Shown in pieces: positions 1 to 64,000 of a stretch of 64,000 nucleotides of DNA. How positions within the stretch are numbered: the first letter of the stretch is position 1; each line of letters starts with the position of its first letter. This stretch comes from Acidimicrobiaceae bacterium (lineage in GTDB: Bacteria; Actinomycetota; Acidimicrobiia; Acidimicrobiales; UBA8592): the NCBI GenBank assembly GCA_024641655.1, contig JAHECR010000010.1, positions 1-64,000 of the forward strand, given 5' to 3'. The position numbers were made by a program, and so were the translations under genes. The notes beneath the pieces are model-generated. The model was not told where the DNA came from and did not search any database. It was given only the letters and a program-made list of their open reading frames with translations.

Positions 1-2
1 CC

Positions 3-116
3 CCGGCGAAGAAGAAGGCTGCGGCGAAGAAGAAGGCGCCAGCGAAGAAGAAGGCCCCGGCCAAGAAGAAGGCCCCGGCCAAGAAGAAGGCCCCGGCCAA
101 GAAGAAGGCCCCGGCG
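3..116 (+). repeat. 18-bp in-frame repeat coding for KKKAPA units
   Basis: Six consecutive units with an 18-bp period each encode three lysines followed by Ala/Pro/Ala-type residues. The last four lysine blocks are nearly identical at the DNA level, which suggests recent expansion or slippage. Because the period is a multiple of three, copy-number change alters tail length without a frameshift. Confidence 0.9.
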
Positions 117-182
117 AGGAAGGCAGACGCCGCCACCGCCGCAACCGACCACTCGCCGAGCGAGTCGACCGGTGACGCCTGA
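3..182 (+). CDS. topA: C-terminal Lys/Ala/Pro-rich tail, probably DNA topoisomerase I (5' partial)
   Basis: Only the last 59 codons are in the window. They encode six KKK blocks separated by A/P-rich triplets, then a short acidic, Ser/Thr-rich end and a TGA stop. Actinobacterial topoisomerase I commonly ends in such a basic histone-H1-like tail, which aids DNA binding and processivity. The next genes (MFS, tmk, holB) match the usual neighbourhood of actinobacterial topA. The catalytic domains lie outside the window, so the name rests on the tail type and synteny. A histone-like protein with a similar tail is the main alternative. Confidence 0.6.
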   Translation, partial: PAKKKAAAKKKAPAKKKAPAKKKAPAKKKAPAKKKAPARKADAATAATDHSPSESTGDA

Positions 183-239
183 ACCGACCGGGTTCCGGTG
201 CCGGTCACGAAGCGCGGATCTGGTGGCTAACCTGACGCC

Positions 240-1679
240 GTGACCGAGGAGTCCCAGTCCTCCCGACATGGAACCCTCATCGAGGGCCACAGACGGTTCG
301 CATCGAGTCCCTGGGTCGAGCGGGTCTTCGGCAGCTACGGCTATCTCCGCTTGTTCATCATCCAGGCCGTGGGGTCGACCGGAGACTGGCTCGGGTTCCT
401 CGCGATCGGTGCGGCGGCAACCGAACTCGGTGGTGGCGTACCCGAGACTGCGGTGGGGTTCGTGTTCTCCGTACGGATCATTCCCGGCCTGTTCTTGGCG
501 CCCCTTGCCGGGGTGCTGGTCGACCGTTGGGATCGCAAGCGGGTGATGATCGTGTGCGACATCTCGCGCGCGCTCATCTTGTTGTCGTTGCCCTTCGCGA
601 ACAGCGTGTGGCAGCTGGTCCTCGCGTCGTTCGGGCTCGAAGTGTTCACCCTGTTGTGGATCCCGGCGAAGGACTCGCTGGTACCGAGCATCGTTCCGGA
701 GGAACGGCTCACGACGGTGAACTCGCTCCAGATGGCCGCGACGTACGGCACGGTGCCGATTGCCGCCGGCTTGTTCATCGGGCTCGGCCGCCTTGCCGAC
801 ACGATGGCCGATTGGCCGGGCGTTTCGCGTGTCTCGGGCGATCAGATCGGGCTCGGCTTCCACGTCGACGCGCTCACGTTCTTCTTCTCCGCGGCGATGA
901 TCGTCTTCCTCGTGTTCCCGGCCCGGCCACGGGCAGAACGTTCGACGAGCCGCCCGGGTCTGAACCTCGGGAGCACATGGGCGGAACTGCGCGCCGGCTG
1001 GGAGTTCATGTTCATCAACCCCGTCGTGCGGGCGGTGTGCGCGGCGCTGGGAGCGGGCCTGATCGGCGGCGGGATGCTCATCCCGCTGGGTCCGATCTTC
1101 GCGACCGACGTGCTCCACAAGGAAGCCGCCGACGGCATGTCGATCCTGCAGACCGCCCTGGGTGTGGGTGTGGCCGTGGGCGTTGCCCTGCTCTCGATGT
1201 CGTCGCGCAACGAGAGCCACGTCCGCATCTTCGTGACCTCGGTGTTCGGCGGCGGGCTCGCGTTGTTGCTGGCGGCGTCGATGACCGAGATCTGGGCGGC
1301 CGCGTTGCTCATCGGGTTGCTCGGCGTGTTCGCCGGGGCGATCTACGTGCTGGGCTTCACGCTGCTGCAGGTGAGCACCGACGAGGAGATGCGGGGCCGG
1401 ATCTTCGCCGCGGTCTACACGATCGTGCGGTTGTCGCTGATCATCGCCATGGCGGTCGGTCCGTTCGTCGCGGCACTATTGAACGGCCTCTCCGAAGAGT
1501 TCTTCCACAAGCGCCTCGACCTGTTCGGTTGGGAGGTGTTCATCCCTGGGGTGCGACTCACACTGTGGCTCGCAGCGCTGATCATCCTCGGGGCTGGTGT
1601 GCTGGCTTGGGTGTCCGTGCGAGACTTGTTGTCCGCCGAGCGGGCGCACGAGAAGCAGGAGCGGGCGAGCAGATCGTGA
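240..1679 (+). CDS. MFS transporter
   Basis: This 479-residue protein has about a dozen hydrophobic segments and the MFS loop signature between TM2 and TM3 (VDRWDRKRVM, near residue 95), so it is a plasma-membrane secondary transporter. The substrate cannot be read from sequence. A GTG start was chosen because it precedes the first conserved helix. The stop overlaps the GTG start of tmk by 4 bp, so the two are probably co-translated. In some actinobacteria a membrane domain is fused to thymidylate kinase at this locus; here the two are separate genes. Confidence 0.85.
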   Translation: MTEESQSSRHGTLIEGHRRFASSPWVERVFGSYGYLRLFIIQAVGSTGDWLGFLAIGAAATELGGGVPETAVGFVFSVRIIPGLFLAPLAGVLVDRWDRKRVMIVCDISRALILLSLPFANSVWQLVLASFGLEVFTLLWIPAKDSLVPSIVPEERLTTVNSLQMAATYGTVPIAAGLFIGLGRLADTMADWPGVSRVSGDQIGLGFHVDALTFFFSAAMIVFLVFPARPRAERSTSRPGLNLGSTWAELRAGWEFMFINPVVRAVCAALGAGLIGGGMLIPLGPIFATDVLHKEAADGMSILQTALGVGVAVGVALLSMSSRNESHVRIFVTSVFGGGLALLLAASMTEIWAAALLIGLLGVFAGAIYVLGFTLLQVSTDEEMRGRIFAAVYTIVRLSLIIAMAVGPFVAALLNGLSEEFFHKRLDLFGWEVFIPGVRLTLWLAALIILGAGVLAWVSVRDLLSAERAHEKQERASRS

Positions 1680-2296
1680 CCGGGACCTTCATCGCATTCG
1701 AGGGCGGCGACGCCAGCGGTAAATCCACGCAGGCTCAGAGGGTCGCCGACGCGCTCGGGGCCGTGTTCACCCGCGAGCCGGGCGGGACCCCACTCAGCGA
1801 GGCGCTGCGGGCGTTGTTGCTCGATCCCGCGCAGCATGTCGCGCTGCGGACCGAGGCGCTGTTGATGGCCGCGAGCCGGGCCCAGCTCGTGCACGACGTG
1901 ATCGCGCCGACGCTCGCGTCGGGACGCCATGTCGTGACCGACCGGTTCCTGGGTTCGTCGCTCGCTTACCAGGGCTATGGGCGGGGGCTCGACGTCGCTG
2001 CGGTCCGCGGTCTTTCCTTGTTCGCCGTCGAGGGAACCCTTCCGGACCTGACGGTGCTGATCGACGTGCCCGTCTCGCTGGCGATGGGGCGCCTCGGCGA
2101 GGATCTCGACCGCATCGAACGAGAGGAACAGGCATTCCACGAGCGCGTCCGCGCCGGCTATCTCGAGCTCGCCGCTGCCGACCCGGGAGGGTGGGTCGTG
2201 ATCGACGGTACCGGTGACGTCGACACCGTCGCGTCGCGGGTCGATGCTGCGCTCGCTTCCCGGTTGTCAGTGGTCGACGGCATCATCGAATCGTGA
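1676..2296 (+). CDS. tmk: Thymidylate kinase
   Basis: It phosphorylates dTMP to dTDP for DNA synthesis in the cytosol. The 206-residue product has the P-loop EGGDASGKST near residue 9, the DR motif (TDRFLGSSLAYQG, near residue 87) that contacts the nucleotides, and a lid region near residue 140. The length is typical for the family. The reading frame is open far upstream, but the GTG at 1676 begins the canonical N-terminus (TGTFIAFEGG) and overlaps the preceding stop by GTGA. It overlaps holB the same way downstream. Confidence 0.95.
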   Translation: MTGTFIAFEGGDASGKSTQAQRVADALGAVFTREPGGTPLSEALRALLLDPAQHVALRTEALLMAASRAQLVHDVIAPTLASGRHVVTDRFLGSSLAYQGYGRGLDVAAVRGLSLFAVEGTLPDLTVLIDVPVSLAMGRLGEDLDRIEREEQAFHERVRAGYLELAAADPGGWVVIDGTGDVDTVASRVDAALASRLSVVDGIIES

Positions 2297-3354
2297 CCGC
2301 CGACCTCGCCACCGACCCCTTCGCAGGGGTGATCGGGCAGGTCGCCGCCGTCGCGCAGTTGCGGGCTTCGGCGGCGCAGCCGGTGCATGCGTATCTCTTC
2401 CTCGGGCCACACGGATCGGGTCGCCAGGCCGCAGCGAGGGGGTTCGCCGCGCTCCTGCTCAGCGAGGGGCTCGAACCGGTCGTCGCCGAGCGGGCGACAC
2501 GCCTAGCGCTGCGCGGCCAGCATCCCGACCTGGTTCGCATCGAGCCAACGGGCAACCAGTACCGCGAGGAAGAGGTGCGCGAGATCATCATCGAGGCATC
2601 GCGCAGCCCTATCGAGGGCGCTCGGAAGGTCATCGTCGCCGATCGGTTCCACACCGCGAACCCGACGGCCATCGGCAGGTTGCTCAAGACGCTCGAGGAG
2701 CCGCCGCCCTCGACGATCATCGTGTTGTTGAGCGAGGAGGTGCCAGAGGAGCAGATCACCATCGCGTCCCGCTGCGTCACCGTGGCCTTCGGCGCCGTTC
2801 CCCATCCTGCGGTCGTCGAGTGGCTGATCGGGCGGGGTGTGGAACCCGATGCCGCGGAGACGATCGCCGTGGCGTCGTCGGGGGACCTGCGTCGGGCCGC
2901 CGATCTCACCGGCGATCCCGCCGTCGCGCAGCGTCACGCGGCATGGCGAGCGGTACCGGAGCGACTCGACGGATCGGGTGCTGCGGTCGCAATCGCCGTC
3001 GACGAACTGCGAGCGATGATCGACGAGGCGCAGGGTCCCATCGACGAACGCCATGGCGCAGAGCTCGAGGCGTTGGCAGCTCGCGAGGAGCAGCTCGGCA
3101 CCCGCGGGTCGGGCCGGCGGGACCTCGAGGCCGCCCAGAAGCGGGAGGTCCGCCGTCTCCGAGCCGACGAGCTCCGGTTCGGTCTGGGCACGCTGGCGGC
3201 CGTCTATCGCGACGATCTGTTCGCCCACCCCACGCGTCGTGCCCTCGGCGCGATCGGGGCCATCCGCCGGGCGAACGAGGCGCTCGAACGCAACCCCAAC
3301 GAGGCGCTGCTGCTGCAGTCGCTGTTCTTGGCGCTCTCGCCGCGGCCCCGGTGA
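2293..3354 (+). CDS. holB: DNA polymerase III subunit delta'
   Basis: This 353-residue AAA+ protein is a clamp-loader subunit that helps load the beta sliding clamp. The P-loop is degenerate (GPHGSGR, Lys replaced by Arg, near residue 37), as expected for the non-hydrolysing delta' subunit. The SRC sensor motif (ASRC, near residue 158) is kept. The zinc-binding cysteine cluster found in many delta' proteins is missing. The GTG start overlaps the tmk stop by 4 bp. The topA-tmk-holB order supports the call. Confidence 0.9.
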   Translation: MTADLATDPFAGVIGQVAAVAQLRASAAQPVHAYLFLGPHGSGRQAAARGFAALLLSEGLEPVVAERATRLALRGQHPDLVRIEPTGNQYREEEVREIIIEASRSPIEGARKVIVADRFHTANPTAIGRLLKTLEEPPPSTIIVLLSEEVPEEQITIASRCVTVAFGAVPHPAVVEWLIGRGVEPDAAETIAVASSGDLRRAADLTGDPAVAQRHAAWRAVPERLDGSGAAVAIAVDELRAMIDEAQGPIDERHGAELEALAAREEQLGTRGSGRRDLEAAQKREVRRLRADELRFGLGTLAAVYRDDLFAHPTRRALGAIGAIRRANEALERNPNEALLLQSLFLALSPRPR

Positions 3355-3407
3355 GGCGGCCGAAACGAGTCGGCATCTCGTGCGACGGTTGGTACGGTAT
3401 TCGCCTT

Positions 3408-3480
3408 GCCCGAGTAGCTCAGTCGGCAGAGCGATTCACTCGTAATGAATAGGTCGGGAGTTCAATTCTCCCCTCGGGCT
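3408..3480 (+). tRNA. tRNA-Thr (anticodon CGT)
   Basis: This 73-nt cloverleaf has a 7-bp acceptor stem (GCCCGAG/CTCGGGC), a D-arm, and a 5-bp anticodon stem ATTCA/TGAAT around loop CTCGTAA. The T-arm is GGGAG-TTCAATT-CTCCC. The anticodon CGT reads the Thr codon ACG. CCA is not encoded. The 3' portion is repeated in decayed form at 9160-9204, so this gene is probably an integration site. Confidence 0.97.
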
Positions 3481-3481
3481 C

Positions 3482-3808
3482 GCAGCAATCCCGCAGCTCA
3501 GAATAGATACTTGGCCCGTGGTCCGGCATTCGACAGCTAGGGCCTGGTGCCGGATTGGGTGGTTTCCGGGTTCTCCACCGCAAGTCCCTGGCCGAGGGGA
3601 TGAGATTCGGTCAGCGCTCACGCTGTGTGGAAGCCCGAAGGACGAGAAGGCTTCGTGAGCGAACCCGGCTGCCTTTGGGCATCGGCGCGCCGTGGATCGT
3701 CCGGGTTCGCTCTCCGAGGGCATCACCACATCTCTTTGAACCGAACGCGCACTTCGGACGTACTGCTTCGCAGGAAGTGAGTGTGTCCAGCCATGAAGGA
3801 GCCGACGA
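3482..3808 (+). other. Non-coding stretch after the tRNA
   Basis: No reading frame here has a convincing start, ribosome-binding site or recognisable product. It lies just inside the left edge of the putative island, where an integrase is often found, but none is present. The last 20 bases hold the GAAGGAG ribosome-binding site of the next gene. Confidence 0.6.
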
Positions 3809-4735
3809 ATGCGCACGCGGGCGAGCTTGACCACCACAGTCGCGGCGGGAGCGGCCGGAGCGCTCCATGCCGTGGCTCACAGGGTCTTTCCGAACCAGCC
3901 CCGACCCCCAGCATCGGTGGACGACCGGTGGGTGGATGTCTCCGGAGCCCGACTGCGGTATCGGTACACACCCGGCGGGGGCGTGCCCATCGTGTTGATC
4001 CATGGGAGTAACCGATCGCTGGAGTACTGGACCGAGATCATCGATCTGCTCCCGCGAGGGCGTTGCATCGTGGCGCTCGACCTGGTTGGTGCTTCCGGTT
4101 CGGACCGACCTGATGTTGCCTACGATCTACCGTGCCACCACACGTATCTCGTCGGGTTCCTGGACGCCCTCCGCATTGAGCAGGCCGTGCTCGTCGGCCA
4201 CTCATTCGGAGGCTCGCTGGCCGCGTGGACCGCCGCTGAAGCGCCAGAGAGGGTCGCGGCACTGGCGCTGGTCGCAACACCAGGCCTACCCGGATCGCTC
4301 GTTATGCGCTGGCCCAAGAGCCTGTTCATGCGCCCGGGAGTGCTCAATCGTGCCTTGGGGCGACTCGTCCGGACCAGAACTTCCCGGCGCCTCTGCCCGG
4401 ACTGGCTGGCCCGCCAGGATCTTGGCATGGCTGGTTCACTCGGGGCAATTGAGTTCACGAACGCTCTGGACCGGATCCACCAACCGGCACTGATCATGAT
4501 GTCGCCCGGAGACCGGCGGGTGCCTTGGGAGTTCGCCCGCGAGTACCAAGCCCGCCTGCCCGACGCGACCCTCGTCGAGCTCCCCGTTGAAGGTGGCCAC
4601 GACGCCATCCGCGCACATGGTCAACTCGGAGCCCAAGTCCTACGACAGTTCCTTGATCTGGTCGACCTCGTGACGGTCGAGACCGATCTGGTGGGAATCG
4701 AGCCGGTTGAAGCACGCGCCATGCTGCCTACATGA
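3809..4735 (+). CDS. Alpha/beta-fold hydrolase
   Basis: The 308-residue product has all landmarks of the fold: oxyanion HGSN (near residue 66), nucleophile elbow GHSFGG (near 131), an Asp in the SPGDRRVP strand (near 233) and the catalytic His in VEGGHD (near 256). The substrate is unknown; esterase, epoxide hydrolase-like or haloalkane dehalogenase-like roles are all possible. A strong GAAGGAG site lies 7 bp upstream of the ATG. The basic, Ala-rich N-terminus (about 35 residues) could be a weak signal sequence. It is the first gene inside the tRNA-bounded interval. Confidence 0.85.
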   Translation: MRTRASLTTTVAAGAAGALHAVAHRVFPNQPRPPASVDDRWVDVSGARLRYRYTPGGGVPIVLIHGSNRSLEYWTEIIDLLPRGRCIVALDLVGASGSDRPDVAYDLPCHHTYLVGFLDALRIEQAVLVGHSFGGSLAAWTAAEAPERVAALALVATPGLPGSLVMRWPKSLFMRPGVLNRALGRLVRTRTSRRLCPDWLARQDLGMAGSLGAIEFTNALDRIHQPALIMMSPGDRRVPWEFAREYQARLPDATLVELPVEGGHDAIRAHGQLGAQVLRQFLDLVDLVTVETDLVGIEPVEARAMLPT

Positions 4736-4795
4736 GAACAAGTAGCTGTCCAAGGCAACCAAATTGACTTCGCGCCCTTCAACATCCTGAGTCGT

Positions 4796-5323
4796 ATGCC
4801 TGCCGACCCCACACCCGAATCCGCATCCGAGGCCCTCGCCCGTGACCTCTACGAGAATCACGGACCAGCGCTGCAGCGCTGGGCGCGACAACGATTCGCC
4901 GACAACCAGGTCGCGGAAGAGGTCGCCCATGAGGCGATCATGAACGGGTGGCGCAAGCATCACCAGTTCGACCCGAGCCGGGGAAGCGAGCGAGCCTGGA
5001 TGTTCGGCATTCTGCGCAACGTCGCCGCTTCACGCCACCGAGCCGACGCACGACGCCTGCGCGTCGTGCCCACCGAACATGTCGGCGTTGATCCGTCCGA
5101 AGACGGCAGCCTCGAACGCATCGCCCAGCTCTCGCTGGTCGCCGACGCCTTCGCGGCACTCTCAGAAGACCACCGAGCGGTCCTGGTGGCCGCATACTGG
5201 GACGGGCTCACGACCAAGGAAATCGCCGCCGACCTTTCCATCCCCGACGGCACGGTCAAGTCTCGGCTCCATTACGCCCTTCGCATCTTGCGTACGCAGC
5301 TCGAAGAACAGGAGGTCCTCTAG
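4796..5323 (+). CDS. ECF RNA polymerase sigma factor (SigK-like)
   Basis: The 175-residue protein has sigma region 2 (residues about 20-90, with the VAEEVAHEA and RAWMFGILRN segments) and region 4 (about 115-170, with the helix-turn-helix TTKEIAADLSIPDGTVKSR). There is no region 3, so it is an extracytoplasmic-function sigma factor. The stop codon abuts the GTG start of an RskA-type anti-sigma gene, so the pair is very likely one operon. No clear ribosome-binding site precedes the ATG, so translation could be leaderless. The target regulon is unknown. Confidence 0.9.
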   Translation: MPADPTPESASEALARDLYENHGPALQRWARQRFADNQVAEEVAHEAIMNGWRKHHQFDPSRGSERAWMFGILRNVAASRHRADARRLRVVPTEHVGVDPSEDGSLERIAQLSLVADAFAALSEDHRAVLVAAYWDGLTTKEIAADLSIPDGTVKSRLHYALRILRTQLEEQEVL

Positions 5324-5977
5324 GTGGCCGATGATCACGAAACCTATGTCGAATGGGCTGCCGCCTACGCGCTTGGCGCGCTCGACGCCGCCGACCGTGT
5401 CGCCTTTGAGGGCCATCTCGAAGACTGCCCACGATGTGCTGCTGAACTGGTCGAGGTCGCGCCAATCCCAGCGTTGCTCCACCGGCTTGGCGCGCCACCA
5501 GCGACCGAGGTCACCCACGAGCGAACGGCGTCGAAGATCACTTCGGCCGCGCACGATGAACTCTCAGCGATCCGTCGCTCAGCCCGACGATGGCGGGTCA
5601 CTGCGGCAGCGGCCGTCCTGCTCGCGTTGGTTGGAGCCATGACGGCGATCCTCAACGATGGGCCCCGGCCGGCACGGGAGAACGCGCAGGTGGCGACCAT
5701 CGTGTTCGCCGAGGCCACCGACACGATCGTCCAAACGACGGCCAAAGGTTGGGGAACCGAGATCCACATCGAGCTCACGGGTCTCGAACCACGGGCTCGC
5801 TACACCTTGTGGGTCGTCGATGCTTCGGAGAGCTGGTCGACCGCCGCAAGCTGGTCGCCGACCGCGAGCGGCAACGTGCGCCTCACAGGAGCGTCAGCGA
5901 CCGCCACTTCCGATGTCCTGCGAATCGTGGTCACATCCGACGACCCATCCGACATCCTCGTCGAAGCCGCCGTCTGA
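5324..5977 (+). CDS. Anti-sigma factor, RskA family, zinc-binding N-terminus
   Basis: This 217-residue single-pass membrane protein should hold the upstream sigma factor inactive. The N-terminal zinc-binding anti-sigma motif HLEDCPRC (HxxxCxxC) is near residue 31. One transmembrane helix follows near residues 90-108. The external domain (about 120-217, LTGLEPRARYTLWVVD) matches the RskA C-terminal domain. It starts with GTG immediately after the sigma stop. Signal-induced proteolysis of the outer domain is the known release route in this family; the signal is unknown here. Confidence 0.88.
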   Translation: MADDHETYVEWAAAYALGALDAADRVAFEGHLEDCPRCAAELVEVAPIPALLHRLGAPPATEVTHERTASKITSAAHDELSAIRRSARRWRVTAAAAVLLALVGAMTAILNDGPRPARENAQVATIVFAEATDTIVQTTAKGWGTEIHIELTGLEPRARYTLWVVDASESWSTAASWSPTASGNVRLTGASATATSDVLRIVVTSDDPSDILVEAAV

Positions 5978-6378
5978 CCGCACCCGAGCTGGCTCGGGCG
6001 CGCTTGCCATGAGCGCGAGGCCAACGTGGGGTCGATCGCGGCGAGCATTCCTTCGGGTCTGGTCGGCGAGGGTGGCTAGGTCATTCGGCCCATTTCCTCT
6101 CTCCGATCGAACCGGTTCTCGGTTGCGGCCGTAGTGAGTCCCGATGGAAGCCGGCTCCAGTACCTCGGGGCGGACGAGCCGCCGTGCGGTTCGATCCCGA
6201 GTACCTCGGGCTCCCCATGCTGCCCTGTGTGGGGAGGGTGGTCCCACGTGGCGGACGCGGGACCACCCCCGAGGACGTTCATGCCAGGGAGGGGGATCGC
6301 AACGATGTGCCCCGAGTTCCCGGCTTTAGCCGGGTCTGTGCTGGGTCGGTTGGTCCCGATTCGGCACTTGGGTGACGA
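5978..6378. other. Convergent intergenic region between two anti-sigma genes
   Basis: No supportable gene lies here. The plus-strand anti-sigma ends at 5977 and the minus-strand one ends at 6379. The only clear structure is the inverted repeat at 6236-6268. The phrase GTACCTCGGG occurs twice (about 6160 and 6201). Confidence 0.6.
6236..6268. terminator. Candidate bidirectional terminator hairpin
   Basis: A perfect 10-bp inverted repeat, GGGTGGTCCC and GGGACCACCC, is separated by 13 bases. It lies between two convergent genes. There is no U-tract, which is common for actinobacterial terminators, so the function is inferred from position and stem strength. Confidence 0.5.
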
Positions 6379-7020
6379 TCAGAGGGTGCCGTGGCACCAT
6401 TCGTGGCCGGTTTCGTCGACGATGGTGACGGTTCGGATTCGAGTGGGGTCGATTCGGGTGGTCGTCGCCCAACTTTGATCCTCAGCGAGGATGACTTCGC
6501 CGACCACGGCTTCGGTCCCGTCGTCGAGGCCGGCGTGTAGCTCGTAGCGAACTGGGGATGAGTCCGGGTACTCGGGGACCGGCCATCCGGGCAGGCTGAG
6601 GAGGATCCATGCCGGATCCTCGTCGTAGGTCCATACCTGACCGACCTCGCCTCCGGAGTCGGTAACCATCGTCGCCTCCCGTAGCTGCGAGGATGGGCCC
6701 GCGATTGAGCGACCGACAAGGAACGCCACAACGACGAGGACCGCTGCGGCGGAGAGCGCGAAGACCTTCGGGCCGCGCCTCGGGCGACCTGCCGCAATCG
6801 CCGCGGCGACGCCGGCTTCGAACCCGATCGGCGGGGTTGCTTCACGGGTTGCGCCGAGCACGAGCTCGGCTGCAGCGACGAGCCCCTGCACTTCTTCTTG
6901 ACAGGGAGGACACGCGGCGAGATGGTCCAGAACCATGCCGCGTTCGCGTCCACCGATCTCGCCGAGGGCGAGGTCGGTCAGGACGTCGTGACCGGGGCAG
7001 ATCGAGGGCCGGTCACTCAT
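6379..7020 (-). CDS. Zinc-finger anti-sigma factor
   Basis: The 213-residue product carries an N-terminal zinc-binding anti-sigma motif HLAACPPC (near residue 33), one transmembrane helix (about residues 85-105) and a C-terminal extracytoplasmic domain of about 100 residues rich in acidic and aromatic residues. The ATG overlaps the stop of the upstream sigma gene by ATGA, so the two are co-translated. The outer domain resembles RskA only loosely and may sense a different signal. It converges on the other anti-sigma gene of the island. Confidence 0.85.
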   Translation of the reverse strand: MSDRPSICPGHDVLTDLALGEIGGRERGMVLDHLAACPPCQEEVQGLVAAAELVLGATREATPPIGFEAGVAAAIAAGRPRRGPKVFALSAAAVLVVVAFLVGRSIAGPSSQLREATMVTDSGGEVGQVWTYDEDPAWILLSLPGWPVPEYPDSSPVRYELHAGLDDGTEAVVGEVILAEDQSWATTTRIDPTRIRTVTIVDETGHEWCHGTL

Positions 7021-7628
7021 GGGATCACCTCGTCATCTTCGAGCCAGGTTCGCAGTCGCTGTAGCCCGCTGCGGATGCGGGTCTTCGCCGTGCCGAGAGG
7101 AATCCCCTCGATTTCGCTGATCTCACGCGCGGTTCGGCCACCGATGGTGGCCAAAACGATGCATCGCCTTTGAGGTTCGGGGAGCCTGGCGAGCGCGTCC
7201 AGCGCAACTCGTGTCTCGACGCTCAGGGCGGCTGCATCGGAGGGGTCGGTCTGGTTCCCGCCGCGCACGAGCAGGGTCGACGGATCAACCGGGACCGCGG
7301 GCCGAACCCGTTCGAACCGCTGACGATCGATGGCCAGGTTGCGGGTGATCGCCAAGAGCCACGCGCTCACCGAACCACGGCGCGCATCGAAGGTTGCGGC
7401 GTGGCGCCAAGCCCGTACGAAAGCTTCCTGTGCGACCTCCGCGGCGCGGCCATCGTCACCCAGTACCGACAACGCCAGGCCGTACACACGGCGCTGAAAA
7501 CGACGGACGAACTCCGCGGCTGCCTCAGGATCATCGGATCCGAACCCCGCGAGGAGCGCTTCGTCAGGTGCTTCCCACACAACCAGACGATACGGCCAGC
7601 AACCCTTCGCGGATTGGCCAATCCCCAA
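7017..7628 (-). CDS. ECF RNA polymerase sigma factor
   Basis: The protein (up to 203 residues) has sigma region 2 (AEVAQEAFVRAWRHA and AWLLAITRNLAID, about residues 60-115) and region 4 (GRTAREISEIEGIPLGTAKT, about 165-185). An internal GTG at about 7580 gives a product of more usual length and may be the true start. It forms an operon with the anti-sigma gene at 6379-7020 and is divergent from the lipoprotein gene at 7686, which is a candidate target. Confidence 0.88.
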   Translation of the reverse strand: MGIGQSAKGCWPYRLVVWEAPDEALLAGFGSDDPEAAAEFVRRFQRRVYGLALSVLGDDGRAAEVAQEAFVRAWRHAATFDARRGSVSAWLLAITRNLAIDRQRFERVRPAVPVDPSTLLVRGGNQTDPSDAAALSVETRVALDALARLPEPQRRCIVLATIGGRTAREISEIEGIPLGTAKTRIRSGLQRLRTWLEDDEVIP

Positions 7629-7685
7629 AGAACCGACATCCGTAGAAAAGCAACGCGACGACGCCCCCGATCTAGGAGACCACCT

Positions 7686-8201
7686 ATGCGAACGCTTCGC
7701 CTTCTCGGCCTATCGGCTGTGGCGGTGCTCTTCATCGCCGCCTGCGGTCATGACAGCTCGTCATCAGCCTCGACCGCAGACACCCCGGCCACGAGCAGCG
7801 GGTCGACGGGCGCGCCAGCAGCGACCACAACCGGTGCAACGGTCTCGCTGGCCGACAGCGACGAATACGGGCCTCATCTCGTAGGCCCGGACGGTGGCAG
7901 CCTCTACCTGTTCGAGAATGACCAAGGAACCACCACTGCCTGCACCGGCGGCTGTGTCGACAACTGGCCACCACTGCTCGACGCTGAACCGACCGGAGGC
8001 GAAGGCATCGACGCGTCCGTGCTTGGCACCGCGGAGGGCATCGCCGCCAACCAGGTCACCTACAACGGTCACCTCCTCTACTACTTCGCTGGCGACACCC
8101 AACCCGGTGACAGCAACGGTGTCGGCATTCCAGCGTGGTACCTCCTGGACGCCTCGGGAAACGCCATCGAGGACGAAACGGCACCGGGATCCGGCTATTG
8201 A
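7686..8201 (+). CDS. Lipoprotein with two COG4315 secreted repeats
   Basis: The 171-residue product begins with a signal peptide and lipobox (FIAAC, Cys near residue 20), then a Ser/Thr-rich linker, then two copies of the COG4315/PF03640 secreted repeat of unknown function. Typical phrases are SLYLFENDQG with CTGGCVDNWPPL, and the related HLLYYFAGD. The two Cys in the first repeat could pair. The start was chosen because of the AGGAG site at 7674-7678 and the signal peptide, although the frame stays open upstream. Such lipoproteins often sit beside ECF sigma operons; the biochemical role is unknown. Confidence 0.88.
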   Translation: MRTLRLLGLSAVAVLFIAACGHDSSSSASTADTPATSSGSTGAPAATTTGATVSLADSDEYGPHLVGPDGGSLYLFENDQGTTTACTGGCVDNWPPLLDAEPTGGEGIDASVLGTAEGIAANQVTYNGHLLYYFAGDTQPGDSNGVGIPAWYLLDASGNAIEDETAPGSGY

Positions 8202-8521
8202 ACGTCACCTCCCCCGCCACCGTCGGACGCTCCCTGGCGGCCGCTGTGTCAGCCCGTGCCCCGGTGTCCCTCGGGCGGTGGGCATGAATGTGAGCCGCCT
8301 CTCGCCATCGGGTGCGTCTCGAAACTCGATCGGGGCTCGGGCTTGGAGGACGGCGAAGCCAGCAGGGACCGGCAAGTGACCTCCACGGCGGTCCCGACCA
8401 CAGGGCAGCAGTCGGGACCACCGAACCGCTCCGCGCGGGCAAGCACGGAGCGCTGGAGGTACTCGGGTCTAGGCCAGATGTGACCCGTCCGCCCCGAGGT
8501 AGGCAACCCTAACAACTTTGA
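8202..8521. other. Intergenic region, nothing recognised
   Basis: Only short overlapping frames without start signals are present, and I see no RNA or repeat signature. It separates the lipoprotein gene from the convergent PilZ-type gene. Confidence 0.5.
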
Positions 8522-8893
8522 TCAACGTCGGCTAGTCGCCACGGCTGCCAGGAACTCTGCGACCGCGGCCGGCTCGTCGGTGAATCGAACACCGCAACTC
8601 GGTTCCCAGGGTCGGCTGACGTCGATGTGGCGAATCGTCACCGCGACCGCGACAGCGCCGAGCCACAAGCTGGCGGGCACGTCGGCTTCGATCCGGTCGG
8701 GTGGTTCATCGAGCGCGATGCGCGCCCCACCGAGGGAAACCTCACGAAGGACCCCCGACAAGCCAACGACGGTCGTTGCCAGCGTCACGGCGACGGGCGC
8801 GGAAAGCCCAAGCGCAACACGATCGCGTAGACGGCGGTCCCCGGAGCTTTCCTCGGCCACCCCCACCTGTCGGCCCTGCCTCGCCTGAATCAA
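8522..8893 (-). CDS. PilZ-like domain protein
   Basis: This 123-residue protein has an N-terminal arginine cluster (RRLRDR, near residue 20) followed by a beta-rich segment with LREVSLGGARI (near residue 50). These resemble the RxxxR and (D/N)xSxxG motifs by which PilZ domains bind cyclic di-GMP. The first position of the second motif is Glu rather than Asp/Asn, so binding may be weakened. The domain fills the whole protein. It is the last gene before the decayed tRNA copy at 9160-9204. Confidence 0.6.
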   Translation of the reverse strand: MIQARQGRQVGVAEESSGDRRLRDRVALGLSAPVAVTLATTVVGLSGVLREVSLGGARIALDEPPDRIEADVPASLWLGAVAVAVTIRHIDVSRPWEPSCGVRFTDEPAAVAEFLAAVATSRR

Positions 8894-9284
8894 GGCACCT
8901 CACCGCCATCATCGGCCACGACCCGAGCACTGTCCGTGGTGCCGTCGCTAACGTAACGATTCGAGCCGCTCGGTCAATCCCCCTCGCGACGAGTGCTGTG
9001 CCCCTCGGGACCAACCGGCTTCGCTACCCCGTGACGTATCCTCCCGGCCCCGAGGGCCACCGCTCAACACCTCAGCCGAGCACGGACCGGCCGCAGCGTC
9101 AGGTAGCCGCGAGCAGACGCAACGACCGGTCTGCGTAGCCCGTGACCGCACAAGTTCCGCAGTCGCAATGGATCGGTCGGGACCGCGATTCTCCCCTCGG
9201 GCTCCGCGCGTTCCAGGTCCTCGATGCCCCATGTCCCAGGTAGCGCTGTCGTCGCACCGGCGCTACGAATCGGGGTCACGCAGG
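8894..9284. other. Right boundary region of the tRNA-bounded interval
   Basis: No gene is supportable here. The region contains the degenerate tRNA-Thr 3' copy (9160-9204) and then runs into the 3' end of arsJ. Confidence 0.6.
9160..9204 (+). repeat. Degenerate copy of tRNA-Thr 3' portion (candidate attachment site)
   Basis: Aligned without gaps to tRNA-Thr positions 3437-3481, this segment matches at 37 of 45 bases by my hand count, from the anticodon loop to one base past the acceptor stem. The last 17 bases (9188-9204 against 3465-3481) are identical. Most changes fall in the T-loop, where TTCAA is lost, so it cannot be a working tRNA. The pattern suits a recombinase attachment site at a tRNA 3' end, or a decayed tRNA duplicate. 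Confidence 0.75.
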
Positions 9285-10514
9285 TCAGTGGATCGCCGGC
9301 AGCTGCTCTGGCGCCTGGTGGTGCTGCGCCGGGGAGAGCCGCAGGGTGAGCAGCCAGGTGGCGGCCACGAACGCGGCGGAACCCCACAGGGCGGCGTCGA
9401 GGCCTCCCCAGAGGTAGAGCACGCCCGACAGGAGGGTGCCCATGAGGCGACCGGAAGCATTCGCCGAGTAGTAGAAGCCGACATCGAGGCTGACGTCGTC
9501 GCCTTGGCTGTAGGCGAGGATCAGGTATGAGTGCAGCGACGAGTTGAGCGCGAACACGAACCCGAACACGATGAGCCCGCCGACGACGGCCGAGGTGGTG
9601 GCGATGTCGAGCGAGACGAGTGCCGCCATCGCCGTGGAAACGCCCGCGAGCGCCAGCGCCCAGGTGCGGGCCGCGCCGATCTCGGCATCGAGATCACCCC
9701 TGGTCGAGCGCAGCAGGCGAGGGGCGACGGCCTGGACCATCCCGTAGCCGATCACCCAGGCCGCGAGGAATCCGCCGATGCCCTCGAAGGACCAGCCCAG
9801 GGAGTCGTCGAGGAACACCGGCAGGGCCACGACGAACCAGATGTCGCGCGAGGCGAAGAGGAAGAAGCGGGCACTGGCGAGCCGGTTGATCGCGGTCGAC
9901 TTCGACAGGAGCGACCGCAGCGCGGGCTTGCGCTTCGCCTTGCCGATGTCCTCGTTCAACAGTGCCCCGATGGAAACCAGCGCGATGGCGATCATGGCCG
10001 CCATCGACCAGAGCGCGACGCGGTAGCCCAACGAGGACAGCAGGGCGGCACCCAGGAAGAACCCGACACCTTTCAGCGCGTTCTTCGAGCCGGTGAGGAG
10101 GGCGACGAGCTGGAAGAGCGCGTTGTCGCCCGCAACGAACTTGACCGCGCTCTTGGAGCTCATCTTCGTGAGGTCCTTCGCCACGCCCGAGAGGGCCTGG
10201 CACCCCATGACGTACCCCACTGCGGCGACCTCGGGCCACGAGGCGTGCTGGAATGTCAGCGCGACGAGCGCAACGACCTGCAGTCCGAGCCCGACCAACA
10301 GCGTGCGGTTGAGACCCGAGCGGGCCCCGACCCACCCACCCAACAGGTTCGTGACGATCCCCATGAACTCGTAGAGCAGGAACAAGAACGCGATCGAAAC
10401 CGGCGAGTAGCCGAGATCGTGGAAGTGCAGCAGGACGAGCATCCGCAGCGCACCGTCGGTGAGGGTGAAGACCCAGTAGCCGGCGGTGACCAACGCATAG
10501 TTGCGCAGCGCCAC
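9285..10514 (-). CDS. arsJ: Organoarsenical efflux MFS transporter ArsJ
   Basis: ArsJ exports 1-arseno-3-phosphoglycerate, the unstable product GAPDH makes when arsenate replaces phosphate, and so gives arsenate resistance. The 409-residue protein has about 12 hydrophobic segments and an ArsJ-like N-terminus (MALRNYALVTAGYWVFTLTD). It starts with GTG 5 bp after a GAPDH gene in an operon led by an ArsR-ArsC fusion. The pairing with GAPDH is the family's diagnostic context. A generic MFS transporter is the alternative. Confidence 0.88.
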   Translation of the reverse strand: MALRNYALVTAGYWVFTLTDGALRMLVLLHFHDLGYSPVSIAFLFLLYEFMGIVTNLLGGWVGARSGLNRTLLVGLGLQVVALVALTFQHASWPEVAAVGYVMGCQALSGVAKDLTKMSSKSAVKFVAGDNALFQLVALLTGSKNALKGVGFFLGAALLSSLGYRVALWSMAAMIAIALVSIGALLNEDIGKAKRKPALRSLLSKSTAINRLASARFFLFASRDIWFVVALPVFLDDSLGWSFEGIGGFLAAWVIGYGMVQAVAPRLLRSTRGDLDAEIGAARTWALALAGVSTAMAALVSLDIATTSAVVGGLIVFGFVFALNSSLHSYLILAYSQGDDVSLDVGFYYSANASGRLMGTLLSGVLYLWGGLDAALWGSAAFVAATWLLTLRLSPAQHHQAPEQLPAIH

Positions 10515-10519
10515 GACCC

Positions 10520-11593
10520 TCAGCTCCCGAGGGTTCGGGCGATCTGGGCGGCCAGGTCAGCCATTCGGAACGCGTAGCCGTACTCGTTGTCGTACCAGGC
10601 CAGCACTTTCACGAGCCGAGCGTCGGTCACCATGGTGCAAGGCCCATCGACGACGCCCGAACGGGTGTCGTTCACGTAGTCGGCCGACACCAGCGGCCGG
10701 TCCTCGAACCCGAGGATCCCCTTCAGCTCTCCGGCCGCAGCGTCGCGGAACAGGTGGTTGACCTCGTCGACAGTGACGTCACGAGCCACCGTGAAGACGG
10801 CGTCGGTGAGCGACGCGTTCAACAGCGGTACCCGCACCGCCACCCCGTCGAGCCTGCCGGCGAGTTCGGGGTAGATGAGGCTGATCGCGGTAGCGGAGCC
10901 GGTCGAGGTGGGGATGAGCGAGTTCAATGCCGAGCGGGCTCTGCGGAGGTCCTTGTGTGGGGCGTCGACGATGACCTGGGTGTTGGTGACGTCGTGGATG
11001 GTGGTCATCACGCCGCGTTCGATCCCCACACCTTCGTGAATCACCTTGACGATGGGGGCCAGACAGTTGGTGGTGCACGACGCTGCGGTCACGATGTGGT
11101 TCCGGTCTGGGTCATAGAGGTGGTCGTTGCAGCCCATGACGATGTTGAGCACCCCCTCGCTATTGACGGGTGCGGCGACGATCACCTTGCGCACGCCGCC
11201 ATCGAGATAGGGCTGGAGGAGGTCGGCGTTGCGGAACCTTCCGGAGGCCTCCAAGACGATGTCGACGCCGTGCTCGGCCCAGGGCACCGCGCCGGGGGTG
11301 TCATGGGAGCTGTGGGTGATAGTCGACCCGTCGACGATGATCGTGTCGTCTTTGCAGGAGACCCCGGCGTCGAGGCGGCCGTGCACGGTGTCGAACTCCA
11401 ACAGGTGCGCCGACGTCGCAGCGTCGGCATTCGGTTCGTTGACGTGCACGAGCGCGAGCTCCGGGCGGGTGCGCAGTGCCCGCACCACGAGGCGACCGAT
11501 CCGTCCAAAACCGTTGATGCCCACACGAACGCCGAACGGTTCTCGCCGGGGGCGGTCGGCGGGGTTGACGGCGGCCGAGTCGGGGTGGGTCAT
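10520..11593 (-). CDS. gap: Glyceraldehyde-3-phosphate dehydrogenase of the ars operon
   Basis: The 357-residue enzyme has the NAD-binding motif INGFGRIGR (near residue 24) and the active-site ASCTTNC (near residue 170). Its C-terminal half is complete. Beside arsJ and arsRC, the likely job is to make 1-arseno-3-phosphoglycerate from arsenate for export, rather than central glycolysis. The start ATG at 11593 overlaps the stop of the ArsR-ArsC gene by ATGA; the frame is open further upstream but only through that gene. About 18 extra residues precede the Rossmann fold. Confidence 0.92.
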
Positions 11594-12249
11594 GGAGTGC
11601 CTCTTGACTGGAGGGTGGCGATGCGGGCGTCCAGGTCGGCGATCACGGCATCGAATGCGTCCACGGTGGCGGTCTCGACGGGGTCGGGAATCGACCAGTG
11701 CCACCAGCGGTGATCGGGTTTCAACTCTTCGTGTGCACGGTCACACACCGTGACCACCAAGTCGGCGGTGAGCGATGGGTCGAACAGGCGAGGGCTCGCG
11801 CTGGAGATGTCGAGGCCGGCCCGTTGCGCAGCGGTCACCGCCATTGGGTGGACCCGCCCGGCGGGGTCGGTTCCCGCAGATGAGGCAGAGCCTCCGATTC
11901 TGTCCTGCCACAGAGCCGCCGCCAGCTGCGAGCGAGCGGAGTTGTGGGTGCACACGAACAGCACCTTGCCCGCGGGCCTGGCGGCGGCGACACCCAGTTC
12001 GGCAAGCGGTCCCCGCACGAGACGGGCATACCGGCGTCGCCGGTCGCCGGCGGATGCAAACCGCTCGATCAGCCCAGCCTGCTCGAGCACGTCGAGGTGA
12101 TGCGCCATCAGGTTCGTCGGAAGGCCAAGCCCTCGGCCGAGCTCGCTGGGTGAGCGGTCCGACGCCGCGAGCTCTTCAACGATTGCGAGACGGTGTGGCT
12201 CGCCCAATGCGGCGTGCAATCGCGCTCGCCGTTCACGATCCGGGTCCAC
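11590..12249 (-). CDS. ArsR-type regulator fused to low-molecular-weight arsenate reductase/phosphatase
   Basis: This is a 219-residue two-domain protein. Residues 1-90 form an ArsR/SmtB winged helix (recognition region about 38-60). Residues 95-219 form a low-molecular-weight phosphatase/ArsC domain with P-loop CTHNSAR (Cys100 to Arg106) and a second Cys in [10 protein letters not shown]. The regulator domain has no cysteine, so the usual As(III) thiol sensor is absent. The C-terminal domain may reduce arsenate, act as the sensor, or both. The GTG at 12249 is preferred because a promoter and palindrome lie directly upstream and would give an almost leaderless mRNA. It leads the gap-arsJ operon. 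Confidence 0.88.
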
Positions 12250-12257
12250 ACGACCAG

Positions 12258-12284
12258 ATAATAACACAACTTCTGTTGAGTCAA
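12258..12284 (-). promoter_or_regulatory. arsRC promoter with overlapping palindromic operator
   Basis: On the minus strand a TTGACT (-35, 12279-12284) and a TATTAT (-10, 12258-12263) lie 15 bp apart; an alternative -10, TTATCT at 12256-12261, gives 17 bp. The spacer holds the inverted repeat CAAC-TTCT-GTTG (12267-12278), which suits an ArsR operator. Initiation would fall at or next to the GTG start. Confidence 0.65.
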
Positions 12285-12450
12285 ATTCCGTTGCAGTGGT
12301 TTTCGAAGTCGGCGCCCTTCTGGCCTGGTGTTGCGAGCACAGCTGGTGCAGCTTCTCGGCGGAGGGGCCGAGCGTCTCCCGCCCGCAGGTCGTCGAAAAG
12401 AATTCTTCTCCTGATGGAAGGATCGCGGCAGTGCCGTCGTCAAAGGGCAC

Positions 12451-13041
12451 ATGCAAGCCCTTCGACCGACGATATGGGATGGTGCCCAGGTGGTAGATCC
12501 GCCCGAAACCGAGCTGATTGCTCGGGCCCGCGCAGGAGATGCCCGAGCGTTCACCGCGCTCGTGCGCTCCCACGACGATGCCATGCGCGGCCTCGCCTAC
12601 AGCCTGCTCGGCAGCCGGACCGCGATGGACGACGCGCTCCAGGACGCCTACGTGAAGGCGTACCGGGCGATCGGCTCGTTCCGCGGCTCGGCCGCGTTCG
12701 GGACGTGGCTTCATCGCATCGTCCGCAACACCTGCATCGATCACCTACGCCGGAGCAACCGTCACCGTGAGGTGTCGCTCGAGTTGATCGTCTCGAACCC
12801 CGACCCAGCGGCGGGTGCCGATGAGCGTCTCGCCGAACGCAGCCGCGTCGGCGCCGCTCTCGCTGCGCTCTCCGACGAGCAGCGCTGCGTCGTCGTGCTC
12901 GTCGACCGCGACGGCTGTAGCTACGACGACGCCGCGCAGCTGCTCGGCATCACCCCTGGCACCGTCGCCTCCCGGCTCAGCCGAGCCCGTTCCACCCTGC
13001 GCGCCACACTCGGCGCCGACCCCCGAGAGGGCACCCGATGA
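12451..13041 (+). CDS. ECF RNA polymerase sigma factor
   Basis: The product (up to 196 residues) has region 2 (AMDDALQDAYVKAYRAI and FGTWLHRIVRNTCIDHLRR, about residues 50-110) and region 4 (SYDDAAQLLGITPGTVASRL, about 155-175), as in SigE/SigW-type ECF factors. An internal GTG at 12490 could be the real start, because residues before it are not part of the sigma fold. Its stop overlaps the next ATG by ATGA. It is divergent from the ars operon, but nothing links it to arsenic. Confidence 0.88.
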   Translation: MQALRPTIWDGAQVVDPPETELIARARAGDARAFTALVRSHDDAMRGLAYSLLGSRTAMDDALQDAYVKAYRAIGSFRGSAAFGTWLHRIVRNTCIDHLRRSNRHREVSLELIVSNPDPAAGADERLAERSRVGAALAALSDEQRCVVVLVDRDGCSYDDAAQLLGITPGTVASRLSRARSTLRATLGADPREGTR

Positions 13042-14390
13042 CCGACGACCGCGATCGCTTCCTGGCCGACCAGCTCGGCCGCATCACCCCCCCGGCTCAC
13101 CGACCCGACTTCTGGGCCGACCTCGAGGAGAACCTCGCCATGAGCTCCCCGTCGGGCGCTGATCCATCCGACTCCCGCCCATCGCACGCACGCGACGATC
13201 ACGTCATCGACCTGTCCCGGTCCACCGAGGCACGCGCCGCTCGGAGGCTGTGGCAGCGGCCTGGCTTCCTCGCCGTGGCCGCCGCGTTGCTCCTCGTCGT
13301 CGGCGTCGTTGCCGGCGTCACGCTTGCCGGCGGCGGAGACCCCGACGGCACCGCAGCCGGTGATCCGACGGCCACTGCGGTCGAACCGACAGCTGGTCCC
13401 GACGAACCCACGCCCCAACCCACAGAGCCCGCCGGCGAACGAGTCGACCTGACGGACGCACACGAGATCGGGACTTCCGCCGACGGTTCGCTCAGGCTCT
13501 TCGCTGTGCCCACGATGCGTGAGCTCGGCTGTGAGGGCGACGCGAGCTACGAGCTGTACTGGGTGGACACCGACGGCGTCGCAAGGGTGGCCTCGCCGCA
13601 GCTGTTCTTCAACGTGCCCGAGTTCGCGCAGGGACCCGGTGGGCAGGTCACCGTCCTGGCCAGATGCGAGGAGCAGTCGTCGCAGCTCTTCGTCGGCCTC
13701 GAGGATCCCGCCGGGTCTCTCGGTCCGCTCGTGGTGGTCGACCCCGCGGGCTGGGAGAACGCCTACGTTCGAACGGTCACGTGGGGCGACAGCGGTCGGC
13801 TGATCGCCGAGGTCAGCCGGATGGACCAGCTCGCCATCACGCTCTGGACCCTGGTGATCGATCCCGTCGCCGGCGAGGTACTCCTCGCGCAGCCCGCGAC
13901 CGATGCGCAGTGCTCGGCCAGCGACATCACCGACGTGGTCTTTCGGTCCCTCGACGGCACGGACTTCTGGGCCGGGTTGGCCAACGCCATCGAGGCGGCT
14001 GCCCTGAACTGCGACTACGACGCCGTCGCCGCCCTGGCGGCGGACTCCTTCCGCTACAGCTTCGGTGGCGGCAATGACTTCGCCGGCTTCCTCCGCGACG
14101 CCGAGGCCGCGGGTGGCAACCCCATGGCGATGCTGGTGCGGCTGCTCCAGGTCGACCCGGGGACTCCGCCCGAGGACGACACCCGGTTGACCTGGCCGGC
14201 GTTCTTCGCCTGCGAGTCGGCCTGTGGGATCGACACCGAGGAGCTCCTCCGTCTGGGCTACACGCAGGACGACATCACCGCCTTCGAGGACTTCGGTGGC
14301 TACCTCGGGTATCGCATGTCGTTCGTGCAGGTTCCAAACGCCGACGGCACCCCGCTGTTCGAGTGGCAGTACTTCGTAGCCGGCGACTGA
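13038..14390 (+). CDS. Membrane-anchored probable anti-sigma protein
   Basis: This 450-residue protein has a cytoplasmic N-terminus of about 70 residues, one transmembrane helix (about 74-96), a Thr/Pro/Glu-rich linker (about 100-135) and a large extracytoplasmic domain with a few cysteines. The N-terminal phrase RPDFWADLEENL is typical of proteins co-encoded with ECF factors. The HxxxCxxC zinc motif is absent, so any anti-sigma activity would be of the non-ZAS kind. The 4-bp overlap with the sigma gene supports a regulatory partnership. I do not recognise the outer domain. Confidence 0.65.
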   Translation: MTDDRDRFLADQLGRITPPAHRPDFWADLEENLAMSSPSGADPSDSRPSHARDDHVIDLSRSTEARAARRLWQRPGFLAVAAALLLVVGVVAGVTLAGGGDPDGTAAGDPTATAVEPTAGPDEPTPQPTEPAGERVDLTDAHEIGTSADGSLRLFAVPTMRELGCEGDASYELYWVDTDGVARVASPQLFFNVPEFAQGPGGQVTVLARCEEQSSQLFVGLEDPAGSLGPLVVVDPAGWENAYVRTVTWGDSGRLIAEVSRMDQLAITLWTLVIDPVAGEVLLAQPATDAQCSASDITDVVFRSLDGTDFWAGLANAIEAAALNCDYDAVAALAADSFRYSFGGGNDFAGFLRDAEAAGGNPMAMLVRLLQVDPGTPPEDDTRLTWPAFFACESACGIDTEELLRLGYTQDDITAFEDFGGYLGYRMSFVQVPNADGTPLFEWQYFVAGD

Positions 14391-14925
14391 GTCGTCACAT
14401 GCGCCGGCGGCCTCGAACGGTGCGGACCTGCACGTCGGCGACAGGGGTTGTGCCGGGCGAACCCGTCCACACGCGGACCGTGTCGCCCGAACGCCGCCGG
14501 GAGTCGCGTGGCGCGCCGCTGTGTGTCGGCGTGCACGCAACTCGTGTCACCGTGGCCACGGAACCCAGACCGGTTCTGTTCGACGATGGGTCCAGCGCCG
14601 AGAGACGCTCGGCGACAGCGAGCAGGAGACCTGGAATGAACTCGAACAGCAGCTTACCGGCTCACCAAGATGGAGATTTGGACGGTACGGGCCGACGGGG
14701 GCGCCCGCAGTTACCTGTGGTCCTTCACCCCCTGACCCACAGCGGGCGGGACACCGTGACGACATCAGCCCGGGGCGCAACGCCCCGGGCTGATGCGCGA
14801 GGGGCGGACTTGATCTCCGGCGGATCACCCAGCACGCGCAGCTCTTCGGCGGCGTGCGTCATCACCGGGCGCGTCTCCCCGCGCTGATCGGGCCGGCGGT
14901 TCGGACCGGCTGAGTGCCGGGGTCG
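14391..14925. other. Intergenic region between convergent genes
   Basis: No coding frame here is convincing. The one strong element is the perfect hairpin at 14763-14795. The rest is unexplained; a broken gene is possible, but I see no protein similarity. Confidence 0.5.
14763..14795. terminator. Perfect 15-bp hairpin, probable bidirectional terminator
   Basis: CATCAGCCCGGGGCG and its exact reverse complement are separated by the 3-base loop CAA. The stem is very GC-rich and has no T-tract on either side. It lies between a plus-strand gene ending at 14390 and ppk2 ending at 14926 on the minus strand. A terminator is the simplest reading. Confidence 0.65.
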
Positions 14926-15840
14926 TCAGTCGAGGCTGGCGCTCGACCGGTGGTAGCGCAAAACGATCTCCGGGTCGGCAGCAAGTGACGTGCCCGCGTC
15001 GTCCTTGCCGTCATAGGGGAGCTGCGCCAAGACGTGCCGCATGCTCTCGAGGCGGGCCTTCTTCTTGTCGTTCGACTTCACGATGACCCACGGGCTGTAG
15101 GACGTGTGGGTCTTGGAGAACATCGCTTCCTTGTACCGGGTGTAGAGGTCCCACCGCTCCTGCGCGTGGGCGTCCACCGGGCTCAGCTTCCATTGCTTCA
15201 GGGGGTCGTCCTTGCGGGCCTTGAACCGTGCCGCTTGGACCTCTTTGGAGATGGAGAACCAGAACTTGATCAATTCGACGCCGTCCTCGTACAGCATGTG
15301 TTCGTACTCGGGCACCTGCTGGAGGAACACCTGATACTGCTTGTCGGTGCAGAACCCCATGACGGGCTCGACGACGGCCCGGTTGTACCAACTGCGGTCG
15401 AAGAACACGATCTCACCGGGGTTGGGGAGATGTCGGCTGTAGCGCTGGAAGTACCACTGGCCCTGCTCGACCTCGGTCGGCTTCGACAACGCGGCGACGC
15501 GCGCGGTCCGGGGGTTCAGGTGCTCGGTGAACCGGCGGATCGTTCCGCCCTTGCCTGCGGCATCACGCCCTTCGAAGAGGATCGCCACTCTGCGCCCCTG
15601 CAACTGCACGCTGCGCTGGAGCCGCACCAACTCCACTTGGAGCCGTTCGAGCTCCTGTTCGTAGCGCAGCTTGACCAGGGCTTTTCGCACGTCGACGTTC
15701 TTGGTGTCGAGCAGCTCGCGCAGCCCGCGCTTGGTGTTGATCGCTACGAGCTCCTCCCCCGAGAGGTGGACGCTCTTCTTGAGGGTCCGGCCGAGCGCCT
15801 TCTCCTCGTCGGTCAACTGGTTGCTGGTGTCGTCGCTCAT
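14926..15840 (-). CDS. ppk2: Polyphosphate kinase 2
   Basis: PPK2 transfers phosphate between polyphosphate and nucleoside diphosphates (or monophosphates, depending on class). The 304-residue protein has Walker A (FEGRDAAGKGGT, near residue 90), the lid region and the Walker B motif FFDRSWYNR (near residue 150). The C-terminal KWSF-type segment is intact (IKFWFSISKEVQ). The ATG at 15840 follows a GGAGAA site; an upstream in-frame ATG at 15879 is less likely. It stands alone on the minus strand. Confidence 0.93.
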   Translation of the reverse strand: MSDDTSNQLTDEEKALGRTLKKSVHLSGEELVAINTKRGLRELLDTKNVDVRKALVKLRYEQELERLQVELVRLQRSVQLQGRRVAILFEGRDAAGKGGTIRRFTEHLNPRTARVAALSKPTEVEQGQWYFQRYSRHLPNPGEIVFFDRSWYNRAVVEPVMGFCTDKQYQVFLQQVPEYEHMLYEDGVELIKFWFSISKEVQAARFKARKDDPLKQWKLSPVDAHAQERWDLYTRYKEAMFSKTHTSYSPWVIVKSNDKKKARLESMRHVLAQLPYDGKDDAGTSLAADPEIVLRYHRSSASLD

Positions 15841-15966
15841 CGTCTTCTCCGTTCGCCCCATCGACCCGACTGCAGGCACATTAAGGGGACGACGTAGGCG
15901 GGTGGGGTTCGCCGGACGATCGCGTGATCGGCGGCATCGGGCGGCGTCCCGGGCGATCCGGGCGTG

Positions 15967-16419
15967 TCATCTGGTGGGTCGGTCGGTCGCCACGCGTTCG
16001 CGAAGTCGCTCGAGCTCGGAGCGGGCGTTGGCCAGCGCATCGTGTTGGTGATGCAAGGCCACGTGGAGATCGAACGGCGCGGGCCCCATGCACAACGCGC
16101 GGTACCAGACCACGAGCCTGGTCTCGCCCTCGATGAGCGCGGCGAGCACATCGCCGTTCATCTCCTCCGAGTCCGCCGTGTCCCAGCCCGTGCTCGCGGT
16201 CCGCACGGCCTCGAGGCTGGGCGCGGTCCTCGCGCCATTCCGCTCGGCGATAGCCGCGAGCTCGCTCGACAACGACTCGTGGAGCACGGCGAGGTCGGCG
16301 AAGACCAGGGACCACTCCAACCTGCCGCTCAACTCGGCGTCATGACACGCGCTGCGATACACGTTGCTCGCCGCTTCGATTTGCGCCCGGCATTCCCGGA
16401 CGATCTGTGCTGGGTTCAT
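15967..16419 (-). CDS. Hypothetical helical-bundle protein
   Basis: The 150-residue protein starts at the ATG at 16419. It is predicted to be almost entirely helical, with regular amphipathic heptads across residues 1-60 and 90-145, and no signal peptide, membrane helix or cysteine cluster. His/Glu pairs in the helices (for example HHQHD) recall ferritin-like four-helix proteins, but no metal-binding motif is clear. The neighbour ppk2 is on the same strand 126 bp downstream. No function is assigned. Confidence 0.6.
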   Translation of the reverse strand: MNPAQIVRECRAQIEAASNVYRSACHDAELSGRLEWSLVFADLAVLHESLSSELAAIAERNGARTAPSLEAVRTASTGWDTADSEEMNGDVLAALIEGETRLVVWYRALCMGPAPFDLHVALHHQHDALANARSELERLRERVATDRPTR

Positions 16420-16831
16420 GGCAGTGCGCGGCTCGGATCGTTCGCCCGAGTCTCCCGTCACCACCATCGGCGCCGCCGATCGGAGGTTGAGCCCGCGACC
16501 CTCAACGGTTCCTCCCGAGCGAGACACCACGCGCTGGGCTGCGTGCGGGCCACCGAAAAAGGGGACCCGGACCAGCAGATCGCTGCCACAACGGGGGCGC
16601 GGGCTCCGATCGACGTCGCCTCGAGGCCGAGATGGCGTTGGGTCATCCAATCCGGTATCGCGGAACATCCGGCGTTGCCGCCGGGCGCGGCGCCACCGCT
16701 GCCCACGAGGCCCGCGGAGCCCGCCTGACCGCGCACCTGCCGTGGCGGCCGATTCCAGTGCGCGCTACGTTCGGGAAACGGACGCATCCATCGTGGATCG
16801 TGGCGCCGAGCTGAACCTTGGGGGTCACAGA
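16420..16831. other. Divergent intergenic region
   Basis: This region lies between the helical-bundle gene (minus) and the thiolase operon (plus). The thiolase frame is open across it but has no start with coding support. It must hold promoters for both directions; I cannot pick boxes with confidence. Confidence 0.5.
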
Positions 16832-17980
16832 ATGGGGAACACCTTTGCCGGTGCCGCAGTCGTCGGGATCGGTCGCACCGAGTTCACCCGTCGTTCCGGT
16901 CGGAGCACGGGGGCCCTGACGGTGGAAGCGGTGCGCGATGCGGTCGCCGACGCCGGCCTCTCGCTCGCCGACGTCGACGGCATCATCAACTTCAACACCG
17001 GCGACAGCGTCTCCTCGCAGGAGGTGGCCCACGCCATCGGCAACGACGACATCGGCTGGGCCGTCGACATCAAAGGTGGCGGCAACGTGGTCGCGCAGGT
17101 CGTGTCGACTGCGGCGGCAGCGATCATCACCGGTCAATGCGAGGTCGCGGTCGTCTACCGCACGCTCGGGTCGGGAACGCGCTACGGGCGGGTCAACGGC
17201 ACCGTCGAGGTCGGTGGCCAGCTCCAGTTCGGCGCACCCCACGGGTACATGGTGCCCCCACAGTGGTTTGCCATGTGGGCTCGGCGGCACCAGCACGTCT
17301 ACGGGTCCGGGCCTGAGGATCTCGGAGCGATCGCGGTCACCCAACGCAACCACGCGTTGGCCAACCCCCATGCCATTGCCCGCACACCCATGACGCTCGA
17401 CGACTACCTGAGCTCGCGCATGGTGTTCGACCCGTTCCGCGTCCCGGACTGCTGCTACGAGGTCGACGGGTCGGTGGCGCTCGTGCTCACGACGTCCGAG
17501 CGCGCCAAGGACCTGCCCCACCGTCCCATCCACCTCCTCGGCCAGGGCGACTCGTTCGGCTACGGCGGTAATGTCGACGAGTTCGACGACATGACCTGCA
17601 TGTATTCCCGTGATGCCGCTCGACGTCTCTGGAAGAACACCGGATTGAAGGCGCAGGACATGGACGTCGCGTTGATGTACGACTGCTTCACCTACACCGT
17701 GATGGCCACGTTCGAAGATTTCGGGTTCTGCGGCAAAGGAGAAGTCGGGGACTTCTTCCGTGAGGGGCGGGCGACCTACGGCGGTGACGTGGTCGTCAAT
17801 CCCCACGGCGGGCTGCTGTCGGAGGGGTACCTGCACGGACTCAACCATCACTACGAAGCCGTGCTCCAGCTGCGGGGCGAGGCCGGCAACCGCCAGGTGC
17901 CCGATGCCGAGCTGGCGCTGGTCACCGCAGGAGCCGGACCGTACGGGAGCTCGCTCGTCTACGGGACCGAAGCATCATGA
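16832..17980 (+). CDS. Thiolase-family lipid-transfer/aldolase-like protein (Ltp2/SCP-x type)
   Basis: This 382-residue thiolase-superfamily protein begins at the ATG at 16832, after a GGGGG ribosome-binding site. At the position of the usual nucleophilic cysteine it has glycines (IKGGGNVV, near residue 88). The C-terminal phrases YDCFTYTVMATFEDFGFC and NPHGGLLSEGYLHG are typical of the Ltp2-like subgroup. Ltp2 proteins act as retro-aldolases on steroid side-chain CoA thioesters with a DUF35 partner. Such a DUF35 gene overlaps by 4 bp here. The substrate is unproven; steroid or other acyl-CoA catabolism is inferred. Confidence 0.85.
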   Translation: MGNTFAGAAVVGIGRTEFTRRSGRSTGALTVEAVRDAVADAGLSLADVDGIINFNTGDSVSSQEVAHAIGNDDIGWAVDIKGGGNVVAQVVSTAAAAIITGQCEVAVVYRTLGSGTRYGRVNGTVEVGGQLQFGAPHGYMVPPQWFAMWARRHQHVYGSGPEDLGAIAVTQRNHALANPHAIARTPMTLDDYLSSRMVFDPFRVPDCCYEVDGSVALVLTTSERAKDLPHRPIHLLGQGDSFGYGGNVDEFDDMTCMYSRDAARRLWKNTGLKAQDMDVALMYDCFTYTVMATFEDFGFCGKGEVGDFFREGRATYGGDVVVNPHGGLLSEGYLHGLNHHYEAVLQLRGEAGNRQVPDAELALVTAGAGPYGSSLVYGTEAS

Positions 17981-18414
17981 ACGCAACCGCGGAGATCCCC
18001 CCGCAGCCGGTTCCCGACGAGGACACGCTCGGCTTCTGGCGAGCCACCGAGGCGGGCCACCTCGAGCTGTGCCGCTGCCATGACTGCCGACGCTGGCTCC
18101 AACCTCCGCTCGAGCGCTGCCCCTCGTGTTGGGGCGAGACCGGGTTCGAGCCGGTCTCGGGCAACGGCGAGGTCTACAGCTACATCGTGGTGCACCAGCC
18201 CGCGATCCCGGGGTACCGGGACCAGCTGCCCTACACCGTCGCGCTCGTCGAGCTCGACGAGCAGCCGGGCTTGCGGCTCCCGGGGCGCATCATCGGGCTC
18301 GAGCCCGATCAGGTGCAGGTGGGTCTTCGCGTTGCCACCGAGGTGGTGTCGCTGCCTGGCGGCGACTTCAAGGTTGCGGTGTTCGCTCCCCAGGAGGCGG
18401 AGCTGCGCTCGTGA
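17977..18414 (+). CDS. DUF35 OB-fold/zinc-ribbon protein
   Basis: The 145-residue protein has an N-terminal zinc ribbon (CRCHDC and CPSC, residues about 31-51) and a C-terminal OB-fold DUF35 domain (about 55-140). Such proteins bind acyl-CoA or scaffold thiolase-like partners, as ChsH2 does for Ltp2. The ATG overlaps the thiolase stop (ATGA) and the stop overlaps the next GTG, so it is inside a translationally coupled operon. Confidence 0.88.
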   Translation: MNATAEIPPQPVPDEDTLGFWRATEAGHLELCRCHDCRRWLQPPLERCPSCWGETGFEPVSGNGEVYSYIVVHQPAIPGYRDQLPYTVALVELDEQPGLRLPGRIIGLEPDQVQVGLRVATEVVSLPGGDFKVAVFAPQEAELRS

Positions 18415-18875
18415 ACGGCGACGAGCGGCCTTCGACCGATCAAGCGCTCGCCTTCATCGCCGCGAATCCGCATTCCTTCCTCCTCGCTCAGCGCGGCGAC
18501 GGGTATCCGACGGCCTGGGCGATGATGGCGCGCGTCGAGGGCGGTGCGGTCGAGTTCAGCACCTACCGGGCGAGCGCCAAGGTTCGGATACTGCTCGACG
18601 CGGGTGTGGCCGGGATCGTCGCGGCCGCCGAGGATCCCGCTGACCCACGGGTGCTCGTCGCAGGCGGTCCGGTCGAACTCGTCGAGGCGCGGCAGTGGGT
18701 CGGTGAGGCCTCCGGGGCGACGAGCGGGAATCCCACAGGGTCGGGAGCGATGTCGAGACAGGTACCGAGCTCGGTGAGCGACAAGGTTCGTTCGCGCCAC
18801 GACAGCGGGAAGCGCATCGTGTTGCGGGTCGCGCTCGATCAGGCGCGCTTTTCGACGAAGGCCCGACAACCATGA
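18411..18875 (+). CDS. Pyridoxamine 5'-phosphate oxidase-like split-barrel flavoprotein (1)
   Basis: The 154-residue product has the split beta-barrel pattern of FMN/F420-binding oxidoreductases: a helix with AFIAANPHSFLLAQRGDGYP, then barrel strands including SAKVRILLDAG (near residue 52). The GTG start overlaps the DUF35 stop and follows a CAGGAGG site. Cofactor choice (FMN or F420) cannot be decided. A second member of the fold follows with an ATGA overlap, so the two may form a heterodimer. Confidence 0.75.
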   Translation: MNGDERPSTDQALAFIAANPHSFLLAQRGDGYPTAWAMMARVEGGAVEFSTYRASAKVRILLDAGVAGIVAAAEDPADPRVLVAGGPVELVEARQWVGEASGATSGNPTGSGAMSRQVPSSVSDKVRSRHDSGKRIVLRVALDQARFSTKARQP

Positions 18876-19252
18876 GCCCGAAGCGTGACATCACGATGAC
18901 GGGCGCGGAGATCCACCAATTTCTGGACGCTAGGGACGAGGTCTTGGTCGTCGCACTCCAGCCCGGAGCGCCGCCGGTGGGCGCGGTCGGGCAGCTGCTG
19001 TGGACTGACGGCGAGCTGGGATTCGGCCTGGACGCGGGCGACCCCGTTGTGGGATTGCTGGAGGCCGACGACCGGGTGTGCTGCGTGGTCGAGCAGTTTC
19101 CCTCGTATTTCGAGATCAAGGGGGCGATGTTCCACGGCCGTGCCCATCGCCGCCCCGACGGGCCCGTGGATGGTCTGGCAACCTTCGCCGTCGAACGCGA
19201 CGACACCGTCAGCTTCGACTTCGGCAAGCTGCCCGAGGCCCAGAACCCCTGA
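18872..19252 (+). CDS. Pyridoxamine 5'-phosphate oxidase-like split-barrel flavoprotein (2)
   Basis: The 126-residue protein resembles the preceding gene product in fold: a short N-terminal helix (GAEIHQFLDARDEVLVVAL), then barrel strands (ELGFGLDAGDPVVGLLEADDRVCC) and a final acidic strand. It overlaps the upstream gene by ATGA. No active-site residue can be named. Its place in the Ltp2-DUF35-SDR operon points to a redox step in acyl-CoA or steroid catabolism. Confidence 0.72.
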   Translation: MSPKRDITMTGAEIHQFLDARDEVLVVALQPGAPPVGAVGQLLWTDGELGFGLDAGDPVVGLLEADDRVCCVVEQFPSYFEIKGAMFHGRAHRRPDGPVDGLATFAVERDDTVSFDFGKLPEAQNP

Positions 19253-19276
19253 CCACGCGCATCAAACGAGGACGAC

Positions 19277-20059
19277 ATGGGAGAGCTGGACGGACGGGTT
19301 GCCCTGGTCACCGGAGCCAGTCGCGGGATCGGGGCTGCGATCGCGCGCCGGTTCGCGGCCGAAGGGGCCCTGGTGATCGCAGCGGCCCGAACCCTCGACG
19401 CTGAAACGCCCTCGCCGTATCCCGGCACGCTCGCGGAAACCGTGCACGCCATCCGCTCCGGAGGAGGGCACGCCGAGGCGGTAAGGGCCGACCTGGCCAC
19501 GGCCGAGGGCCGAGCAGGGCTCATCGCCGCCACCCGCGCCCACGGGCCCGTCGACATCGTCGTCAACAACGCCGCGGCCAGCTGGGCGCGGGCGTTCGGC
19601 GACTTCCCCGCCAAGCAGTACGAGATCATGTTCCAGGTTCACGTGCGCTCGGCGTTCGAGCTCGCGCAGGCGTTCGCGCCGGACATGCGGGCCGCAGGCG
19701 AGGGCTGGATCCTCAACATGACTTCGGGTGCAGCGCGACCGCCCATCGGGCCTCCCTACGCAGCGATCGAGCCCGACGGGAGCACGTTGGTCTACACCAT
19801 GTGCAAAGCGGCACTGGAACGCTTCACCCAAGGGCTGGCCGCCGAGCTCTTCGGCGACCGCATTGCCGTGAATGCGCTCGCACCATCGGGACCGGTTCTG
19901 ACCTACGGCATGAACCATCCGCCGGTGCCGGAGGGCTACGAGGACACCGTCGAGGCCGCCGACGAGACTGCCCACGCAGCGCTGCTCCTCTGCAGCGCCG
20001 ATCCACGCGTCGTCACCGGGCGGGTCACCGAGACGCGAGCGGTCACCGGGGCGGGCTGA
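19277..20059 (+). CDS. Short-chain dehydrogenase/reductase
   Basis: The 260-residue enzyme has the classical SDR features: cofactor motif TGASRGIG (near residue 14), NNAA (near 96), a catalytic Ser in the MTSGAA strand and Tyr-x-x-x-Lys as YTMCK (near 174). It oxidises or reduces a hydroxyl/keto group with NAD(P)(H). A 24-bp gap follows the split-barrel gene, so it is probably the last gene of the same operon. An insertion after beta-2 (SPYPGTLAET) is typical of one SDR subgroup acting on larger substrates. Confidence 0.88.
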   Translation: MGELDGRVALVTGASRGIGAAIARRFAAEGALVIAAARTLDAETPSPYPGTLAETVHAIRSGGGHAEAVRADLATAEGRAGLIAATRAHGPVDIVVNNAAASWARAFGDFPAKQYEIMFQVHVRSAFELAQAFAPDMRAAGEGWILNMTSGAARPPIGPPYAAIEPDGSTLVYTMCKAALERFTQGLAAELFGDRIAVNALAPSGPVLTYGMNHPPVPEGYEDTVEAADETAHAALLLCSADPRVVTGRVTETRAVTGAG

Positions 20060-20108
20060 CACCGGCGCGTCGCTCGATACCGTCGAGGCGGTTCCTCGGT
20101 GCGCTCGA

Positions 20109-21845
20109 TCAGGCAGGGTCGGCAGGCGGGACCACGGCGATGATCAGCCGGCCACCTTTCGGTGCGTGCCCGTTGAGGACCGTTGCGATCGCCTCTTGGA
20201 GGTGGAACAACGGCACCTGGAGCTCTCGGTCGAGGTCGGTCGCTTCGATCGTCGTGTAGGTGGTGCGGGGATTGGTCAGCGTGTCGAATGTCGCGCCCGA
20301 GAACGCGGGTCGGTGATGGCGAGTCGAGTGCCCCGACGACTGGTCGGCGCCGACGTGGTGGATGTTGGCCCGGCCGAGGTGCTCGGTCAGGTGGTGCGCC
20401 GCGTGGCTCGTGAGGTTCTCGTCGTCGGTGACGATGAGCGCCGTTTTGATTCCGAGGGCGTCGAGGGCCATCTCCAGTTGCTCGTCGTCGAGCGCGTCGT
20501 GATAGGTGAGGATGCCCCGCTCCAGCGCAGCTCGCTGGGTCTGGCGGCTGGTCGTCACGAGCAGCACCGTCGTCTCGGCGTTGGCCAGCTCGTCCGCGAG
20601 CGCTACGGCCTTGGGATGGTTGGACACGATCGCCAGCCCGGTCGGCTTGGGCCGCGCGACATGGAACCGTCGAGCGCTCAACGTTGCGGTGAGGCCGTAG
20701 ATCGCCACGGTGCCGATGACCACGGTGAAGACGATCGGCACCAACTCCGGGACCGGAGCGCCGGTTTCCTCGGCAAGGGTGTTGGCGAAGACGGTGGCGA
20801 CCGACGCGGCGACGATGCCGCGAGGAGCCATGGCTGCGAGGTAACGGCGGTCGGCGCCCGGAACGTTCGTGCCGACGGTCGAGGCCCACACCGCGACGGG
20901 TCTGGCGACGACCACGAGGATGGCGATGAGGGGGAGCGTTCGTGGCAGGAGGTCGACGATGTCATCGAAGTCGACCAGGGCGCCCAACGTCACGAAGAGG
21001 CTGCCGAGCACTAGCTGGGCGATGTCCTCGCTGAACGCGGTGATCCCTCCGGCGGGGACCCATCGTTGGTTCGCCAGCGCCAGGCCGAGCGCCGTGGTCG
21101 CCATGAGCCCGGCTTCGGGAGCGACCCCGTTTGCCGCGGCGTAGGCGGCGATCGCCAAGCCGAGCAGAACCGGATTGTGGAGACGGTCGGGGATGGTGTG
21201 GTAGCGGATCGCGACGAGCGCGAACCCCGCTGCAGCGAACCCGACCGCGGTCCCCGCACCCAGGGTCAGTGCGGCCTGAGCGGTGGCATCTCGAGGATCC
21301 GCGGTATTGATGGTCGCGTCGAGCATCACGATGGCGAGGGTCGCGCCGATCGGGTCGATGATGATGCCCTCCCACCGCAGGATCGCCGCCGACGGCTCGC
21401 GTGGACGGGCGATCTGCAGGAGTGGGATCACGACGGTGGGCCCGGAGACGACGAGGATGGCGCCGATCAGGCCGGCGACGCTGGGCCGGACATCGAAGAG
21501 GGTCCAGACGGCGACGCTCGCGATGATCCAGGTGAGCACCGTGCCGATCGTGACCAGTCGCAGGACGACCGAGCGGCCCTGAATGAGCCGGTCGAGGCGA
21601 AGCGTGAGGCCGCCTTCGAACAGCAGGAGGCCGACCGCGAGCCCGACGACCGGGAAGAGCGCCGGTCCGAGGTCTCCGACGGGATCGATGGTTTCGGTGA
21701 CCGGCCCCACGACGATGCCGGCGAGCAGCAGGAGCAGAACCGACGGGATCTTGAGCTTCGTCGCCAGCCACTGGCCGCCGACACCGACGCAGACGATGAC
21801 CGCGATGGTCACGGAGATGTGCTCGGTACCACTTGCGAGGATCAT
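20109..21845 (-). CDS. Cation:proton antiporter (CPA family) with C-terminal nucleotide-binding-like domain
   Basis: The 578-residue protein has about 12 hydrophobic segments (residues about 8-390) of the Na+/H+ exchanger family, with the membrane motif GLLLFEGGLTLRLD (near residue 75). A cytoplasmic domain follows (about 400-578) that resembles a TrkA/RCK-type Rossmann fold (GLAIVSNHPKAVALADELA). The likely role is Na+ or K+ efflux and pH homeostasis. It converges with the SDR gene, with about 49 bp between the stops. Confidence 0.85.
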   Translation of the reverse strand: MILASGTEHISVTIAVIVCVGVGGQWLATKLKIPSVLLLLLAGIVVGPVTETIDPVGDLGPALFPVVGLAVGLLLFEGGLTLRLDRLIQGRSVVLRLVTIGTVLTWIIASVAVWTLFDVRPSVAGLIGAILVVSGPTVVIPLLQIARPREPSAAILRWEGIIIDPIGATLAIVMLDATINTADPRDATAQAALTLGAGTAVGFAAAGFALVAIRYHTIPDRLHNPVLLGLAIAAYAAANGVAPEAGLMATTALGLALANQRWVPAGGITAFSEDIAQLVLGSLFVTLGALVDFDDIVDLLPRTLPLIAILVVVARPVAVWASTVGTNVPGADRRYLAAMAPRGIVAASVATVFANTLAEETGAPVPELVPIVFTVVIGTVAIYGLTATLSARRFHVARPKPTGLAIVSNHPKAVALADELANAETTVLLVTTSRQTQRAALERGILTYHDALDDEQLEMALDALGIKTALIVTDDENLTSHAAHHLTEHLGRANIHHVGADQSSGHSTRHHRPAFSGATFDTLTNPRTTYTTIEATDLDRELQVPLFHLQEAIATVLNGHAPKGGRLIIAVVPPADPA

Positions 21846-21910
21846 GATCGGGGCTGGGTCTCGACAGACGCTCGGGGGGGTTCTGGTTCACGAACCGGGG
21901 TTGCGCAACG

Positions 21911-22636
21911 CTACGACATGGCCGCCCCCGGCGCACGGTCGGTCCCAGGGGATGCACCTCGCGACACCGGGCCCGTGGGAGGCGCAGCAGCGTGGTCCAG
22001 CAGCAGGCGCTGCCAGGAAGTGGCCAGCCATCGCTCGAACTGTTCGGGCGTCCAGCCTCGCTCCTGGGTGAGCATGAGGTAGAGCTCGGGACTGTTCATC
22101 GCCCAGATCGTGTCGGCGGCCTCGTCGGTATCGATATCGGCCCGGAGGTGTCCCGTCGAAGCGAGGTCGGCGACCACTCGACCCATGTTTGCGGCGCGCC
22201 GCTCGCTGATGGCGCGCCACACCTCGGACGCTTCGGGTTCGGTCGCTCCGGCATCACGAAGCGCGAGGAACAGGGGCGCCAGGCGGCCTTGGATCTCTCG
22301 AATCGCGGTCGCGTAGATGACGAGCTTGGCGCTCGGGTCGGGCTCGGCCTGCATCGCTGCGACATAGTCGCGCTCGCTGCCTTCGATGGGTCGGTCGGCG
22401 CCCGACAACGCGAGCTCCACGAGCTCACGCGCGAGCGTGGGCTTGCGGCCGACGAGCTCGTAGACCGTCGAGATGCTGACGCCGGCATCGGCTGCGATGG
22501 CGGCGATGGTGGTGGAGCGATAGCCGCGTTCGACGAGGTGGGTTCGGGCGGCGTCGAGGATCCGCTTGCGTGTGTCGGCCGAACGGGTTCGTCGACGCGT
22601 GTTGTCGTACGGGCGCTTGTTGACGGATTCCGTCAT
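21911..22636 (-). CDS. TetR/AcrR-family regulator
   Basis: The 241-residue protein has an N-terminal TetR helix-turn-helix (residues about 25-70, GYRSTTIAAIAADAGVSIST) and a helical ligand domain. The last 25 residues are Ala/Pro-rich. It is divergent from the small gene at 22702. An 11-bp direct repeat in the 65-bp gap is the likely operator. Confidence 0.9.
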   Translation of the reverse strand: MTESVNKRPYDNTRRRTRSADTRKRILDAARTHLVERGYRSTTIAAIAADAGVSISTVYELVGRKPTLARELVELALSGADRPIEGSERDYVAAMQAEPDPSAKLVIYATAIREIQGRLAPLFLALRDAGATEPEASEVWRAISERRAANMGRVVADLASTGHLRADIDTDEAADTIWAMNSPELYLMLTQERGWTPEQFERWLATSWQRLLLDHAAAPPTGPVSRGASPGTDRAPGAAMS

Positions 22637-22637
22637 G

Positions 22638-22664
22638 GTCTCTAGTTTAAGCAGTCTCTAGTTT
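22638..22664. promoter_or_regulatory. Direct repeat, candidate TetR operator
   Basis: GTCTCTAGTTT occurs at 22638-22648 and 22654-22664, a 16-bp period, right next to the TetR start codon. The spacing places both copies on nearly the same face as 1.5 helix turns. It should control the TetR gene itself and possibly 22702-22995. Confidence 0.55.
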
Positions 22665-22701
22665 GATCAGAAGTATCCTCCGATGAAATACGGGAGCAAC
22701 C

Positions 22702-22995
22702 ATGACCTACGCGTTCACTCAGGATGTGCCGATCGATGCGACTTTTCACGCCCGTCTCATGGACCAGCTCGGCAGCGAGCTCCCCGAAGGGCTGATCATG
22801 CATCTCGCTGTGGAACGACCCGAGGGCGGTCTCAGATACGTCGACGTCTGGGAGTCCGAGGAGGACTGCAATCGGTTCGTCGACACCCGGCTGCACCCGG
22901 CGCTGGGCGCCCTGTTGCGAGACGTCTTCGGCGACGATCAGCCTCCGGAGCCGGACCGGAATCTGCTGCCGGTGGCCGCGCTCTGGGGACGCTGA
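22702..22995 (+). CDS. Small hypothetical protein, possible dimeric alpha/beta-barrel (ABM-like)
   Basis: The 97-residue protein has alternating strands and helices. Phrases such as GLIMHLAVERPEGGLRYVDV and WESEEDCNRFVD resemble the antibiotic-biosynthesis-monooxygenase-like ferredoxin fold. No catalytic residue is evident. A GGAGC site precedes the ATG. It is divergent from a TetR regulator that may control it. Confidence 0.65.
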   Translation: MTYAFTQDVPIDATFHARLMDQLGSELPEGLIMHLAVERPEGGLRYVDVWESEEDCNRFVDTRLHPALGALLRDVFGDDQPPEPDRNLLPVAALWGR

Positions 22996-23102
22996 AGCCG
23001 TCGTCGTTCGGGGCCCGGAGGTTCCGCGCCCGGTTCGGAATTCTCAGCTGATCCACAGCTGGGACTCATCGAACGCGGAAGTTGGGTGTGTCCAATGGGA
23101 AC

Positions 23103-23846
23103 ATGAACACCGGAACCCCCTCCCCCTCCGAGGTCGACCAGGCCTTGGCCGCCCGTCTCGAGCAGCTCGCTGCTCGGCGTGCGGCCGCCGGATCCGGTGC
23201 CCAGCGGGCCCGTGCCTCACGCCCAGCGAGTCAGGGCCCAGCCGACCCGGTGGGGGTGGCGTCCGCCCTCGCCACCCCCACCCGGCGCCGGCGCCGTCAC
23301 GCAGCAAAGAAGTCCCGAGCCGCAGCGCTGGCGCTGAGCCTGGCGTCGACCGGCGGACTCACCGCCTGGTTCGCCGCCTCAGGCGGAGCAGCCGGCGCCT
23401 CGACCGGGGCGCCGGTCGGCATCGTCGCATCGGCCCCCGCCACGAACGCTGCGCTCGCCACGCCCGCTGCGCTCGCCACTGCCGCTGCCGGCTCAGGTAC
23501 CGACGCGGCCGGCTCGACGGTCGCGGCGCCTCCGGCGTCAGCCGCGACGACGCTGGTCAACGGTGAGACCTTCCAGAACAAGTGGGGCCCGGTGCAGGTG
23601 CAGGTCAGCATCGCTCCCGACGGATCGCTGCAGTCCGTCGACGCGATACAGACGCCGTACCGTGACGGCAAGAGCGTGCGCATCAACGACCGAGCGGTCC
23701 CTGTGCTCGATTCGGAGGCGCTGCAGGCACAGAGCGCGAACGTGCACACGGTGTCAGGGGCGACCTACACCAGCCACGACTACGCCCGGTCGCTCCAGTC
23801 GGCGATCGATGCCGCCCGGTCCGCCGGCATCACCCAGCTCACCTGA
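23103..23846 (+). CDS. Exported FMN-binding domain protein
   Basis: The 247-residue protein has a basic N-terminus, a hydrophobic segment (about residues 78-100, probably a membrane anchor), an Ala/Thr/Gly-rich linker and a C-terminal FMN-binding domain (about 155-245). The SGATYTS motif near residue 222 matches the site where ApbE attaches FMN covalently to Thr in RnfG/NqrC-type proteins. An apbE gene and a b-type membrane protein gene lie within 2 kb. The ATG at 23103 was preferred over the upstream TTG. Confidence 0.85.
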   Translation: MNTGTPSPSEVDQALAARLEQLAARRAAAGSGAQRARASRPASQGPADPVGVASALATPTRRRRRHAAKKSRAAALALSLASTGGLTAWFAASGGAAGASTGAPVGIVASAPATNAALATPAALATAAAGSGTDAAGSTVAAPPASAATTLVNGETFQNKWGPVQVQVSIAPDGSLQSVDAIQTPYRDGKSVRINDRAVPVLDSEALQAQSANVHTVSGATYTSHDYARSLQSAIDAARSAGITQLT

Positions 23847-23922
23847 TCCCGGCGCCCTGTGGCCCGCGGGTCGGTGATGTGGGCCAGACTTGGCGCCACC
23901 GATCAATCTGGAGGCGACAGAC

Positions 23923-24369
23923 ATGGAGAATGGTGACCGCAGACGATGGCGGCTGGTCGGGGCGAGTCACACCTGGAGACGCCATCCCGCAGTTCGCTCC
24001 GGTGAGCAGCTCACCGCCGGGGAGCGAGCCGCCGACCGGCTACGCAACGGGATGGGCTCGTGGGCCTTCGTCCTCACCGCGTTGGTGTTCCTCGCGGGGT
24101 GGATGGCAGGGAACCGCAACGTGGGGTTCGACCCGTACCCCTTCATCCTGCTGAACCTCGTGCTCTCGTGCATCGCCGCGCTGCAGGGAGCGGTCTTGTT
24201 GATCGCGGCCCGACGATCGGACCAGATCTCGGCCGAGCTGGCTCTGCACGACTATCAGACCAACGTGAACGCCGCGGCGATCATCGAGTCGGTTGCCAAG
24301 ATGACCGACGAGATCCACCGTCACGTGGTGCCCGCCGGCCCGGACCTGGCACCGAGCGCTGCGGTGTAG
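23923..24369 (+). CDS. DUF1003 membrane protein
   Basis: The 148-residue product has two transmembrane helices (about residues 45-65 and 72-98) around the DUF1003 signature NVGFDPYPFILLN. It has cytoplasmic charged ends. A GGAGG site lies 8 bp before the chosen ATG; an earlier in-frame ATG at 23890 lacks one. The function of DUF1003 is unknown. It sits between the FMN-binding protein and apbE genes but need not belong to that system. Confidence 0.85.
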   Translation: MENGDRRRWRLVGASHTWRRHPAVRSGEQLTAGERAADRLRNGMGSWAFVLTALVFLAGWMAGNRNVGFDPYPFILLNLVLSCIAALQGAVLLIAARRSDQISAELALHDYQTNVNAAAIIESVAKMTDEIHRHVVPAGPDLAPSAAV

Positions 24370-24413
24370 CAGGGACGAGTGGATCCGGTGCCCGTGGCCA
24401 CCCGATCGGTTCT

Positions 24414-25208
24414 TCACCCAGCGTCGGCCCGGAAGCGGCGAAACCCCGGCGTCCAGCTCGTGAGACCGTCGTGGGTGATCACATAGCCTTCGTAGGGGGG
24501 GCGGTCTGCCAACCACCCGAGGCCGTCGGCGCCCATGACGAAAACGGTGGTGGCGTACGCGTCGGCCAGGGTGAGATCGGGGCCGACGATGGTGACGCTC
24601 GCCAGCGCCGTCGTCGGTTGCCCGTTGCGAGGGTCGATGATGTGAGCGCCTCGCTCGTAGGTGGCCGATGTCGCCACGCCCAAGGGGCCGGTGACCTCGA
24701 GCGTCGTGGCGAGGAGATCGGCTTCGTCAGGGTGGCGGATGCCGATGCGCCAGGGTTGACCCGCCTCGGCCCGGCCCCGCACGGCGATGTCACCACCGGC
24801 GTTGATCGTGAAGTTCGCGGCGCCGTGGGTCTCGAGCACACCGGCGGCAAGCTCGATCGACCACCCCTTCACCAGGCCCGAGGGGTCCAGCGTGGTCCCG
24901 TTGGGCGCAGGCACGGCGAACACGTCGAACACGCCGTCGGAGTCCACACGTACCCGCTCGCAGAGTCGCAGGACGTCGCGGATCTCCTCGGATACCTCGT
25001 CGAAACCGATCTCGCCGCGACCGAGCTGCGATATCGGGCTGTTCTCCATATAGGTGCTGAAGGTGCGGTCGACATGGTGAAGCCACTCGACGACGTCGAC
25101 GATCGCTTCAGGGGCGATGTCGTCGCGCACATCGATGCTCACCGCCATGCCCATGACGGCCTCGACGTGATGAAGGCCCGGCCCCGAGGGCGCCGACGGC
25201 GTGTTCAC
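24414..25208 (-). CDS. apbE: FAD:protein FMN transferase
   Basis: ApbE/Ftp cleaves FAD and attaches the FMN part to a Thr of exported redox proteins, in a Mg2+-dependent reaction. The 264-residue protein has the family motifs: HHVDRTFSTYMENSPISQLN-like segment (near residue 43), DPSGLVKGW (near 105), INAGGD (near 131) and a C-terminal AYATTVFVMG segment. No lipobox is seen, so this copy is probably cytoplasmic or coupled to its partner. Its GTG start overlaps the stop of the b-type membrane protein gene by GTGA. The probable substrate is the FMN-binding protein at 23103. Confidence 0.92.
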   Translation of the reverse strand: MNTPSAPSGPGLHHVEAVMGMAVSIDVRDDIAPEAIVDVVEWLHHVDRTFSTYMENSPISQLGRGEIGFDEVSEEIRDVLRLCERVRVDSDGVFDVFAVPAPNGTTLDPSGLVKGWSIELAAGVLETHGAANFTINAGGDIAVRGRAEAGQPWRIGIRHPDEADLLATTLEVTGPLGVATSATYERGAHIIDPRNGQPTTALASVTIVGPDLTLADAYATTVFVMGADGLGWLADRPPYEGYVITHDGLTSWTPGFRRFRADAG

Positions 25209-25750
25209 GACTGGAGGCGGCGGTCGCGAATGCCAATCAGCCTGATCGACAGGACATACACGCTGAGTCCGACGGAAGCCGCGATCGCGAGTTGGGCCGG
25301 CTTGCTGCGGGCATCGGAGCCCAGCTGATAGGTGTGCACCAGCATTGCGGCGACTCCGGCCACCGACGTGAGGTGAAGCGCGCGCCAGAGCGGGCGGCTG
25401 AAACGTCGCTTGGGCCAACTCGTGAAGACGGCGATGGCGAAGGTGTAGGTCGCGATCACGCCGAAGGCCAGAGCCAGAGCGTCGCTGCGGGCAGTGCCGG
25501 GAACGACCGCATCGACGATCCGTACCCCCGACGAGGTGTTGGCCAGCGTTGCGACGATGTGGATCGCGGTGAAGGCGAGCGCGGCCCCGCCGAGCCAGTT
25601 GTGAAGGTCGAGCCACCAGGCCGGGCGGAGGCGCTGACCGGTCTCACGCGCCGAGAACAGGGTGCCCCACACCACCGCAGCAACCGCCAGCACGCCGGCG
25701 ACGATGCCGGTCGATCGGCTGAGGTACCACATCAGATCCTGCATGTTCAT
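25205..25750 (-). CDS. Ferric-reductase-like b-type haem membrane protein
   Basis: The 181-residue protein has about five transmembrane helices with histidines placed as haem ligands (LHNWLGG, AIHIVA, ALHLTS, LVHTYQL). This matches the ferric reductase-like transmembrane domain (FRE/MsrQ-like). It probably passes electrons across the membrane to the exported FMN-binding protein. It starts at the ATG at 25750 and is co-translated with apbE. Confidence 0.85.
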   Translation of the reverse strand: MNMQDLMWYLSRSTGIVAGVLAVAAVVWGTLFSARETGQRLRPAWWLDLHNWLGGAALAFTAIHIVATLANTSSGVRIVDAVVPGTARSDALALAFGVIATYTFAIAVFTSWPKRRFSRPLWRALHLTSVAGVAAMLVHTYQLGSDARSKPAQLAIAASVGLSVYVLSIRLIGIRDRRLQS

Positions 25751-25934
25751 CGCTCTCCGGCGGTGGTCGACTGTGGTGAGCCGCCCCGGGCTCGTGCACC
25801 CTTAGATTCGCAGCGATGGCAAGAGCGCGCGCAACGTTCCGGGTAAGGGTGTGGCCAAGATGGCCCGCCGACGGCGAGGCGCTCATCGGCGCTGCGGCAC
25901 CGGCGGCCGAACCGACCGGGGTCTGGTGGGCGGC

Positions 25935-26903
25935 TCAGCCGGCGAGCTTGGCCGGAGCGGGGAGGAACCAGGTCGATGCCATGCGGTCGTGGACATCGGC
26001 GATGCCCAGCTGGAGCTCGTCGACGAAGTCGTGCAGCTCGCCTTCCACCAACGCCGTGATGTTCACATCGGAGAGGTCCTTTTGCACCTTCGCACACGCC
26101 GACATCGCCTGATCGTGCCCGGGGATTTCGAGCAGCCACCGTGATGCCTCGAGCAGGCAGCACTCGACGGTTCGGGGACATTTCGTGTCGTGGAGGAGAA
26201 ACGCCACGGTCGCCTCGGCCGACGTCGGCACACCGCTGCGGCGGAACGCCTGCAGCGCGCTGACCGAGCGCAGCGCCGCGAACCAGCAGAGGTCGAGGTA
26301 GGGCTCGAGGGGCCCTTGGACGCGCCGGGTGAGGATCTCGCGCTGGACATCGAGGACCCGGGTGGTGAGGTCGGCTCGCTCCAATTGCCGTCCGACGGTG
26401 AAGAAGCAGTAGGCGTCGTCGTGGGTCATCGTGTCGAACAGGATCGACGACAGCGTCTGGCACCCGCGGATGACTGTCGTGAGCCAGGTGGTGCGGCCGC
26501 GTCGATCGACCGCGGACTCGGCGGTCGCCTCGATGTCGTGGTACAGCTCGGTGAGCACCTCGACCGCTTCGACGGGCATGACCGACCGGGTGACCCGCAG
26601 GTTGTGGTAGGCCGCCGCGATCGACGCCCGGATCGAGCTCGGGTTGTCGCGATCGGCAACGAGCAGGCGAACCACGGCCTCCTCGTCGTAACCAAGCGCG
26701 GCCGGCATTGCATCCTCGTCGATCCCGAGCACGGCCAACAGCGGCCGCCAACCGACCGAGGCCTCCCTGGGGAGATCGACGACGAGGTCGGCGTGGGTCT
26801 TGATGAGTCGGGCAGTGCCTTCGGCGCGCTCGAGGTAGCGGCCGGCCCAGTACGCGCTCTCGGCGACCCGGGACAGCAGGAGGGGAGACGGACTCTGGTA
26901 CAT
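25935..26903 (-). CDS. Alpha-E domain protein (COG2307)
   Basis: The 322-residue, almost all-helical protein begins with the alpha-E hallmark LLSRVAESAYWAGRYLERAE (residues about 7-26) and keeps the FFTVGRQLERADLTTRVLD segment. Its biochemical role is unknown; it is nearly always encoded with a circularly permuted ATP-grasp and a transglutaminase. The ATG at 26903 follows a GAGGAG site and lies 10 bp after the ATP-grasp stop, so the two form an operon. It is the stand-alone counterpart of the fused domain in 31855-34425. Confidence 0.88.
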   Translation of the reverse strand: MYQSPSPLLLSRVAESAYWAGRYLERAEGTARLIKTHADLVVDLPREASVGWRPLLAVLGIDEDAMPAALGYDEEAVVRLLVADRDNPSSIRASIAAAYHNLRVTRSVMPVEAVEVLTELYHDIEATAESAVDRRGRTTWLTTVIRGCQTLSSILFDTMTHDDAYCFFTVGRQLERADLTTRVLDVQREILTRRVQGPLEPYLDLCWFAALRSVSALQAFRRSGVPTSAEATVAFLLHDTKCPRTVECCLLEASRWLLEIPGHDQAMSACAKVQKDLSDVNITALVEGELHDFVDELQLGIADVHDRMASTWFLPAPAKLAG

Positions 26904-26913
26904 GGTGCTCCTC

Positions 26914-28401
26914 TCAGGCGCGTCTGGTCTGCGCCTGGACGACGGGGGCCGCGAGCGGCGGAGTGACGAGCGAGTCGACGATCCACGTGTCCTTGCTGCC
27001 ACCGCCCTGCGAGCTGTTGACGATCAGCGATCCCTCACGGAGTGCGACCCTGGTGAGGCCGCCCACGCTGACGTAGGGGTCGGCTCCCGACAAGATGAAC
27101 GGGCGCAGGTCGATGTGCCGTGGGGCGATCGTCTCGCCGCAGATGGTTGGCGCGGTCGACAGCTGCAGGATCGGCTGGGCGATCCAGTTGCGCGGGTCGG
27201 CCTCGATCTCCGCCCGCACTGCCGCCAGTTCTGCCTCCGTGGCCTTCGAGCCGATCAGGACACCCTTGCCCCCCGCCTCGTTCGCAGGCTTGCAGACCAG
27301 CGAGTCGAGGTTGGCGAGCACGTGGGCTCGGTGCTCGGGATCGAGACAGCGCCAGGTCGGGACGTTCGCAATGGCCGGCTTCTCGCCGAGGTAGTACTCG
27401 ATGATCTCCGGGACGTAGGAATACACGACCTTGTCGTCGGCGACGCCGGCCCCGGGAGCGTTCGCGATGGCGACGTTGCCTGCCCGCCATGCCTGGATGA
27501 GTCCGGCAACGCCGAGCACCGAGCTCGGTTCGAAGATGTCGGGATCGAGCCAGAGATCGTCGACGCGTCGATAGATCACGTCGACCCGGACGAGGCCGCT
27601 GACCGTGCGCATGTAGACGACGTCGTCGTCGACCACCAGATCGGAACCCTCGACGAGATGCGCGCCGATCCGCGTCGAAAGGAGCACGTGCTCGTAGTAC
27701 GCGGAGTTGTGGATGCCCGGGGTGAGAACGCAAACGATCGGCTCGACGTCATCGCGCGGTGACAACGATCGCAGCATCGCTCCGAGGCGCTCGATGTAGC
27801 CGTCCACGGGCAACACGTCGAGGTCGCGGAACAGGTCGGAGAACACCCGCTTGGAAACCTGGCGGTTCTCGAGCATGTACGACACCCCCGACGGGATTCG
27901 GAGATTGTCCTCGAGCACGAACATCTGACCGGTGCCGTCGCGCACGAGATCGCTGCCACTGATGTGGGCCCAGACGCCGTCCGGGGGCGAGACGCCACGA
28001 CACGCGGCCCGGTAGTTCGCCGAGTTCTCGAGAAGCTCACCCGGAAACACGCCGTCGGCGATGATCTCGCGGGCGTGGTAGAGGTCGTCGATGAACAGGT
28101 TGAGCGCCCGCAGCCGCTGGATCAGGCCGCGAGTGATGGCCGACCACTCCTCGCGCGCAATGATCCGAGGGATGACGTCGACCGGCCAGGCGCGGTCGAT
28201 GTTGCCGTCCTCGGTGTAGAGGGTGAAGGTCACGCCCATCGAGCGAATTGCGGCCTCAGCAGCTTCCTGGCGGCGGAACAGCTCGGTCCCGAGCGCCTCG
28301 AGTCGCGCGTGGACTTCGACGCAGCCGCGACGCGGATGCCCGTGCGCGTCGAGCATCTCGTCGAACGTCTTGGTTGCGTCATACCCGGGCGGCCAGGTCA
28401 T
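26914..28401 (-). CDS. Circularly permuted type 2 ATP-grasp protein (COG2308)
   Basis: This 495-residue protein belongs to the circularly permuted ATP-grasp family, predicted to form peptide or amide bonds with ATP. It retains a glycine-rich nucleotide loop KPANEAGGKGVLIG (near residue 375) and the following acidic segment. The N-terminus (ATKTFDEMLDAHGHPR) is typical of the family. It is transcribed leftwards with the alpha-E gene and is divergent from the DUF2126-transglutaminase gene 154 bp away. The substrate is unknown. Confidence 0.88.
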   Translation of the reverse strand: MTWPPGYDATKTFDEMLDAHGHPRRGCVEVHARLEALGTELFRRQEAAEAAIRSMGVTFTLYTEDGNIDRAWPVDVIPRIIAREEWSAITRGLIQRLRALNLFIDDLYHAREIIADGVFPGELLENSANYRAACRGVSPPDGVWAHISGSDLVRDGTGQMFVLEDNLRIPSGVSYMLENRQVSKRVFSDLFRDLDVLPVDGYIERLGAMLRSLSPRDDVEPIVCVLTPGIHNSAYYEHVLLSTRIGAHLVEGSDLVVDDDVVYMRTVSGLVRVDVIYRRVDDLWLDPDIFEPSSVLGVAGLIQAWRAGNVAIANAPGAGVADDKVVYSYVPEIIEYYLGEKPAIANVPTWRCLDPEHRAHVLANLDSLVCKPANEAGGKGVLIGSKATEAELAAVRAEIEADPRNWIAQPILQLSTAPTICGETIAPRHIDLRPFILSGADPYVSVGGLTRVALREGSLIVNSSQGGGSKDTWIVDSLVTPPLAAPVVQAQTRRA

Positions 28402-28555
28402 TCCTCGTTTCTATTCCTCCTCCCCGCGAATAATCATTCGGGAACGTTACGGGTCCGTGAACACTCTCTTCCGTCGACGTGGTGGGCTTCTGGCCGCTTG
28501 ACCGGCCTCCTACGATCTGACTACCTCGTATCGTGCGGGGTGAGGATCGGAATCC
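28402..28555. promoter_or_regulatory. Divergent promoter region of the ATP-grasp/transglutaminase cluster
   Basis: This 154-bp gap separates the two oppositely transcribed halves of the cluster, so it should carry both promoters. It is more AT-rich than its surroundings around 28420-28445. No box can be assigned with confidence. Confidence 0.5.
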
Positions 28556-31500
28556 ATGGGCATCCACGTCGGCATCGAGCACCGCACGAGTTACCGGTTC
28601 GATCGACCGGTGACGATTCATCCCCACGTGCTGCGCCTTCGGCCGGCGCCACATTGCCGGACGCCCATTCTCGCATACAGCCTCAGCGTCACTCCAGGAA
28701 ACCATTTCGTCAACTGGCAGCAGGACCCCTTCGGCAACCATCTCGCCCGGTTGGTGTTCCCGGAGCCGGCGACCCACCTCGACATCACCGTGGATCTCGT
28801 TGCCGATCTCACGGTCGTCAACCCCTTCGATTTCTTCGTCGAGGAGTACGCCGAGCGCTATCCGTTCCGCTACGAGACCCAGCTCGAGGCCGACCTGGAG
28901 CCGTACCTCCGGGTCGCCACCGAAGGCGGCCCCCTACTCGACGCCTGGATGGCCGAGGTGCGACGCCCGATCGAACCGATGCCCATCGTCGACTTCCTCG
29001 TCGGCCTCAATCAGCGGCTTCTCGCCGACGTCGCCTATGCGACCCGCATGGAACCGGGGGTCCAGGAACCCGAGGACACGCTGCGCCTGGCCATCGGGTC
29101 CTGCCGCGACACGGGCTGGCTCCTCGTCGAGATCCTCCGTCGGCTCGGGCTCGCGGCGCGGTTCGTCTCGGGGTATCTGGTCCAGCTCACCGCCGACCAG
29201 CCGGCCCTCGACGGACCCGATGGACCGGCGGCCGACTTCACCGATCTCCATGCCTGGGCCGAGGTCTACATTCCCGGCGCGGGGTGGATCGGGCTCGATC
29301 CCACCTCGGGCCTCTTCGCCGGCGAGGGACACATCCCGCTGGCCTGCACGCCCCATCCGGTGTCGGCGGCTGCGGTCACGGGTTCGACGAGCCCCGCCGA
29401 GGTCGCACTCGAGTTCGCGAACGTCGTGCACCGGGTGCGGGAGGACCCTCGGGTCACGCTCCCGTACACCCCCGAGCAGTGGGCCCGCATCGATCGTGTC
29501 GGTGCGGCCGTGGACGAGCGACTCGAGAGCGGCGACGTGCGTCTCACGATGGGCGGTGAGCCCACCTTCGTCTCCATCGACGAGATGGACGAGCCCGAAT
29601 GGAACACCGCCGCCGACGGCACCCACAAGCGGGCCCTCGCCCATGACCTGACCCACCGCCTGCACGACCGCTTCGCCCCCGGGGGCCTGCTGCAGTTCGG
29701 GCAGGGCAAGTGGTACCCCGGTGAAGCGCTGCCACGGTGGCAGATCGGCATCAACTGGCGCAATGACGGCCTGCCACTGTGGCGCCGCCCCGATCTGCTC
29801 GTCGATCCGGAGGCCGAGCCCGTGGCCGAGCCGGCCTCCGAGGACGCCCGGCGTTTCGCCGAGGCACTCGCGGCGCGCCTGCAGGTCGACACCGAGCTGG
29901 TCCTTGCCGCGTATGAGGATCCCGTCGACGCCGTGTGGCGCGAGGCGCGCATGCCCGAGGGCTCGCCGCCGGCGCTCGACGCGGGAAGCGACGACGTGGA
30001 CACGCTCGGCCACGCCGATGCCCGGCGACGCCTGCTGGCCCGACTCGAGGGCGATTCCGGAGCGCCGGTGGGTTGGGTCCTCCCCCTCCACCCCGCCCCG
30101 GCGGGCGATGGGTGGCAGACCACACGCTGGCACCTTCGCCGGGATGCGTTGTTCCTGATCCCCGGTGACTCGCCGATCGGGCTCCGTCTTCCACTCGATG
30201 CCCTGAGCTGGTCACCGTTGCCCACCTCCATCGCCCGCTCGACGTTCGAGCCCCGCGACGCGCTCCCCGCACCCGGCACCCTGCCCGCAGCTGCACGCGT
30301 CGTGGAGCGCCACGAGACACCGCCGACGGCCCTTGCCGTCGAGGTGCGCAAGGGCCACCTCCGGGTCTTCCTCCCCCCGCTCGAACATGCCGAGCACGCG
30401 ATCGAGCTCGTCGGCCTGGTCGAGGCCGTCGCTGCCGAGCTCGAACAGCCCGTCGTCGTCGAGGGGTACCCGCTGCCGCGCGACCCGCGCCTGTCGGTGC
30501 TGATGGTGACGCCTGACCCCGGCGTCATCGAGGTCAACATCCAGCCGACGCGCTCGTGGTCCGAGCTTCGCGAGGTCATCGCCACCTTGTATGCCGAGGC
30601 TCGGCTCGCGCGCCTGGGCACCGAGAAGTTCGCGCTCGACGGCACCCACACGGGCACCGGCGGGGGCAACCACGTGACGCTCGGGGGCGCGAGCGCTGCC
30701 GACAGCCCGCTCCTGCGCCGGCCCGATCTGCTCCAGAGCATGGTGACGTTCTGGCAGCACCATCCCTCGCTGTCCTACCTCTTCTCGGGGCTGTTCATCG
30801 GGCCCACGAGCCAGGCGCCTCGCGTCGACGAAGGTCGGGTCGATACGGTCTACGAGCTCGAGATCGCCTTCGCAGAGCTGGAGCGTCACGGCTCCGAGGT
30901 GTCGCCCTGGACCGTCGACCGTCTGCTGCGCCACCTGCTCGTCGACCTCACCGGGAACACCCACCGGTCCGAGTTCTGCATCGACAAGCTCTTCAGTCCC
31001 GACTCCGAGCGTGGCCGACTCGGCCTGCTCGAACTGCGCGCCTTCGAGATGCCCCCGCATCCGCAGATGGCGCTGGTGCAGTCGCTCCTCGTGCGGGCGC
31101 TCGTCGCTCGATTCTGGGAGGAGCCCTATCGGGGGCGTCTCGTGCGATGGGGCAGCGACCTCTACGACCGGTACCTGCTGCCGTGGTACGTGAGAGCCGA
31201 CATCCACGAGGTGGTCGACGACCTCGTCCGTCACGACATCGACTTCGATCCGGCATGGCTCGAGCCGTTCCTTGCGTTCCGGTTCCCCCTGGTCGGCGAG
31301 GTCGAGCTCGACGACCTGCGTCTCGAACTGCGGCGTGCCATCGAGCCGTGGCACGTGCTCGGTGAGGAGGTGGCGCAAGGCGCGACGGCACGTTACGTGG
31401 ACTCGTCGGTCGAGCGCCTCCAGGTGCTCGTCGAGGGCTTCAACGAAGCGCGCCACATCGTGACCTGCAACGGCATCCCGGTGCCGCTCCAACCCACTAG

Positions 31501-31858
31501 CACGCCGGGGACCGGTGTCGCAGGTGTGCGGTTCAAGGCGTGGGCCCCGTGGTCGGCTCTGCATCCGACCATCGCGGTCCACGGCCCGCTCGTGTTCGAC
31601 CTCATCGACCGGTGGAGTGGGCGGTCACTCGGAGGATGCACGTACCGCGTGTCGCACCCCGGGGGCCGAGCCTACGACACGTTCCCGGTCAACGCGCCAG
31701 AGGCCGAGGCTCGACGGGCGGCGCGGTTCTTCGCCCATGGCCACACTCCCGGGAGGGTCGATGTCGCGGCGCTCGATGAGCTGGCGTCGTCCACGCCGCG
31801 CGAGTACCGGCGTACGCTCGATCTCCGACGGCACCCCTCCCGGACGGAACCTGCGTGA
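28556..31858 (+). CDS. Transglutaminase-like protease fused to DUF2126
   Basis: The 1100-residue protein has a bacterial transglutaminase N-terminal region (residues about 1-90), a transglutaminase-like core with the triad Cys183 (GSCRDTGW), His232 (LHAWAEV) and Asp248 (LDPTSG), and a long DUF2126 domain (about 290-1100) with phrases such as MGGEPTFVSIDEMD and GTHTGTGGGNH. A glutamine-synthetase-like or amidoligase-related fold has been suggested for DUF2126. The protein is predicted to be cytoplasmic. The GTG of the fused ATP-grasp gene overlaps its stop. Confidence 0.9.
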   Translation: MGIHVGIEHRTSYRFDRPVTIHPHVLRLRPAPHCRTPILAYSLSVTPGNHFVNWQQDPFGNHLARLVFPEPATHLDITVDLVADLTVVNPFDFFVEEYAERYPFRYETQLEADLEPYLRVATEGGPLLDAWMAEVRRPIEPMPIVDFLVGLNQRLLADVAYATRMEPGVQEPEDTLRLAIGSCRDTGWLLVEILRRLGLAARFVSGYLVQLTADQPALDGPDGPAADFTDLHAWAEVYIPGAGWIGLDPTSGLFAGEGHIPLACTPHPVSAAAVTGSTSPAEVALEFANVVHRVREDPRVTLPYTPEQWARIDRVGAAVDERLESGDVRLTMGGEPTFVSIDEMDEPEWNTAADGTHKRALAHDLTHRLHDRFAPGGLLQFGQGKWYPGEALPRWQIGINWRNDGLPLWRRPDLLVDPEAEPVAEPASEDARRFAEALAARLQVDTELVLAAYEDPVDAVWREARMPEGSPPALDAGSDDVDTLGHADARRRLLARLEGDSGAPVGWVLPLHPAPAGDGWQTTRWHLRRDALFLIPGDSPIGLRLPLDALSWSPLPTSIARSTFEPRDALPAPGTLPAAARVVERHETPPTALAVEVRKGHLRVFLPPLEHAEHAIELVGLVEAVAAELEQPVVVEGYPLPRDPRLSVLMVTPDPGVIEVNIQPTRSWSELREVIATLYAEARLARLGTEKFALDGTHTGTGGGNHVTLGGASAADSPLLRRPDLLQSMVTFWQHHPSLSYLFSGLFIGPTSQAPRVDEGRVDTVYELEIAFAELERHGSEVSPWTVDRLLRHLLVDLTGNTHRSEFCIDKLFSPDSERGRLGLLELRAFEMPPHPQMALVQSLLVRALVARFWEEPYRGRLVRWGSDLYDRYLLPWYVRADIHEVVDDLVRHDIDFDPAWLEPFLAFRFPLVGEVELDDLRLELRRAIEPWHVLGEEVAQGATARYVDSSVERLQVLVEGFNEARHIVTCNGIPVPLQPTSTPGTGVAGVRFKAWAPWSALHPTIAVHGPLVFDLIDRWSGRSLGGCTYRVSHPGGRAYDTFPVNAPEAEARRAARFFAHGHTPGRVDVAALDELASSTPREYRRTLDLRRHPSRTEPA

Positions 31859-34425
31859 CCTTGAGCGACACAACCGGCGACCTCCTGTCGGCCTACGTGG
31901 CCCGTGACTCCGGTGGCGTCGACGAGCTCGTCGACCACTTCGGCAGGGTCCGGCCCCACTGGGTGGAGCTGGCGCACGCCTACGACCGGCTCGGCGCCTA
32001 CGAGTTGCGACGGCGCAACGACGAGATCCGCCTGCTGCTGGAGCAGGACGGGGTCACCTACAACGTCTCGACCGGTGACCGCCGACGGCACCGACCATGG
32101 ACCCTCGACGCCGTCCCGCTCGTGGTTCCCAGCGAGGAGTGGCGGGCGCTGGAGCGCGGGGTGGTGCAGCGTGCCGAGCTGTCCGATCTCATCCTGCGGG
32201 ATGTCTACGGCGAGCGTCGGTTGCTGCGGAGCGGGCTGATCCCGCCGGCGATGATCTTCGCCGACCGGGGTTTCACGCGCGCCTGCGACGGCATCGTGCT
32301 GCCCGGAAGCCGCCAACTCGTGGTGGGGGCCCTCGACCTGGCACGGTCCGCCGATCGCGGCTGGGTGGCGCTCAGCCAGCGAACGCAGGCACCGTCGGGC
32401 GCCGCGTACGCGCTGGAGAACCGGCGGGTGCTGTCGCGGGTGTTCCCGGCGATCTTCCAACAGGCCGGGGTCCAGCGCCTCGCTCCGTTCGTGCGGGCCC
32501 TCCGCAGTGCGCTCCGTTCTGCGGCACCGTCGGGGGTCGACGACCCGTCGATCGTCATCTTGTCACCAGGCCCGATGTCGGAAACGGCCTTCGAGCATGC
32601 TTCCATCGCCGCCCAATTGGGCTATCCCCTCGTGCAGGGCACCGACCTCGAGGTCCGTGAGGGTCGGGTCTGGCTGCGCGCCGTCGACCGGCTCGTTCCT
32701 GTCGACCTGATCTTGCGGCGCGTCGACGACTGGTTCAGTGACCCGCTCGAGTTGCGGCCCGACTCCACACTCGGCGTCCCCGGCCTGGTCGATGCCTGCC
32801 GGGCGGGAACCGTCAGCGTCGTGAACACGCTCGGATCCGGTGTGCTCGAAAACGCCGCGCTGCCGAGCATCATGCTTCGGCTCTCGCAGGAGCTCCTCGG
32901 CGAGGACCTGATCATCCCGTCGGCGCAGACCTGGTGGTGCGGTGATCCCGCAGGCCGGTCGCATGTCCTGTCCCATCTCGGCGAGATCATCGTCCGGCCA
33001 CTGTCCCGGATGAGCATGGACCACTCCCGCGACACTCGGCTGTCGAGTTCGGCAGAGCTGGCCACCTTGCGTAGCCGGATCGAGGCCCGACCAGAACTGT
33101 GGGTCGGGCAGGAACGCATCGCCGTCGCCACGGCGCCGATGCTCGGAGCGACCGGTATCGAGGCGCGCCCGACGGTGCTGCGCACCTTCGCGGTTGCGAC
33201 GTCAGACGGGTACCTCGCCATGGCCGGGGGCCTCGCCCGGACCGCCGGCGAGCATCCCACCGCCCCGATCACCAACCGCGCCGGAGCCCTGTCCAAGGAC
33301 GTGTGGATCGTCGGGGCCGAGCCCGAACGTGACGCGGACTTCTGGCTCACGCCGCCAGAGCTGGTCACCGGGATCGCCGGCGGGGCGCCCTCGGCGCGTG
33401 CCGCGGAGAACCTGTTCTGGTTGGGCCGGTACGCCGAACGCGCCGAATCCACCGTGCGTCTGCTGCGCACGGTCTACGGGCGCCTCGACGAATTCCGCAA
33501 TTCGCCGACCGGCCCGGGGCAGGCCTCGCTCAGTGCGCTGCTCGAGTCGCTCACCCGCATCACTGGCACCTACCCGGGGTTCGTGGGCGACGACGCCGCA
33601 TCGCTGCACGACCGACCACTCGATGAGCTGCTGGGCCTGGTCGTCGACGAGGACCGACCGGGCACGGTCGCGCACGCGATCGGGTCGATGTTCGATGCGA
33701 TAGACGTGCTGCGCGATCAGCTGTCGGTCGACACGTGGCTCGTCGTCGGCTCGCTCCAACGCGAGCTCGATCGTCTCGACGCAGCCCATGGCAACAGCGA
33801 GGAAGCCGTCACCAATGTGCTCACCGAACTCTTGCAGGGTCTGCTTGCGTTGGCGGGGTTGGCGAACGAGTCGATGGTCCGCGACCAGGCCTGGTGCTTC
33901 ATGGAGGCGGGTCGGCGCATCGAGCGTGCCATTCATGTCGTCGGCCTCGTCTCGGGGCCGCTCGCTGTCGAGCGCGGGGCGGCCGCAGAGAGCCTGCTGC
34001 TCGAGTCGGTGCTCATGGCCGGCGAGAGCATCATCACGTACCGGCGCCGGTACCGGTCACGAGCGCGCGTGTCGACCGTGCTCGACCTGTTGGTCTTGGA
34101 CCCCGGCAACCCCAGATCGTTGCGGTTCCAGGTCGACGCGCTGCAAGCGAGCCTCGCGGCTCTCCAGGTCGATCGGCCCCACCAGAACGTCTCCTCGGCG
34201 ACAGCAGTCGTGGCCGAGCTGGCCGACCTGGTTCACCACTTGGATTCGGCCGAGCTCGCGAGCGCTGACCCGAAGGGCAGGCGAGTCGCTCTCGATCACT
34301 TCGCGTCGACCGCGTCCGATCGCCTGCGCGGCGCGTCCGACGCCCTGCGTGACGAGTTCTTCACCCGGTTGCTGCCCCAGCACAGCATCGTGACGCCGGT
34401 CCAGCCGCCGAGGCCGCACTGGTGA
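31855..34425 (+). CDS. Fused circularly permuted ATP-grasp / alpha-E protein
   Basis: The 856-residue protein joins a COG2308-type ATP-grasp (about residues 1-500) to an alpha-E domain (about 510-830, marked by AENLFWLGRYAERAESTVRL). Where the stand-alone paralogue has KPANEAGGKG, this one reads RPLSRMSMDH, so the glycine-rich loop and lysine are lost. ATP binding may be altered or absent. It overlaps the upstream and downstream transglutaminase genes by 4 bp each, so the three proteins should be made together. Confidence 0.88.
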   Translation: MTLSDTTGDLLSAYVARDSGGVDELVDHFGRVRPHWVELAHAYDRLGAYELRRRNDEIRLLLEQDGVTYNVSTGDRRRHRPWTLDAVPLVVPSEEWRALERGVVQRAELSDLILRDVYGERRLLRSGLIPPAMIFADRGFTRACDGIVLPGSRQLVVGALDLARSADRGWVALSQRTQAPSGAAYALENRRVLSRVFPAIFQQAGVQRLAPFVRALRSALRSAAPSGVDDPSIVILSPGPMSETAFEHASIAAQLGYPLVQGTDLEVREGRVWLRAVDRLVPVDLILRRVDDWFSDPLELRPDSTLGVPGLVDACRAGTVSVVNTLGSGVLENAALPSIMLRLSQELLGEDLIIPSAQTWWCGDPAGRSHVLSHLGEIIVRPLSRMSMDHSRDTRLSSSAELATLRSRIEARPELWVGQERIAVATAPMLGATGIEARPTVLRTFAVATSDGYLAMAGGLARTAGEHPTAPITNRAGALSKDVWIVGAEPERDADFWLTPPELVTGIAGGAPSARAAENLFWLGRYAERAESTVRLLRTVYGRLDEFRNSPTGPGQASLSALLESLTRITGTYPGFVGDDAASLHDRPLDELLGLVVDEDRPGTVAHAIGSMFDAIDVLRDQLSVDTWLVVGSLQRELDRLDAAHGNSEEAVTNVLTELLQGLLALAGLANESMVRDQAWCFMEAGRRIERAIHVVGLVSGPLAVERGAAAESLLLESVLMAGESIITYRRRYRSRARVSTVLDLLVLDPGNPRSLRFQVDALQASLAALQVDRPHQNVSSATAVVAELADLVHHLDSAELASADPKGRRVALDHFASTASDRLRGASDALRDEFFTRLLPQHSIVTPVQPPRPHW

Positions 34426-35291
34426 TCTACGAAGTCGCCCACAGCACGCGCTACGAGTACGACGCGCCGGTCACGGTGAGCTATGCCGACGTTCACCAGC
34501 TGCCCGACGACGCCGACGGCCAGATCTGTCTGAGCCGCTCCATCGAGTCGAGCCCCGCTGCGGAGCATTACCGTGAGCGCCGGGACTACTTCGGGAACCT
34601 CGTCGCGCAGCTCGAGATCCGCGAGGCCCATACGACGCTGGTGGTCACCAGCGCCAGTGTGGTGGACACCTCCGGGAGGCCCACGACGTTCCCCGCCGAG
34701 GCGCTCCTCCCCTGGGAGGATCACCTCGTGGTACGGCGCCCCGGCGACGACCTCATGGCGGTCGAGCTCAGCCTCGACTCACCGCTGGTGGCGAGGTCGC
34801 CGGAGCTCGCCACCTATGCCCATCGGTCGTTCGCTCCCGGTATTTCGTTGGCCACCGCGCTCGGCGACCTGAACAGCCGGATCCACGGCGACTTCGTCTT
34901 CGATGCCGAAGCCACCGACATCGAGACCCCGCTCGACGAGGTCCTACGGACACGCCGGGGCGTCTGCCAGGACTTCGCTCACGTGCTGATCGGCTGTCTG
35001 CGATCGACCGGTCTCGCTGCCGGCTATGTGAGCGGATACCTGGAGACCGACCCCCCGCCCGGGCAGGAGCGTTTGACGGGAGCCGACCGCACGCATGCCT
35101 GGGTGGGCGTCCATCTCGGCGGAACGAGGTTCGTCGGTATCGACCCGACCAACGACCAGGTTGCCGGACCGCGGTACATCACCGCAGCGCGCGGTCGTGA
35201 CTACGGCGACGTCCCGCCCCTGAAGGGCGTGATCTTCACCGACGCCGAGGAGAGCACCCTCACCGTGGCCGTGGACGTTTCCCCTCGTTGA
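34422..35291 (+). CDS. Transglutaminase-like cysteine protease (COG1305)
   Basis: The 289-residue protein has the N-terminal bacterial transglutaminase region (residues about 1-85, HSTRYEYDAPVTVSYADVHQ) and a core with Cys182 (RGVCQDFAH), His225 (THAWVGV) and Asp241 (GIDPTND). These form an intact papain-like triad, so it could cleave or form peptide/isopeptide bonds. No signal peptide is visible. It ends the rightward three-gene operon. Confidence 0.9.
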   Translation: MIYEVAHSTRYEYDAPVTVSYADVHQLPDDADGQICLSRSIESSPAAEHYRERRDYFGNLVAQLEIREAHTTLVVTSASVVDTSGRPTTFPAEALLPWEDHLVVRRPGDDLMAVELSLDSPLVARSPELATYAHRSFAPGISLATALGDLNSRIHGDFVFDAEATDIETPLDEVLRTRRGVCQDFAHVLIGCLRSTGLAAGYVSGYLETDPPPGQERLTGADRTHAWVGVHLGGTRFVGIDPTNDQVAGPRYITAARGRDYGDVPPLKGVIFTDAEESTLTVAVDVSPR

Positions 35292-35382
35292 CGAGCCAGC
35301 GACGCCGTCCCGGGCAGCCCGGGGTGCACGTCGAGACGGGGTGCACTCGACATGGTGCAGCGGGGTCGCCCGCCGCAGTGAG

Positions 35383-36303
35383 TCAGTTGAGCGAGGCGCC
35401 CATGGCTTCGACGAGATGCGGGCCCCGCGGCGCCAGCACTTCCTCGGTGCGGGGGTCGACGCCCCAATTCTCGGTGAAGAGATCGAGGTCGGGGCGCAGC
35501 GTCTCGAGCACCGCAGCGGCCTGGTCGGCGGTCGGGGTCGTCCATCGCTCGATCTGGTCGGCCAGTTCCCTGATGGTTGCACCGACGCGAGGGTGGTCGA
35601 TGGCGAGCGCCTCCACCATGTCCGGCAGGGTGCCGTACCGGTGCAGGTAGCGCTCCCAGTGGATGCCGTTGATCCCTGCATCGGCGGTGAACGACTGGAG
35701 AATCGAGGCCTTGTGCATCGTTGCGGAGTTCTGCGGGCCGGGGTCGCGGAACTCGAAGAACGGGTTGACGCCGACGAAGTCACAGACGCGGCGAGCCGTG
35801 CCTCGGATGTCGGAGCAGATCTCGGCGTAGGTGAGCACCAGGATTCTGTCGCGCCCGAAGACGGCCTCGTATGGCATCAGCTGCAGGCGGTAGTTCGAGA
35901 TGAAGACCGCCTGCGGGTTCACGCCGTGTTCGATCGAATGGCCGAACCAACCCCGAGCGATTGCGTGCACGTAGTGGGACTTGATGCGGTCGACCGGGTT
36001 GCGGACGACATAGACGAATCGGAAGTCGCCGTCGACATTGCAGGCATTGAAAGCCGCCGTGGGGTTCATCGGCAGCTTGGTGTAGTTGGTCGAAGCCTCG
36101 AGCAGGACCTGGTTGGGACGGTCGGCGGCGTCCCACAGCGTCCGGTACTGATCGAGGCCGGCGCTGTACTGCGCGGGGTCGTTGAGGAAGTTCGGTTCCT
36201 TGTCCCGGGGCCGGGCGATGTCGGGGTGCTGGCACAGCGCGGCATAGAGCGCGGTGGTGCCGCACTTCATCGCGCCGAGGATGACGGCGTAGCGATCGGA
36301 CAT
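35383..36303 (-). CDS. PAPS-dependent sulfotransferase
   Basis: The 306-residue enzyme has the 5'-phosphosulfate loop GAMKCGTTALY (near residue 10) and the 3'-phosphate motif RNPVDRIKSHY (near residue 101). It would transfer sulfate from PAPS to a hydroxyl or amine of a glycan, lipid or small molecule. The ATG at 36303 has an AAGGGA site; a longer start at 36363 is possible. It converges on the transglutaminase operon, with no proof of a shared pathway. Confidence 0.88.
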   Translation of the reverse strand: MSDRYAVILGAMKCGTTALYAALCQHPDIARPRDKEPNFLNDPAQYSAGLDQYRTLWDAADRPNQVLLEASTNYTKLPMNPTAAFNACNVDGDFRFVYVVRNPVDRIKSHYVHAIARGWFGHSIEHGVNPQAVFISNYRLQLMPYEAVFGRDRILVLTYAEICSDIRGTARRVCDFVGVNPFFEFRDPGPQNSATMHKASILQSFTADAGINGIHWERYLHRYGTLPDMVEALAIDHPRVGATIRELADQIERWTTPTADQAAAVLETLRPDLDLFTENWGVDPRTEEVLAPRGPHLVEAMGASLN

Positions 36304-36407
36304 GTCCCTTGCATCGGCAGCACCGGGCCCGACATGAGTCGTTCGGCCCATACGCGTCGTCATTGGTGCAAGGCACCTCGTCGACGAGGTCGTGGCGGGT
36401 CGATGAC

Positions 36408-37070
36408 TCAGCGGGTGTCGAGATCGATGGTCATGGTGACGACGCCGGCGTTGGTGGTGGTCGTCACCAGATGGTTGCCGGCGATCGACTGGGGTGCTTC
36501 GAAGGATGCCGCGAGGAGGGCGCTGATCTGCTCCGGGGACAGCGAGGCGTCGGGGACGAGCGCCCAGGTGACCGCTTCGCCGACCGCCGACAGCGTGGCG
36601 TAGAGAAGGCCGGGGGGCTCCTCGGCGGTCAACAGGCTCGGGTCGGCGACGATGCGGATGCGACGCAGTTCACCAGTGCCGGGAACCTCTGCGGTCACCG
36701 CCATGAGCGCAGGTGTTCCCGATGGCGCGGCCCGACGCAGCAACAGGTCGCCGTCGGGGCCGCTTCGCCTGGCGCCTGCGAACATCCCGGCGAACGCGTC
36801 GCCAAGGGCGTTGGGGTGTGCCGCGACTCGTTCGTCGAAGGCGGTGACGAACGTCGCGAACGTATACGACGCGCCCGGCACGATCTCCGCGCCACCGCCC
36901 GACGGCGTCGGCGCATCGGCCACCGTTGCGCTGTTGCGAGGGTCCCGCAGGGCGGCAGCGCCCCCACACGCGAGCGAGAGCGCGACGATCGCGCCCGTGA
37001 CCGATGCCGCCTTTCGATGGCGCGGGGTGGTGGCAGTGCCGTGACGCGGTTGGTGGCGACGGGCGATCAG
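36408..37070 (-). CDS. Exported hypothetical protein, start uncertain (possible CTG)
   Basis: The frame encodes about 220 residues with a basic N-terminus, a hydrophobic stretch (VTGAIVALSLACGG) and a folded domain to 36408. It looks like an exported protein, possibly a lipoprotein with a poor lipobox. No ATG, GTG or TTG lies between the Lrp gene and the hydrophobic stretch; a CTG at 37070 overlaps the Lrp stop as CTGA and is the best candidate. I do not recognise the domain. Confidence 0.6.
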   Translation of the reverse strand: MIARRHQPRHGTATTPRHRKAASVTGAIVALSLACGGAAALRDPRNSATVADAPTPSGGGAEIVPGASYTFATFVTAFDERVAAHPNALGDAFAGMFAGARRSGPDGDLLLRRAAPSGTPALMAVTAEVPGTGELRRIRIVADPSLLTAEEPPGLLYATLSAVGEAVTWALVPDASLSPEQISALLAASFEAPQSIAGNHLVTTTTNAGVVTMTIDLDTR

Positions 37071-37555
37071 CGCGTCCCCCAGCTGTATGTCTGCTTCACG
37101 AGTCGCAGGTAGGTCATGATCTCGACGTCGGTGACCCCGTCGATGGACCGGATGGAGTCGTTGACGATCGTCAACAGGTCCTCGTTGTCGGCGGCGACGA
37201 CCTCGGCAAGGACGTCGTAGCGTCCTGCGCACAAGATGACGTACTCGGCGATCTCGTACCCCGCGATCGTCTCGGCGACAGTGCGGGCGTCGCCACTGAC
37301 GTTCATGCCGATCATCGCCTGGACGCTGAACCCCAGCATCGTGGGGTCGGTGACCGCCACGACCTGCATCACCCCACTGTCGATGAGGCGCTGGACCCGC
37401 TGCCGCGTCGCGGCCTGCGAGAGCCCGACACGCGGCCCGAGCTGGGCATAGCTCACTCGGCCGTCGATCTGCAGCTCCCGCACGATGACCTTGTCGATGT
37501 CGTCGAGGGGGGCCTGGCGCCGACGGGGCCCCTGCTGCTCACGCCGCTGTGCCAT
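37067..37555 (-). CDS. Lrp/AsnC-family regulator
   Basis: The 162-residue protein has an N-terminal helix-turn-helix (residues about 20-60, GRVSYAQLGPRVGLSQAATR) and a C-terminal RAM/ligand domain (about 75-155). Such regulators usually respond to amino acids and bind near their own promoter. It is followed with overlap by the exported-protein gene. The polyamine transporter operon lies just upstream on the same strand, so it could be a target. Confidence 0.9.
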   Translation of the reverse strand: MAQRREQQGPRRRQAPLDDIDKVIVRELQIDGRVSYAQLGPRVGLSQAATRQRVQRLIDSGVMQVVAVTDPTMLGFSVQAMIGMNVSGDARTVAETIAGYEIAEYVILCAGRYDVLAEVVAADNEDLLTIVNDSIRSIDGVTDVEIMTYLRLVKQTYSWGTR

Positions 37556-37638
37556 CGTGTCCCGTTCGCTCGGCGACCAACATCGCCGGTCATGGTAGGC
37601 CGAACGTGCCCACGGGCCCGACCGCTCTGCGGTTCGGT

Positions 37639-37788
37639 GTCGACGGGTTCGACGCGGTGCCTTCTGGCGTCGACGGGTTCGACGCGGTGCCTTCTGGCGT
37701 CGACGGGTTCGACGCGGTGCCTTCTGGCGTCGACGGGTTCGACGCGGTGCCTACTGGAGTCGGCCGGTGCGACTTCGTGCCCACTGGA
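37639..37788. repeat. 30-bp tandem repeat, five units
   Basis: The unit GTCGACGGGTTCGACGCGGT + GCCTTCTGGC is repeated exactly three times (37639-37728), a fourth unit (37729-37758) differs at two bases and a fifth (37759-37788) is more diverged. The last two units overlap the 3' end of the potC-like gene at 37751. There are no spacers. Confidence 0.93.
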
Positions 37789-38599
37789 GCAGCGCGCCGG
37801 CGACGATCACGCCGATGGTGACGAGGAGCACGAGCGTCGCCAACACGTTGATCTGTGGCGGCGTGCCGTTGCGCGACCCCCCGAAGACCTGCAATGGGAA
37901 CGTGTTGCGAGACCCGGCCGTGAAGAACGTGATGATGAAGTCGTCCATCGAGAGTGCGAACGACAGAAGTCCTGCGGCGATGATGCCCGGGACGATGAGC
38001 GGGAAGGTCACGGTTGCGAAGGTGCGCATCGGGCCGGCGCCGAGGTCCATGGCGGCGTCCTCGAGGTTCCAGTCGAAGCCACGAAGGCGCGCCTTCACCG
38101 TGAGGGCGACGAAGCTGACCGAGAACATCACGTGCGCGATCCAGATGGTCGTGGCCCCGCGATCGAGCCCCCATCCGAGGAAGAGGTTCGCGAGCGATGC
38201 CCCGAGCACGATCTCGGGTGTCGTGAGCGGGAGCACCAGAAGCAGGTTGATCGTCGCGCTGCCTCGGAAGCGGTACCGCGCGAGAGCGAGGGCGATGAGG
38301 GCGCCGAAGAGCGTGGCGACGACGGTGGACAGCGCGGCGATCCGCAGGCTGTAGAACATCGCGTCACGGAGCTCTTCGATGGCGAAGGGATGACGCCAGT
38401 TGTCCAGCGTGAACTCCTGCCAGACGAGGTTGAAACGGCCCTTGGGCTTGTTGAAGCTGAACACCACGATGACGAAGACGGGTGCAAACAGGTAGACGAA
38501 CCCGAGCACGGCGTAGACCGTGAGCAGGATCCGGCCGACAGGCCGTCGTCGGCGGCGCCGCGCCCGTGTCGTCGGGAGCGCTTCGATCGCCGTGCTCAC
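37751..38599 (-). CDS. potC: Polyamine ABC transporter permease, PotC type
   Basis: The 282-residue membrane protein has about six transmembrane helices and the cytoplasmic EAA-type loop (EDAAMDLGAGPMRTFATVTFP, near residue 165, within the ATPase-docking region). It pairs with the upstream permease and PotA. The GTG start overlaps the preceding stop by GTGA. The 3' end runs into the 30-bp repeat array, suggesting the last codons came from repeat growth. Confidence 0.85.
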   Translation of the reverse strand: MSTAIEALPTTRARRRRRRPVGRILLTVYAVLGFVYLFAPVFVIVVFSFNKPKGRFNLVWQEFTLDNWRHPFAIEELRDAMFYSLRIAALSTVVATLFGALIALALARYRFRGSATINLLLVLPLTTPEIVLGASLANLFLGWGLDRGATTIWIAHVMFSVSFVALTVKARLRGFDWNLEDAAMDLGAGPMRTFATVTFPLIVPGIIAAGLLSFALSMDDFIITFFTAGSRNTFPLQVFGGSRNGTPPQINVLATLVLLVTIGVIVAGALLQWARSRTGRLQ

Positions 38600-39477
38600 A
38601 CTGTCAGCCCCTCGGTACCGAGGAACATCGCGTAGACCGTCACGGCGGCGGTGATGATGGCCATCAGCACGAAAGCGATCGCCGCGGCCACGGGGTAGTT
38701 GAGCTGCACCAGGAACTGGTCCTGGACGACGTTGCCGATGAGGGTGGTCCGGCTGTTTCCGCCGAGGATCGCGGAGTTCACGAAGTCACCGGCGGCGGGG
38801 ATGAAGGTCAACAACGTGCCCGCGAAGACGCCAGGCATCGACAAGGGCAGGACGACGCGGCGAAAGGCCTCCCTGGGACTCGCGTAGAGATCGCCGGCGG
38901 CATCGAGGAGGCGCAGGTCGATCTTCTCGAGACTCACGTACAGGGGGAGGATCATGAAGGGCAGGAAGTTGTAGGTGAGCCCGCCGATGACCGCGACGCT
39001 TGTATTGAGCAGCCGGTAGTCGCCCGGGATGAGGTGGAGCGCCTGGAGCGTCGAGAGTACGGGGCCGTCGTCGGCGAGGATGTTCTGCCACGCCAGGGTG
39101 CGGATCAGATAGGACGTGAAGAACGGCAGGATCACCAGACCCAGGAGCCGGTTGCGCCACGCCCCGCCGTAGCGCGCGATGAAGAACGCGAGTGGATAGC
39201 CGATCAGCAGGCACAGCACGGTGGCGGTCGCCGCGTAGACGAATGACCGCGTGAACTGGGTCCCGTACTCACGAAAGGCCGTGTCGAAGTTCGACCATTC
39301 CCACGAGAAGTCCATCTCCCCGGTGAACCGGTTCACGCGGCGCGACAGTGCCGTGCGGCCGAGGAAGAACATCGGTACCAGGAAGAACAGGATCAGCCAG
39401 ATGAGACCGGGGCTGAGCAACCCATAGGGGGCGAGGCCACCGGATTTCGGGCCGCGGTCGGTGGCCTCGCCTGCCAT
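38596..39477 (-). CDS. potB: Polyamine ABC transporter permease, PotB type
   Basis: The 293-residue protein has about six transmembrane helices, a large periplasmic loop (about residues 45-75, WSNFDTAFREYG) and the permease EAA loop (LDAAGDLYASPREAFRRVVLP, near residue 190). It starts with ATG 4 bp after the substrate-binding protein stop and overlaps potC. Confidence 0.85.
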   Translation of the reverse strand: MAGEATDRGPKSGGLAPYGLLSPGLIWLILFFLVPMFFLGRTALSRRVNRFTGEMDFSWEWSNFDTAFREYGTQFTRSFVYAATATVLCLLIGYPLAFFIARYGGAWRNRLLGLVILPFFTSYLIRTLAWQNILADDGPVLSTLQALHLIPGDYRLLNTSVAVIGGLTYNFLPFMILPLYVSLEKIDLRLLDAAGDLYASPREAFRRVVLPLSMPGVFAGTLLTFIPAAGDFVNSAILGGNSRTTLIGNVVQDQFLVQLNYPVAAAIAFVLMAIITAAVTVYAMFLGTEGLTV

Positions 39478-39481
39478 GGCC

Positions 39482-40696
39482 CTAGAGCCCCTGGATCTCC
39501 GCGAAGCGCTCGTCGAACAGCGCTTCCTGCTCGTCGCTGAGAGGACCCCAGCTCTGGGTGTTCGACAAGGTGGTCGGGAACATCAGGTCGCTGTCGGCGA
39601 GAGCAGCGATCGCGGGGTCGTCGGACTTGCGGAGCTCGTCGCGGACTCCCTGGACCGGCGGCATATACCCAACGTAGGCGGCGATCCTCGCTGCGTTCAC
39701 GGGGTCGTACACGTAGTTCATCCATTGGGCCGCTTCGTCGATGTGCCGGCAGTTGCGGGGGATGACCATGACGTCTGACCACAACGTCGAGCCGCTCTCG
39801 GGCACCACGAACCGCAGGTCGGGGTTGTCGAGTGCGAGCTGGGCCACGTCACCGGACCACGCCACGTTGGCCCAGAAGTTCCCATCGATCAGGTCGTCCT
39901 GGTAGTCGTTGCCGGTGAACGCTCGGATCTGCCCGTCGTTTGCGGCTTTCTCGATGATCTCGAATGCCTCGGCGGCGTCGTCGAAGGTCGCGTTGGCGAG
40001 GGTCTTGCCGGTGTACATCATCCAGAGCCCGACGGTGTCGCGCATCTCGGTGAGCATGCCGATGCGGCCCTTGAACGCCGGGTCCAGCAGGTCGTCCATG
40101 CTCTTGAGCTCACGGCCCGTCTTGGCGATGTTGTACGCGATCCCGGCGACGCCGCTCTGCCAAGGGAGGCTGTAGGCCCCTGTGGGGTCCCAGGAGGGCT
40201 TTTGGAGGTCGGGCACCAGATTCGCGGCGTTCGGGATCTGGTCGAGAGGCAGCGGTTCGACCCAGCACAGGTCGATCAGGCGCGCCGCCATCCAGAACGT
40301 GGGGGCGATGACGTCAGCGTCGATCACCTTGCCCGAGTTCAGCTCGGGCTGGATCTTGGCGAAATAGCTGATGTTGTCGTTGATCTCCTCGGTGTAGGTG
40401 AAGTCCAGCCCGCTCGAGGTCGCGAACAGGTCGACGGTCTCGTCGTCGATGTACAACGGCCAGTTGGCGAACTTCAGCTTGCCGTCGGCTGCTTGTGCGG
40501 CGCCGCTCGGTCCGCACGCTCCGGTTCCGGGCGTCGGCGTTGGCGTGGCCGCGGACGTGTCGCCATCGCCGCAGGCGGCGAGCAGGGCCGGTGCCAGAGC
40601 GAATCCGCCGAGCGCCAACCCGCTGCGACCGAGGAAACGTCGACGGGTCAGGCGGGGGTCGCCGGGACGGGGCAGGAACAGCGGGTTGTCGGCCAA
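39482..40696 (-). CDS. potD: Polyamine-type ABC transporter substrate-binding protein, Tat/lipoprotein
   Basis: The product of about 404 residues has a Tat signal (RRRFLG) with a lipobox (LLAAC, near residue 38). The mature part begins KFANWPLYIDDETVD, the PotD-like hallmark, and is a two-lobed binding protein. The TTG at 40696 is preferred because an AAGGAG site lies 8 bp upstream on the minus strand; longer ATG starts at 40741 and 40768 lack one. Spermidine/putrescine is the family substrate; the actual one is unproven. Confidence 0.85.
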   Translation of the reverse strand: MADNPLFLPRPGDPRLTRRRFLGRSGLALGGFALAPALLAACGDGDTSAATPTPTPGTGACGPSGAAQAADGKLKFANWPLYIDDETVDLFATSSGLDFTYTEEINDNISYFAKIQPELNSGKVIDADVIAPTFWMAARLIDLCWVEPLPLDQIPNAANLVPDLQKPSWDPTGAYSLPWQSGVAGIAYNIAKTGRELKSMDDLLDPAFKGRIGMLTEMRDTVGLWMMYTGKTLANATFDDAAEAFEIIEKAANDGQIRAFTGNDYQDDLIDGNFWANVAWSGDVAQLALDNPDLRFVVPESGSTLWSDVMVIPRNCRHIDEAAQWMNYVYDPVNAARIAAYVGYMPPVQGVRDELRKSDDPAIAALADSDLMFPTTLSNTQSWGPLSDEQEALFDERFAEIQGL

Positions 40697-40792
40697 CGGG
40701 GTGTCTCCTTCACGATGGATGGTGGTGGTGGTGGGGTCCATTGCCCTTGCCCGAGTGGGCGCGGCCAAGGAGTGGAAAGCGCTACGCGAGGC

Positions 40793-41926
40793 TCAGCTCG
40801 CGCCGGCGACCTGGCGTTGTCGCTCGACGTTGGTGGCCGCACTGCTGGTGGCGGACGGCAGGACGAGCCCGGCCGGGGCGCTCCAGCTCGCCCAGACGCT
40901 CTCACCGGCACGGGGCAGTTCGGCGTGGCCCTCGATGGCGAGGTTGGCGACGACTTCCGAGCCGTCGTCGGCCACGCCGGAGAGCCGCACGACGGGTCCC
41001 TGGAACACCAGGTCGGTGACGATGACCTGCACGGCCACGCGTCGGTCGGGACGGTCGGTCCCGACCGTGATGCGTTCGGGGCGAACCATCAGCGTCGCCG
41101 GCCCCGGGCGTGTGGTGTCGGGTGCCGATGCCTTCAGCGTCGTCCCGAGCACCGAGACCGTTGCCTGGCCCTCGACGACGGTCTCCACCCGGGTGGGCCA
41201 CAGGTTCGCCTGGCCGATGAAGCCGGCGACGAACTCGGTGGCGGGACGGTCGTAGATCTCGACGGGAGTGCCGATCTGGTCGACGCGACCCTCGTTCATC
41301 ACCGCGATGCGGTCGCTCATCGTGAGCGCCTCTTCTTGGTCGTGGGTGACGTAGATGAAGGTGATCCCGACCTCGCGCTGGATGCGCTTGAGTTCGAGTT
41401 GCATGACCTGGCGAAGTTTGAGATCGAGGGCACCGAGCGGCTCGTCGAGCAGCAACGCCGCGGGGTAGTTGACCAGGGCGCGCGCCAACGCGACGCGCTG
41501 CTGCTGGCCACCGGACAGCTGGCTCGGGCGGCGGCCGGCGAGGTCACCGAGTCGAACCACCTCGAGCATCTCGTTGCATCGGCGCGCGACCTCGGCCCTG
41601 TCGAGCCGAGCGCTCCGTGGGCCGAACGCAACGTTGTCCCACACGGTCATGTGCGGGAAGAGCGCGTAGTGCTGGAACACCGTGTTGACATTGCGTTTGT
41701 AGGGCGGCGTCGTGGAGACGTCGACCCCTTCGAGACGGATCTGGCCCGAGCTTGGTTGCTCGAAGCCGGCGATCATCCGAAGCGTGGTGGTCTTGCCGCA
41801 TCCCGACGGGCCGAGCATGGAGAAGAACTCACCCGGCGCGATCGAAAAATGGGCATCTTGCACCGCGGCGAACGCGCCGAAGTGCTTGGTCACGTGCTGG
41901 AGCTCGATCACCGGGGGAATGCTCAC
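40793..41926 (-). CDS. potA: Polyamine ABC transporter ATP-binding protein
   Basis: The 377-residue ATPase has Walker A (GPSGCGKTT, near residue 43), the ABC signature ([15 protein letters not shown], near 140), Walker B ([11 protein letters not shown], near 160) and a C-terminal TOBE domain (about 285-370) as in PotA/MalK-type importers. The GTG at 41926 gives the canonical N-terminus; the frame starts at 41959. It is the first gene of the transporter operon. Confidence 0.88.
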
Positions 41927-42272
41927 CAGGGGGACCCCTCTCGTTCGAGAAGAAATCATACGGCTACCAGCATTTCACTCGTATTCGTAGACCAAAACGA
42001 CGGAAACAAGTGCAAGATGAGGTGACTTCAGAAGAAATCACCGTGGTGTCGAAGTCGGAGTGGCGCGATCGTTCGCTCTCGGGCCGCCTGACGAACCCTG
42101 TGGGTGTCGGGCCGGCACGGCTCGGGGTCCCAGCGCACGGTCCGACCACTCTCCAGCACATCGATTCGCTGTCCGTTGCCCCGACGGCAGTGGTTCGCGC
42201 GCTACATTGCGCGCGACAACGACGAAACCGTTGGCACCGGGCCGAACGGCGAGCGTTTCTGGAGCGTCCAGC
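41927..42272. promoter_or_regulatory. Divergent control region of the polyamine genes
   Basis: This 346-bp region separates potA from the oxidoreductase gene. The 11-mer AGAAGAAATCA occurs at 41948-41958 and 42030-42040, in an AT-richer patch. These could be regulator-binding sites. The upstream part of the oxidoreductase frame (42060-42272) has no coding support. Confidence 0.5.
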
Positions 42273-43712
42273 GTGAGCGCCATGCATCGACCGATGCCAC
42301 CGGTCCCCGGGTCCGAGCGCCGCGCCGCGGCCGCGGTTGCCGATGCCGAGCCGGTGCCGTACTGGCATGACCGGCTCCGACCACAGGTCGACCGATCACC
42401 CGTCGCCGGTTCCGCACACGCTGATCTGGTAGTGGTGGGCGGCGGCTTCACCGGATTGTGGGCTGCCCTCCTGGCCAAGGAGTCACAGCCGCAGCGCCAG
42501 ATCGTGGTGCTCGAGGGCGAGCGCATCGCGCACGGTGCGACCGGCCGCAACGGAGGCTTCATCGACGCCTCGCTGACGCATGGGCTCGAGAACGGAATCC
42601 GGCACTGGCCCGGCGAGATCGCGGCGTTGTTGCGCCTGGGCGACGCGTCGTGGGATGCCCTGATCGACACGATCACGCGCTACGCGATCCCCGCAGCCTT
42701 CGAGCCGGTCGGCGCGATCGAGGTGGCGCTGGAACCGTGGCAGGTGGCGAAGCTCGAACTCAGTGCGCGGCTGCATGAGAACTACGGCCGACACGCCGAG
42801 GTGTTGGGTAGGGAGCAGGTGCAACAAGAGGTGGCGTCGGCCACCTACCTCGCCGGTGTCTGGCACCGGACCGGCCGGGGCCTCGTCGACCCGGTGGGGC
42901 TGGCCGACGGTCTGGCTGCCGCGGCCGAGTCGCTAGGGGTCGTGATCCACGAGCGGTCGCCGGTGTCCGCCATCGAAGTCCACGGTGCCGGGGTGAGGGT
43001 CGACACGCCGGACGGTCAGTACTGCACCAACCGGGTCGTGTTGGCCACGAACGCGTACCGACCCCCGATAGCAGGGCCGCGTCGGTACGTCGCGCCGGTG
43101 TACGACTACGTGCTCGTCACCGAGCCCCTGCGGGCCGATCAGACCGCTGCGCTGAGGTGGCGGAACCGCCAGGGGGTGAGCGAAGCGGGGAACCAGTTCC
43201 ACTACTACCGCCTCACGCCGGACAACCGGATCCTCTGGGGTGGCTATGACGCGCTCTACCACTTCGGCAATCGCGTGGACGAAGCGCTGGCGCAGTGCGA
43301 CGCCAGCCACCAACGGCTCGCCGGGCGGTTCCTGGAGACGTTCCCCGAGCTCGATGGCATCCGGTTCACCCATCGGTGGGGCGGCCCGATCGCGACCACC
43401 AGTCGGTTCACCGCCGCGTTCGGCACGTCCCACGGGGGGCGGGTTTCGTGGGCTGCCGGCTACACGGGCCTCGGGGTGGCGGCGAGCCGCTTTGGCGCCC
43501 AAGTGGCCCTGGACCTGCTCGAAGGCGACGAGACCGAGCGAACCCGAACGTCCATGGTGCGTCGCAAGCCGTTCCCGTTTCCCCCCGAGCCCCTGAGGTG
43601 GGCGTCGATCGAAATGACCCGGCGAGCGATCGCCGGTGCCGATGCCGACTCCGGCCGTCGGGGCCCGTGGCTCCGACTCCTCGATCGGCTCGGGGTCGGG
43701 TTCGACTCCTGA
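42273..43712 (+). CDS. FAD-dependent amine oxidoreductase (DAO/PuuB-like)
   Basis: The 479-residue flavoprotein has the FAD Rossmann motif VVVGGGFTGLWAA (near residue 52) and the GATGRNGGF motif (near 86) of glycine oxidase/gamma-glutamylputrescine oxidase-like enzymes. The C-terminal GYTGLGVAASRFGA closes the fold. Beside a polyamine importer, oxidation of a polyamine or its glutamyl derivative is the likely job. The GTG at 42273 is preferred: a GGAG site lies 8 bp before it. The SDR gene follows. Confidence 0.85.
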   Translation: MSAMHRPMPPVPGSERRAAAAVADAEPVPYWHDRLRPQVDRSPVAGSAHADLVVVGGGFTGLWAALLAKESQPQRQIVVLEGERIAHGATGRNGGFIDASLTHGLENGIRHWPGEIAALLRLGDASWDALIDTITRYAIPAAFEPVGAIEVALEPWQVAKLELSARLHENYGRHAEVLGREQVQQEVASATYLAGVWHRTGRGLVDPVGLADGLAAAAESLGVVIHERSPVSAIEVHGAGVRVDTPDGQYCTNRVVLATNAYRPPIAGPRRYVAPVYDYVLVTEPLRADQTAALRWRNRQGVSEAGNQFHYYRLTPDNRILWGGYDALYHFGNRVDEALAQCDASHQRLAGRFLETFPELDGIRFTHRWGGPIATTSRFTAAFGTSHGGRVSWAAGYTGLGVAASRFGAQVALDLLEGDETERTRTSMVRRKPFPFPPEPLRWASIEMTRRAIAGADADSGRRGPWLRLLDRLGVGFDS

Positions 43713-43775
43713 CCGTTCGTCCTGCGACTCGCTCCCGCGCGAGGGCCGGTGGCGGGGGGGGGTACTGTCCCGGCC

Positions 43776-44531
43776 ATGGACCTTCGGCTCGCAGGCAGGA
43801 CCGCAATCGTCACCGGGGGCAGCCGCGGCATCGGCAAGGCCATCGCGCTCGTGCTCGCGAACGAGGGTGTGCGAGTAGGTATCACCGCCCGTGACGAGCC
43901 GCGGTTGGGGGCGGCAGCGGCCGAGCTGACTGCGGTCAGCGGTGGCACCGTCGTGAGCCACGTCGCTGACACGCGCGACGACGCTGCGGTCTCGGCGATG
44001 ATCGAGGCCCTGGCGCTGGAGCTCGGTGGCGTGGACATCCTCGTCAACGCAGCAGCGATGCCCGGCGGTGTGGTCGCACCGCCGAAGCTGGCCGACGTGA
44101 CCGCCTCGGCGTTGTGGACCGAGGTGGACACGAAGGTGATGGGATATCTGCGCTGTGCGCGTGAGGTCGTGCCCTACATGGCGGCATCGGGATGGGGCCG
44201 CATCATCAACGTCAGTGGCCTCGCAGCGCGTCAGACCGGGTCGATCCTCGGCTCGATCCGCAATGTCTCGGTGGCCGCGATGACCAAGAACCTCGCCGAC
44301 GAGCTCGGACCGCTGGGTATCAACGTCACCGTCGTGCACCCGGGAGCGACGCGCACCGAGCGCACGACCGACGAAATGGCGGCCCGCGTGACGAACAACG
44401 TCATCGGTCGCGTGGTCGAAGCCGAGGAGGTCGCCCACGTGGTCGCCTTCCTGGCGTCACCCCTCAGCGCAGCCATCACCGGCGATGCCATCGCCTGCGG
44501 TGGCGGGGAGCGTGGCGCGATCCACTACTAA
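43776..44531 (+). CDS. SDR-family protein with altered catalytic residues
   Basis: The 251-residue protein keeps the cofactor motif TGGSRGIG (near residue 13) and NAAA (near 90). The usual Tyr-x-x-x-Lys is replaced by Gly and Asn in the segment GSIRNVSVAAMTKNLADELG, where the classical pattern would have Y and K before the second TK. The catalytic Ser is present (VSGLAA). It may bind NAD(P) without dehydrogenase activity or use another mechanism. The ATG at 43776 was chosen by family length. It follows the amine oxidase gene. Confidence 0.82.
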   Translation: MDLRLAGRTAIVTGGSRGIGKAIALVLANEGVRVGITARDEPRLGAAAAELTAVSGGTVVSHVADTRDDAAVSAMIEALALELGGVDILVNAAAMPGGVVAPPKLADVTASALWTEVDTKVMGYLRCAREVVPYMAASGWGRIINVSGLAARQTGSILGSIRNVSVAAMTKNLADELGPLGINVTVVHPGATRTERTTDEMAARVTNNVIGRVVEAEEVAHVVAFLASPLSAAITGDAIACGGGERGAIHY

Positions 44532-44546
44532 GGCACCGACCGGCGT

Positions 44547-45329
44547 TCAGCCGACGTCGAGCAGGACCGTGCCGTCGATCGAGCCCTGGGCCGATCCCTT
44601 CAGATAGGTCGCTCGGATCGTGAGCTCGTACGAACCGGTGCCGGCGGCCGAGGGATCGACGTAGAAGCGGACCACGTCGGTCTCGCCGTCCTCCAGCACC
44701 GCATCGCCCGAGAGGCTCGTGTAGGTCGTCTGGGGGTACTCGATCGACAGGCCGGCAGCGTCGGTGACCTGTACCCGGAAGTCCGACAGCGAAGGCGCCG
44801 TGCCCGAATAGGCCACGTCGACCCAACCACCCTCGATGGAGACCTTGGACTCGTCGCTGACCTGCACCACGTCGTCGCCTCGGTAGGTCGCGACGTTGAG
44901 CTTCAGGTCGAACGACTCGCGGATAGCGCCGTCGTTGTAGGTGGCGGTGACCTTGAGCTCGTACTTCTTGGACGCGTCGTAGGGCACCGAGATCTGGATG
45001 GCCGTGTAGTCGGTCTCGCCTTCTTCGATGCGGTAGCCGTTGTAGGGCCCGCTGTGATCGCCGGTGTTGCTCGGGTAGCCGATGCCGATGCCATCTTTCG
45101 GGGCCACCGTCACGTGCAGGTCGTCGACGGCGCCGCCCTTGGCGGTCCAGTCGAGCAGGATCCACGCGGTGTCTCCAGCGGTGACCGCTGCGGTGCCATT
45201 GCTGCGGAGCTTCAGCTCGCCCTTGTCGGCAGCGGCGGCCGGAGAGGCGAGCGCGAGCAAGGCGCCCACGAGCGCGATCAGCGCGACGATCGCGCGGGGG
45301 ACGGAACGGGGGACAGAGGCTGGTTGCAT
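44547..45329 (-). CDS. Secreted two-domain hypothetical protein
   Basis: The 260-residue product has a clear signal peptide (cleavage after ASPAAAA, near residue 34). The mature part contains two related beta-rich domains (about 40-145 and 145-258) with parallel phrases: DLHVTVAPKDGIGIGYP and EEGETDYTAIQISVP, against DFRVQVTDAAGLSIEYP and EDGETDVVRFYVDP. They look like tandem Ig-like folds, probably made by duplication. The role is unknown; binding at the cell surface is possible. Confidence 0.72.
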   Translation of the reverse strand: MQPASVPRSVPRAIVALIALVGALLALASPAAAADKGELKLRSNGTAAVTAGDTAWILLDWTAKGGAVDDLHVTVAPKDGIGIGYPSNTGDHSGPYNGYRIEEGETDYTAIQISVPYDASKKYELKVTATYNDGAIRESFDLKLNVATYRGDDVVQVSDESKVSIEGGWVDVAYSGTAPSLSDFRVQVTDAAGLSIEYPQTTYTSLSGDAVLEDGETDVVRFYVDPSAAGTGSYELTIRATYLKGSAQGSIDGTVLLDVG

Positions 45330-45467
45330 GGGGCCCCATCGGCGCGCACGTGAGGAGCTTGAAGGGCGATTCGTTCGTTGACCCGCAACGGTGCGTATGG
45401 CCGGGGTGGGACCGTATCGGCCTGAGCGACGGTGCCCAGACCGCGTGATCGTCGCGAGGACGACGGC

Positions 45468-45812
45468 CTACTCGATCGGGGATCCGGAGACGCCCTCGGC
45501 ATTGCCGGGGCACTCCGTCACGTAGGTCTGCTCCACCAGCGTACGCAGCTCCGACGAGTCCTCGAGTTCGCCGACGAACTCGTCGTAGCCATCACGGGTC
45601 AGGCCGGTGTCCACCAGGCGCTGATCGAGCCTGGTCTGCAGCGTGTCGAGGTCCGCGTACGCGAACCGCTGGGCATGGCACTGCCACGATCCTTCGAAGG
45701 CGGCATAGGAGCGTTGCGTGTCGTCGATCCCGGCCGGCGAACACGCAGCGAAGCTGACCATGGTGAACGTGAGCGGGAACGCGAGGAACAGGGAGAGCGC
45801 GCGTCGGGACAT
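45468..45812 (-). CDS. Small lipoprotein
   Basis: The 114-residue product starts at the ATG at 45812 with a signal peptide ending in the lipobox SFAAC (Cys near residue 24). The mature domain of about 90 residues has two further cysteines (SWQCHAQ and TECPGN) that could form a disulfide. No family is recognised. It is followed on the same strand by the two-domain secreted protein, 138 bp away. Confidence 0.65.
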   Translation of the reverse strand: MSRRALSLFLAFPLTFTMVSFAACSPAGIDDTQRSYAAFEGSWQCHAQRFAYADLDTLQTRLDQRLVDTGLTRDGYDEFVGELEDSSELRTLVEQTYVTECPGNAEGVSGSPIE

Positions 45813-45892
45813 GCGAAGCCATCGGCGCACCCGCGATCGATGTGAGTGTTCCTTGCAGCGGGAGGTCGCGACTCCCGAAGGGCAGCTGCAGG

Positions 45893-46288
45893 TCACGCCT
45901 CCCGAAGGCGCGCGATCCACACGTCGGCCAGGCGGTCACGTTCGGTCTGCCAGCAGGCCTCCGGGTCGTCGAGCGCGCGGCCTCGCTCGGACGCGAGGCG
46001 GAACCAGCCGGCCCCGGGCCGACCCGTGTCGGCCCGCACCACCACTGCGGTGAGCAGGCCCCGCCCGGCTTCGTCCTCGGTCTCGGCGAGGGCCCGCAGG
46101 ACGGGAACCAGGTCGCCGGCCCATCCGAGCCGGGAGCGGATGGTCGCGTAGGTGACGGTGGTGTGCTCGGCGGCGTGCTCGGACAACAGGGCGCGCAGGA
46201 CCTCCATCGCCTCGTGGGCGCGCTCGCCGTCTCCGCGGCCGTCGCCCGGCTCGTCGCCGGCGGTGTGGAGGTCCGACACATCCCGCAC
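45893..46288 (-). CDS. Hypothetical protein with winged-helix-like domain
   Basis: The frame is open far upstream, but coding character begins near 46288. From the GTG at 46288 it gives 131 residues. The phrases TVTYATIRSRLGWAGDLVPVL and LLTAVVVRADTGRPGAGWF resemble a small domain seen in several bacterial proteins that combines a winged-helix-like N-terminus with a short alpha/beta unit. The function is unknown. A second GTG at 46279 is also possible. Confidence 0.6.
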   Translation of the reverse strand: MRDVSDLHTAGDEPGDGRGDGERAHEAMEVLRALLSEHAAEHTTVTYATIRSRLGWAGDLVPVLRALAETEDEAGRGLLTAVVVRADTGRPGAGWFRLASERGRALDDPEACWQTERDRLADVWIARLREA

Positions 46289-46420
46289 GGTAGCGATGCT
46301 TCGGTCGGTCCGAACAAACGGGAAGAGCCCGTCATTCGTGGGTCTTTCGGCCCTATGGTTCAGCTTGTACCTGTGGCTCAGATCATGGGTGGCTGTTGGG
46401 CGATGGCCAGAGGAGGAACG

Positions 46421-46915
46421 ATGCGGGCGCGATCGATTCGTTTGGGTGGCGTGGGTCTGGTGTTGGCGGGCACGTTCTTGGTGTCCATGGCCTCGTTGAG
46501 TCCAGCCGGCGCCGGGGGAGGAACGCATTCGACGCCGACCCCCACTGCGTCGGAGACCCCCATCTGCACGCCGACGCCGACACCGACGGAGACCCCGACC
46601 CCTACCGGTGAGGTCCTGCCGACGGAGACCCCCACGGCGACGCCGACCGCGACTCCCACCGAGACCGTGACGGAGACCCCGACGGGCGAGGTCACTCCGA
46701 CCGAGGAGGCGCTGACCCCCACGCCGACGCCAACCGGTGTCGTGGCCGCGGCGGGCGAAGTCGCCACCCCGACGGCGACCCCGCAGGTGCTCGGTGTTCA
46801 GGTCCAGAACGGCCAGTTGGCGCAAACCGGTGGCACGCAGCCTCTCCTGGGAATCGTCGGGCTCGCCCTTGTCGGGGCGGGCGCACTGCTGGTCGCGAGC
46901 CCCAAGCGTCGCTGA
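46421..46915 (+). CDS. LAXTG-type sortase-anchored wall protein
   Basis: The 164-residue product has a strong AGGAGG site and an N-terminal signal peptide (about residues 1-34), then a Thr/Pro-rich linker of about 80 residues (TPTPTPTET-type repeats), a short VLGVQVQNGQ segment, and the C-terminal sorting signal LAQTG followed by a hydrophobic helix and a basic tail (SPKRR). LAXTG is the signal of class E sortases in actinobacteria. It has almost no folded domain, so it may be a wall spacer or stalk. No sortase gene is in the window. Confidence 0.85.
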   Translation: MRARSIRLGGVGLVLAGTFLVSMASLSPAGAGGGTHSTPTPTASETPICTPTPTPTETPTPTGEVLPTETPTATPTATPTETVTETPTGEVTPTEEALTPTPTPTGVVAAAGEVATPTATPQVLGVQVQNGQLAQTGGTQPLLGIVGLALVGAGALLVASPKRR

Positions 46916-46949
46916 CGCCGTCTCGGCACTTCGTCGTCTTGGTCGCCGC

Positions 46950-48158
46950 TCAGTTGCGCAGCGTCTGACTCCAGGGCAGACCTTTGTCGGGTGCAGGTTC
47001 TCGTGGCAGACCGAGGACGCGTTCACCGATGATGTTTCGCTGGATGTCCGATGTGCCGCCGGCGATCGAACCCGAGGGGCTGCTCACGAACGCACGCTGC
47101 ACGGGGTACTCGCCGAGCTCCTGGGTCCGGCCCCCGTCGGAGATCCGCATCTCGTAGCTGCTGTAGCGCATGCCCTCCGCGCCCAGGAGATCCACGTTCA
47201 ACGTGGCGATCTTCTTCCCCAACTCGGCCGCGCCGAGCTTGCCGATGGAGCTCTCGGGACCGGCGTTGCCCTTCTTGCGAGCCTCCGTTGCCCGGATGCT
47301 GGTGAGACGACTCGTCTCGGCCTCGATCCAGAGCCGCAGCAGGCGGTCACGTAGCGCGAGTGCGGCAGGCGACGCCTTGTCCGTCCGATCGATCCAGAGC
47401 TGCACCGACGTACCGATCGCGCCCGATCCGCGCGACGGCGGTGCCATGAAGTTGTACCGCTCGTTGGCCAGGGTCGTCGTCGAGACCTTCCAGCCCTCGC
47501 CAACCTCTCCGAGACGTTCCGAGTCCGCGATGCGCGCGTCGTTGATGAACACCTCGTTGAACCCAGCGTCTCCGGTCATCTGTCGGAGCGGTTTCACCTC
47601 CACGCCGGGCTGGTGCATGTCGAGGACGAAGTACGTGAGCCCGGCGTGCTTGACCTGCTCGGGGTCGGTTCGGGCGAGGAGCAGGCCGAAGCGGGCGAGG
47701 TGGCCGCGCGTGGTCCACACCTTCTGGCCGTTGACGACCCACTCGTCGCCGTCGGGCTCTGCCCGGGTGGCCAGCGAGGCCAGGTCCGACCCGGCTCCGG
47801 GCTCGCTGAACAGCTGGCACCAGATCTCCTCGCAGGTGAAGATCGGGCGCAGGTAGCGGCGCCTTTGCTCAGCGCTGCCGTAATGCAGGATTGTCGCCGC
47901 GCCCTGCCCGTAGGCAGTGGTGTTGATCATGCGGCCGCTCGGCGCCCCTGCGGCGCGCAACCGGGCGTCGATGGTCGCCTGCGCCGTGGTCGGCAGCGAG
48001 AGGCCACCGCAGCCCGGAGGGAAATGCACCCAGGCCAGTCCTGCGTCGAACTGCGCCCCGAGGAAGACCTCCATCGGTGTGGTGGCCGGCGGGTGGGACG
48101 CAAGCAGCTCATCGGCGAGTTCTTCGAGGTCGTTCGTCGCGTTCTGCTGGTCGGTCAT
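46950..48158 (-). CDS. Acyl-CoA dehydrogenase
   Basis: The 402-residue FAD enzyme has the acyl-CoA dehydrogenase N-, middle- (CQLFSEPGAGSDLASLATRA, near residue 115) and C-terminal domains. It would make the alpha-beta double bond in acyl-CoA. The C-terminal AGGTSDIQRNIIGERVLGLP segment is standard. The base that abstracts the proton is not obvious from the alignment I can do. It stands alone, possibly linked functionally to the acyl-CoA/steroid-type operon at 16832. Confidence 0.9.
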   Translation of the reverse strand: MTDQQNATNDLEELADELLASHPPATTPMEVFLGAQFDAGLAWVHFPPGCGGLSLPTTAQATIDARLRAAGAPSGRMINTTAYGQGAATILHYGSAEQRRRYLRPIFTCEEIWCQLFSEPGAGSDLASLATRAEPDGDEWVVNGQKVWTTRGHLARFGLLLARTDPEQVKHAGLTYFVLDMHQPGVEVKPLRQMTGDAGFNEVFINDARIADSERLGEVGEGWKVSTTTLANERYNFMAPPSRGSGAIGTSVQLWIDRTDKASPAALALRDRLLRLWIEAETSRLTSIRATEARKKGNAGPESSIGKLGAAELGKKIATLNVDLLGAEGMRYSSYEMRISDGGRTQELGEYPVQRAFVSSPSGSIAGGTSDIQRNIIGERVLGLPREPAPDKGLPWSQTLRN

Positions 48159-48288
48159 CGGATCCCTCTGGTCAGTGGCCCTCGGCGTCGGCGATCGTAG
48201 CGGGCGCCACGAGGGCGCTGCCCCCTGAGCCGGCGCTGACGCGGTCGGGTTCCAAACGCTCGCGTCGGTTGGCTATCTTCGAGGAGTC

Positions 48289-48744
48289 ATGCGGATCTTC
48301 TTCGACGTCGACTACACGATCCTCGGTGCCGACTACAGCCTGCGCCCCGGCACTCGCGAGACTTTCGCGCGCCTCGTCGACGACGGCCACGAGATCCACG
48401 TCTGGTCCGGCGAGGGGCTCCGCCACGCAGTGCTCAAGAACCACGAGCTCGCGCACTTCGTCACTGGGGTGTACGAGAAGCCGATCCGCGACTATGTGGC
48501 CCGCCTCGACGTGCTGGGCGTCGATGTGATTCCCGACTTCGTGATCGACGACTACAGCGAGATCGTCACCATCTTCGGTGGTTACTACGTGACCGAGTAC
48601 TACCGTCACCGCGACGACGACACGGAGATGCACGCCATCTACGAGTGCATCTCGGAGTGGGTCGCGTCGGGCGCGTCGAGCCACCGCCGGTGGCGGCCGC
48701 GCCACGAGGACTTCGACGCGATGCTCGGCAAATCGGCCGACTGA
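48289..48744 (+). CDS. HAD-like hydrolase family protein
   Basis: The 151-residue protein has HAD motif I as FFDVDYTIL (DxDxT, near residue 5), a motif II Ser/Thr in HVWSGEG (near 44), and a DDYSEIV motif (near 86). A cap domain is absent or small. Phosphatase activity on a small substrate is plausible. A GAGGAG site lies just upstream of the ATG. It is divergent from the acyl-CoA dehydrogenase gene. Confidence 0.8.
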   Translation: MRIFFDVDYTILGADYSLRPGTRETFARLVDDGHEIHVWSGEGLRHAVLKNHELAHFVTGVYEKPIRDYVARLDVLGVDVIPDFVIDDYSEIVTIFGGYYVTEYYRHRDDDTEMHAIYECISEWVASGASSHRRWRPRHEDFDAMLGKSAD

Positions 48745-48792
48745 ACACCGGACGGGCTTGACTGTGGCCCACGGCTCGCCCACTGTGAGCGC

Positions 48793-49008
48793 ATGTGGGT
48801 GTGTTTCTGCCGAACGGTGAACAGCCACACCGTGCAGTCGGCGATCGATGCGGGGGCGCGCTCTGTGAAGCAGGTCAGTGAGGCCTGTGGAGCCGGGACC
48901 GACTGCGGTGGGTGCCGGCGCACGATTCAGGTGATGATCAAGACGACCAGGCACAACGGGACCGCGGCCTCGGGCCGCTCCGGGCCGTGGCGAAGGAGCC
49001 AACCATGA
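48793..49008 (+). CDS. bfd: Bacterioferritin-associated ferredoxin-like [2Fe-2S] protein
   Basis: The 71-residue protein has CFC near its start (residues 4-6) and CxxxxxxDCGGC near residues 32-41, the four-cysteine pattern of Bfd, which reduces iron in bacterioferritin. Its C-terminal 20 residues are basic and extra. The stop overlaps the next ATG (ATGA), so the two are coupled. No bacterioferritin gene is in the window. Confidence 0.8.
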   Translation: MWVCFCRTVNSHTVQSAIDAGARSVKQVSEACGAGTDCGGCRRTIQVMIKTTRHNGTAASGRSGPWRRSQP

Positions 49009-49343
49009 CGATCGAGCGTTCCGACGACGGTGAGCCGGTGCGCTATGTCGTGACCTTGATTCACCCTGTCGCGGATTTCGAGCAGTGGAGCGGTGGCGTG
49101 CGCGCCCTCGATCGGGTCCTGAGCTCCTACCTCCTATCGCGGGAGGTATATCAGTCCCTCGATGACCCCAACGAGGTCCTCGTCCACTGTGAGGTGAGCT
49201 CGGCCGAGGCGGCGATGGCCTTGCTCGCCGCTGACATCCGCGGCGAGCTCGAACAAGCGGGCCTCGACTTCTACCCGCCCGCGTTCGCCGGACGCGAGGT
49301 CCTCGAGCTCCGTATCGGTCCGGCGCCGGCGGCAGGCGAGTGA
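49005..49343 (+). CDS. Small hypothetical protein, possible ferredoxin-like fold
   Basis: The 112-residue product starts at the ATG at 49005 after a GAAGGAG site and overlaps bfd. Strand-helix alternation (RYVVTLIHPVADFEQWSGGV, VLVHCEVSSAEAAMALLAAD) resembles a ferredoxin-like/ABM fold. Coupling to bfd suggests a role in iron or redox metabolism. No catalytic residues are evident. Confidence 0.65.
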   Translation: MTIERSDDGEPVRYVVTLIHPVADFEQWSGGVRALDRVLSSYLLSREVYQSLDDPNEVLVHCEVSSAEAAMALLAADIRGELEQAGLDFYPPAFAGREVLELRIGPAPAAGE

Positions 49344-49596
49344 CCCGTCGACGCGCCGGCACGACCCGGTAGGGGTCGGCCGAAGCCGGGTCGGAGGAGT
49401 CGGCCGCAGGACCGAGCCGTCGGCGGTCCTGGCCCGCCCCAGTGGCCGTGTTCCCCCTCAATTCGAGGCGGCCTCGACCGAAGGACCGAGGTCGACCCCT
49501 CGACGGGACATCGGGAGACGACCTTCGCCCCAGGAGCTCCGTCGTGCCGCTGTCCTCGAATCGCCACTGCCCAGCCAACCCGTTGCGGACGCCGCG

Positions 49597-51165
49597 ATGA
49601 ACGCCCGGCACACCTTCTTCGGGTTCTCCATGGTGGCTCCCGCCGTGGTCGCCGCCGCCGGGATCGTCTGGACTCCTGCGTTGCTCGCGCTCGTGGTCGT
49701 CCTCCCGATCGTCGTCGTCGGCCTGTATGACGCGTTCCAACCCAGTCACGCGATCCTGCGCGCCTATCCGGTGCTCGGGCATGGTCGGTACCTTGCCGAG
49801 CGGATCCGCCCCGAGATCCAGCAGTACTTCGTCGAGTCGAACACCAACGGTGCGCCATTCAGCCGGGCGACGCGAGAGACGGTGTACCAGCGGGCAAAAG
49901 GCGAGCGCGACAAGCTTCCCTTCGGCACCCAGCTCGACGTCTACGAGCCGGGCTACGAGTACCTCGCGCACTCGATGTATCCCAAGCCGGCCCCGGTCAA
50001 TGCCGACCGGGTCGTCATCGGCGGGCCCTCCTGTACCCAGCCGTACAGCGCTTCTTTGCTGAACGTGTCGGCGATGAGCTTCGGCTCGCTCAGTGGTCAG
50101 GCCGTCCGAGCGCTCTCGAAGGGGGCGGCTGCAGGTGGCTTCGCGATGAACACGGGCGAAGGCGGGGTCAGCCCCCACCATCTCTCGGGTGGCGCGGATC
50201 TCATCTGGCAGATCGGAACCGGCTATTTCGGGTGCCGGACGGCAACGGGGGAGTTCGACCCCGACATGTTCGCGAGCCAGGCGGCGCACCCCTCGATCAA
50301 AGCGATCGAGATCAAACTCTCCCAAGGCGCGAAGCCCGGCCATGGGGGAATCCTGCCGGGGGCGAAGGTCACCCCGGAGGTCGCAGCGATCCGCAGGGTG
50401 CCTGTCGGTGAGACGGTGATATCACCTGCTTCGCACCGCACGTTCGACTCGGCGGAAGGGCTGATGTGGTTCGTCGCCAAACTGCGCGAGTTGTCCGGCG
50501 GGAAGCCGATCGGGTTCAAGCTCTGTGTCGGTCGCCCCAGTGACGTGGCGGCCCTCGCCGAGGCAATGGAGCGAACCGGTGTCCGCCCGGACTTCATCAC
50601 CGTCGACGGAGCCGAGGGCGGCACCGGTGCCGCTCCACCGGAGCTGTCGGACTCGGTCGGTATGCCGATGCGTGAGGGCCTGACCCTCGTCCACGACACC
50701 CTCCTCGCCTGGGGGATGCGCGACGACGTACGCGTCATCGCCGCGGGCAAGATTGCCACCGGCTTCGACATGGTTCGAGCGCTGTCGCTCGGTGCGGACC
50801 TGTGCAACTCGGCCCGGGCGATGATGCTCGCGCTCGGCTGTATCCAGGCGCGCCGCTGTCACACGAACGAGTGCCCCGTCGGGGTGGCCACGCAGGATCC
50901 GGCCAGGTCGGTCGCGCTGGTGGTCGACGACAAGGCGCGCCGGGTGCAGCAGTTCCACCACGAGACGATCGTCAACTTCCTCGAGCTCGTCGGCGCCGCA
51001 GGCTGTGGGCATCCGAGCGAGCTCGATCGCGGTCACGTGCATCGTCGCCTCGATCGTCTCCGCGTCGCCAGCTACGCCGAGATCTACCCCGGCACGCCCG
51101 TCGACTTCCCTCCCGGCCCCGCCGGCCGCGACCACGCGCCGCTCACACCGTCCTCGCTCAACTGA
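49597..51165 (+). CDS. FMN-binding glutamate-synthase-domain protein (GltB2-like)
   Basis: The 522-residue protein has one or two N-terminal transmembrane helices (about residues 8-48) followed by a glutamate synthase alpha-subunit-type TIM barrel that binds FMN (MSFGSLSGQAVRALSKGA, near 163; DGAEGGTGAAPPELSD, near 345). Cysteines in GCIQARRCHTNECPVG (near 415) match the cluster-binding site of the family. The amidotransferase domain is absent, so it is not a full glutamate synthase. The physiological reaction is unknown. Confidence 0.88.
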   Translation: MNARHTFFGFSMVAPAVVAAAGIVWTPALLALVVVLPIVVVGLYDAFQPSHAILRAYPVLGHGRYLAERIRPEIQQYFVESNTNGAPFSRATRETVYQRAKGERDKLPFGTQLDVYEPGYEYLAHSMYPKPAPVNADRVVIGGPSCTQPYSASLLNVSAMSFGSLSGQAVRALSKGAAAGGFAMNTGEGGVSPHHLSGGADLIWQIGTGYFGCRTATGEFDPDMFASQAAHPSIKAIEIKLSQGAKPGHGGILPGAKVTPEVAAIRRVPVGETVISPASHRTFDSAEGLMWFVAKLRELSGGKPIGFKLCVGRPSDVAALAEAMERTGVRPDFITVDGAEGGTGAAPPELSDSVGMPMREGLTLVHDTLLAWGMRDDVRVIAAGKIATGFDMVRALSLGADLCNSARAMMLALGCIQARRCHTNECPVGVATQDPARSVALVVDDKARRVQQFHHETIVNFLELVGAAGCGHPSELDRGHVHRRLDRLRVASYAEIYPGTPVDFPPGPAGRDHAPLTPSSLN

Positions 51166-51243
51166 CCTAGACCGATGGCGGCCCCATCGGGGTTGGTCGG
51201 CTGCGCACTGGCTGTCCCTGGTGGCGAGGTAGCGTCGGGGGCG

Positions 51244-51699
51244 ATGGAACCGACGAGCCGTGCCCCCATCGTCCACCGCGCGTCGTTCTCGGAGCTGATG
51301 GCGGGCCAGCTGCACGCCATCTTGAAGCTCCGATCGGATGTCTTCGTGGTCGAACAGGCCTGTGCCTATGCCGACATCGACGGCCGTGACGAGGAACCGG
51401 CGACGGTGCACCACTGGATCGAACGCGAGGGTCGGATCGTCTCCTATGGCCGCACCTTGGCGGAGCGCGACGGCGTCACCAGGATCGGGCGGGTGGTAAC
51501 TGCGGCCGACGCTCGTGGCACCGGGTTGGCGGGGGCACTGGTCACCATGTTGGCGGACGGCATCGAGGGCGTGGCCGTCCTGAACGCGCAGGCCCATCTG
51601 CGCGACTGGTATGCCCGGTTCGGGTTCGAGGTCGATGGACCCGAGTTCGTCGAAGACGGCATTGCCCATCTACCGATGCGGCGCGCTGCTCGGTCATGA
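51244..51699 (+). CDS. GNAT-family acetyltransferase (ElaA-like)
   Basis: The 151-residue protein has the ElaA pattern: LKLRSDVFVVEQACAYADID (near residue 28), then an acetyl-CoA-binding region RIGRVVTAADARGTGLAGAL (near 80-100). It would acetylate an amine. The start at 51244 gives the expected length; the frame is open from 51175. Its last codons overlap by 6 bp the 3' end of the convergent nitroreductase-family gene. Confidence 0.85.
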   Translation: MEPTSRAPIVHRASFSELMAGQLHAILKLRSDVFVVEQACAYADIDGRDEEPATVHHWIEREGRIVSYGRTLAERDGVTRIGRVVTAADARGTGLAGALVTMLADGIEGVAVLNAQAHLRDWYARFGFEVDGPEFVEDGIAHLPMRRAARS

Positions 51700-52179
51700 C
51701 GCCGAGGTGTCGATCGCGAACACCGGGAAGCCAGGGGCGGCCTCGAGCAGCTCGGTGTCGGTGCTCGTCGCGTCGATTCCATCGAAGAACTTCCCGACCT
51801 CCATCGCCCAGGCGTTCAGGTAGGCCCTGATGACCGGTGCCTTGTCTGCGTCGAGGACTTCGACCGCCGAGAAGTCGCTGTAGTGGCGGCCCATCTGGAG
51901 CCGCCCGCCGCCCGCGACGCGCAGGTTGCGCACCCAATGGGTGTTCCCGCGCGGTGCGACGAGATAGGTCGTGCCGTCGATGGTAAGGGGGTTGACCGGC
52001 ACCGTTTGCCAGTCGCCGGAAACTCGGCCGCGCACGTGGAGGAGGCGGCCGCCGCGAACGCCGGCGCCGAGTCCGATGAGCGCCTTCATGATCGGGTTGA
52101 CGATGTGTCGGGTTGCGAGGTCCGGCTCGAGGTAGCGCTCGACGACCGGGCGTGTGGGGTTTTCTGTTGCTGTGTCCAT
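51694..52179 (-). CDS. Deazaflavin-dependent nitroreductase-family protein (Ddn-like)
   Basis: The 161-residue protein fits the F420-dependent Ddn family: a split-barrel with VRGRVSGDWQTVPVNPL (near residue 55), TYLVAPRGNTHWVRNLR (near 78) and a C-terminal FPVFAI. The probable cofactor is F420H2. The ATG at 52179 follows an AAGGA site. It is divergent from a TetR gene with two matching palindromes in between, so it is likely that regulator's target. Confidence 0.87.
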   Translation of the reverse strand: MDTATENPTRPVVERYLEPDLATRHIVNPIMKALIGLGAGVRGGRLLHVRGRVSGDWQTVPVNPLTIDGTTYLVAPRGNTHWVRNLRVAGGGRLQMGRHYSDFSAVEVLDADKAPVIRAYLNAWAMEVGKFFDGIDATSTDTELLEAAPGFPVFAIDTSAS

Positions 52180-52231
52180 GGCTGGGTTCCTTCTCTGCAG
52201 ACGAGAGCCCCCAGGCGAGAGCTCCAGAAGC

Positions 52232-52246
52232 GAGAGCACCGCTCTC
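52232..52246. promoter_or_regulatory. TetR operator candidate 1
   Basis: Perfect palindrome GAGAGC-ACC-GCTCTC, on the ddn side of the divergent gap. It matches the second site 51 bp away at AGAGC...GCTCT. Confidence 0.75.
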
Positions 52247-52249
52247 ATA

Positions 52250-52255
52250 TTGACA
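52250..52255 (+). promoter_or_regulatory. Possible -35 box of the TetR gene
   Basis: TTGACA sits between the two operators. No good -10 is seen at normal spacing; GGTAAA near 52274 is a weak candidate. Confidence 0.35.
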
Positions 52256-52282
52256 GTCAACCGCAGCAGCACGGGTAAATCA

Positions 52283-52295
52283 AGAGCATTGCTCT
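52283..52295. promoter_or_regulatory. TetR operator candidate 2
   Basis: Palindrome AGAGC-ATT-GCTCT, 31 bp before the TetR start codon. It shares the half-site of operator 1, so one regulator could bind both and control the two divergent promoters. Confidence 0.75.
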
Positions 52296-52326
52296 CGTTT
52301 TCTCCTCAGCGCGGCAGACTGGAGCG

Positions 52327-53085
52327 ATGGCAAGTCGATCGCGTCGTGAGAGTCGGGCCAGGGTCAGCGAGGACCTGATGGCTGCCGCTCGCCGCCAACT
52401 CGCCGAAGTCGGCGCTGCCGGCCTGTCGCTGCGCGAGGTCGCTCGGGAGATCGGGATGGTCTCCTCTGCGGTCTACCGCTACGTGGACAGCCGCGACGAT
52501 CTGCTGACCCGACTGATCGTGGAGGCCTACGACGCACTCGGCGAAACGGCGGAGCGCGCCAGCGCCGCCGCGGTGGCGCGCCACCCCGGCGCCGATCTCG
52601 AACGATGGGTCTCGACGGCGCACGCCATCCGTCGGTGGAGCATCGATCACCCCCACCAGTACCTCCTCCTCTTCGGCTCGCCGGTGCCGGGCTACGTGGC
52701 CCCGCAGGACACGGTCGCGCCGGGCACACGTGCGACCCTGGCGTTGGTCCGCGTCGTCGCCGACGCCGCCGGCGGTGGCCGGCTGATGCCGCCGTCGCCG
52801 CCGGATATCGTCCTGCCGGCGCCGCTCACCGGGGAGCTCGTCACTCTCGCCGGCACGGTAGGCAGCGCGCTGGCGTCGACGGCGGGGTCCGATGCCTCCG
52901 AGGAGTTGTCGGCAGGTCCCGCGTTGTCGGCGGACGCGGTCCTGGTGTTCCTGACGGCGTGGACGCAGATGTTCGGCCTCATCGGGTTCGAGATCACCAA
53001 TCAGACCCGCAACATGGTCTCGGAGCACGAGGCGCTCTTCGACGCCACGGTTCGGCGACTCGCGCATCAGCTCGGACTGCGGTGA
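52327..53085 (+). CDS. TetR/AcrR regulator with WHG-type C-terminal domain
   Basis: The 252-residue protein has an N-terminal TetR helix-turn-helix (residues about 15-60, GLSLREVAREIGMVSSAV) and a C-terminal domain with the RRWSIDHPHQYLLLFGSPV phrase typical of the WHG/TetR_C_13 group. It should repress itself and the divergent Ddn-like gene through the palindromes at 52232 and 52283. The ligand is unknown. Confidence 0.9.
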   Translation: MASRSRRESRARVSEDLMAAARRQLAEVGAAGLSLREVAREIGMVSSAVYRYVDSRDDLLTRLIVEAYDALGETAERASAAAVARHPGADLERWVSTAHAIRRWSIDHPHQYLLLFGSPVPGYVAPQDTVAPGTRATLALVRVVADAAGGGRLMPPSPPDIVLPAPLTGELVTLAGTVGSALASTAGSDASEELSAGPALSADAVLVFLTAWTQMFGLIGFEITNQTRNMVSEHEALFDATVRRLAHQLGLR

Positions 53086-53116
53086 CGCGGGCCGTGCCCG
53101 CCTGACCGCCGAGGTC

Positions 53117-53869
53117 TCAGTCGCCGACGATCGTCGCGGTCGCGGCCCGAAGGGTCGCGGGCGCACCCGCAGCGGGGGCCACGCCCTGCGCGCACATCAC
53201 CACCGGTGTCAGCTTGATCAGTTGGAGGTCGAGTCCGCCCCCACCCGTGCCTGGTGGGGTACCGGCCACCCAGCGGAAGCCACCCGCGGTCACGCCGGAG
53301 GCGGCGCTCCAACTGAGCCCCAGCGTTTCGGTGTCATTGGTCTTGCATACGAGCGCCGTGGCCCATGTGCCCGGAGGTCCCTCGACCACACTGCCGCTCG
53401 GGGTGAGCGAGAGCCCAGGGCCCGAGAGGCTCGTGATCTCGTCACGAAAGCGCGACGTGGTGGCGCAGCCCAGACCGCGGCCGTTCTGGTCGACGTCGAC
53501 GATGGTGGTGCTGGCCTCGAGGATCGTGCCCGACGTCGCCGCGAACGCGAGCGACACGACGAAGTCGTCCCCGATCGCCTGGCCGCTCATCTGCACGACC
53601 AGGTCACTGCCCACCACGGCCACCGTGCCCGTGGCGCGTCGCGCCAAGCGGGCGGCGATGGAGGCGGTCACCGTCAGGTCACCACTCGTCGCGGTGGCCG
53701 TCCAGGTGGAGCCCACGCGCGACACCCCTGACCAGGGGACGGTGAACGGTATGCAGCTCCCGGGCGCTGCGGCGGCACGGTCGACGCGCAACACCGCAGG
53801 CGCGGCCCACGCCACACCTGCCGTTGCAGCACCCGCGACGAGAAAACGCCTACGAGAGTCGGGGTCCAT
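53117..53869 (-). CDS. Tat-exported hypothetical protein
   Basis: The 250-residue product has a Tat signal (SRRRFLVAGAATAG, residues about 5-18) and then an Ala-rich cleavage region. The mature part is Thr/Gly/Ser-rich and beta-strand-like, with several cysteines (GSCIPF, LGCATT, LVCKTN, VVMCAQ) that may form disulfides. No enzyme motif is recognised. The ATG at 53869 was chosen over 53926 by the signal. Confidence 0.7.
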   Translation of the reverse strand: MDPDSRRRFLVAGAATAGVAWAAPAVLRVDRAAAAPGSCIPFTVPWSGVSRVGSTWTATATSGDLTVTASIAARLARRATGTVAVVGSDLVVQMSGQAIGDDFVVSLAFAATSGTILEASTTIVDVDQNGRGLGCATTSRFRDEITSLSGPGLSLTPSGSVVEGPPGTWATALVCKTNDTETLGLSWSAASGVTAGGFRWVAGTPPGTGGGGLDLQLIKLTPVVMCAQGVAPAAGAPATLRAATATIVGD

Positions 53870-53997
53870 CTCGATGTTCGTGCATGTTGTCCCACCGCCG
53901 AGAGTACCGGCGGAGCCCTTCACCATGGGGCACCCTCGGAAGCCGAGACCGTCGGGCCGACGGTGTTCGTCGTGGCGGGTCGGCCTAAGGTGGATTC

Positions 53998-54651
53998 ATG
54001 GCAGACCAGGCCGACTTCGCCGAGCAGGCCATGCGCTACATGGACCAGCTCTACTCGCACGCGCTGCGGATGACGCGCAATGCCTCCGACGCCGAGGACC
54101 TGGTCCAGGAGACCTATCTCAAGGCCTACCGCGGCTTCGGCGGGTTCCAGGAGGGCACCAACCTGCGCGCCTGGTTGTTCCGGATCCTGACGAACAGCTA
54201 CATCAACAGCTATCGCAAGAAGCAGCGCCGGCCCGACGAGAGCGATCTCGGCGACGTCGAGGACATGTTCCTGTATCGCCGCCTCGGCGGGGCAGAGACG
54301 GCCAGCCTGAGTCGCAGCGCCGAAGACGAGCTGTTCGAGCACCTCACCGAGGCGGAGGTGAAGGAGGCGATCGAGGCGCTCCCCGAGCAGTACCGCGATG
54401 CGGTGCTGCTCGCCGATGTCGACGGCTTCGCGTACAAGGAGATCGCCGAGATCCTCGACGTCCCCATCGGCACGGTCATGTCCCGCCTGCACCGGGGAAG
54501 AAAGCGTCTCCAGCAAGAGTTGTACGAGTTCGGTCGCCGGCGGGGTCTCGTGCCCGACGCCGAGGCCGATCCATCCGAGGAGTCGGTGGGCGCCGATTCG
54601 GCCACCGGCGCAGCGGAACCGATCGCAGCTGGCGTAGGAGAACCCTCATGA
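53998..54651 (+). CDS. SigR/SigH-like ECF sigma factor
   Basis: The 217-residue protein has region 2 ([17 protein letters not shown] and [20 protein letters not shown], about residues 37-75) and region 4 ([21 protein letters not shown], about 145-165). It matches the oxidative/thiol-stress sigma group with a small downstream anti-sigma. The C-terminal 30 residues are acidic and Ala-rich. The next gene overlaps by ATGA. Confidence 0.9.
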
Positions 54652-55013
54652 CTGAACTCGGCCCAGGCGGCAGCTTGTCCCCACACCCGCTCGGGGACAA
54701 GGCATCCATGTCGGAAATGGCCGATTTCCCGTTGGGGGGCCGGTTCGCGGCCCCGCCGACACACCGGTGTGCCGACACACCGGCGCTCATCCTGCGAGCG
54801 CTCGAGGGAATGCCCGACCCCGCCGTGATCGGCGTCGTGCGATCGTCGCTTTCACCGTGTCCGCCCTGCGTCGACGCATTCGAGGTCGAGATCCGGTTCA
54901 AGATCGTCATGGCGCAGGCGGCAACGGAGAAGGCCCCCCGCTCGCTCCAGCTGCGGATCAGCGAGACGCTGCAACGGGTCGATCTCGGCGAGATCGACGT
55001 CATGGACCTCTGA
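54648..55013 (+). CDS. RsrA-like zinc anti-sigma factor with altered motif
   Basis: The 121-residue protein has C71-P-P-C74 and an upstream Cys41, in the arrangement of RsrA-type thiol-disulfide anti-sigma factors. The His of the HxxxCxxC motif is Ser67 here; His39 next to Cys41 might replace it. Soluble, no membrane helix. It should release the sigma partner on oxidation if the cysteines are redox-active. Confidence 0.78.
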
Positions 55014-55069
55014 TGCCGGCGGGTCTTCCGACGTGTCGGTGCCGGCGCGCCCTCGTCTAGGCTCTGGTG

Positions 55070-55228
55070 ATGGACGTCTTCGCAGCGCCTGAGTGGCACT
55101 ACTGGATCGCCGTGGTTCTGACCCCAGCCGCGATCCTCTCGGTGCCGGCCGTCATCGGTGGGTACATCTTCAAGGTTGTACGCCCCAAGTATCCGCCGCG
55201 CCAGAAGAAGCTGGGCTCGGGCCAGTAG
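55070..55228 (+). CDS. 52-residue single-pass membrane protein
   Basis: The frame begins MDVFAAPEWHYW, has one transmembrane helix (about residues 12-36) and a basic C-terminus (RPKYPPRQKK). Its stop abuts the GTG of the metalloprotease gene. Clear codon bias and position in a tight gene run support it as real. Its role is unknown. Confidence 0.75.
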   Translation: MDVFAAPEWHYWIAVVLTPAAILSVPAVIGGYIFKVVRPKYPPRQKKLGSGQ

Positions 55229-56323
55229 GTGTCCGACGGCCCGGTCGACTGGGAGCTGGCCCAGCGCATCGCAACGGGAATCGCGAAGCGCAACGCGGCA
55301 CCACAGTCGTACCACTACGCGACGCTCGCTCCTGACTTCGAGCGGTTCACCGCGGAGGCCGAGGAATTGGTCGCGCAGACCACGGGCCTGCGTTCGGCGA
55401 TGGGTGCGGCGCGAGGACGGGTCGCCGATCGCCCCATGTGGATCGAGGCGAACATCAACGCGTTCCAGCGCCTCCTCCAACCGGTCGGCGAGAAGCTCGC
55501 CTCGATGCACAAACCCGGCCCGTTGCGTTCTCTCACGGGCAAGGCGAGCGCTGCTGAGGTCGGGATCCTGCTCGGCTGGATGTCGTCACGGGTCCTCGGA
55601 CAGTACGACCTGCTCGTGATCGAGGACGAGAACCCCCAGGACCAGGACATCGTCTACTACGTCGGCCCCAACGTGATGGCGCTCGAGCGCAGGTACGGCT
55701 TCCCACCCGAGGAGTTCCGGCTCTGGCTGGCGCTGCACGAGTGCACCCACAGGGCCCAGTTCACCGGTGTGCCGTGGCTCCGCGAGTACTTCCTCGGGCT
55801 GGTCAACGAGACCATCGAGTCGGTCGATCCGGACCCCGAGGTGCTGAAGGCGGCGGTCAAACGCATCGTCGAGAGCCGTCGACGCGGCGAGGACCTGCTC
55901 GCACAGGGTGGGCTGCCCGTCCTGTTCGCCTCCGAGGAACAGCGCGCCGTGATCGACAAGATCTCCGGCATGATGAGCCTGCTCGAAGGCCATGGCGACG
56001 TCACCATGGATCGCGCCGGAGCGGGGCGCATCCCGAGCGCCGAGCGTTTCGCCCGGACCCTGCGGGCGCGGCGGAACTCTGCTCGGGGGCTCACCCGGCT
56101 GTTCCAGCGCATCATCGGTATCGAGGCCAAGCTCAACCAGTACCAGGCCGGGGAGGCGTTCATCGCCGAGGTCGAGGCTGCTGGTGGCACCTCCTTGCTC
56201 GACCGCGCCTGGGAGGGGCCGCAGAACCTTCCAACGATGGACGAGATCCGCGCACCGCAGCTGTGGATCGACCGCCTGAGTGTCGACCCCACCCTCGAAG
56301 CCGCGTCGGTCGCGGGTGGCTGA
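55229..56323 (+). CDS. Zinc-dependent metalloprotease (DUF2342 family)
   Basis: The 364-residue protein has the zinc motif HECTH (near residue 171) in the ALHECTHRAQF segment and an NETIE segment further on. It belongs to the DUF2342/F420-biosynthesis-associated metalloprotease family common in actinobacteria. Substrate unknown. GTG start right after the small membrane gene; its end overlaps tilS by 8 bp. Confidence 0.87.
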   Translation: MSDGPVDWELAQRIATGIAKRNAAPQSYHYATLAPDFERFTAEAEELVAQTTGLRSAMGAARGRVADRPMWIEANINAFQRLLQPVGEKLASMHKPGPLRSLTGKASAAEVGILLGWMSSRVLGQYDLLVIEDENPQDQDIVYYVGPNVMALERRYGFPPEEFRLWLALHECTHRAQFTGVPWLREYFLGLVNETIESVDPDPEVLKAAVKRIVESRRRGEDLLAQGGLPVLFASEEQRAVIDKISGMMSLLEGHGDVTMDRAGAGRIPSAERFARTLRARRNSARGLTRLFQRIIGIEAKLNQYQAGEAFIAEVEAAGGTSLLDRAWEGPQNLPTMDEIRAPQLWIDRLSVDPTLEAASVAGG

Positions 56324-57233
56324 CGGCTCCGGCTGCAGCCCCACGGCACCGGTCGACGCGCTCCTCGCGCGCTGCACCTTCCCTTCACCCGACCAGGGTC
56401 CGGTGAACTGCGCCGTCTCCGGCGGCGCCGACAGCCTCGCCCTGCTGTTCCTCGCCGTCGGCGTGGGGCTCGAAGTCACCGCGATCCATGTCGATCACGG
56501 GCTACGGCCAGGGTCGGCGACCGACGCCGAGGTTGTTGCCGCGGCCGCCGAACGACTGGGCGCGAAATTCCGGTCCGAGACCGTCGCGGTCGACCCGGGG
56601 CCGAACCTCGAGGCCCGCGCCCGCGCTGCCCGGTACCGGGTGCTTCCCGATGATGCCCTGCTCGGCCATACCGCAGACGACCAGGCGGAGACGATCCTGC
56701 TGGCGCTCCTGCGCGGCAGCGCCTGGGACGGCCTCGGAGGCATGCGCCCGTCACGACGTCGGCCGCTGCTGGGGCTGCGACGCGCCGAGACCGAGGCGCT
56801 GTGCGCCGCAGCCGGTCTCGACATCGTCGTCGATCCCTCGAACGCCGACCCGGTGCATCGCCGGAACCGGGTCCGTCGCGAGGTCTTGCCGCTGCTCGAG
56901 GACGTGGCCGGGCGTGATCTGGTGCCGGTTCTGGTGCGGCAGGCGGCGCTGCTGCGCGACGGAGCGGACGTCATCGCGTCCCTCGCAGACGGACTCGACC
57001 CGACCGACGCGGCGGCACTGGCGGCGGCGCCGACGATCCTCGCCCGTTCGGCGGTCCGCCGGTGGATGTGGGCCACGCGCGGCGACGAGCACCCTCCCGA
57101 TCTGGCCACGGTCGACCGCGTGCTGGCCGTTGCCCAACTCGCGTCGCGTGGTGCCGACGTCGGTGGCGGCTGGAGGGTGGAGCGCACTGCGCGTCGACTA
57201 CGCCTCGTGGCACCGCCAGGCCACGACGCCTGA
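56316..57233 (+). CDS. tilS: tRNA(Ile)-lysidine synthase
   Basis: TilS modifies C34 of tRNA-Ile(CAU) with lysine so that it reads AUA. The 305-residue protein has the PP-loop ATPase motif SGGADSLAL (near residue 36) and the helical second half. In actinobacteria it is regularly beside hpt and ftsH, as here. The GTG at 56316 overlaps the metalloprotease stop by 8 bp. Confidence 0.92.
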   Translation: MADGSGCSPTAPVDALLARCTFPSPDQGPVNCAVSGGADSLALLFLAVGVGLEVTAIHVDHGLRPGSATDAEVVAAAAERLGAKFRSETVAVDPGPNLEARARAARYRVLPDDALLGHTADDQAETILLALLRGSAWDGLGGMRPSRRRPLLGLRRAETEALCAAAGLDIVVDPSNADPVHRRNRVRREVLPLLEDVAGRDLVPVLVRQAALLRDGADVIASLADGLDPTDAAALAAAPTILARSAVRRWMWATRGDEHPPDLATVDRVLAVAQLASRGADVGGGWRVERTARRLRLVAPPGHDA

Positions 57234-57357
57234 CGCACATCGTCTCCTCTCCGCTGGCCGGCTCACGAGTTGGCCCAGTCATGCACGAGCCGCTCGGCGG
57301 CCCGCGAATCGCCCGATGGGCCCGGCCCCGCACCGCCGCTGGGGCTAGAACAGAGTC

Positions 57358-57810
57358 GTGGCCAACTTCGCTGTCTCCATCCGAACGCAACGTGCCCCGA
57401 GCGAGGCCTTCGCCTACATGGCTGACCTGTCGAACTTCGTGCACTGGGATCCCGGCGTGGTCGAGGCGCACCAGGTGGCCGGGGACGGGCCCGGGCCCGA
57501 CGCGGTCTTCGACGTGGCCGTCCGCGGGGTGCGCTCGCCGCTCGTGCTTCGGTACCGGACCGAGACCTACCGACCCCCCGAGGTCGTGGTCGTGCGCGCC
57601 GTCAGTCGTCTCCTCACCTCGCTCGACACCATCACCGTCTCGGCCGACGGCGATGGCGCGATCGTGACCTACGATGCGCAGCTCTTGCTCAACGGGCCGC
57701 TGCGGCGTCTCTCGGGCTTGCTGTCGCCGGTCTTCGGGCGCATAGCGGAACGAGCCGCGGTCGGCCTCGTGCGGGTACTGGACGGCACCCGGCTGGCGAC
57801 CACGCCGTGA
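57358..57810 (+). CDS. SRPBCC/START-like protein
   Basis: The 150-residue product fits the polyketide-cyclase/SRPBCC lipid-binding fold: APSEAFAYMADLSNFVHWDPG near the start and the long final helix (LSPVFGRIAERAAVGLVRVLD). It likely binds a hydrophobic ligand. GTG start; its stop overlaps the next gene by GTGA. Confidence 0.8.
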   Translation: MANFAVSIRTQRAPSEAFAYMADLSNFVHWDPGVVEAHQVAGDGPGPDAVFDVAVRGVRSPLVLRYRTETYRPPEVVVVRAVSRLLTSLDTITVSADGDGAIVTYDAQLLLNGPLRRLSGLLSPVFGRIAERAAVGLVRVLDGTRLATTP

Positions 57811-58802
57811 AGGCGTCAGACGTCGCCGACGCGCTGATCGAGGTGCCCGTCGTGACGAGCTTTTCGAAACTGGGCTACGCCCTCCGGAGTCGCCTCGATC
57901 ACTGGCGCCCACTCGACGAGTACGACCTCGGAGGTCGAGCAGTGGTGCTCACCGGTGCCACGTCCGGTCTGGGTCGCGCCGCTGCCGTCCAGTTCGCCCA
58001 ATGTGGGGCATCCTTGGTCGTCGTCGGCCGTGACCCGCAGCGCAACGCGGCCGTCGTCGACGACCTCCGAGCGGCGACGGGCAACGCGTCGGTCCGAGCC
58101 TTCGCCGCCGATCTCGGCAATTTCGACGACGTGCACGCGCTGGCCGTCGATGTGCTGGAGCACGATGATCGGCTCGACGTGCTCATCCACAATGCGGGGG
58201 CCCTTGCACCTGAACGCTCCGAGGCACCCGACGGCACCGAGTCGACCGTGGCCAGCCAGGTCGTCGGGCCGTTCCTGCTGACCGCGCTCCTCCTGGACCG
58301 GCTGGTCGAGACCGGCGGGGCCCGCGTCCTCACCATGTCGTCCGGTGGCATGTACACGGCGCCGCTCTCCGTGGACGAGCTCGAGATGCCTGCCGACGGC
58401 TACAAGGGAGCGACCCAGTACGCGCGCGCCAAGCGCGCGCAGGTCACCCTCAACGAGCTCTGGGCCCGGCGACTCGGGAGCGCGGTCCACTTCCACGCGG
58501 TACATCCCGGTTGGGCCGACACGCCCGGGCTCGACGCATCGCTGCCGCGTTTCGCGCAGGTGATGGGGCCGTTGCTGCGGACTGCCGCCGAAGGAGCCGA
58601 CACCCTCGTGTGGCTCGCCGCTGACGACGCGGCGCTGCAGACCAACGGCGGATTCTGGCTCGACCGACGCCGGCGGTCGGTGCACAAGCTCCCTGCGACG
58701 CGCCGAGCCGACACCGAGTCCGAGCGGACCGCCCTGTGGAATTGGGTGGCAACGACTGCGGGCCTCGATCCGGTGACCCTGCACCCGGCACCATCACCCT
58801 GA
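57807..58802 (+). CDS. Short-chain dehydrogenase/reductase (DHRS-like)
   Basis: The 331-residue enzyme has the cofactor motif TGATSGLG (near residue 49), NAGA, and YARAK as the catalytic Tyr-Lys pair (near residue 207). Its longer C-terminus (about 60 extra residues) resembles retinol-dehydrogenase-like SDRs. Coupled to the SRPBCC gene, suggesting one lipid-related pathway. Confidence 0.87.
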   Translation: MKASDVADALIEVPVVTSFSKLGYALRSRLDHWRPLDEYDLGGRAVVLTGATSGLGRAAAVQFAQCGASLVVVGRDPQRNAAVVDDLRAATGNASVRAFAADLGNFDDVHALAVDVLEHDDRLDVLIHNAGALAPERSEAPDGTESTVASQVVGPFLLTALLLDRLVETGGARVLTMSSGGMYTAPLSVDELEMPADGYKGATQYARAKRAQVTLNELWARRLGSAVHFHAVHPGWADTPGLDASLPRFAQVMGPLLRTAAEGADTLVWLAADDAALQTNGGFWLDRRRRSVHKLPATRRADTESERTALWNWVATTAGLDPVTLHPAPSP

Positions 58803-58867
58803 GGTCGGCACCTCGCCTTTGTGCCGGCGCGTCCGGCCCGCTGGACTCCAGTAGGGTGACGCACGCG

Positions 58868-59416
58868 ATGAGCGACACGACGGGCCCGCCTGGGGAGATC
58901 CTGCTGAGCAGGGAGCGCATCCATGAGCGCATCTCCGAGCTGGGACGCGACATCAGCCGTGACTACGCCGGTCAGGCGCCACTGCTCATCGGGGTGTTGA
59001 AGGGCGCGTTCGTCTTCATGGCCGATCTCGCGCGGGCGATCGATCTGCCCGTCGAGGTGGACTTCATGGCGGTGTCGTCGTACGGGAACGCCACGAGGAC
59101 CAGCGGCGTGGTGCGCATCGTGAAGGACCTCGATGCCGATCTCAGCGGTCGCCACGTGATCGTCGTCGAGGACATCATCGACTCCGGCCTCACGCTGAAC
59201 TACCTCCGCCGGAATCTGCAGTCACGCGAGCCGGCATCCCTCGAGGTCTGTGCACTCCTCGTGCGCTCCGGCCGTCAGCCCGACGAGCTCGATCTCAAGT
59301 ACGTCGGATTCGAGATCCCACCGGACTTCGTCGTCGGGTACGGCCTCGACGTCGCCGAGCGGTACCGCAACCTGCCTCACGTCTACCGCATGGACACCGC
59401 CGCACCGCACGCCTGA
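58868..59416 (+). CDS. hpt: Hypoxanthine phosphoribosyltransferase
   Basis: Purine salvage enzyme making IMP/GMP from hypoxanthine/guanine and PRPP. The 182-residue protein has the PRPP motif VVEDIIDSGLTL (near residue 99) and VDFMAVSSYGNAT (near 60). The ATG at 58868 gives the typical length. Conserved position between tilS and ftsH. Confidence 0.94.
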   Translation: MSDTTGPPGEILLSRERIHERISELGRDISRDYAGQAPLLIGVLKGAFVFMADLARAIDLPVEVDFMAVSSYGNATRTSGVVRIVKDLDADLSGRHVIVVEDIIDSGLTLNYLRRNLQSREPASLEVCALLVRSGRQPDELDLKYVGFEIPPDFVVGYGLDVAERYRNLPHVYRMDTAAPHA

Positions 59417-59607
59417 TCCGCCCTGGCCCGGGCCACGCTCGGCGCCACTCACGCGCCGCGTCATCGCGGTGAGGCAAACGGTCCAGGCGAGCACTGGTTG
59501 TCACGTTCGGTGTGGGCCTGCCCCCGGTTCGTGACCAGAGGGCCCCGCGAAGGGTCCGAACGCCCGCTTCCCCGCTGTCGCCGTGCACCGCTAACGTCGG
59601 CAGCATC

Positions 59608-61614
59608 ATGAACCGTCGCAGCCCCCTTCGCTCCCCGCTGCTTTGGACAGCGGTCCTCCTGGGCGTGGTCATCGTGTTCTTCGCGTGGCCCAACAACGGC
59701 TCGGGAGACGGCGCCTTCGAGACGGTGGACCTCAGCGAGTTCGACGATTTGCTCGATGCCGGCGTCGTGCGCAACGTTGAGATCGTCGAGGGTGCCAACG
59801 TCGTCGAGGCGACCACGGTCGATGGAGAGCAGTACCGGACCCGGTTCCTCGGCGCCAACGGCGACGAGATCGTCGAGCGGATCCGCGCCGCCCAGCCGCC
59901 CGTCACCTTGAGCGTGCGCAGCCAGGGCGGCGCCAACCTGTGGGTCAGCCTGCTGTTCTCGTTGCTGCCGATTCTGCTCCTGGGCGCGATCTTCGTGCTG
60001 GCATTGCGGATGTTCAGCGGCGGCCGCACCAACTTCTCCAAGACCTCCGCCCGCAAGCTCGAGAAGGACCTGCCGTCGGTCACCTTCGCCGACGTTGCCG
60101 GCTCGGACGAAGCCGTCGAGGAGCTGCGCGAGATCAAGGACTTCTTGTGCGACCCGGCGCGGTACTACGCCATGGGGGCCAAGATCCCCAAGGGTGTGTT
60201 GCTCTACGGTCCCCCGGGCACGGGCAAGACGCTGCTCGCGAAGGCGGTTGCCGGCGAGGCCGGCGTTCCGTTCTTCTCCATCTCCGGTTCGGATTTCGTC
60301 GAGATGTTCGTCGGCGTCGGTGCCAGTCGGGTCCGCGACCTGTTCAAACAGGCCAAGGAGGAAGCACCGGCAATCGTGTTCATCGACGAGATCGACGCGG
60401 TCGGGCGCCATCGCGGTGCGGGCCTCGGCGGTGGTCACGACGAGCGCGAGCAGACGTTGAATCAGCTGCTCGTCGAGATGGACGGGTTCGAACCGACGAG
60501 CGGCGTGATCATGATCGCCGCCACGAACCGCCCCGACATCCTCGATCCTGCGCTCCTGCGCCCCGGCCGCTTCGACCGGCAGATCACCGTCGACCGACCT
60601 GACCTCGACGGACGCAAGGGCATCCTGCGGGTGCACATGGCCGGCAAGCCCTTCGAAGCCGATGTCGACCCCGACACCATCGCCCGCCGGACCCCCGGAT
60701 TCACCGGCGCGGATCTCGGCAACCTGATGAATGAAGCCGCGCTGCTCGCCACTCGCCGACGCAAGCCGCGCATCGACCTGACGATCGTGGAGGACGCCAT
60801 CGACCGGGTGATGGCCGGTGCCGAGCGCAAGAGTCGGGTGCTGTCGGATCACGAGCGCAAGGTCATCGCCTACCACGAAGCCGGTCACGCGCTCGTCGGC
60901 CACGTGCTCCAGCACACCGACCCGATCCACAAGGTCTCGATCATCTCGCGCGGTCGCGCCCTCGGCTGGACGCTCGCACTGCCCGAGCACGACCGGTACC
61001 TGCGCACCCGCTCGCAACTCCACGATGACCTCGCCATGCTCCTCGGCGGGCGAACCGCCGAAGAGATGATCTTCGGCGACCCCACCACCGGGGCGGCCGA
61101 CGACATCGAGCGCGTCACGAAGCTCGCACGCGCCATGGTGACCCAGTACGGCATGAGCGACGCCCTCGGGCCGAAGTCGTTCGGCCAGGTGCAGGGCGAA
61201 GTGTTCCTCGGCAAGCACACCACCCACCAGGCCGACTACTCCGAAGAGATTGCGCGGCGCATCGATGCCGAGATCGACCGGCTGGTCACCCTCGCGCACA
61301 CCGAGGCCCGAGCGGTGCTCAGCACGCATCGGGCAACGCTCGACGCACTCGCGGGCGCTTTACTCGAACACGAGACCCTCGACAAGGCCAGCCTCGACGC
61401 CATCTTCGCCGGTATCGAAAGTCATCGAGAACCCCTCGTGATCGACCTGACGTCTCCTTCGCCCTCCGAGTACGGTGATCGCCTCGGTCCGGAGCCGGTT
61501 GGTTCGAGCGGCGTGCGAGCCACTCCGGAACCCCGCGAATCCGTCGTCCGGCCGCCGCAGAACCCCCTACCGAGTGAGCGCCCCAACGATGACCAGCGAG
61601 GACCACGACACTGA
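59608..61614 (+). CDS. ftsH: ATP-dependent zinc metalloprotease FtsH
   Basis: The 668-residue protein has two N-terminal transmembrane helices (about residues 13-30 and 112-132), an AAA+ module (Walker A GPPGTGKT near 205, Walker B FIDEID near 265, SRH near 305) and a protease domain with HEAGH (near residue 427). It degrades membrane and regulatory proteins. The ATG at 59608 is preferred over 59512. folE begins inside its 3' end. Confidence 0.95.
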
Positions 61615-62191
61615 CGACGCCATCGAGGTCGATCACGATCGGATCGCCGCCGCGGTCCGCGAGATCCTGCTCGCGATCGGCGAGGATCCCGATCGCGATG
61701 GGCTGCTCGCGACACCCGAACGGGTTGCGCGGATGTACGCGGAGGTCTGCCGCGGCCTGCATCACGACCCCGCCGAGCATCTGAACGTCACCTTCGACGC
61801 AGACCACGACGAGATGATCCTCGTCCGTGACATCCCGCTGTACTCCCTGTGCGAGCACCACCTGATCCCGTTCCTCGGCCGGGCCCATGTCGGGTACATC
61901 CCCAACAAGGACGGGCGCATCACCGGCCTTTCGAAGCTCGCGCGTCTCGTCGACGGCTTCGCCGCCCGCCCGCAGGTGCAGGAGCGGCTGACGACGCAGG
62001 TCGCCGACGCCCTCGATCGGGTGCTCCAGCCTCGCGGCGTGATCGTCGTGATCGAGGCCGAGCACCTGTGCATGTCGATGCGCGGGGTCCGCAAGCCCGG
62101 CTCCACCACGGTGACGAGTTCGGTGCGGGGCCTGTTCCGCAACGACATGGCTTCGCGTATGGAAGCCATGCGGATGATGGGGAAAGGCTGA
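61589..62191 (+). CDS. folE: GTP cyclohydrolase I
   Basis: First step of folate synthesis: GTP to dihydroneopterin triphosphate. The 200-residue protein has the zinc motif CEHH (near residue 86), [11 protein letters not shown] (near 113), [11 protein letters not shown] (near 126) and a final Cys ligand in EHLCMSMRG. The ATG at 61589 overlaps ftsH by 26 bp; a GTG at 61574 is the alternative. folK lies two genes downstream. Confidence 0.95.
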
Positions 62192-62289
62192 AACATCGCG
62201 GGAACCGGCCACACGGTTGGCCGCCAGCCGGTAAGCTCCGGCCGGTTTCGAGTCCAGGCAACCAGTCCAGCGAAAGAGCCCAGAGCACG

Positions 62290-62826
62290 ATGGAGTCCGG
62301 TGTGGCGCAGATGGCCATGAGGGGAAAGTGGGCCGAGGGCATCAAGCCCCGGCACTTCCACTGGATCCTCAAGGACAAGCTCGCCGTCTGCGAGCGGCCC
62401 GGCGGCTATGGCCCTCACCATCGTCGGGTCCGGCGGATGGAAGAGATCATCTGGATCCGGCGGAACAACTTCGACCGTGTCGTGTCGCTGATCGACGCAC
62501 CCCACAACCTGCACAACTACGACGAGTACGAACTGCGCTACGTGCACCGACCGCTGGCCCACGGTGACCATCTCGCCCGGGTGTTGGAGACGACCTACCG
62601 AGACTTCAACAACCTGCTCCAGGCGAAGGAGCGGCTCATCGTGCATCACGAGGAGCTCGGCGACGTCGTGTGCGGCGCGATGGCCGGTTACCTGGTCTGG
62701 AGCGGGTTGATCGACCTCCCCCCAAGGGCCATCACGGTGATCGAACACATCACCGGGCGCGTCCTCGGGCCCGAAGGGCGCGACATCGTGTCGACGGCCG
62801 CGGCACTCCCGTCCGCTGGAGCCTGA
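62290..62826 (+). CDS. Degenerate dual-specificity-phosphatase-like protein
   Basis: The 178-residue protein has the outline of a small tyrosine/dual-specificity phosphatase: FDRVVSLIDAPHNLHNYDEY, then the signature-like region VHHEELGDVVCGAMAGYLVW. In the HCx5R motif the Cys is His120 and the Arg is Val126, so it should not dephosphorylate. It may be a binding or scaffold protein. It lies between folE and folK, on the same strand. The fold call is by eye. Confidence 0.6.
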   Translation: MESGVAQMAMRGKWAEGIKPRHFHWILKDKLAVCERPGGYGPHHRRVRRMEEIIWIRRNNFDRVVSLIDAPHNLHNYDEYELRYVHRPLAHGDHLARVLETTYRDFNNLLQAKERLIVHHEELGDVVCGAMAGYLVWSGLIDLPPRAITVIEHITGRVLGPEGRDIVSTAAALPSAGA

Positions 62827-62836
62827 ACCCGTCGCC

Positions 62837-63283
62837 GTGGCCCGCGCCTTCCTCGGCCTCGGCTCCAACCTGGGCGAACGGGAGACCTACCTCCGACGTG
62901 CCGTCGCCGAGATCCCCGATGTGGTCGCGATATCGGGGCTCTACGAAACCGATCCCGTGGGTGGTCCCGACCAGGACCCGTTTCTCAACGTCGTGGTCGC
63001 GCTCGAGACCGACCGGTCGCCGCGTGAGCTGCTCGAGATCTGTCGACGCCTCGAGCGTGGAGCCGACCGTATCCGCGTCGTGCGATGGGGTCCCCGAACC
63101 CTCGACGTCGACGTGCTCTGGGTCGACGGCGTCAGCGTGGACGAGCCCGACCTGACCGTGCCCCACCCGCGTATGCGTGATCGCGCGTTCGTCATGGTGC
63201 CCTTGGGTGAGCTGGCGCCCGACTTGATCCGTGGCTGGGTCGATCCTGGCTCCGGTGACGTCCGCCGGCTCTCCGACTGGTGA
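62837..63283 (+). CDS. folK: 2-amino-4-hydroxy-6-hydroxymethyldihydropteridine diphosphokinase
   Basis: Transfers pyrophosphate to hydroxymethyl-dihydropterin in folate synthesis. The 148-residue protein has LGLGSNLGER (near residue 6), GPRTLDVDVLWV (near 86) and VPHPRMRDRAFVM (near 108), the HPPK signatures. GTG start 10 bp after the preceding stop; the next gene overlaps by GTGA. No folP or folB is in the window. Confidence 0.95.
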   Translation: MARAFLGLGSNLGERETYLRRAVAEIPDVVAISGLYETDPVGGPDQDPFLNVVVALETDRSPRELLEICRRLERGADRIRVVRWGPRTLDVDVLWVDGVSVDEPDLTVPHPRMRDRAFVMVPLGELAPDLIRGWVDPGSGDVRRLSDW

Positions 63284-64000
63284 GGTCGTCGGTGCCGCGG
63301 GTGCGCATCGTCGGTGCAGGCCGGGCGGGTTCGAGCTTCGCCGCGGCCCTTGACGCGGTTGGCTGGGACGTCGCCGACGTGTTGGGCCGGGGAGATGACG
63401 TGACCCACGCCGGGGTCGGCGTCGACCTCGTCCTCATCGCCACACCGGACGCCGCGATCGAGTCCGTGGCAGCCGCGATCGAGCCGACCGACGCCGTCGT
63501 CGCCCATGTCGCCGGTTCCCTGGGTCTCGGGGTGCTCGCCCCGCATGGTCGCCGCGCTGCGCTGCACCCGCTGCTATCGCTGCCCAACACCGATCTGGGC
63601 GCGCAACGACTGCTCGCGGGGGGTTGGTTCGCGGTCGCCGGCGACGCACTCGTGGCGCGAGCGGTCGCGGACCTCGGTGGGCGCAGTTTCGTCGTCGCCG
63701 ATGCCGATCGCGTCATTTACCATGCCGCCGCCTGCATCGCCTCGAACCACGTGGTGGCCTTGCTCGGGCAGGTCGAGCGTCTCGCCGCCGGCGTCGGCGT
63801 TCCGCTCGAGGCGTTCCTCGACCTCACGCGTGGCAGCATCGACGCGGTAGCAGAACTGGGCGCCGAGGCCGCCCTGACCGGGCCCGCAGCGCGCGGCGAC
63901 GACGCGACGATCGCCCGCCACCTGATCGCGTTGCCACCCGGGGAGCGGGCGGTCTACGAGGCGTTGGTGGCCGAGGCCCGCCGCCTGGCTGCCGGGCGAG
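63280..64000 (+). CDS. Rossmann-fold DUF2520 protein (3' partial)
   Basis: The frame starts with GTG at 63280 overlapping the folK stop and runs off the window after 240 codons. An N-terminal NAD(P)-binding motif VRIVGAGRAGSSFAAAL is followed by a DUF2520 domain (LHPLLSLPN near residue 99). Such proteins lie beside folK and panC in actinobacteria; panC may follow outside the window. A role in pantothenate or redox metabolism is inferred only. Confidence 0.82.
   Translation, partial: MRSSVPRVRIVGAGRAGSSFAAALDAVGWDVADVLGRGDDVTHAGVGVDLVLIATPDAAIESVAAAIEPTDAVVAHVAGSLGLGVLAPHGRRAALHPLLSLPNTDLGAQRLLAGGWFAVAGDALVARAVADLGGRSFVVADADRVIYHAAACIASNHVVALLGQVERLAAGVGVPLEAFLDLTRGSIDAVAELGAEAALTGPAARGDDATIARHLIALPPGERAVYEALVAEARRLAAGR

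Follow-up and report, generated by a model that had tools for sequence, protein, structure and literature searches.

The window, as we call the whole stretch of 64,000 nucleotides that was analysed, carries an intact tRNA-Thr(CGT) gene beside holB, its neighbour in most of the relatives examined. The tRNA gene is followed by a 5.7-kb block of seven called genes, by a second, partial copy of its own 3' part, and by a further 44.7 kb that opens with an arsenic-type cluster and ends at an ECF sigma gene (Table 1). For gene calling, a simple script based on GC3 took the place of a trained gene finder.

An earlier note on this DNA had listed two ECF systems, a secreted-repeat lipoprotein, a hydrolase and a PilZ protein in the block, and the Pfam assignments agree with it. 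The note was also right that the block holds no integrase gene: the five PF00589 matches of the genome all lie on other contigs, and searches of the block with integrase queries found no remnant. The one tblastn match (E 0.056) takes in the tRNA sequence itself and was not counted as a remnant. No relaxase, transfer or replication genes, by which an AICE, an ICE or a mobilisable element is recognised, were found in 3482-9159, whose seven called genes have other Pfam assignments.

Table 1. Coordinates of the features discussed in the text. Locations are positions in the window unless a contig is named; G000 is the genome to which the window belongs.
Feature	Location	Strand	Basis or remark
holB (DNA polymerase III delta' subunit), conserved left flank	2293-3354	+	Pfam DNA_pol3_delta2
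tRNA-Thr(CGT), intact; 3' part is the proposed proximal att	3408-3481	+	ARAGORN; Rfam tRNA 70.8 bits
Proximal copy of 45-bp direct repeat	3437-3481	+	Covers the tRNA from the anticodon stem to its 3' end
Bracketed 5.7-kb block, proposed cargo of a decayed element	3482-9159		GC3; absence as a unit in relatives
Alpha/beta hydrolase	3809-4735	+	Pfam Abhydrolase_1, 8e-25
ECF sigma factor 1	4796-5323	+	Pfam Sigma70_r2, Sigma70_r4
Anti-sigma factor 1 (zf-HC2)	5324-5977	+	Pfam
Structured repeat, divergent copy	6160-6278	+	81.3 bits with model R1, itself built with that copy
Anti-sigma factor 2 (zf-HC2)	6379-7020	-	Pfam, barely over cut-off
ECF sigma factor 2	7017-7628	-	Pfam; 51-59% identical relatives elsewhere in the order
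Lipoprotein_15 secreted-repeat lipoprotein	7686-8201	+	Pfam 3.8e-19
Structured repeat, directly 3' of the PilZ gene	8376-8502	-	Folding z -5.0; compensatory changes
PilZ-domain protein	8522-8893	-	Pfam 24.7 bits, cut-off 22.5 (weak, above cut-off)
Displaced, decayed 3' fragment of tRNA-Thr, proposed distal att	9160-9204	+	Same orientation as the tRNA gene, on its 3' side
Outer 44.7 kb, which relatives lack between tRNA-Thr and the ECF gene	9205-53997		Mostly host-like GC3
MFS gene, arsenic-type cluster	9285-10514		Start of the outer 44.7 kb
GAPDH, arsenic-type cluster	10520-11704
ArsR-LMWP (ArsR fused to a low-molecular-weight phosphatase domain), arsenic-type cluster	11590-12744
ECF sigma gene, conserved right flank	53998-54651	+	Pfam; directly after tRNA-Thr in relatives
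Structured repeat	G000 C76:700-828	+
Structured repeat	G000 C7:1113-1241	-
Structured repeat	G000 C16:8326-8425	-
3' part of tRNA-Met	L040 (G000:C76) 1128-1173
Parent tRNA-Met	L078 (G000:C89) 17784-17858
Integrase-bearing locus in G035	L053 (G035:C128) 5709-13590
Integrase locus in G028	L052 (G028:C117) 1144-2153

The direct repeat at tRNA-Thr(CGT)

Realignment reproduced the match that had been counted by hand, with 37 of 45 bases shared between the two copies and the last 17 identical. The repeat starts in the window at CACTCGTAATG, and the similarity of the distal copy to tRNA-Thr ends exactly at the 3' end of the tRNA. Within 3000-12800 no longer direct repeat than this pair was found, and the 3' pattern of the tRNA, with up to three mismatches, occurs at just these two places in the 3.9-Mb assembly. 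From base composition, the expected number of 37/45 matches is 6e-11 in the window and about 4e-9 in the genome, while the best match among 200 Markov sequences of 64 kb each reached 30/45.

Composition of the block and the locus in relatives

The GC3 of all seven genes of the block lies between 0.71 and 0.77, against a mean of 0.85 for the 41 genes outside it on both sides (Mann-Whitney p 9e-6). Their codon usage is as far from the rest as the most extreme of 1,000 random gene sets, whereas in plain GC the contrast is hardly visible. The comparison with the flanks proposed in the earlier note sets the block apart from both of them in GC3.

As a unit, the block is present in none of the 396 other genomes of the order; its matches there are single genes, nearly all of them to the two ECF sigma genes. 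In relatives, tRNA-Thr is followed instead by a homologue of the ECF sigma gene found at 53998 in the window. The gap between the two is about 60-90 bp in all 12 readable genomes of a sister genus, which belongs to the same family, and about 30-90 bp when one further genome (G032) is included, and where the loci of relatives are longer, the genes beyond the homologue are collinear with the window at 54-64 kb. Three further genomes have the homologue within 4 kb of tRNA-Thr. In G001, the closest of the large genomes in the family, at least 14 kb of different DNA comes after tRNA-Thr, without that ECF gene there. Since the homologue adjoins tRNA-Thr in relatives, the window holds about 50.5 kb of extra DNA from the 3' end of the tRNA, of which the bracketed 5.7 kb is only the proximal 11%. 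The earlier note had drawn a possible island at 3437-9204: its bracket stands, but not as the full extent, because the extra DNA extends as far as about 53.99 kb, with the fragment in its interior. Likewise, of the comparison with relatives that the note had proposed, the absence of the block as a unit held, while the contiguous flank in relatives proved to be the ECF gene and not position 9205. No relative has tRNA-Thr joined directly to 9205, and therefore an empty site of the 5.7-kb unit was not seen.

This arrangement could also be read as one island covering the whole of 3482-53997 (50.5 kb) at tRNA-Thr, with 9160-9204 as an internal relic, for example one of several tandem att sites. All of the 50.5 kb is indeed extra with respect to relatives, and tandem tRNA-borne islands are known (PMC4383910). 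However, GC3 rises from about 0.74 before the fragment to about 0.85 after it, the region near 53.9 kb shows no match to tRNA-Thr above background that could be an outer att, and the outer genes have homologues scattered in relatives and include no integrase, so that we regard a single island of this size as unlikely. Based on its composition, on the loci of relatives and on the host-like outer DNA without an outer att, the 5.7-kb block is a separate unit of foreign composition, placed where a larger variable region begins on the tRNA side. A tRNA scar can thus mark only one layer of such a region.

The assembly is a draft in 121 contigs with an estimated contamination of 5.7%, which would leave room for an assembly or binning chimera. 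Such an artefact is highly improbable here, since the junction coincides with the tRNA att scar, the PilZ gene and the structured repeat have copies of 80-90% identity on other contigs of the same assembly, and tRNA-Thr would be expected to have both holB, here on the left, and the ECF block, here on the right, as neighbours.

Integration at tRNA-Thr

The same tRNA gene carries integrase-bearing elements in other genomes. In G035, a stretch of 7.8 kb that encodes two tyrosine recombinases separates tRNA-Thr(CGT) from a perfect repeat of about 65 bp, which starts at TCACTCGTAATG, nearly the same anticodon-stem base as the repeat of the window, and extends past the end of the tRNA. An integrase adjoining tRNA-Thr in G028 is 44% identical to one of those of G035, and G047 has another, different integrase at a distance of about 130 bp from tRNA-Thr. 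With three of 19 genomes, integrase-bearing sites are far above what we estimate by chance from integrase numbers. The G035 and G028 integrases, which come from two families of the order, form a tRNA-Thr-specific integrase family. Across the order, which looks actinobacterial from its gene content, the tRNA-Thr(CGT) gene next to holB is a hotspot of integration.

Some details of these loci can be added. The open frames of the G035 and G028 integrases each start inside the tRNA gene. A second "tRNA-Thr" called by ARAGORN in G035 was rejected, as the alignment shows a 3' fragment and not a gene. At another locus, L055 (G021:C1), tRNA-Thr at 9344-9419(-) is directly followed by two tandem copies of its 3' half with a period of about 65 bp.

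Taking together the repeat, the GC3 contrast, the absence of the block as a unit from 396 other genomes, the integrases at this tRNA gene in G035, G028 and G047, the ancestral adjacency of tRNA-Thr and the ECF gene in relatives, and a second scar at tRNA-Met in the same genome beside a related PilZ-repeat module, we consider it highly probable that 3482-9204 is the remnant of a tyrosine-recombinase element that integrated into tRNA-Thr(CGT) and has since lost its integrase, the outer 44.7 kb being separate. Such elements are well established to integrate into tRNA genes, where attP restores the tRNA while a fragment of the gene is displaced, and of the two common classes of tRNA integration site one is centred on the anticodon (PMC4383910). 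In the window, the element would have entered by site-specific recombination with an attP carrying the 3' part of the tRNA gene, and for this reason the tRNA would have stayed whole at 3408-3481 while its 3' fragment was displaced to 9160-9204. With the later loss of the integrase and any transfer genes, a distal att in decay would have been left behind together with the cargo, namely two ECF sigma/anti-sigma pairs, the lipoprotein, the hydrolase and the PilZ protein. The outer 44.7 kb between the remnant and the ancestral neighbour at 53998 would stem from separate, probably older events. Points against this reading are the lack of an integrase or integrase remnant in the block, the empty site of the 5.7-kb unit not having been seen in relatives, and the distal copy being 18% diverged while the composition of the block has not been ameliorated; part of this divergence may stem from the attP.

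The earlier note had offered an old tRNA duplication as the alternative, which here would be a partial duplication of the gene without any mobile element. The missing integrase and the 18% divergence of the copy would suit it. Nevertheless, only the 3' part from the anticodon stem was copied, identity stops at the end of the tRNA, the orientation and the side are those predicted by integration, the DNA between the copies differs in composition from both flanks, and the same tRNA receives integrase-bearing elements in other genomes. A duplication is therefore very improbable, and the note's main proposal, an island inserted at tRNA-Thr, is borne out by the repeat geometry, the composition, the absence as a unit and the elements found elsewhere in this tRNA gene. 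Its suggestion that the element could be mobilisable found no support, as the block has neither a relaxase nor an integrase gene. In addition, the best of the integrases of this genome that were compared with those of G035 and G028 is Xer-like, with 27-28% identity, and those compared are not close relatives of the tRNA-Thr integrases. The remnant at 3482-9204 is probably immobile.

Compared with known systems, an island inserted at tRNA-Thr is of an ordinary kind, tRNA-targeted insertion being already known. Islander islands (PMC4383910) are bounded on one side by an intact tRNA gene and on the other by a 3' fragment displaced from that gene, with both in one orientation and on one replicon. 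The fragment in the window likewise lies downstream in the same orientation, reaches the end of the tRNA, and falls outside conserved coding domains, between the PilZ and MFS genes; the 5.7 kb is within the Islander range of 2-200 kb, and the block is foreign in the sense that its composition is unlike both flanks and that it is absent from relatives. Islander, however, also requires an integrase gene inside, and since the block has none we class it as a remnant and not as an Islander-type, putatively active island. The 7.8-kb element of G035 shares the tRNA gene and the position of the repeat start with the window but differs in its two tyrosine recombinases and its perfect repeats, and none of its remaining genes was identified with a gene of the window. 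In actinobacteria, tRNA-Thr is a known target of pSE211-type AICEs (PMC3218068), a Streptomyces ICE (PMC9513070) and the mycobacteriophage Island3 (PMC3029335), a likeness drawn at the level of tRNA-Thr; unlike the block, all three carry an integrase together with transfer, replication or phage genes.

A structured repeat and a second tRNA scar

A structured repeat of about 128 nt occurs in five copies in the genome of the window, two of them inside the block. A search of 297 other genomes of the order found no copy, sequence searches of plasmids, phages and viral contigs likewise found none, and the two copies in the window have no Rfam match. Folding z-scores of three copies range from -3.5 to -5.0. 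In the alignment of the five sequences, which was fitted to the structure and so favours the figure, 97.5% of the cells pair, against 38-46% in slid controls, and 12 pairs change on both sides. By inspection, four of the five copies lie 3' of a co-oriented gene. As first guesses, the repeat could belong to a 3'-UTR, resemble a terminator, or serve mobile elements in cis; it is a possible new family of structured RNA. A reading as an integron attC was dropped on inspection, as its ends are unlike complementary attC core sites.

One of the copies leads to a second tRNA scar. Contig C76 carries a PilZ gene and a structured repeat that are 80% identical to those of the window (75% for the PilZ protein), and the 3' part of a tRNA-Met lies at a distance of about 300 bp from them. 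The parent tRNA-Met is on another contig, C89, and differs from the fragment at a single base of 46, and the two stay identical for about 16 bp beyond the end of the tRNA; the genes after the parent tRNA have mostly lower GC3. C76 and C89 probably bound one tRNA-linked island that is split over two contigs. That the tRNA-Thr and tRNA-Met islands belong to one integrase-less family, defined by PilZ and the 128-nt repeat and moved in trans by integrases that other elements supply, and that the repeat has a function in the element as RNA or as DNA, is a speculative extension to which we give little credence.

Two of the five PF00589 matches of the same genome are integrase genes directly 3' of tRNA-Lys(CTT), at L080 (G000:C20) 4295-5953, and of tRNA-Pro(TGG), at L084 (G000:C47) 9803-10579, and these loci are two further tRNA-linked elements.

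Follow-up and report, generated by a model that had tools for sequence, protein, structure and literature searches.

The circularly permuted ATP-grasp proteins of families PF14403 and PF04174 (COG2308) are said by Iyer et al. in 2009, as cited in the Pfam text for PF04174, to include both active and inactive versions, the inactive ATP-grasp domain reportedly often being fused N-terminally to an Alpha-E domain. The genes next to such inactive, Alpha-E-fused forms are said to encode a transglutaminase and a transglutaminase-fused COOH-NH2 ligase. Priority for the inactive Alpha-E-fused forms likely belongs to earlier work; in the literature passages covered here, none of them from Iyer et al., the fused copy was not described as inactive. 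What is added here is a residue-by-residue count, a set of intact fused controls, a deletion type, a selection test and a survey of co-occurrence. Among the described systems, the protein of known structure Mfla_0391 (3n6x) belongs to the same families, and eukaryotic glutathione synthetase and bacterial glutathionylspermidine synthetase share the permuted ATP-grasp fold. The closest described operon is that of Anbu, which combines genes for an ATP-grasp protein, an Alpha-E protein, a transglutaminase and Anbu itself. Published work on Yersinia bercovieri reports that the stand-alone-type ATP-grasp of this operon releases phosphate from ATP and that, in a pull-down with Anbu as bait, no specific binding was seen among proteins of a related operon (PMC6376114). 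A response to nitrogen limitation has been reported for related gene clusters of Burkholderia cenocepacia (PMC5491218) and Pseudomonas putida (PMC8050072).

The locus examined here lies in a stretch of 64,000 nucleotides (the window) and comprises five genes:

25935-26903, minus strand: P0003, a stand-alone Alpha-E protein (PF04168, 225.4 bits) adjoining P0002; its start was set at MYQSPS, the open frame as listed starting at 27002
26914-28401, minus strand: P0002, a stand-alone circularly permuted ATP-grasp protein of 495 aa with all motifs intact (PF14403, 518.7 bits)
28556-31858, plus strand: P0004, a transglutaminase fused to DUF2126, a putative amidoligase (PF09899, PF08379, PF01841)
31855-34425, plus strand: P0001, a fused protein of 856 aa made of a degenerate circularly permuted ATP-grasp domain (about residues 23-487) and an Alpha-E domain (514-836)
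34422-35291, plus strand: P0005, a transglutaminase (PF08379, PF01841)

P0001 scores 437.8 bits against PF14403 and 318.4 bits against PF04174, far above the curated cut-offs of 32 and 23.1, and 227.8 bits against PF04168; NCBIfam gave no family for five of five proteins. The start of P0001 overlaps the 3' end of P0004 by GTGA, and its own 3' end overlaps the start of P0005 by the same four bases, which suggests that translation of the three genes is coupled. With its C-terminal Alpha-E domain, its lost catalytic residues and its transglutaminase neighbours, P0001 agrees with the inactive Alpha-E-fused kind as it is reportedly defined. The locus shares the stand-alone ATP-grasp, Alpha-E and transglutaminase genes with the Anbu operon; no proteasome-type (PF00227) match occurs on the contig of the window (C59), the genome's two such matches being adjacent to each other on contig C78.

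Other features surround these genes. On the minus strand, ApbE-family and ferric-reductase-like genes (24414-25750) adjoin the stand-alone Alpha-E gene P0003, and a sulfotransferase-domain gene (35383-36363; PF00685, PF13469) lies immediately downstream of the operon and convergent with it. An ABC transporter cluster (37067-41959, minus strand; two permeases, a solute-binding protein and an ATPase), for which a polyamine substrate is our guess, is found close to the ATP-grasp operon, with an AsnC-type regulator next to it. A link between this transporter and the operon was set aside: a search of the open frames from 142 loci gave no match to the solute-binding protein or the permeases, and a single, non-specific one to the ATPase (L040). 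At 37639-37773 a 30-base tandem repeat (4.5 copies with 95% matches) lies partly in the 3' end of an ABC permease gene (37751-38599, minus strand) and partly in the gap between this gene and the AsnC-type regulator, and an 18-base tandem repeat of 6.8 copies is found at the window start (1-122).

P0001 and P0002 are 33% identical over 479 columns (BLASTP, E 5e-80), and the sites that distinguish them are as follows:

27262-27291, minus strand: KPANEAGGKG, the intact glycine-rich loop of P0002 (residues 371-380)
27430-27432, minus strand: K324 of P0002
27904-27912, minus strand: EDN of P0002
32374-32382, plus strand: SQR (S174-Q-R176) of P0001, replacing E-D-N, that is the Mg-ligand Glu and the Asn two residues on
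32854-32856, plus strand: Ala334 of P0001, replacing the invariant K324 at the position of the first ATP-phosphate lysine
32995-33024, plus strand: RPLSRMSMDH of P0001 (residues 381-390), replacing the glycine-rich loop in pairwise, MAFFT and profile alignments

The first-pass annotation of this DNA had noticed the loop replacement, and rightly so: both strings are present where it placed them, and they face each other without a gap in the BLASTP alignment, in MAFFT and in a profile-profile comparison of 33 fused with 40 stand-alone proteins (hhalign, probability 100%). Four related fused proteins from other genomes (L033, L035, L037, L046) carry RPLSR-type loops at the same place, so that the difference is not due to a frameshift or a sequencing slip. 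At the sites where a catalytic ATP-grasp has its glycine-rich loop and its Mg-binding Glu with Asn two residues on (an Asn which we count among the Mg-ATP-holding parts), P0001 has RPLSRMSMDH and S174-Q-R176, and the two phosphate-lysine positions, K324 and K371, are occupied by Ala and Arg. These roles were assigned without superposition, from order and spacing along the chain and from the published description of glutathione synthetases of the same fold, with their acidic Mg ligands, pair of phosphate lysines, glycine-rich loop and alanine-rich loop (PMC2845819), because residue transfer by hhalign from the glutathionylspermidine synthetase family, with only two rows on one side of the comparison, gave a probability of 0.4%. 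Read in this way, the Mg ligands, both phosphate lysines, the G-loop and the A-loop follow one another along the stand-alone protein as they do in the glutathione synthetases (PMC2845819), whereas P0001 differs from glutathione and glutathionylspermidine synthetases by the loss of the Mg-ATP parts so paired. Likewise, 3n6x shows EDN and SGGYG in the alignment, unlike P0001, which has neither the glycine loop nor E-x-N nor the first phosphate lysine.

Despite this loss of motifs, P0001 is predicted to keep the fold. Its model (mean pLDDT 86.5) superimposes on 3n6x with a Z-score of 44.0 over 447 residues at 3.1 A (Foldseek E 3e-33, TMt 0.88), close to what the P0002 model gives (mean pLDDT 92.2, Z 46.5). 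Both models match glutathione and glutathionylspermidine synthetases more weakly than 3n6x (for P0001, Z 24.5 with 2hgs and 21.2 with 2io9). Fold matches of the Alpha-E domain, cytochrome bd among them, have Z-scores of about 10 and were set aside, this range being common for helical bundles.

The homologue survey yielded a final set of 184 loci with 191 open frames and 147 distinct homologues, duplicates with an identical 150-residue core having been removed and weakly matching open frames and stand-alone proteins with fewer than 400 aligned residues having been left out before counting. In a quick, midpoint-rooted tree of 115 rows, which does not rank the age of the groups, one set of fused proteins (F, 42 rows) lies on one side of a branch with a support of 96, and a second (D, 5 rows) has a support of 100. 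The two kinds are cleanly separated by their motifs. All 87 stand-alone proteins have E-x-N and K324, and 86 of them also GG.G, the sole exception (L181) having the first two glycines and not the third; in the fused F/D-type proteins, from homologues that span several phyla, E-x-N, K324 and the aligned GG.G are each found in 0 of 57, one F protein (L133) having a GGSG near the loop and none of the other residues. The reading of the fused copy as a pseudo-enzyme, which had been raised from this one protein, is thereby well supported at the level of sequence, and the loop difference proves to be conserved in the fused homologues. Fused homologues with KP..GGxG as the norm, the finding that would have spoken against it, were looked for and are absent from this clade. 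Three fused proteins do have all motifs intact (L068, L069 and L180), and they are of the stand-alone kind: L068 and L069 fall inside the stand-alone clade of the tree, and L180 was assigned by scores and motifs. The last (G736:C75:84000-96000) shares its contig with an F-type, degenerate Alpha-E fusion. Since these proteins are fused yet intact, fusion alone is ruled out as the cause of motif loss, which follows the clade instead.

The loss is also broader than the loop. The first-pass annotation had described the change as local, and here it must be corrected: when 43 fused were compared with 68 stand-alone-kind proteins, the stand-alone clade showed 103 columns with a conservation of 93% or more, of which the fused clade kept 42 and lost 31, and the lost columns are spread over several separate motifs. 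They include E164 and N166 of EDN, R168, D322-D323-K324, G377, G380, D431 and the S463-S464 loop, and those kept include D151, the PSG turn (P170, G172), R180, R278-R279, R433, K470, D471 and W473. Retention over the 57 F/D proteins is nearly complete for R433, D471 and R180 (57 each), G172 and R278 (56 each), and high for D151 (52) and K470 (51). F proteins could still bind nucleotide weakly, as 27 of the 50 full-length ones have K and 15 have R at the K371 position, and D151 is retained in 45 of these 50.

Such remnants raise the question of a re-purposed site, in which P0001 would bind another ligand or nucleotide and still be catalytic, in the manner of SidJ, a pseudokinase reported to catalyse polyglutamylation (PMC6858067). 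The F proteins have indeed gained conserved residues of their own (E243, T244, E332, W361, G363, M456), R176 and Q178 are common to most members, and K or R at the K371 position occurs in 42 of 50 full-length proteins. We nevertheless consider re-purposing unlikely, given that the Mg-ligand Glu, the first phosphate lysine and the aligned glycine loop have each been lost in 57 of 57 proteins, that the lid loop (SSQGGG) is changed in most, and that seven members lack the loop segment. In these seven of the 57 F/D proteins, the segment from the K324 position to D431 is shortened (fewer than 75 residues) and the three loop glycines have no corresponding residues. Six come from Acidimicrobiia-like genomes and one from Halomonas (L080), the latter falling in clade F and not D. 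Alignment of five of them with P0001 and P0002 showed that the stretch around residues 345-425 of P0001 is mostly gone; these five retain Alpha-E and the conserved arginines and are still followed by the transglutaminase. At least two genomes (G025, G255) have the stand-alone ATP-grasp and Alpha-E genes directly before the short-type gene. Another mode of nucleotide use, also put forward in the first-pass annotation, is thus a possible reading that the seven proteins without a loop segment make less likely.

Selection bears on two further explanations. In four close pairs of fused proteins, dN/dS of the grasp domain was 0.13, 0.09, 0.13 and 0.22, and in all four it was lower than that of the Alpha-E domain of the same pair; the ATP-grasp domain of the fused type is under purifying selection. 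A decaying gene, or a sequence or alignment error, to which nothing but the absence of motifs would point, can be dismissed with near certainty: the frame is open, the profile alignment is gap-free, all 57 homologues, which come from several phyla, share the loss, and dN/dS is low. A more serious alternative is that only the Alpha-E half matters and that the ATP-grasp half is a structural spacer which keeps its fold. Alpha-E is fused in all 57 F/D members (a consequence of how the set was selected), and its ER motif is near-invariant (E528 in 98% and R529 in 100% of 43 sequences). The stronger constraint on the grasp half in every pair and the 42 columns that it keeps argue against a mere spacer, which we regard as improbable.

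The neighbourhood of the fused gene is well conserved. Across 23 F loci with flanking sequence, a transglutaminase gene directly follows F in all 23 and a transglutaminase-DUF2126 gene precedes it in 14. A stand-alone grasp gene lies inside the same stretch in 10 and is absent from the stretch in 13. The catalytic residues of the P0005-type transglutaminase are preserved (C and H in 38 of 38 aligned sequences, D in 37 of 38), as are C, H and D in all 15 aligned P0004-type proteins; thus, among the parts tested, the loss is confined to the ATP-grasp half. One cluster (L072, NZ_CP116251.1 7969-26374), complete with degenerate and stand-alone ATP-grasp genes, Alpha-E and both transglutaminase genes, is plasmid-borne: it lies on an IncFII-type plasmid of Enterobacter, with IS26 and an arsenate reductase gene close by.

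At the scale of the genome, a stand-alone-type copy was present, among the matches listed, in 44 of the 44 F/D genomes found, these being different genome handles after removal of three repeats (some of those that were reached from named loci may duplicate others in the set). This copy was called by match range and identity, motifs having been read for the fetched copies only, and in one genome (G736) it is itself fused to Alpha-E. The pattern holds for 20 of 20 F/D genomes in Actinomycetota-side samples (among the matches listed), for 9 of 9 in the phylum to which G261 belongs, for 3 of 3 and 1 further in samples taken around G266 and G265, and for 14 of 14 genomes reached from named loci. 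Within a class sample of 296 genomes, 73 have a stand-alone copy and at least 13 are F/D genomes, of which 13 of 13 have both (hypergeometric P 5e-9, with relatedness ignored and the F/D count a lower bound). The converse fails, 60 genomes of this sample having a stand-alone copy and no F/D protein among the matches listed.

Taken together, we think it probable that P0001 is a conserved pseudo-ligase whose role would be to link an intact ligase to transglutaminases, either as a scaffold or by holding the substrate. In this scheme it descends from an ancient permuted ATP-grasp copy joined to Alpha-E, from which both E-x-N residues (Glu and Asn), the glycine-rich loop, the first phosphate lysine and a large part of the lid loop have disappeared; the fold remains, as do the PSG turn, Asp151 and several arginines, presumably part of the substrate side and not of the ATP side. 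P0001 would then turn over no ATP by the ATP-grasp route and may bridge the intact ligase (P0002 with P0003) and the transglutaminases P0004 and P0005, in a pathway that could be one of peptide or amide tagging, possibly tied to nitrogen supply; the product of the ATP-grasp/Alpha-E/transglutaminase system is not named in the literature covered. That the two copies form an active/inactive pair, as the first-pass annotation had proposed, is supported by their co-occurrence in 44 of 44 genomes and by the ATP turnover published for a stand-alone-type homologue (PMC6376114). Points that weigh against the proposed role are the 13 of 23 flanked F loci with no intact copy in the same stretch, the pull-down with Anbu that showed no specific binding (PMC6376114), and the K371, D151 and F-specific residues, which could allow weak nucleotide binding or a new active site. 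Only tentatively would we extend this to an obligate pair in several phyla, in which the inactive copy, Alpha-E-fused and in one lineage stripped of the ATP lid segment, never occurs without the active one and hands its product or acceptor to the transglutaminases. For this family, a sequence rule that splits the intact from the conserved non-catalytic copy lets experimenters choose one protein for ATP assays and the other as bait in partner searches, and is a reason for automatic annotation not to call all copies ligases.
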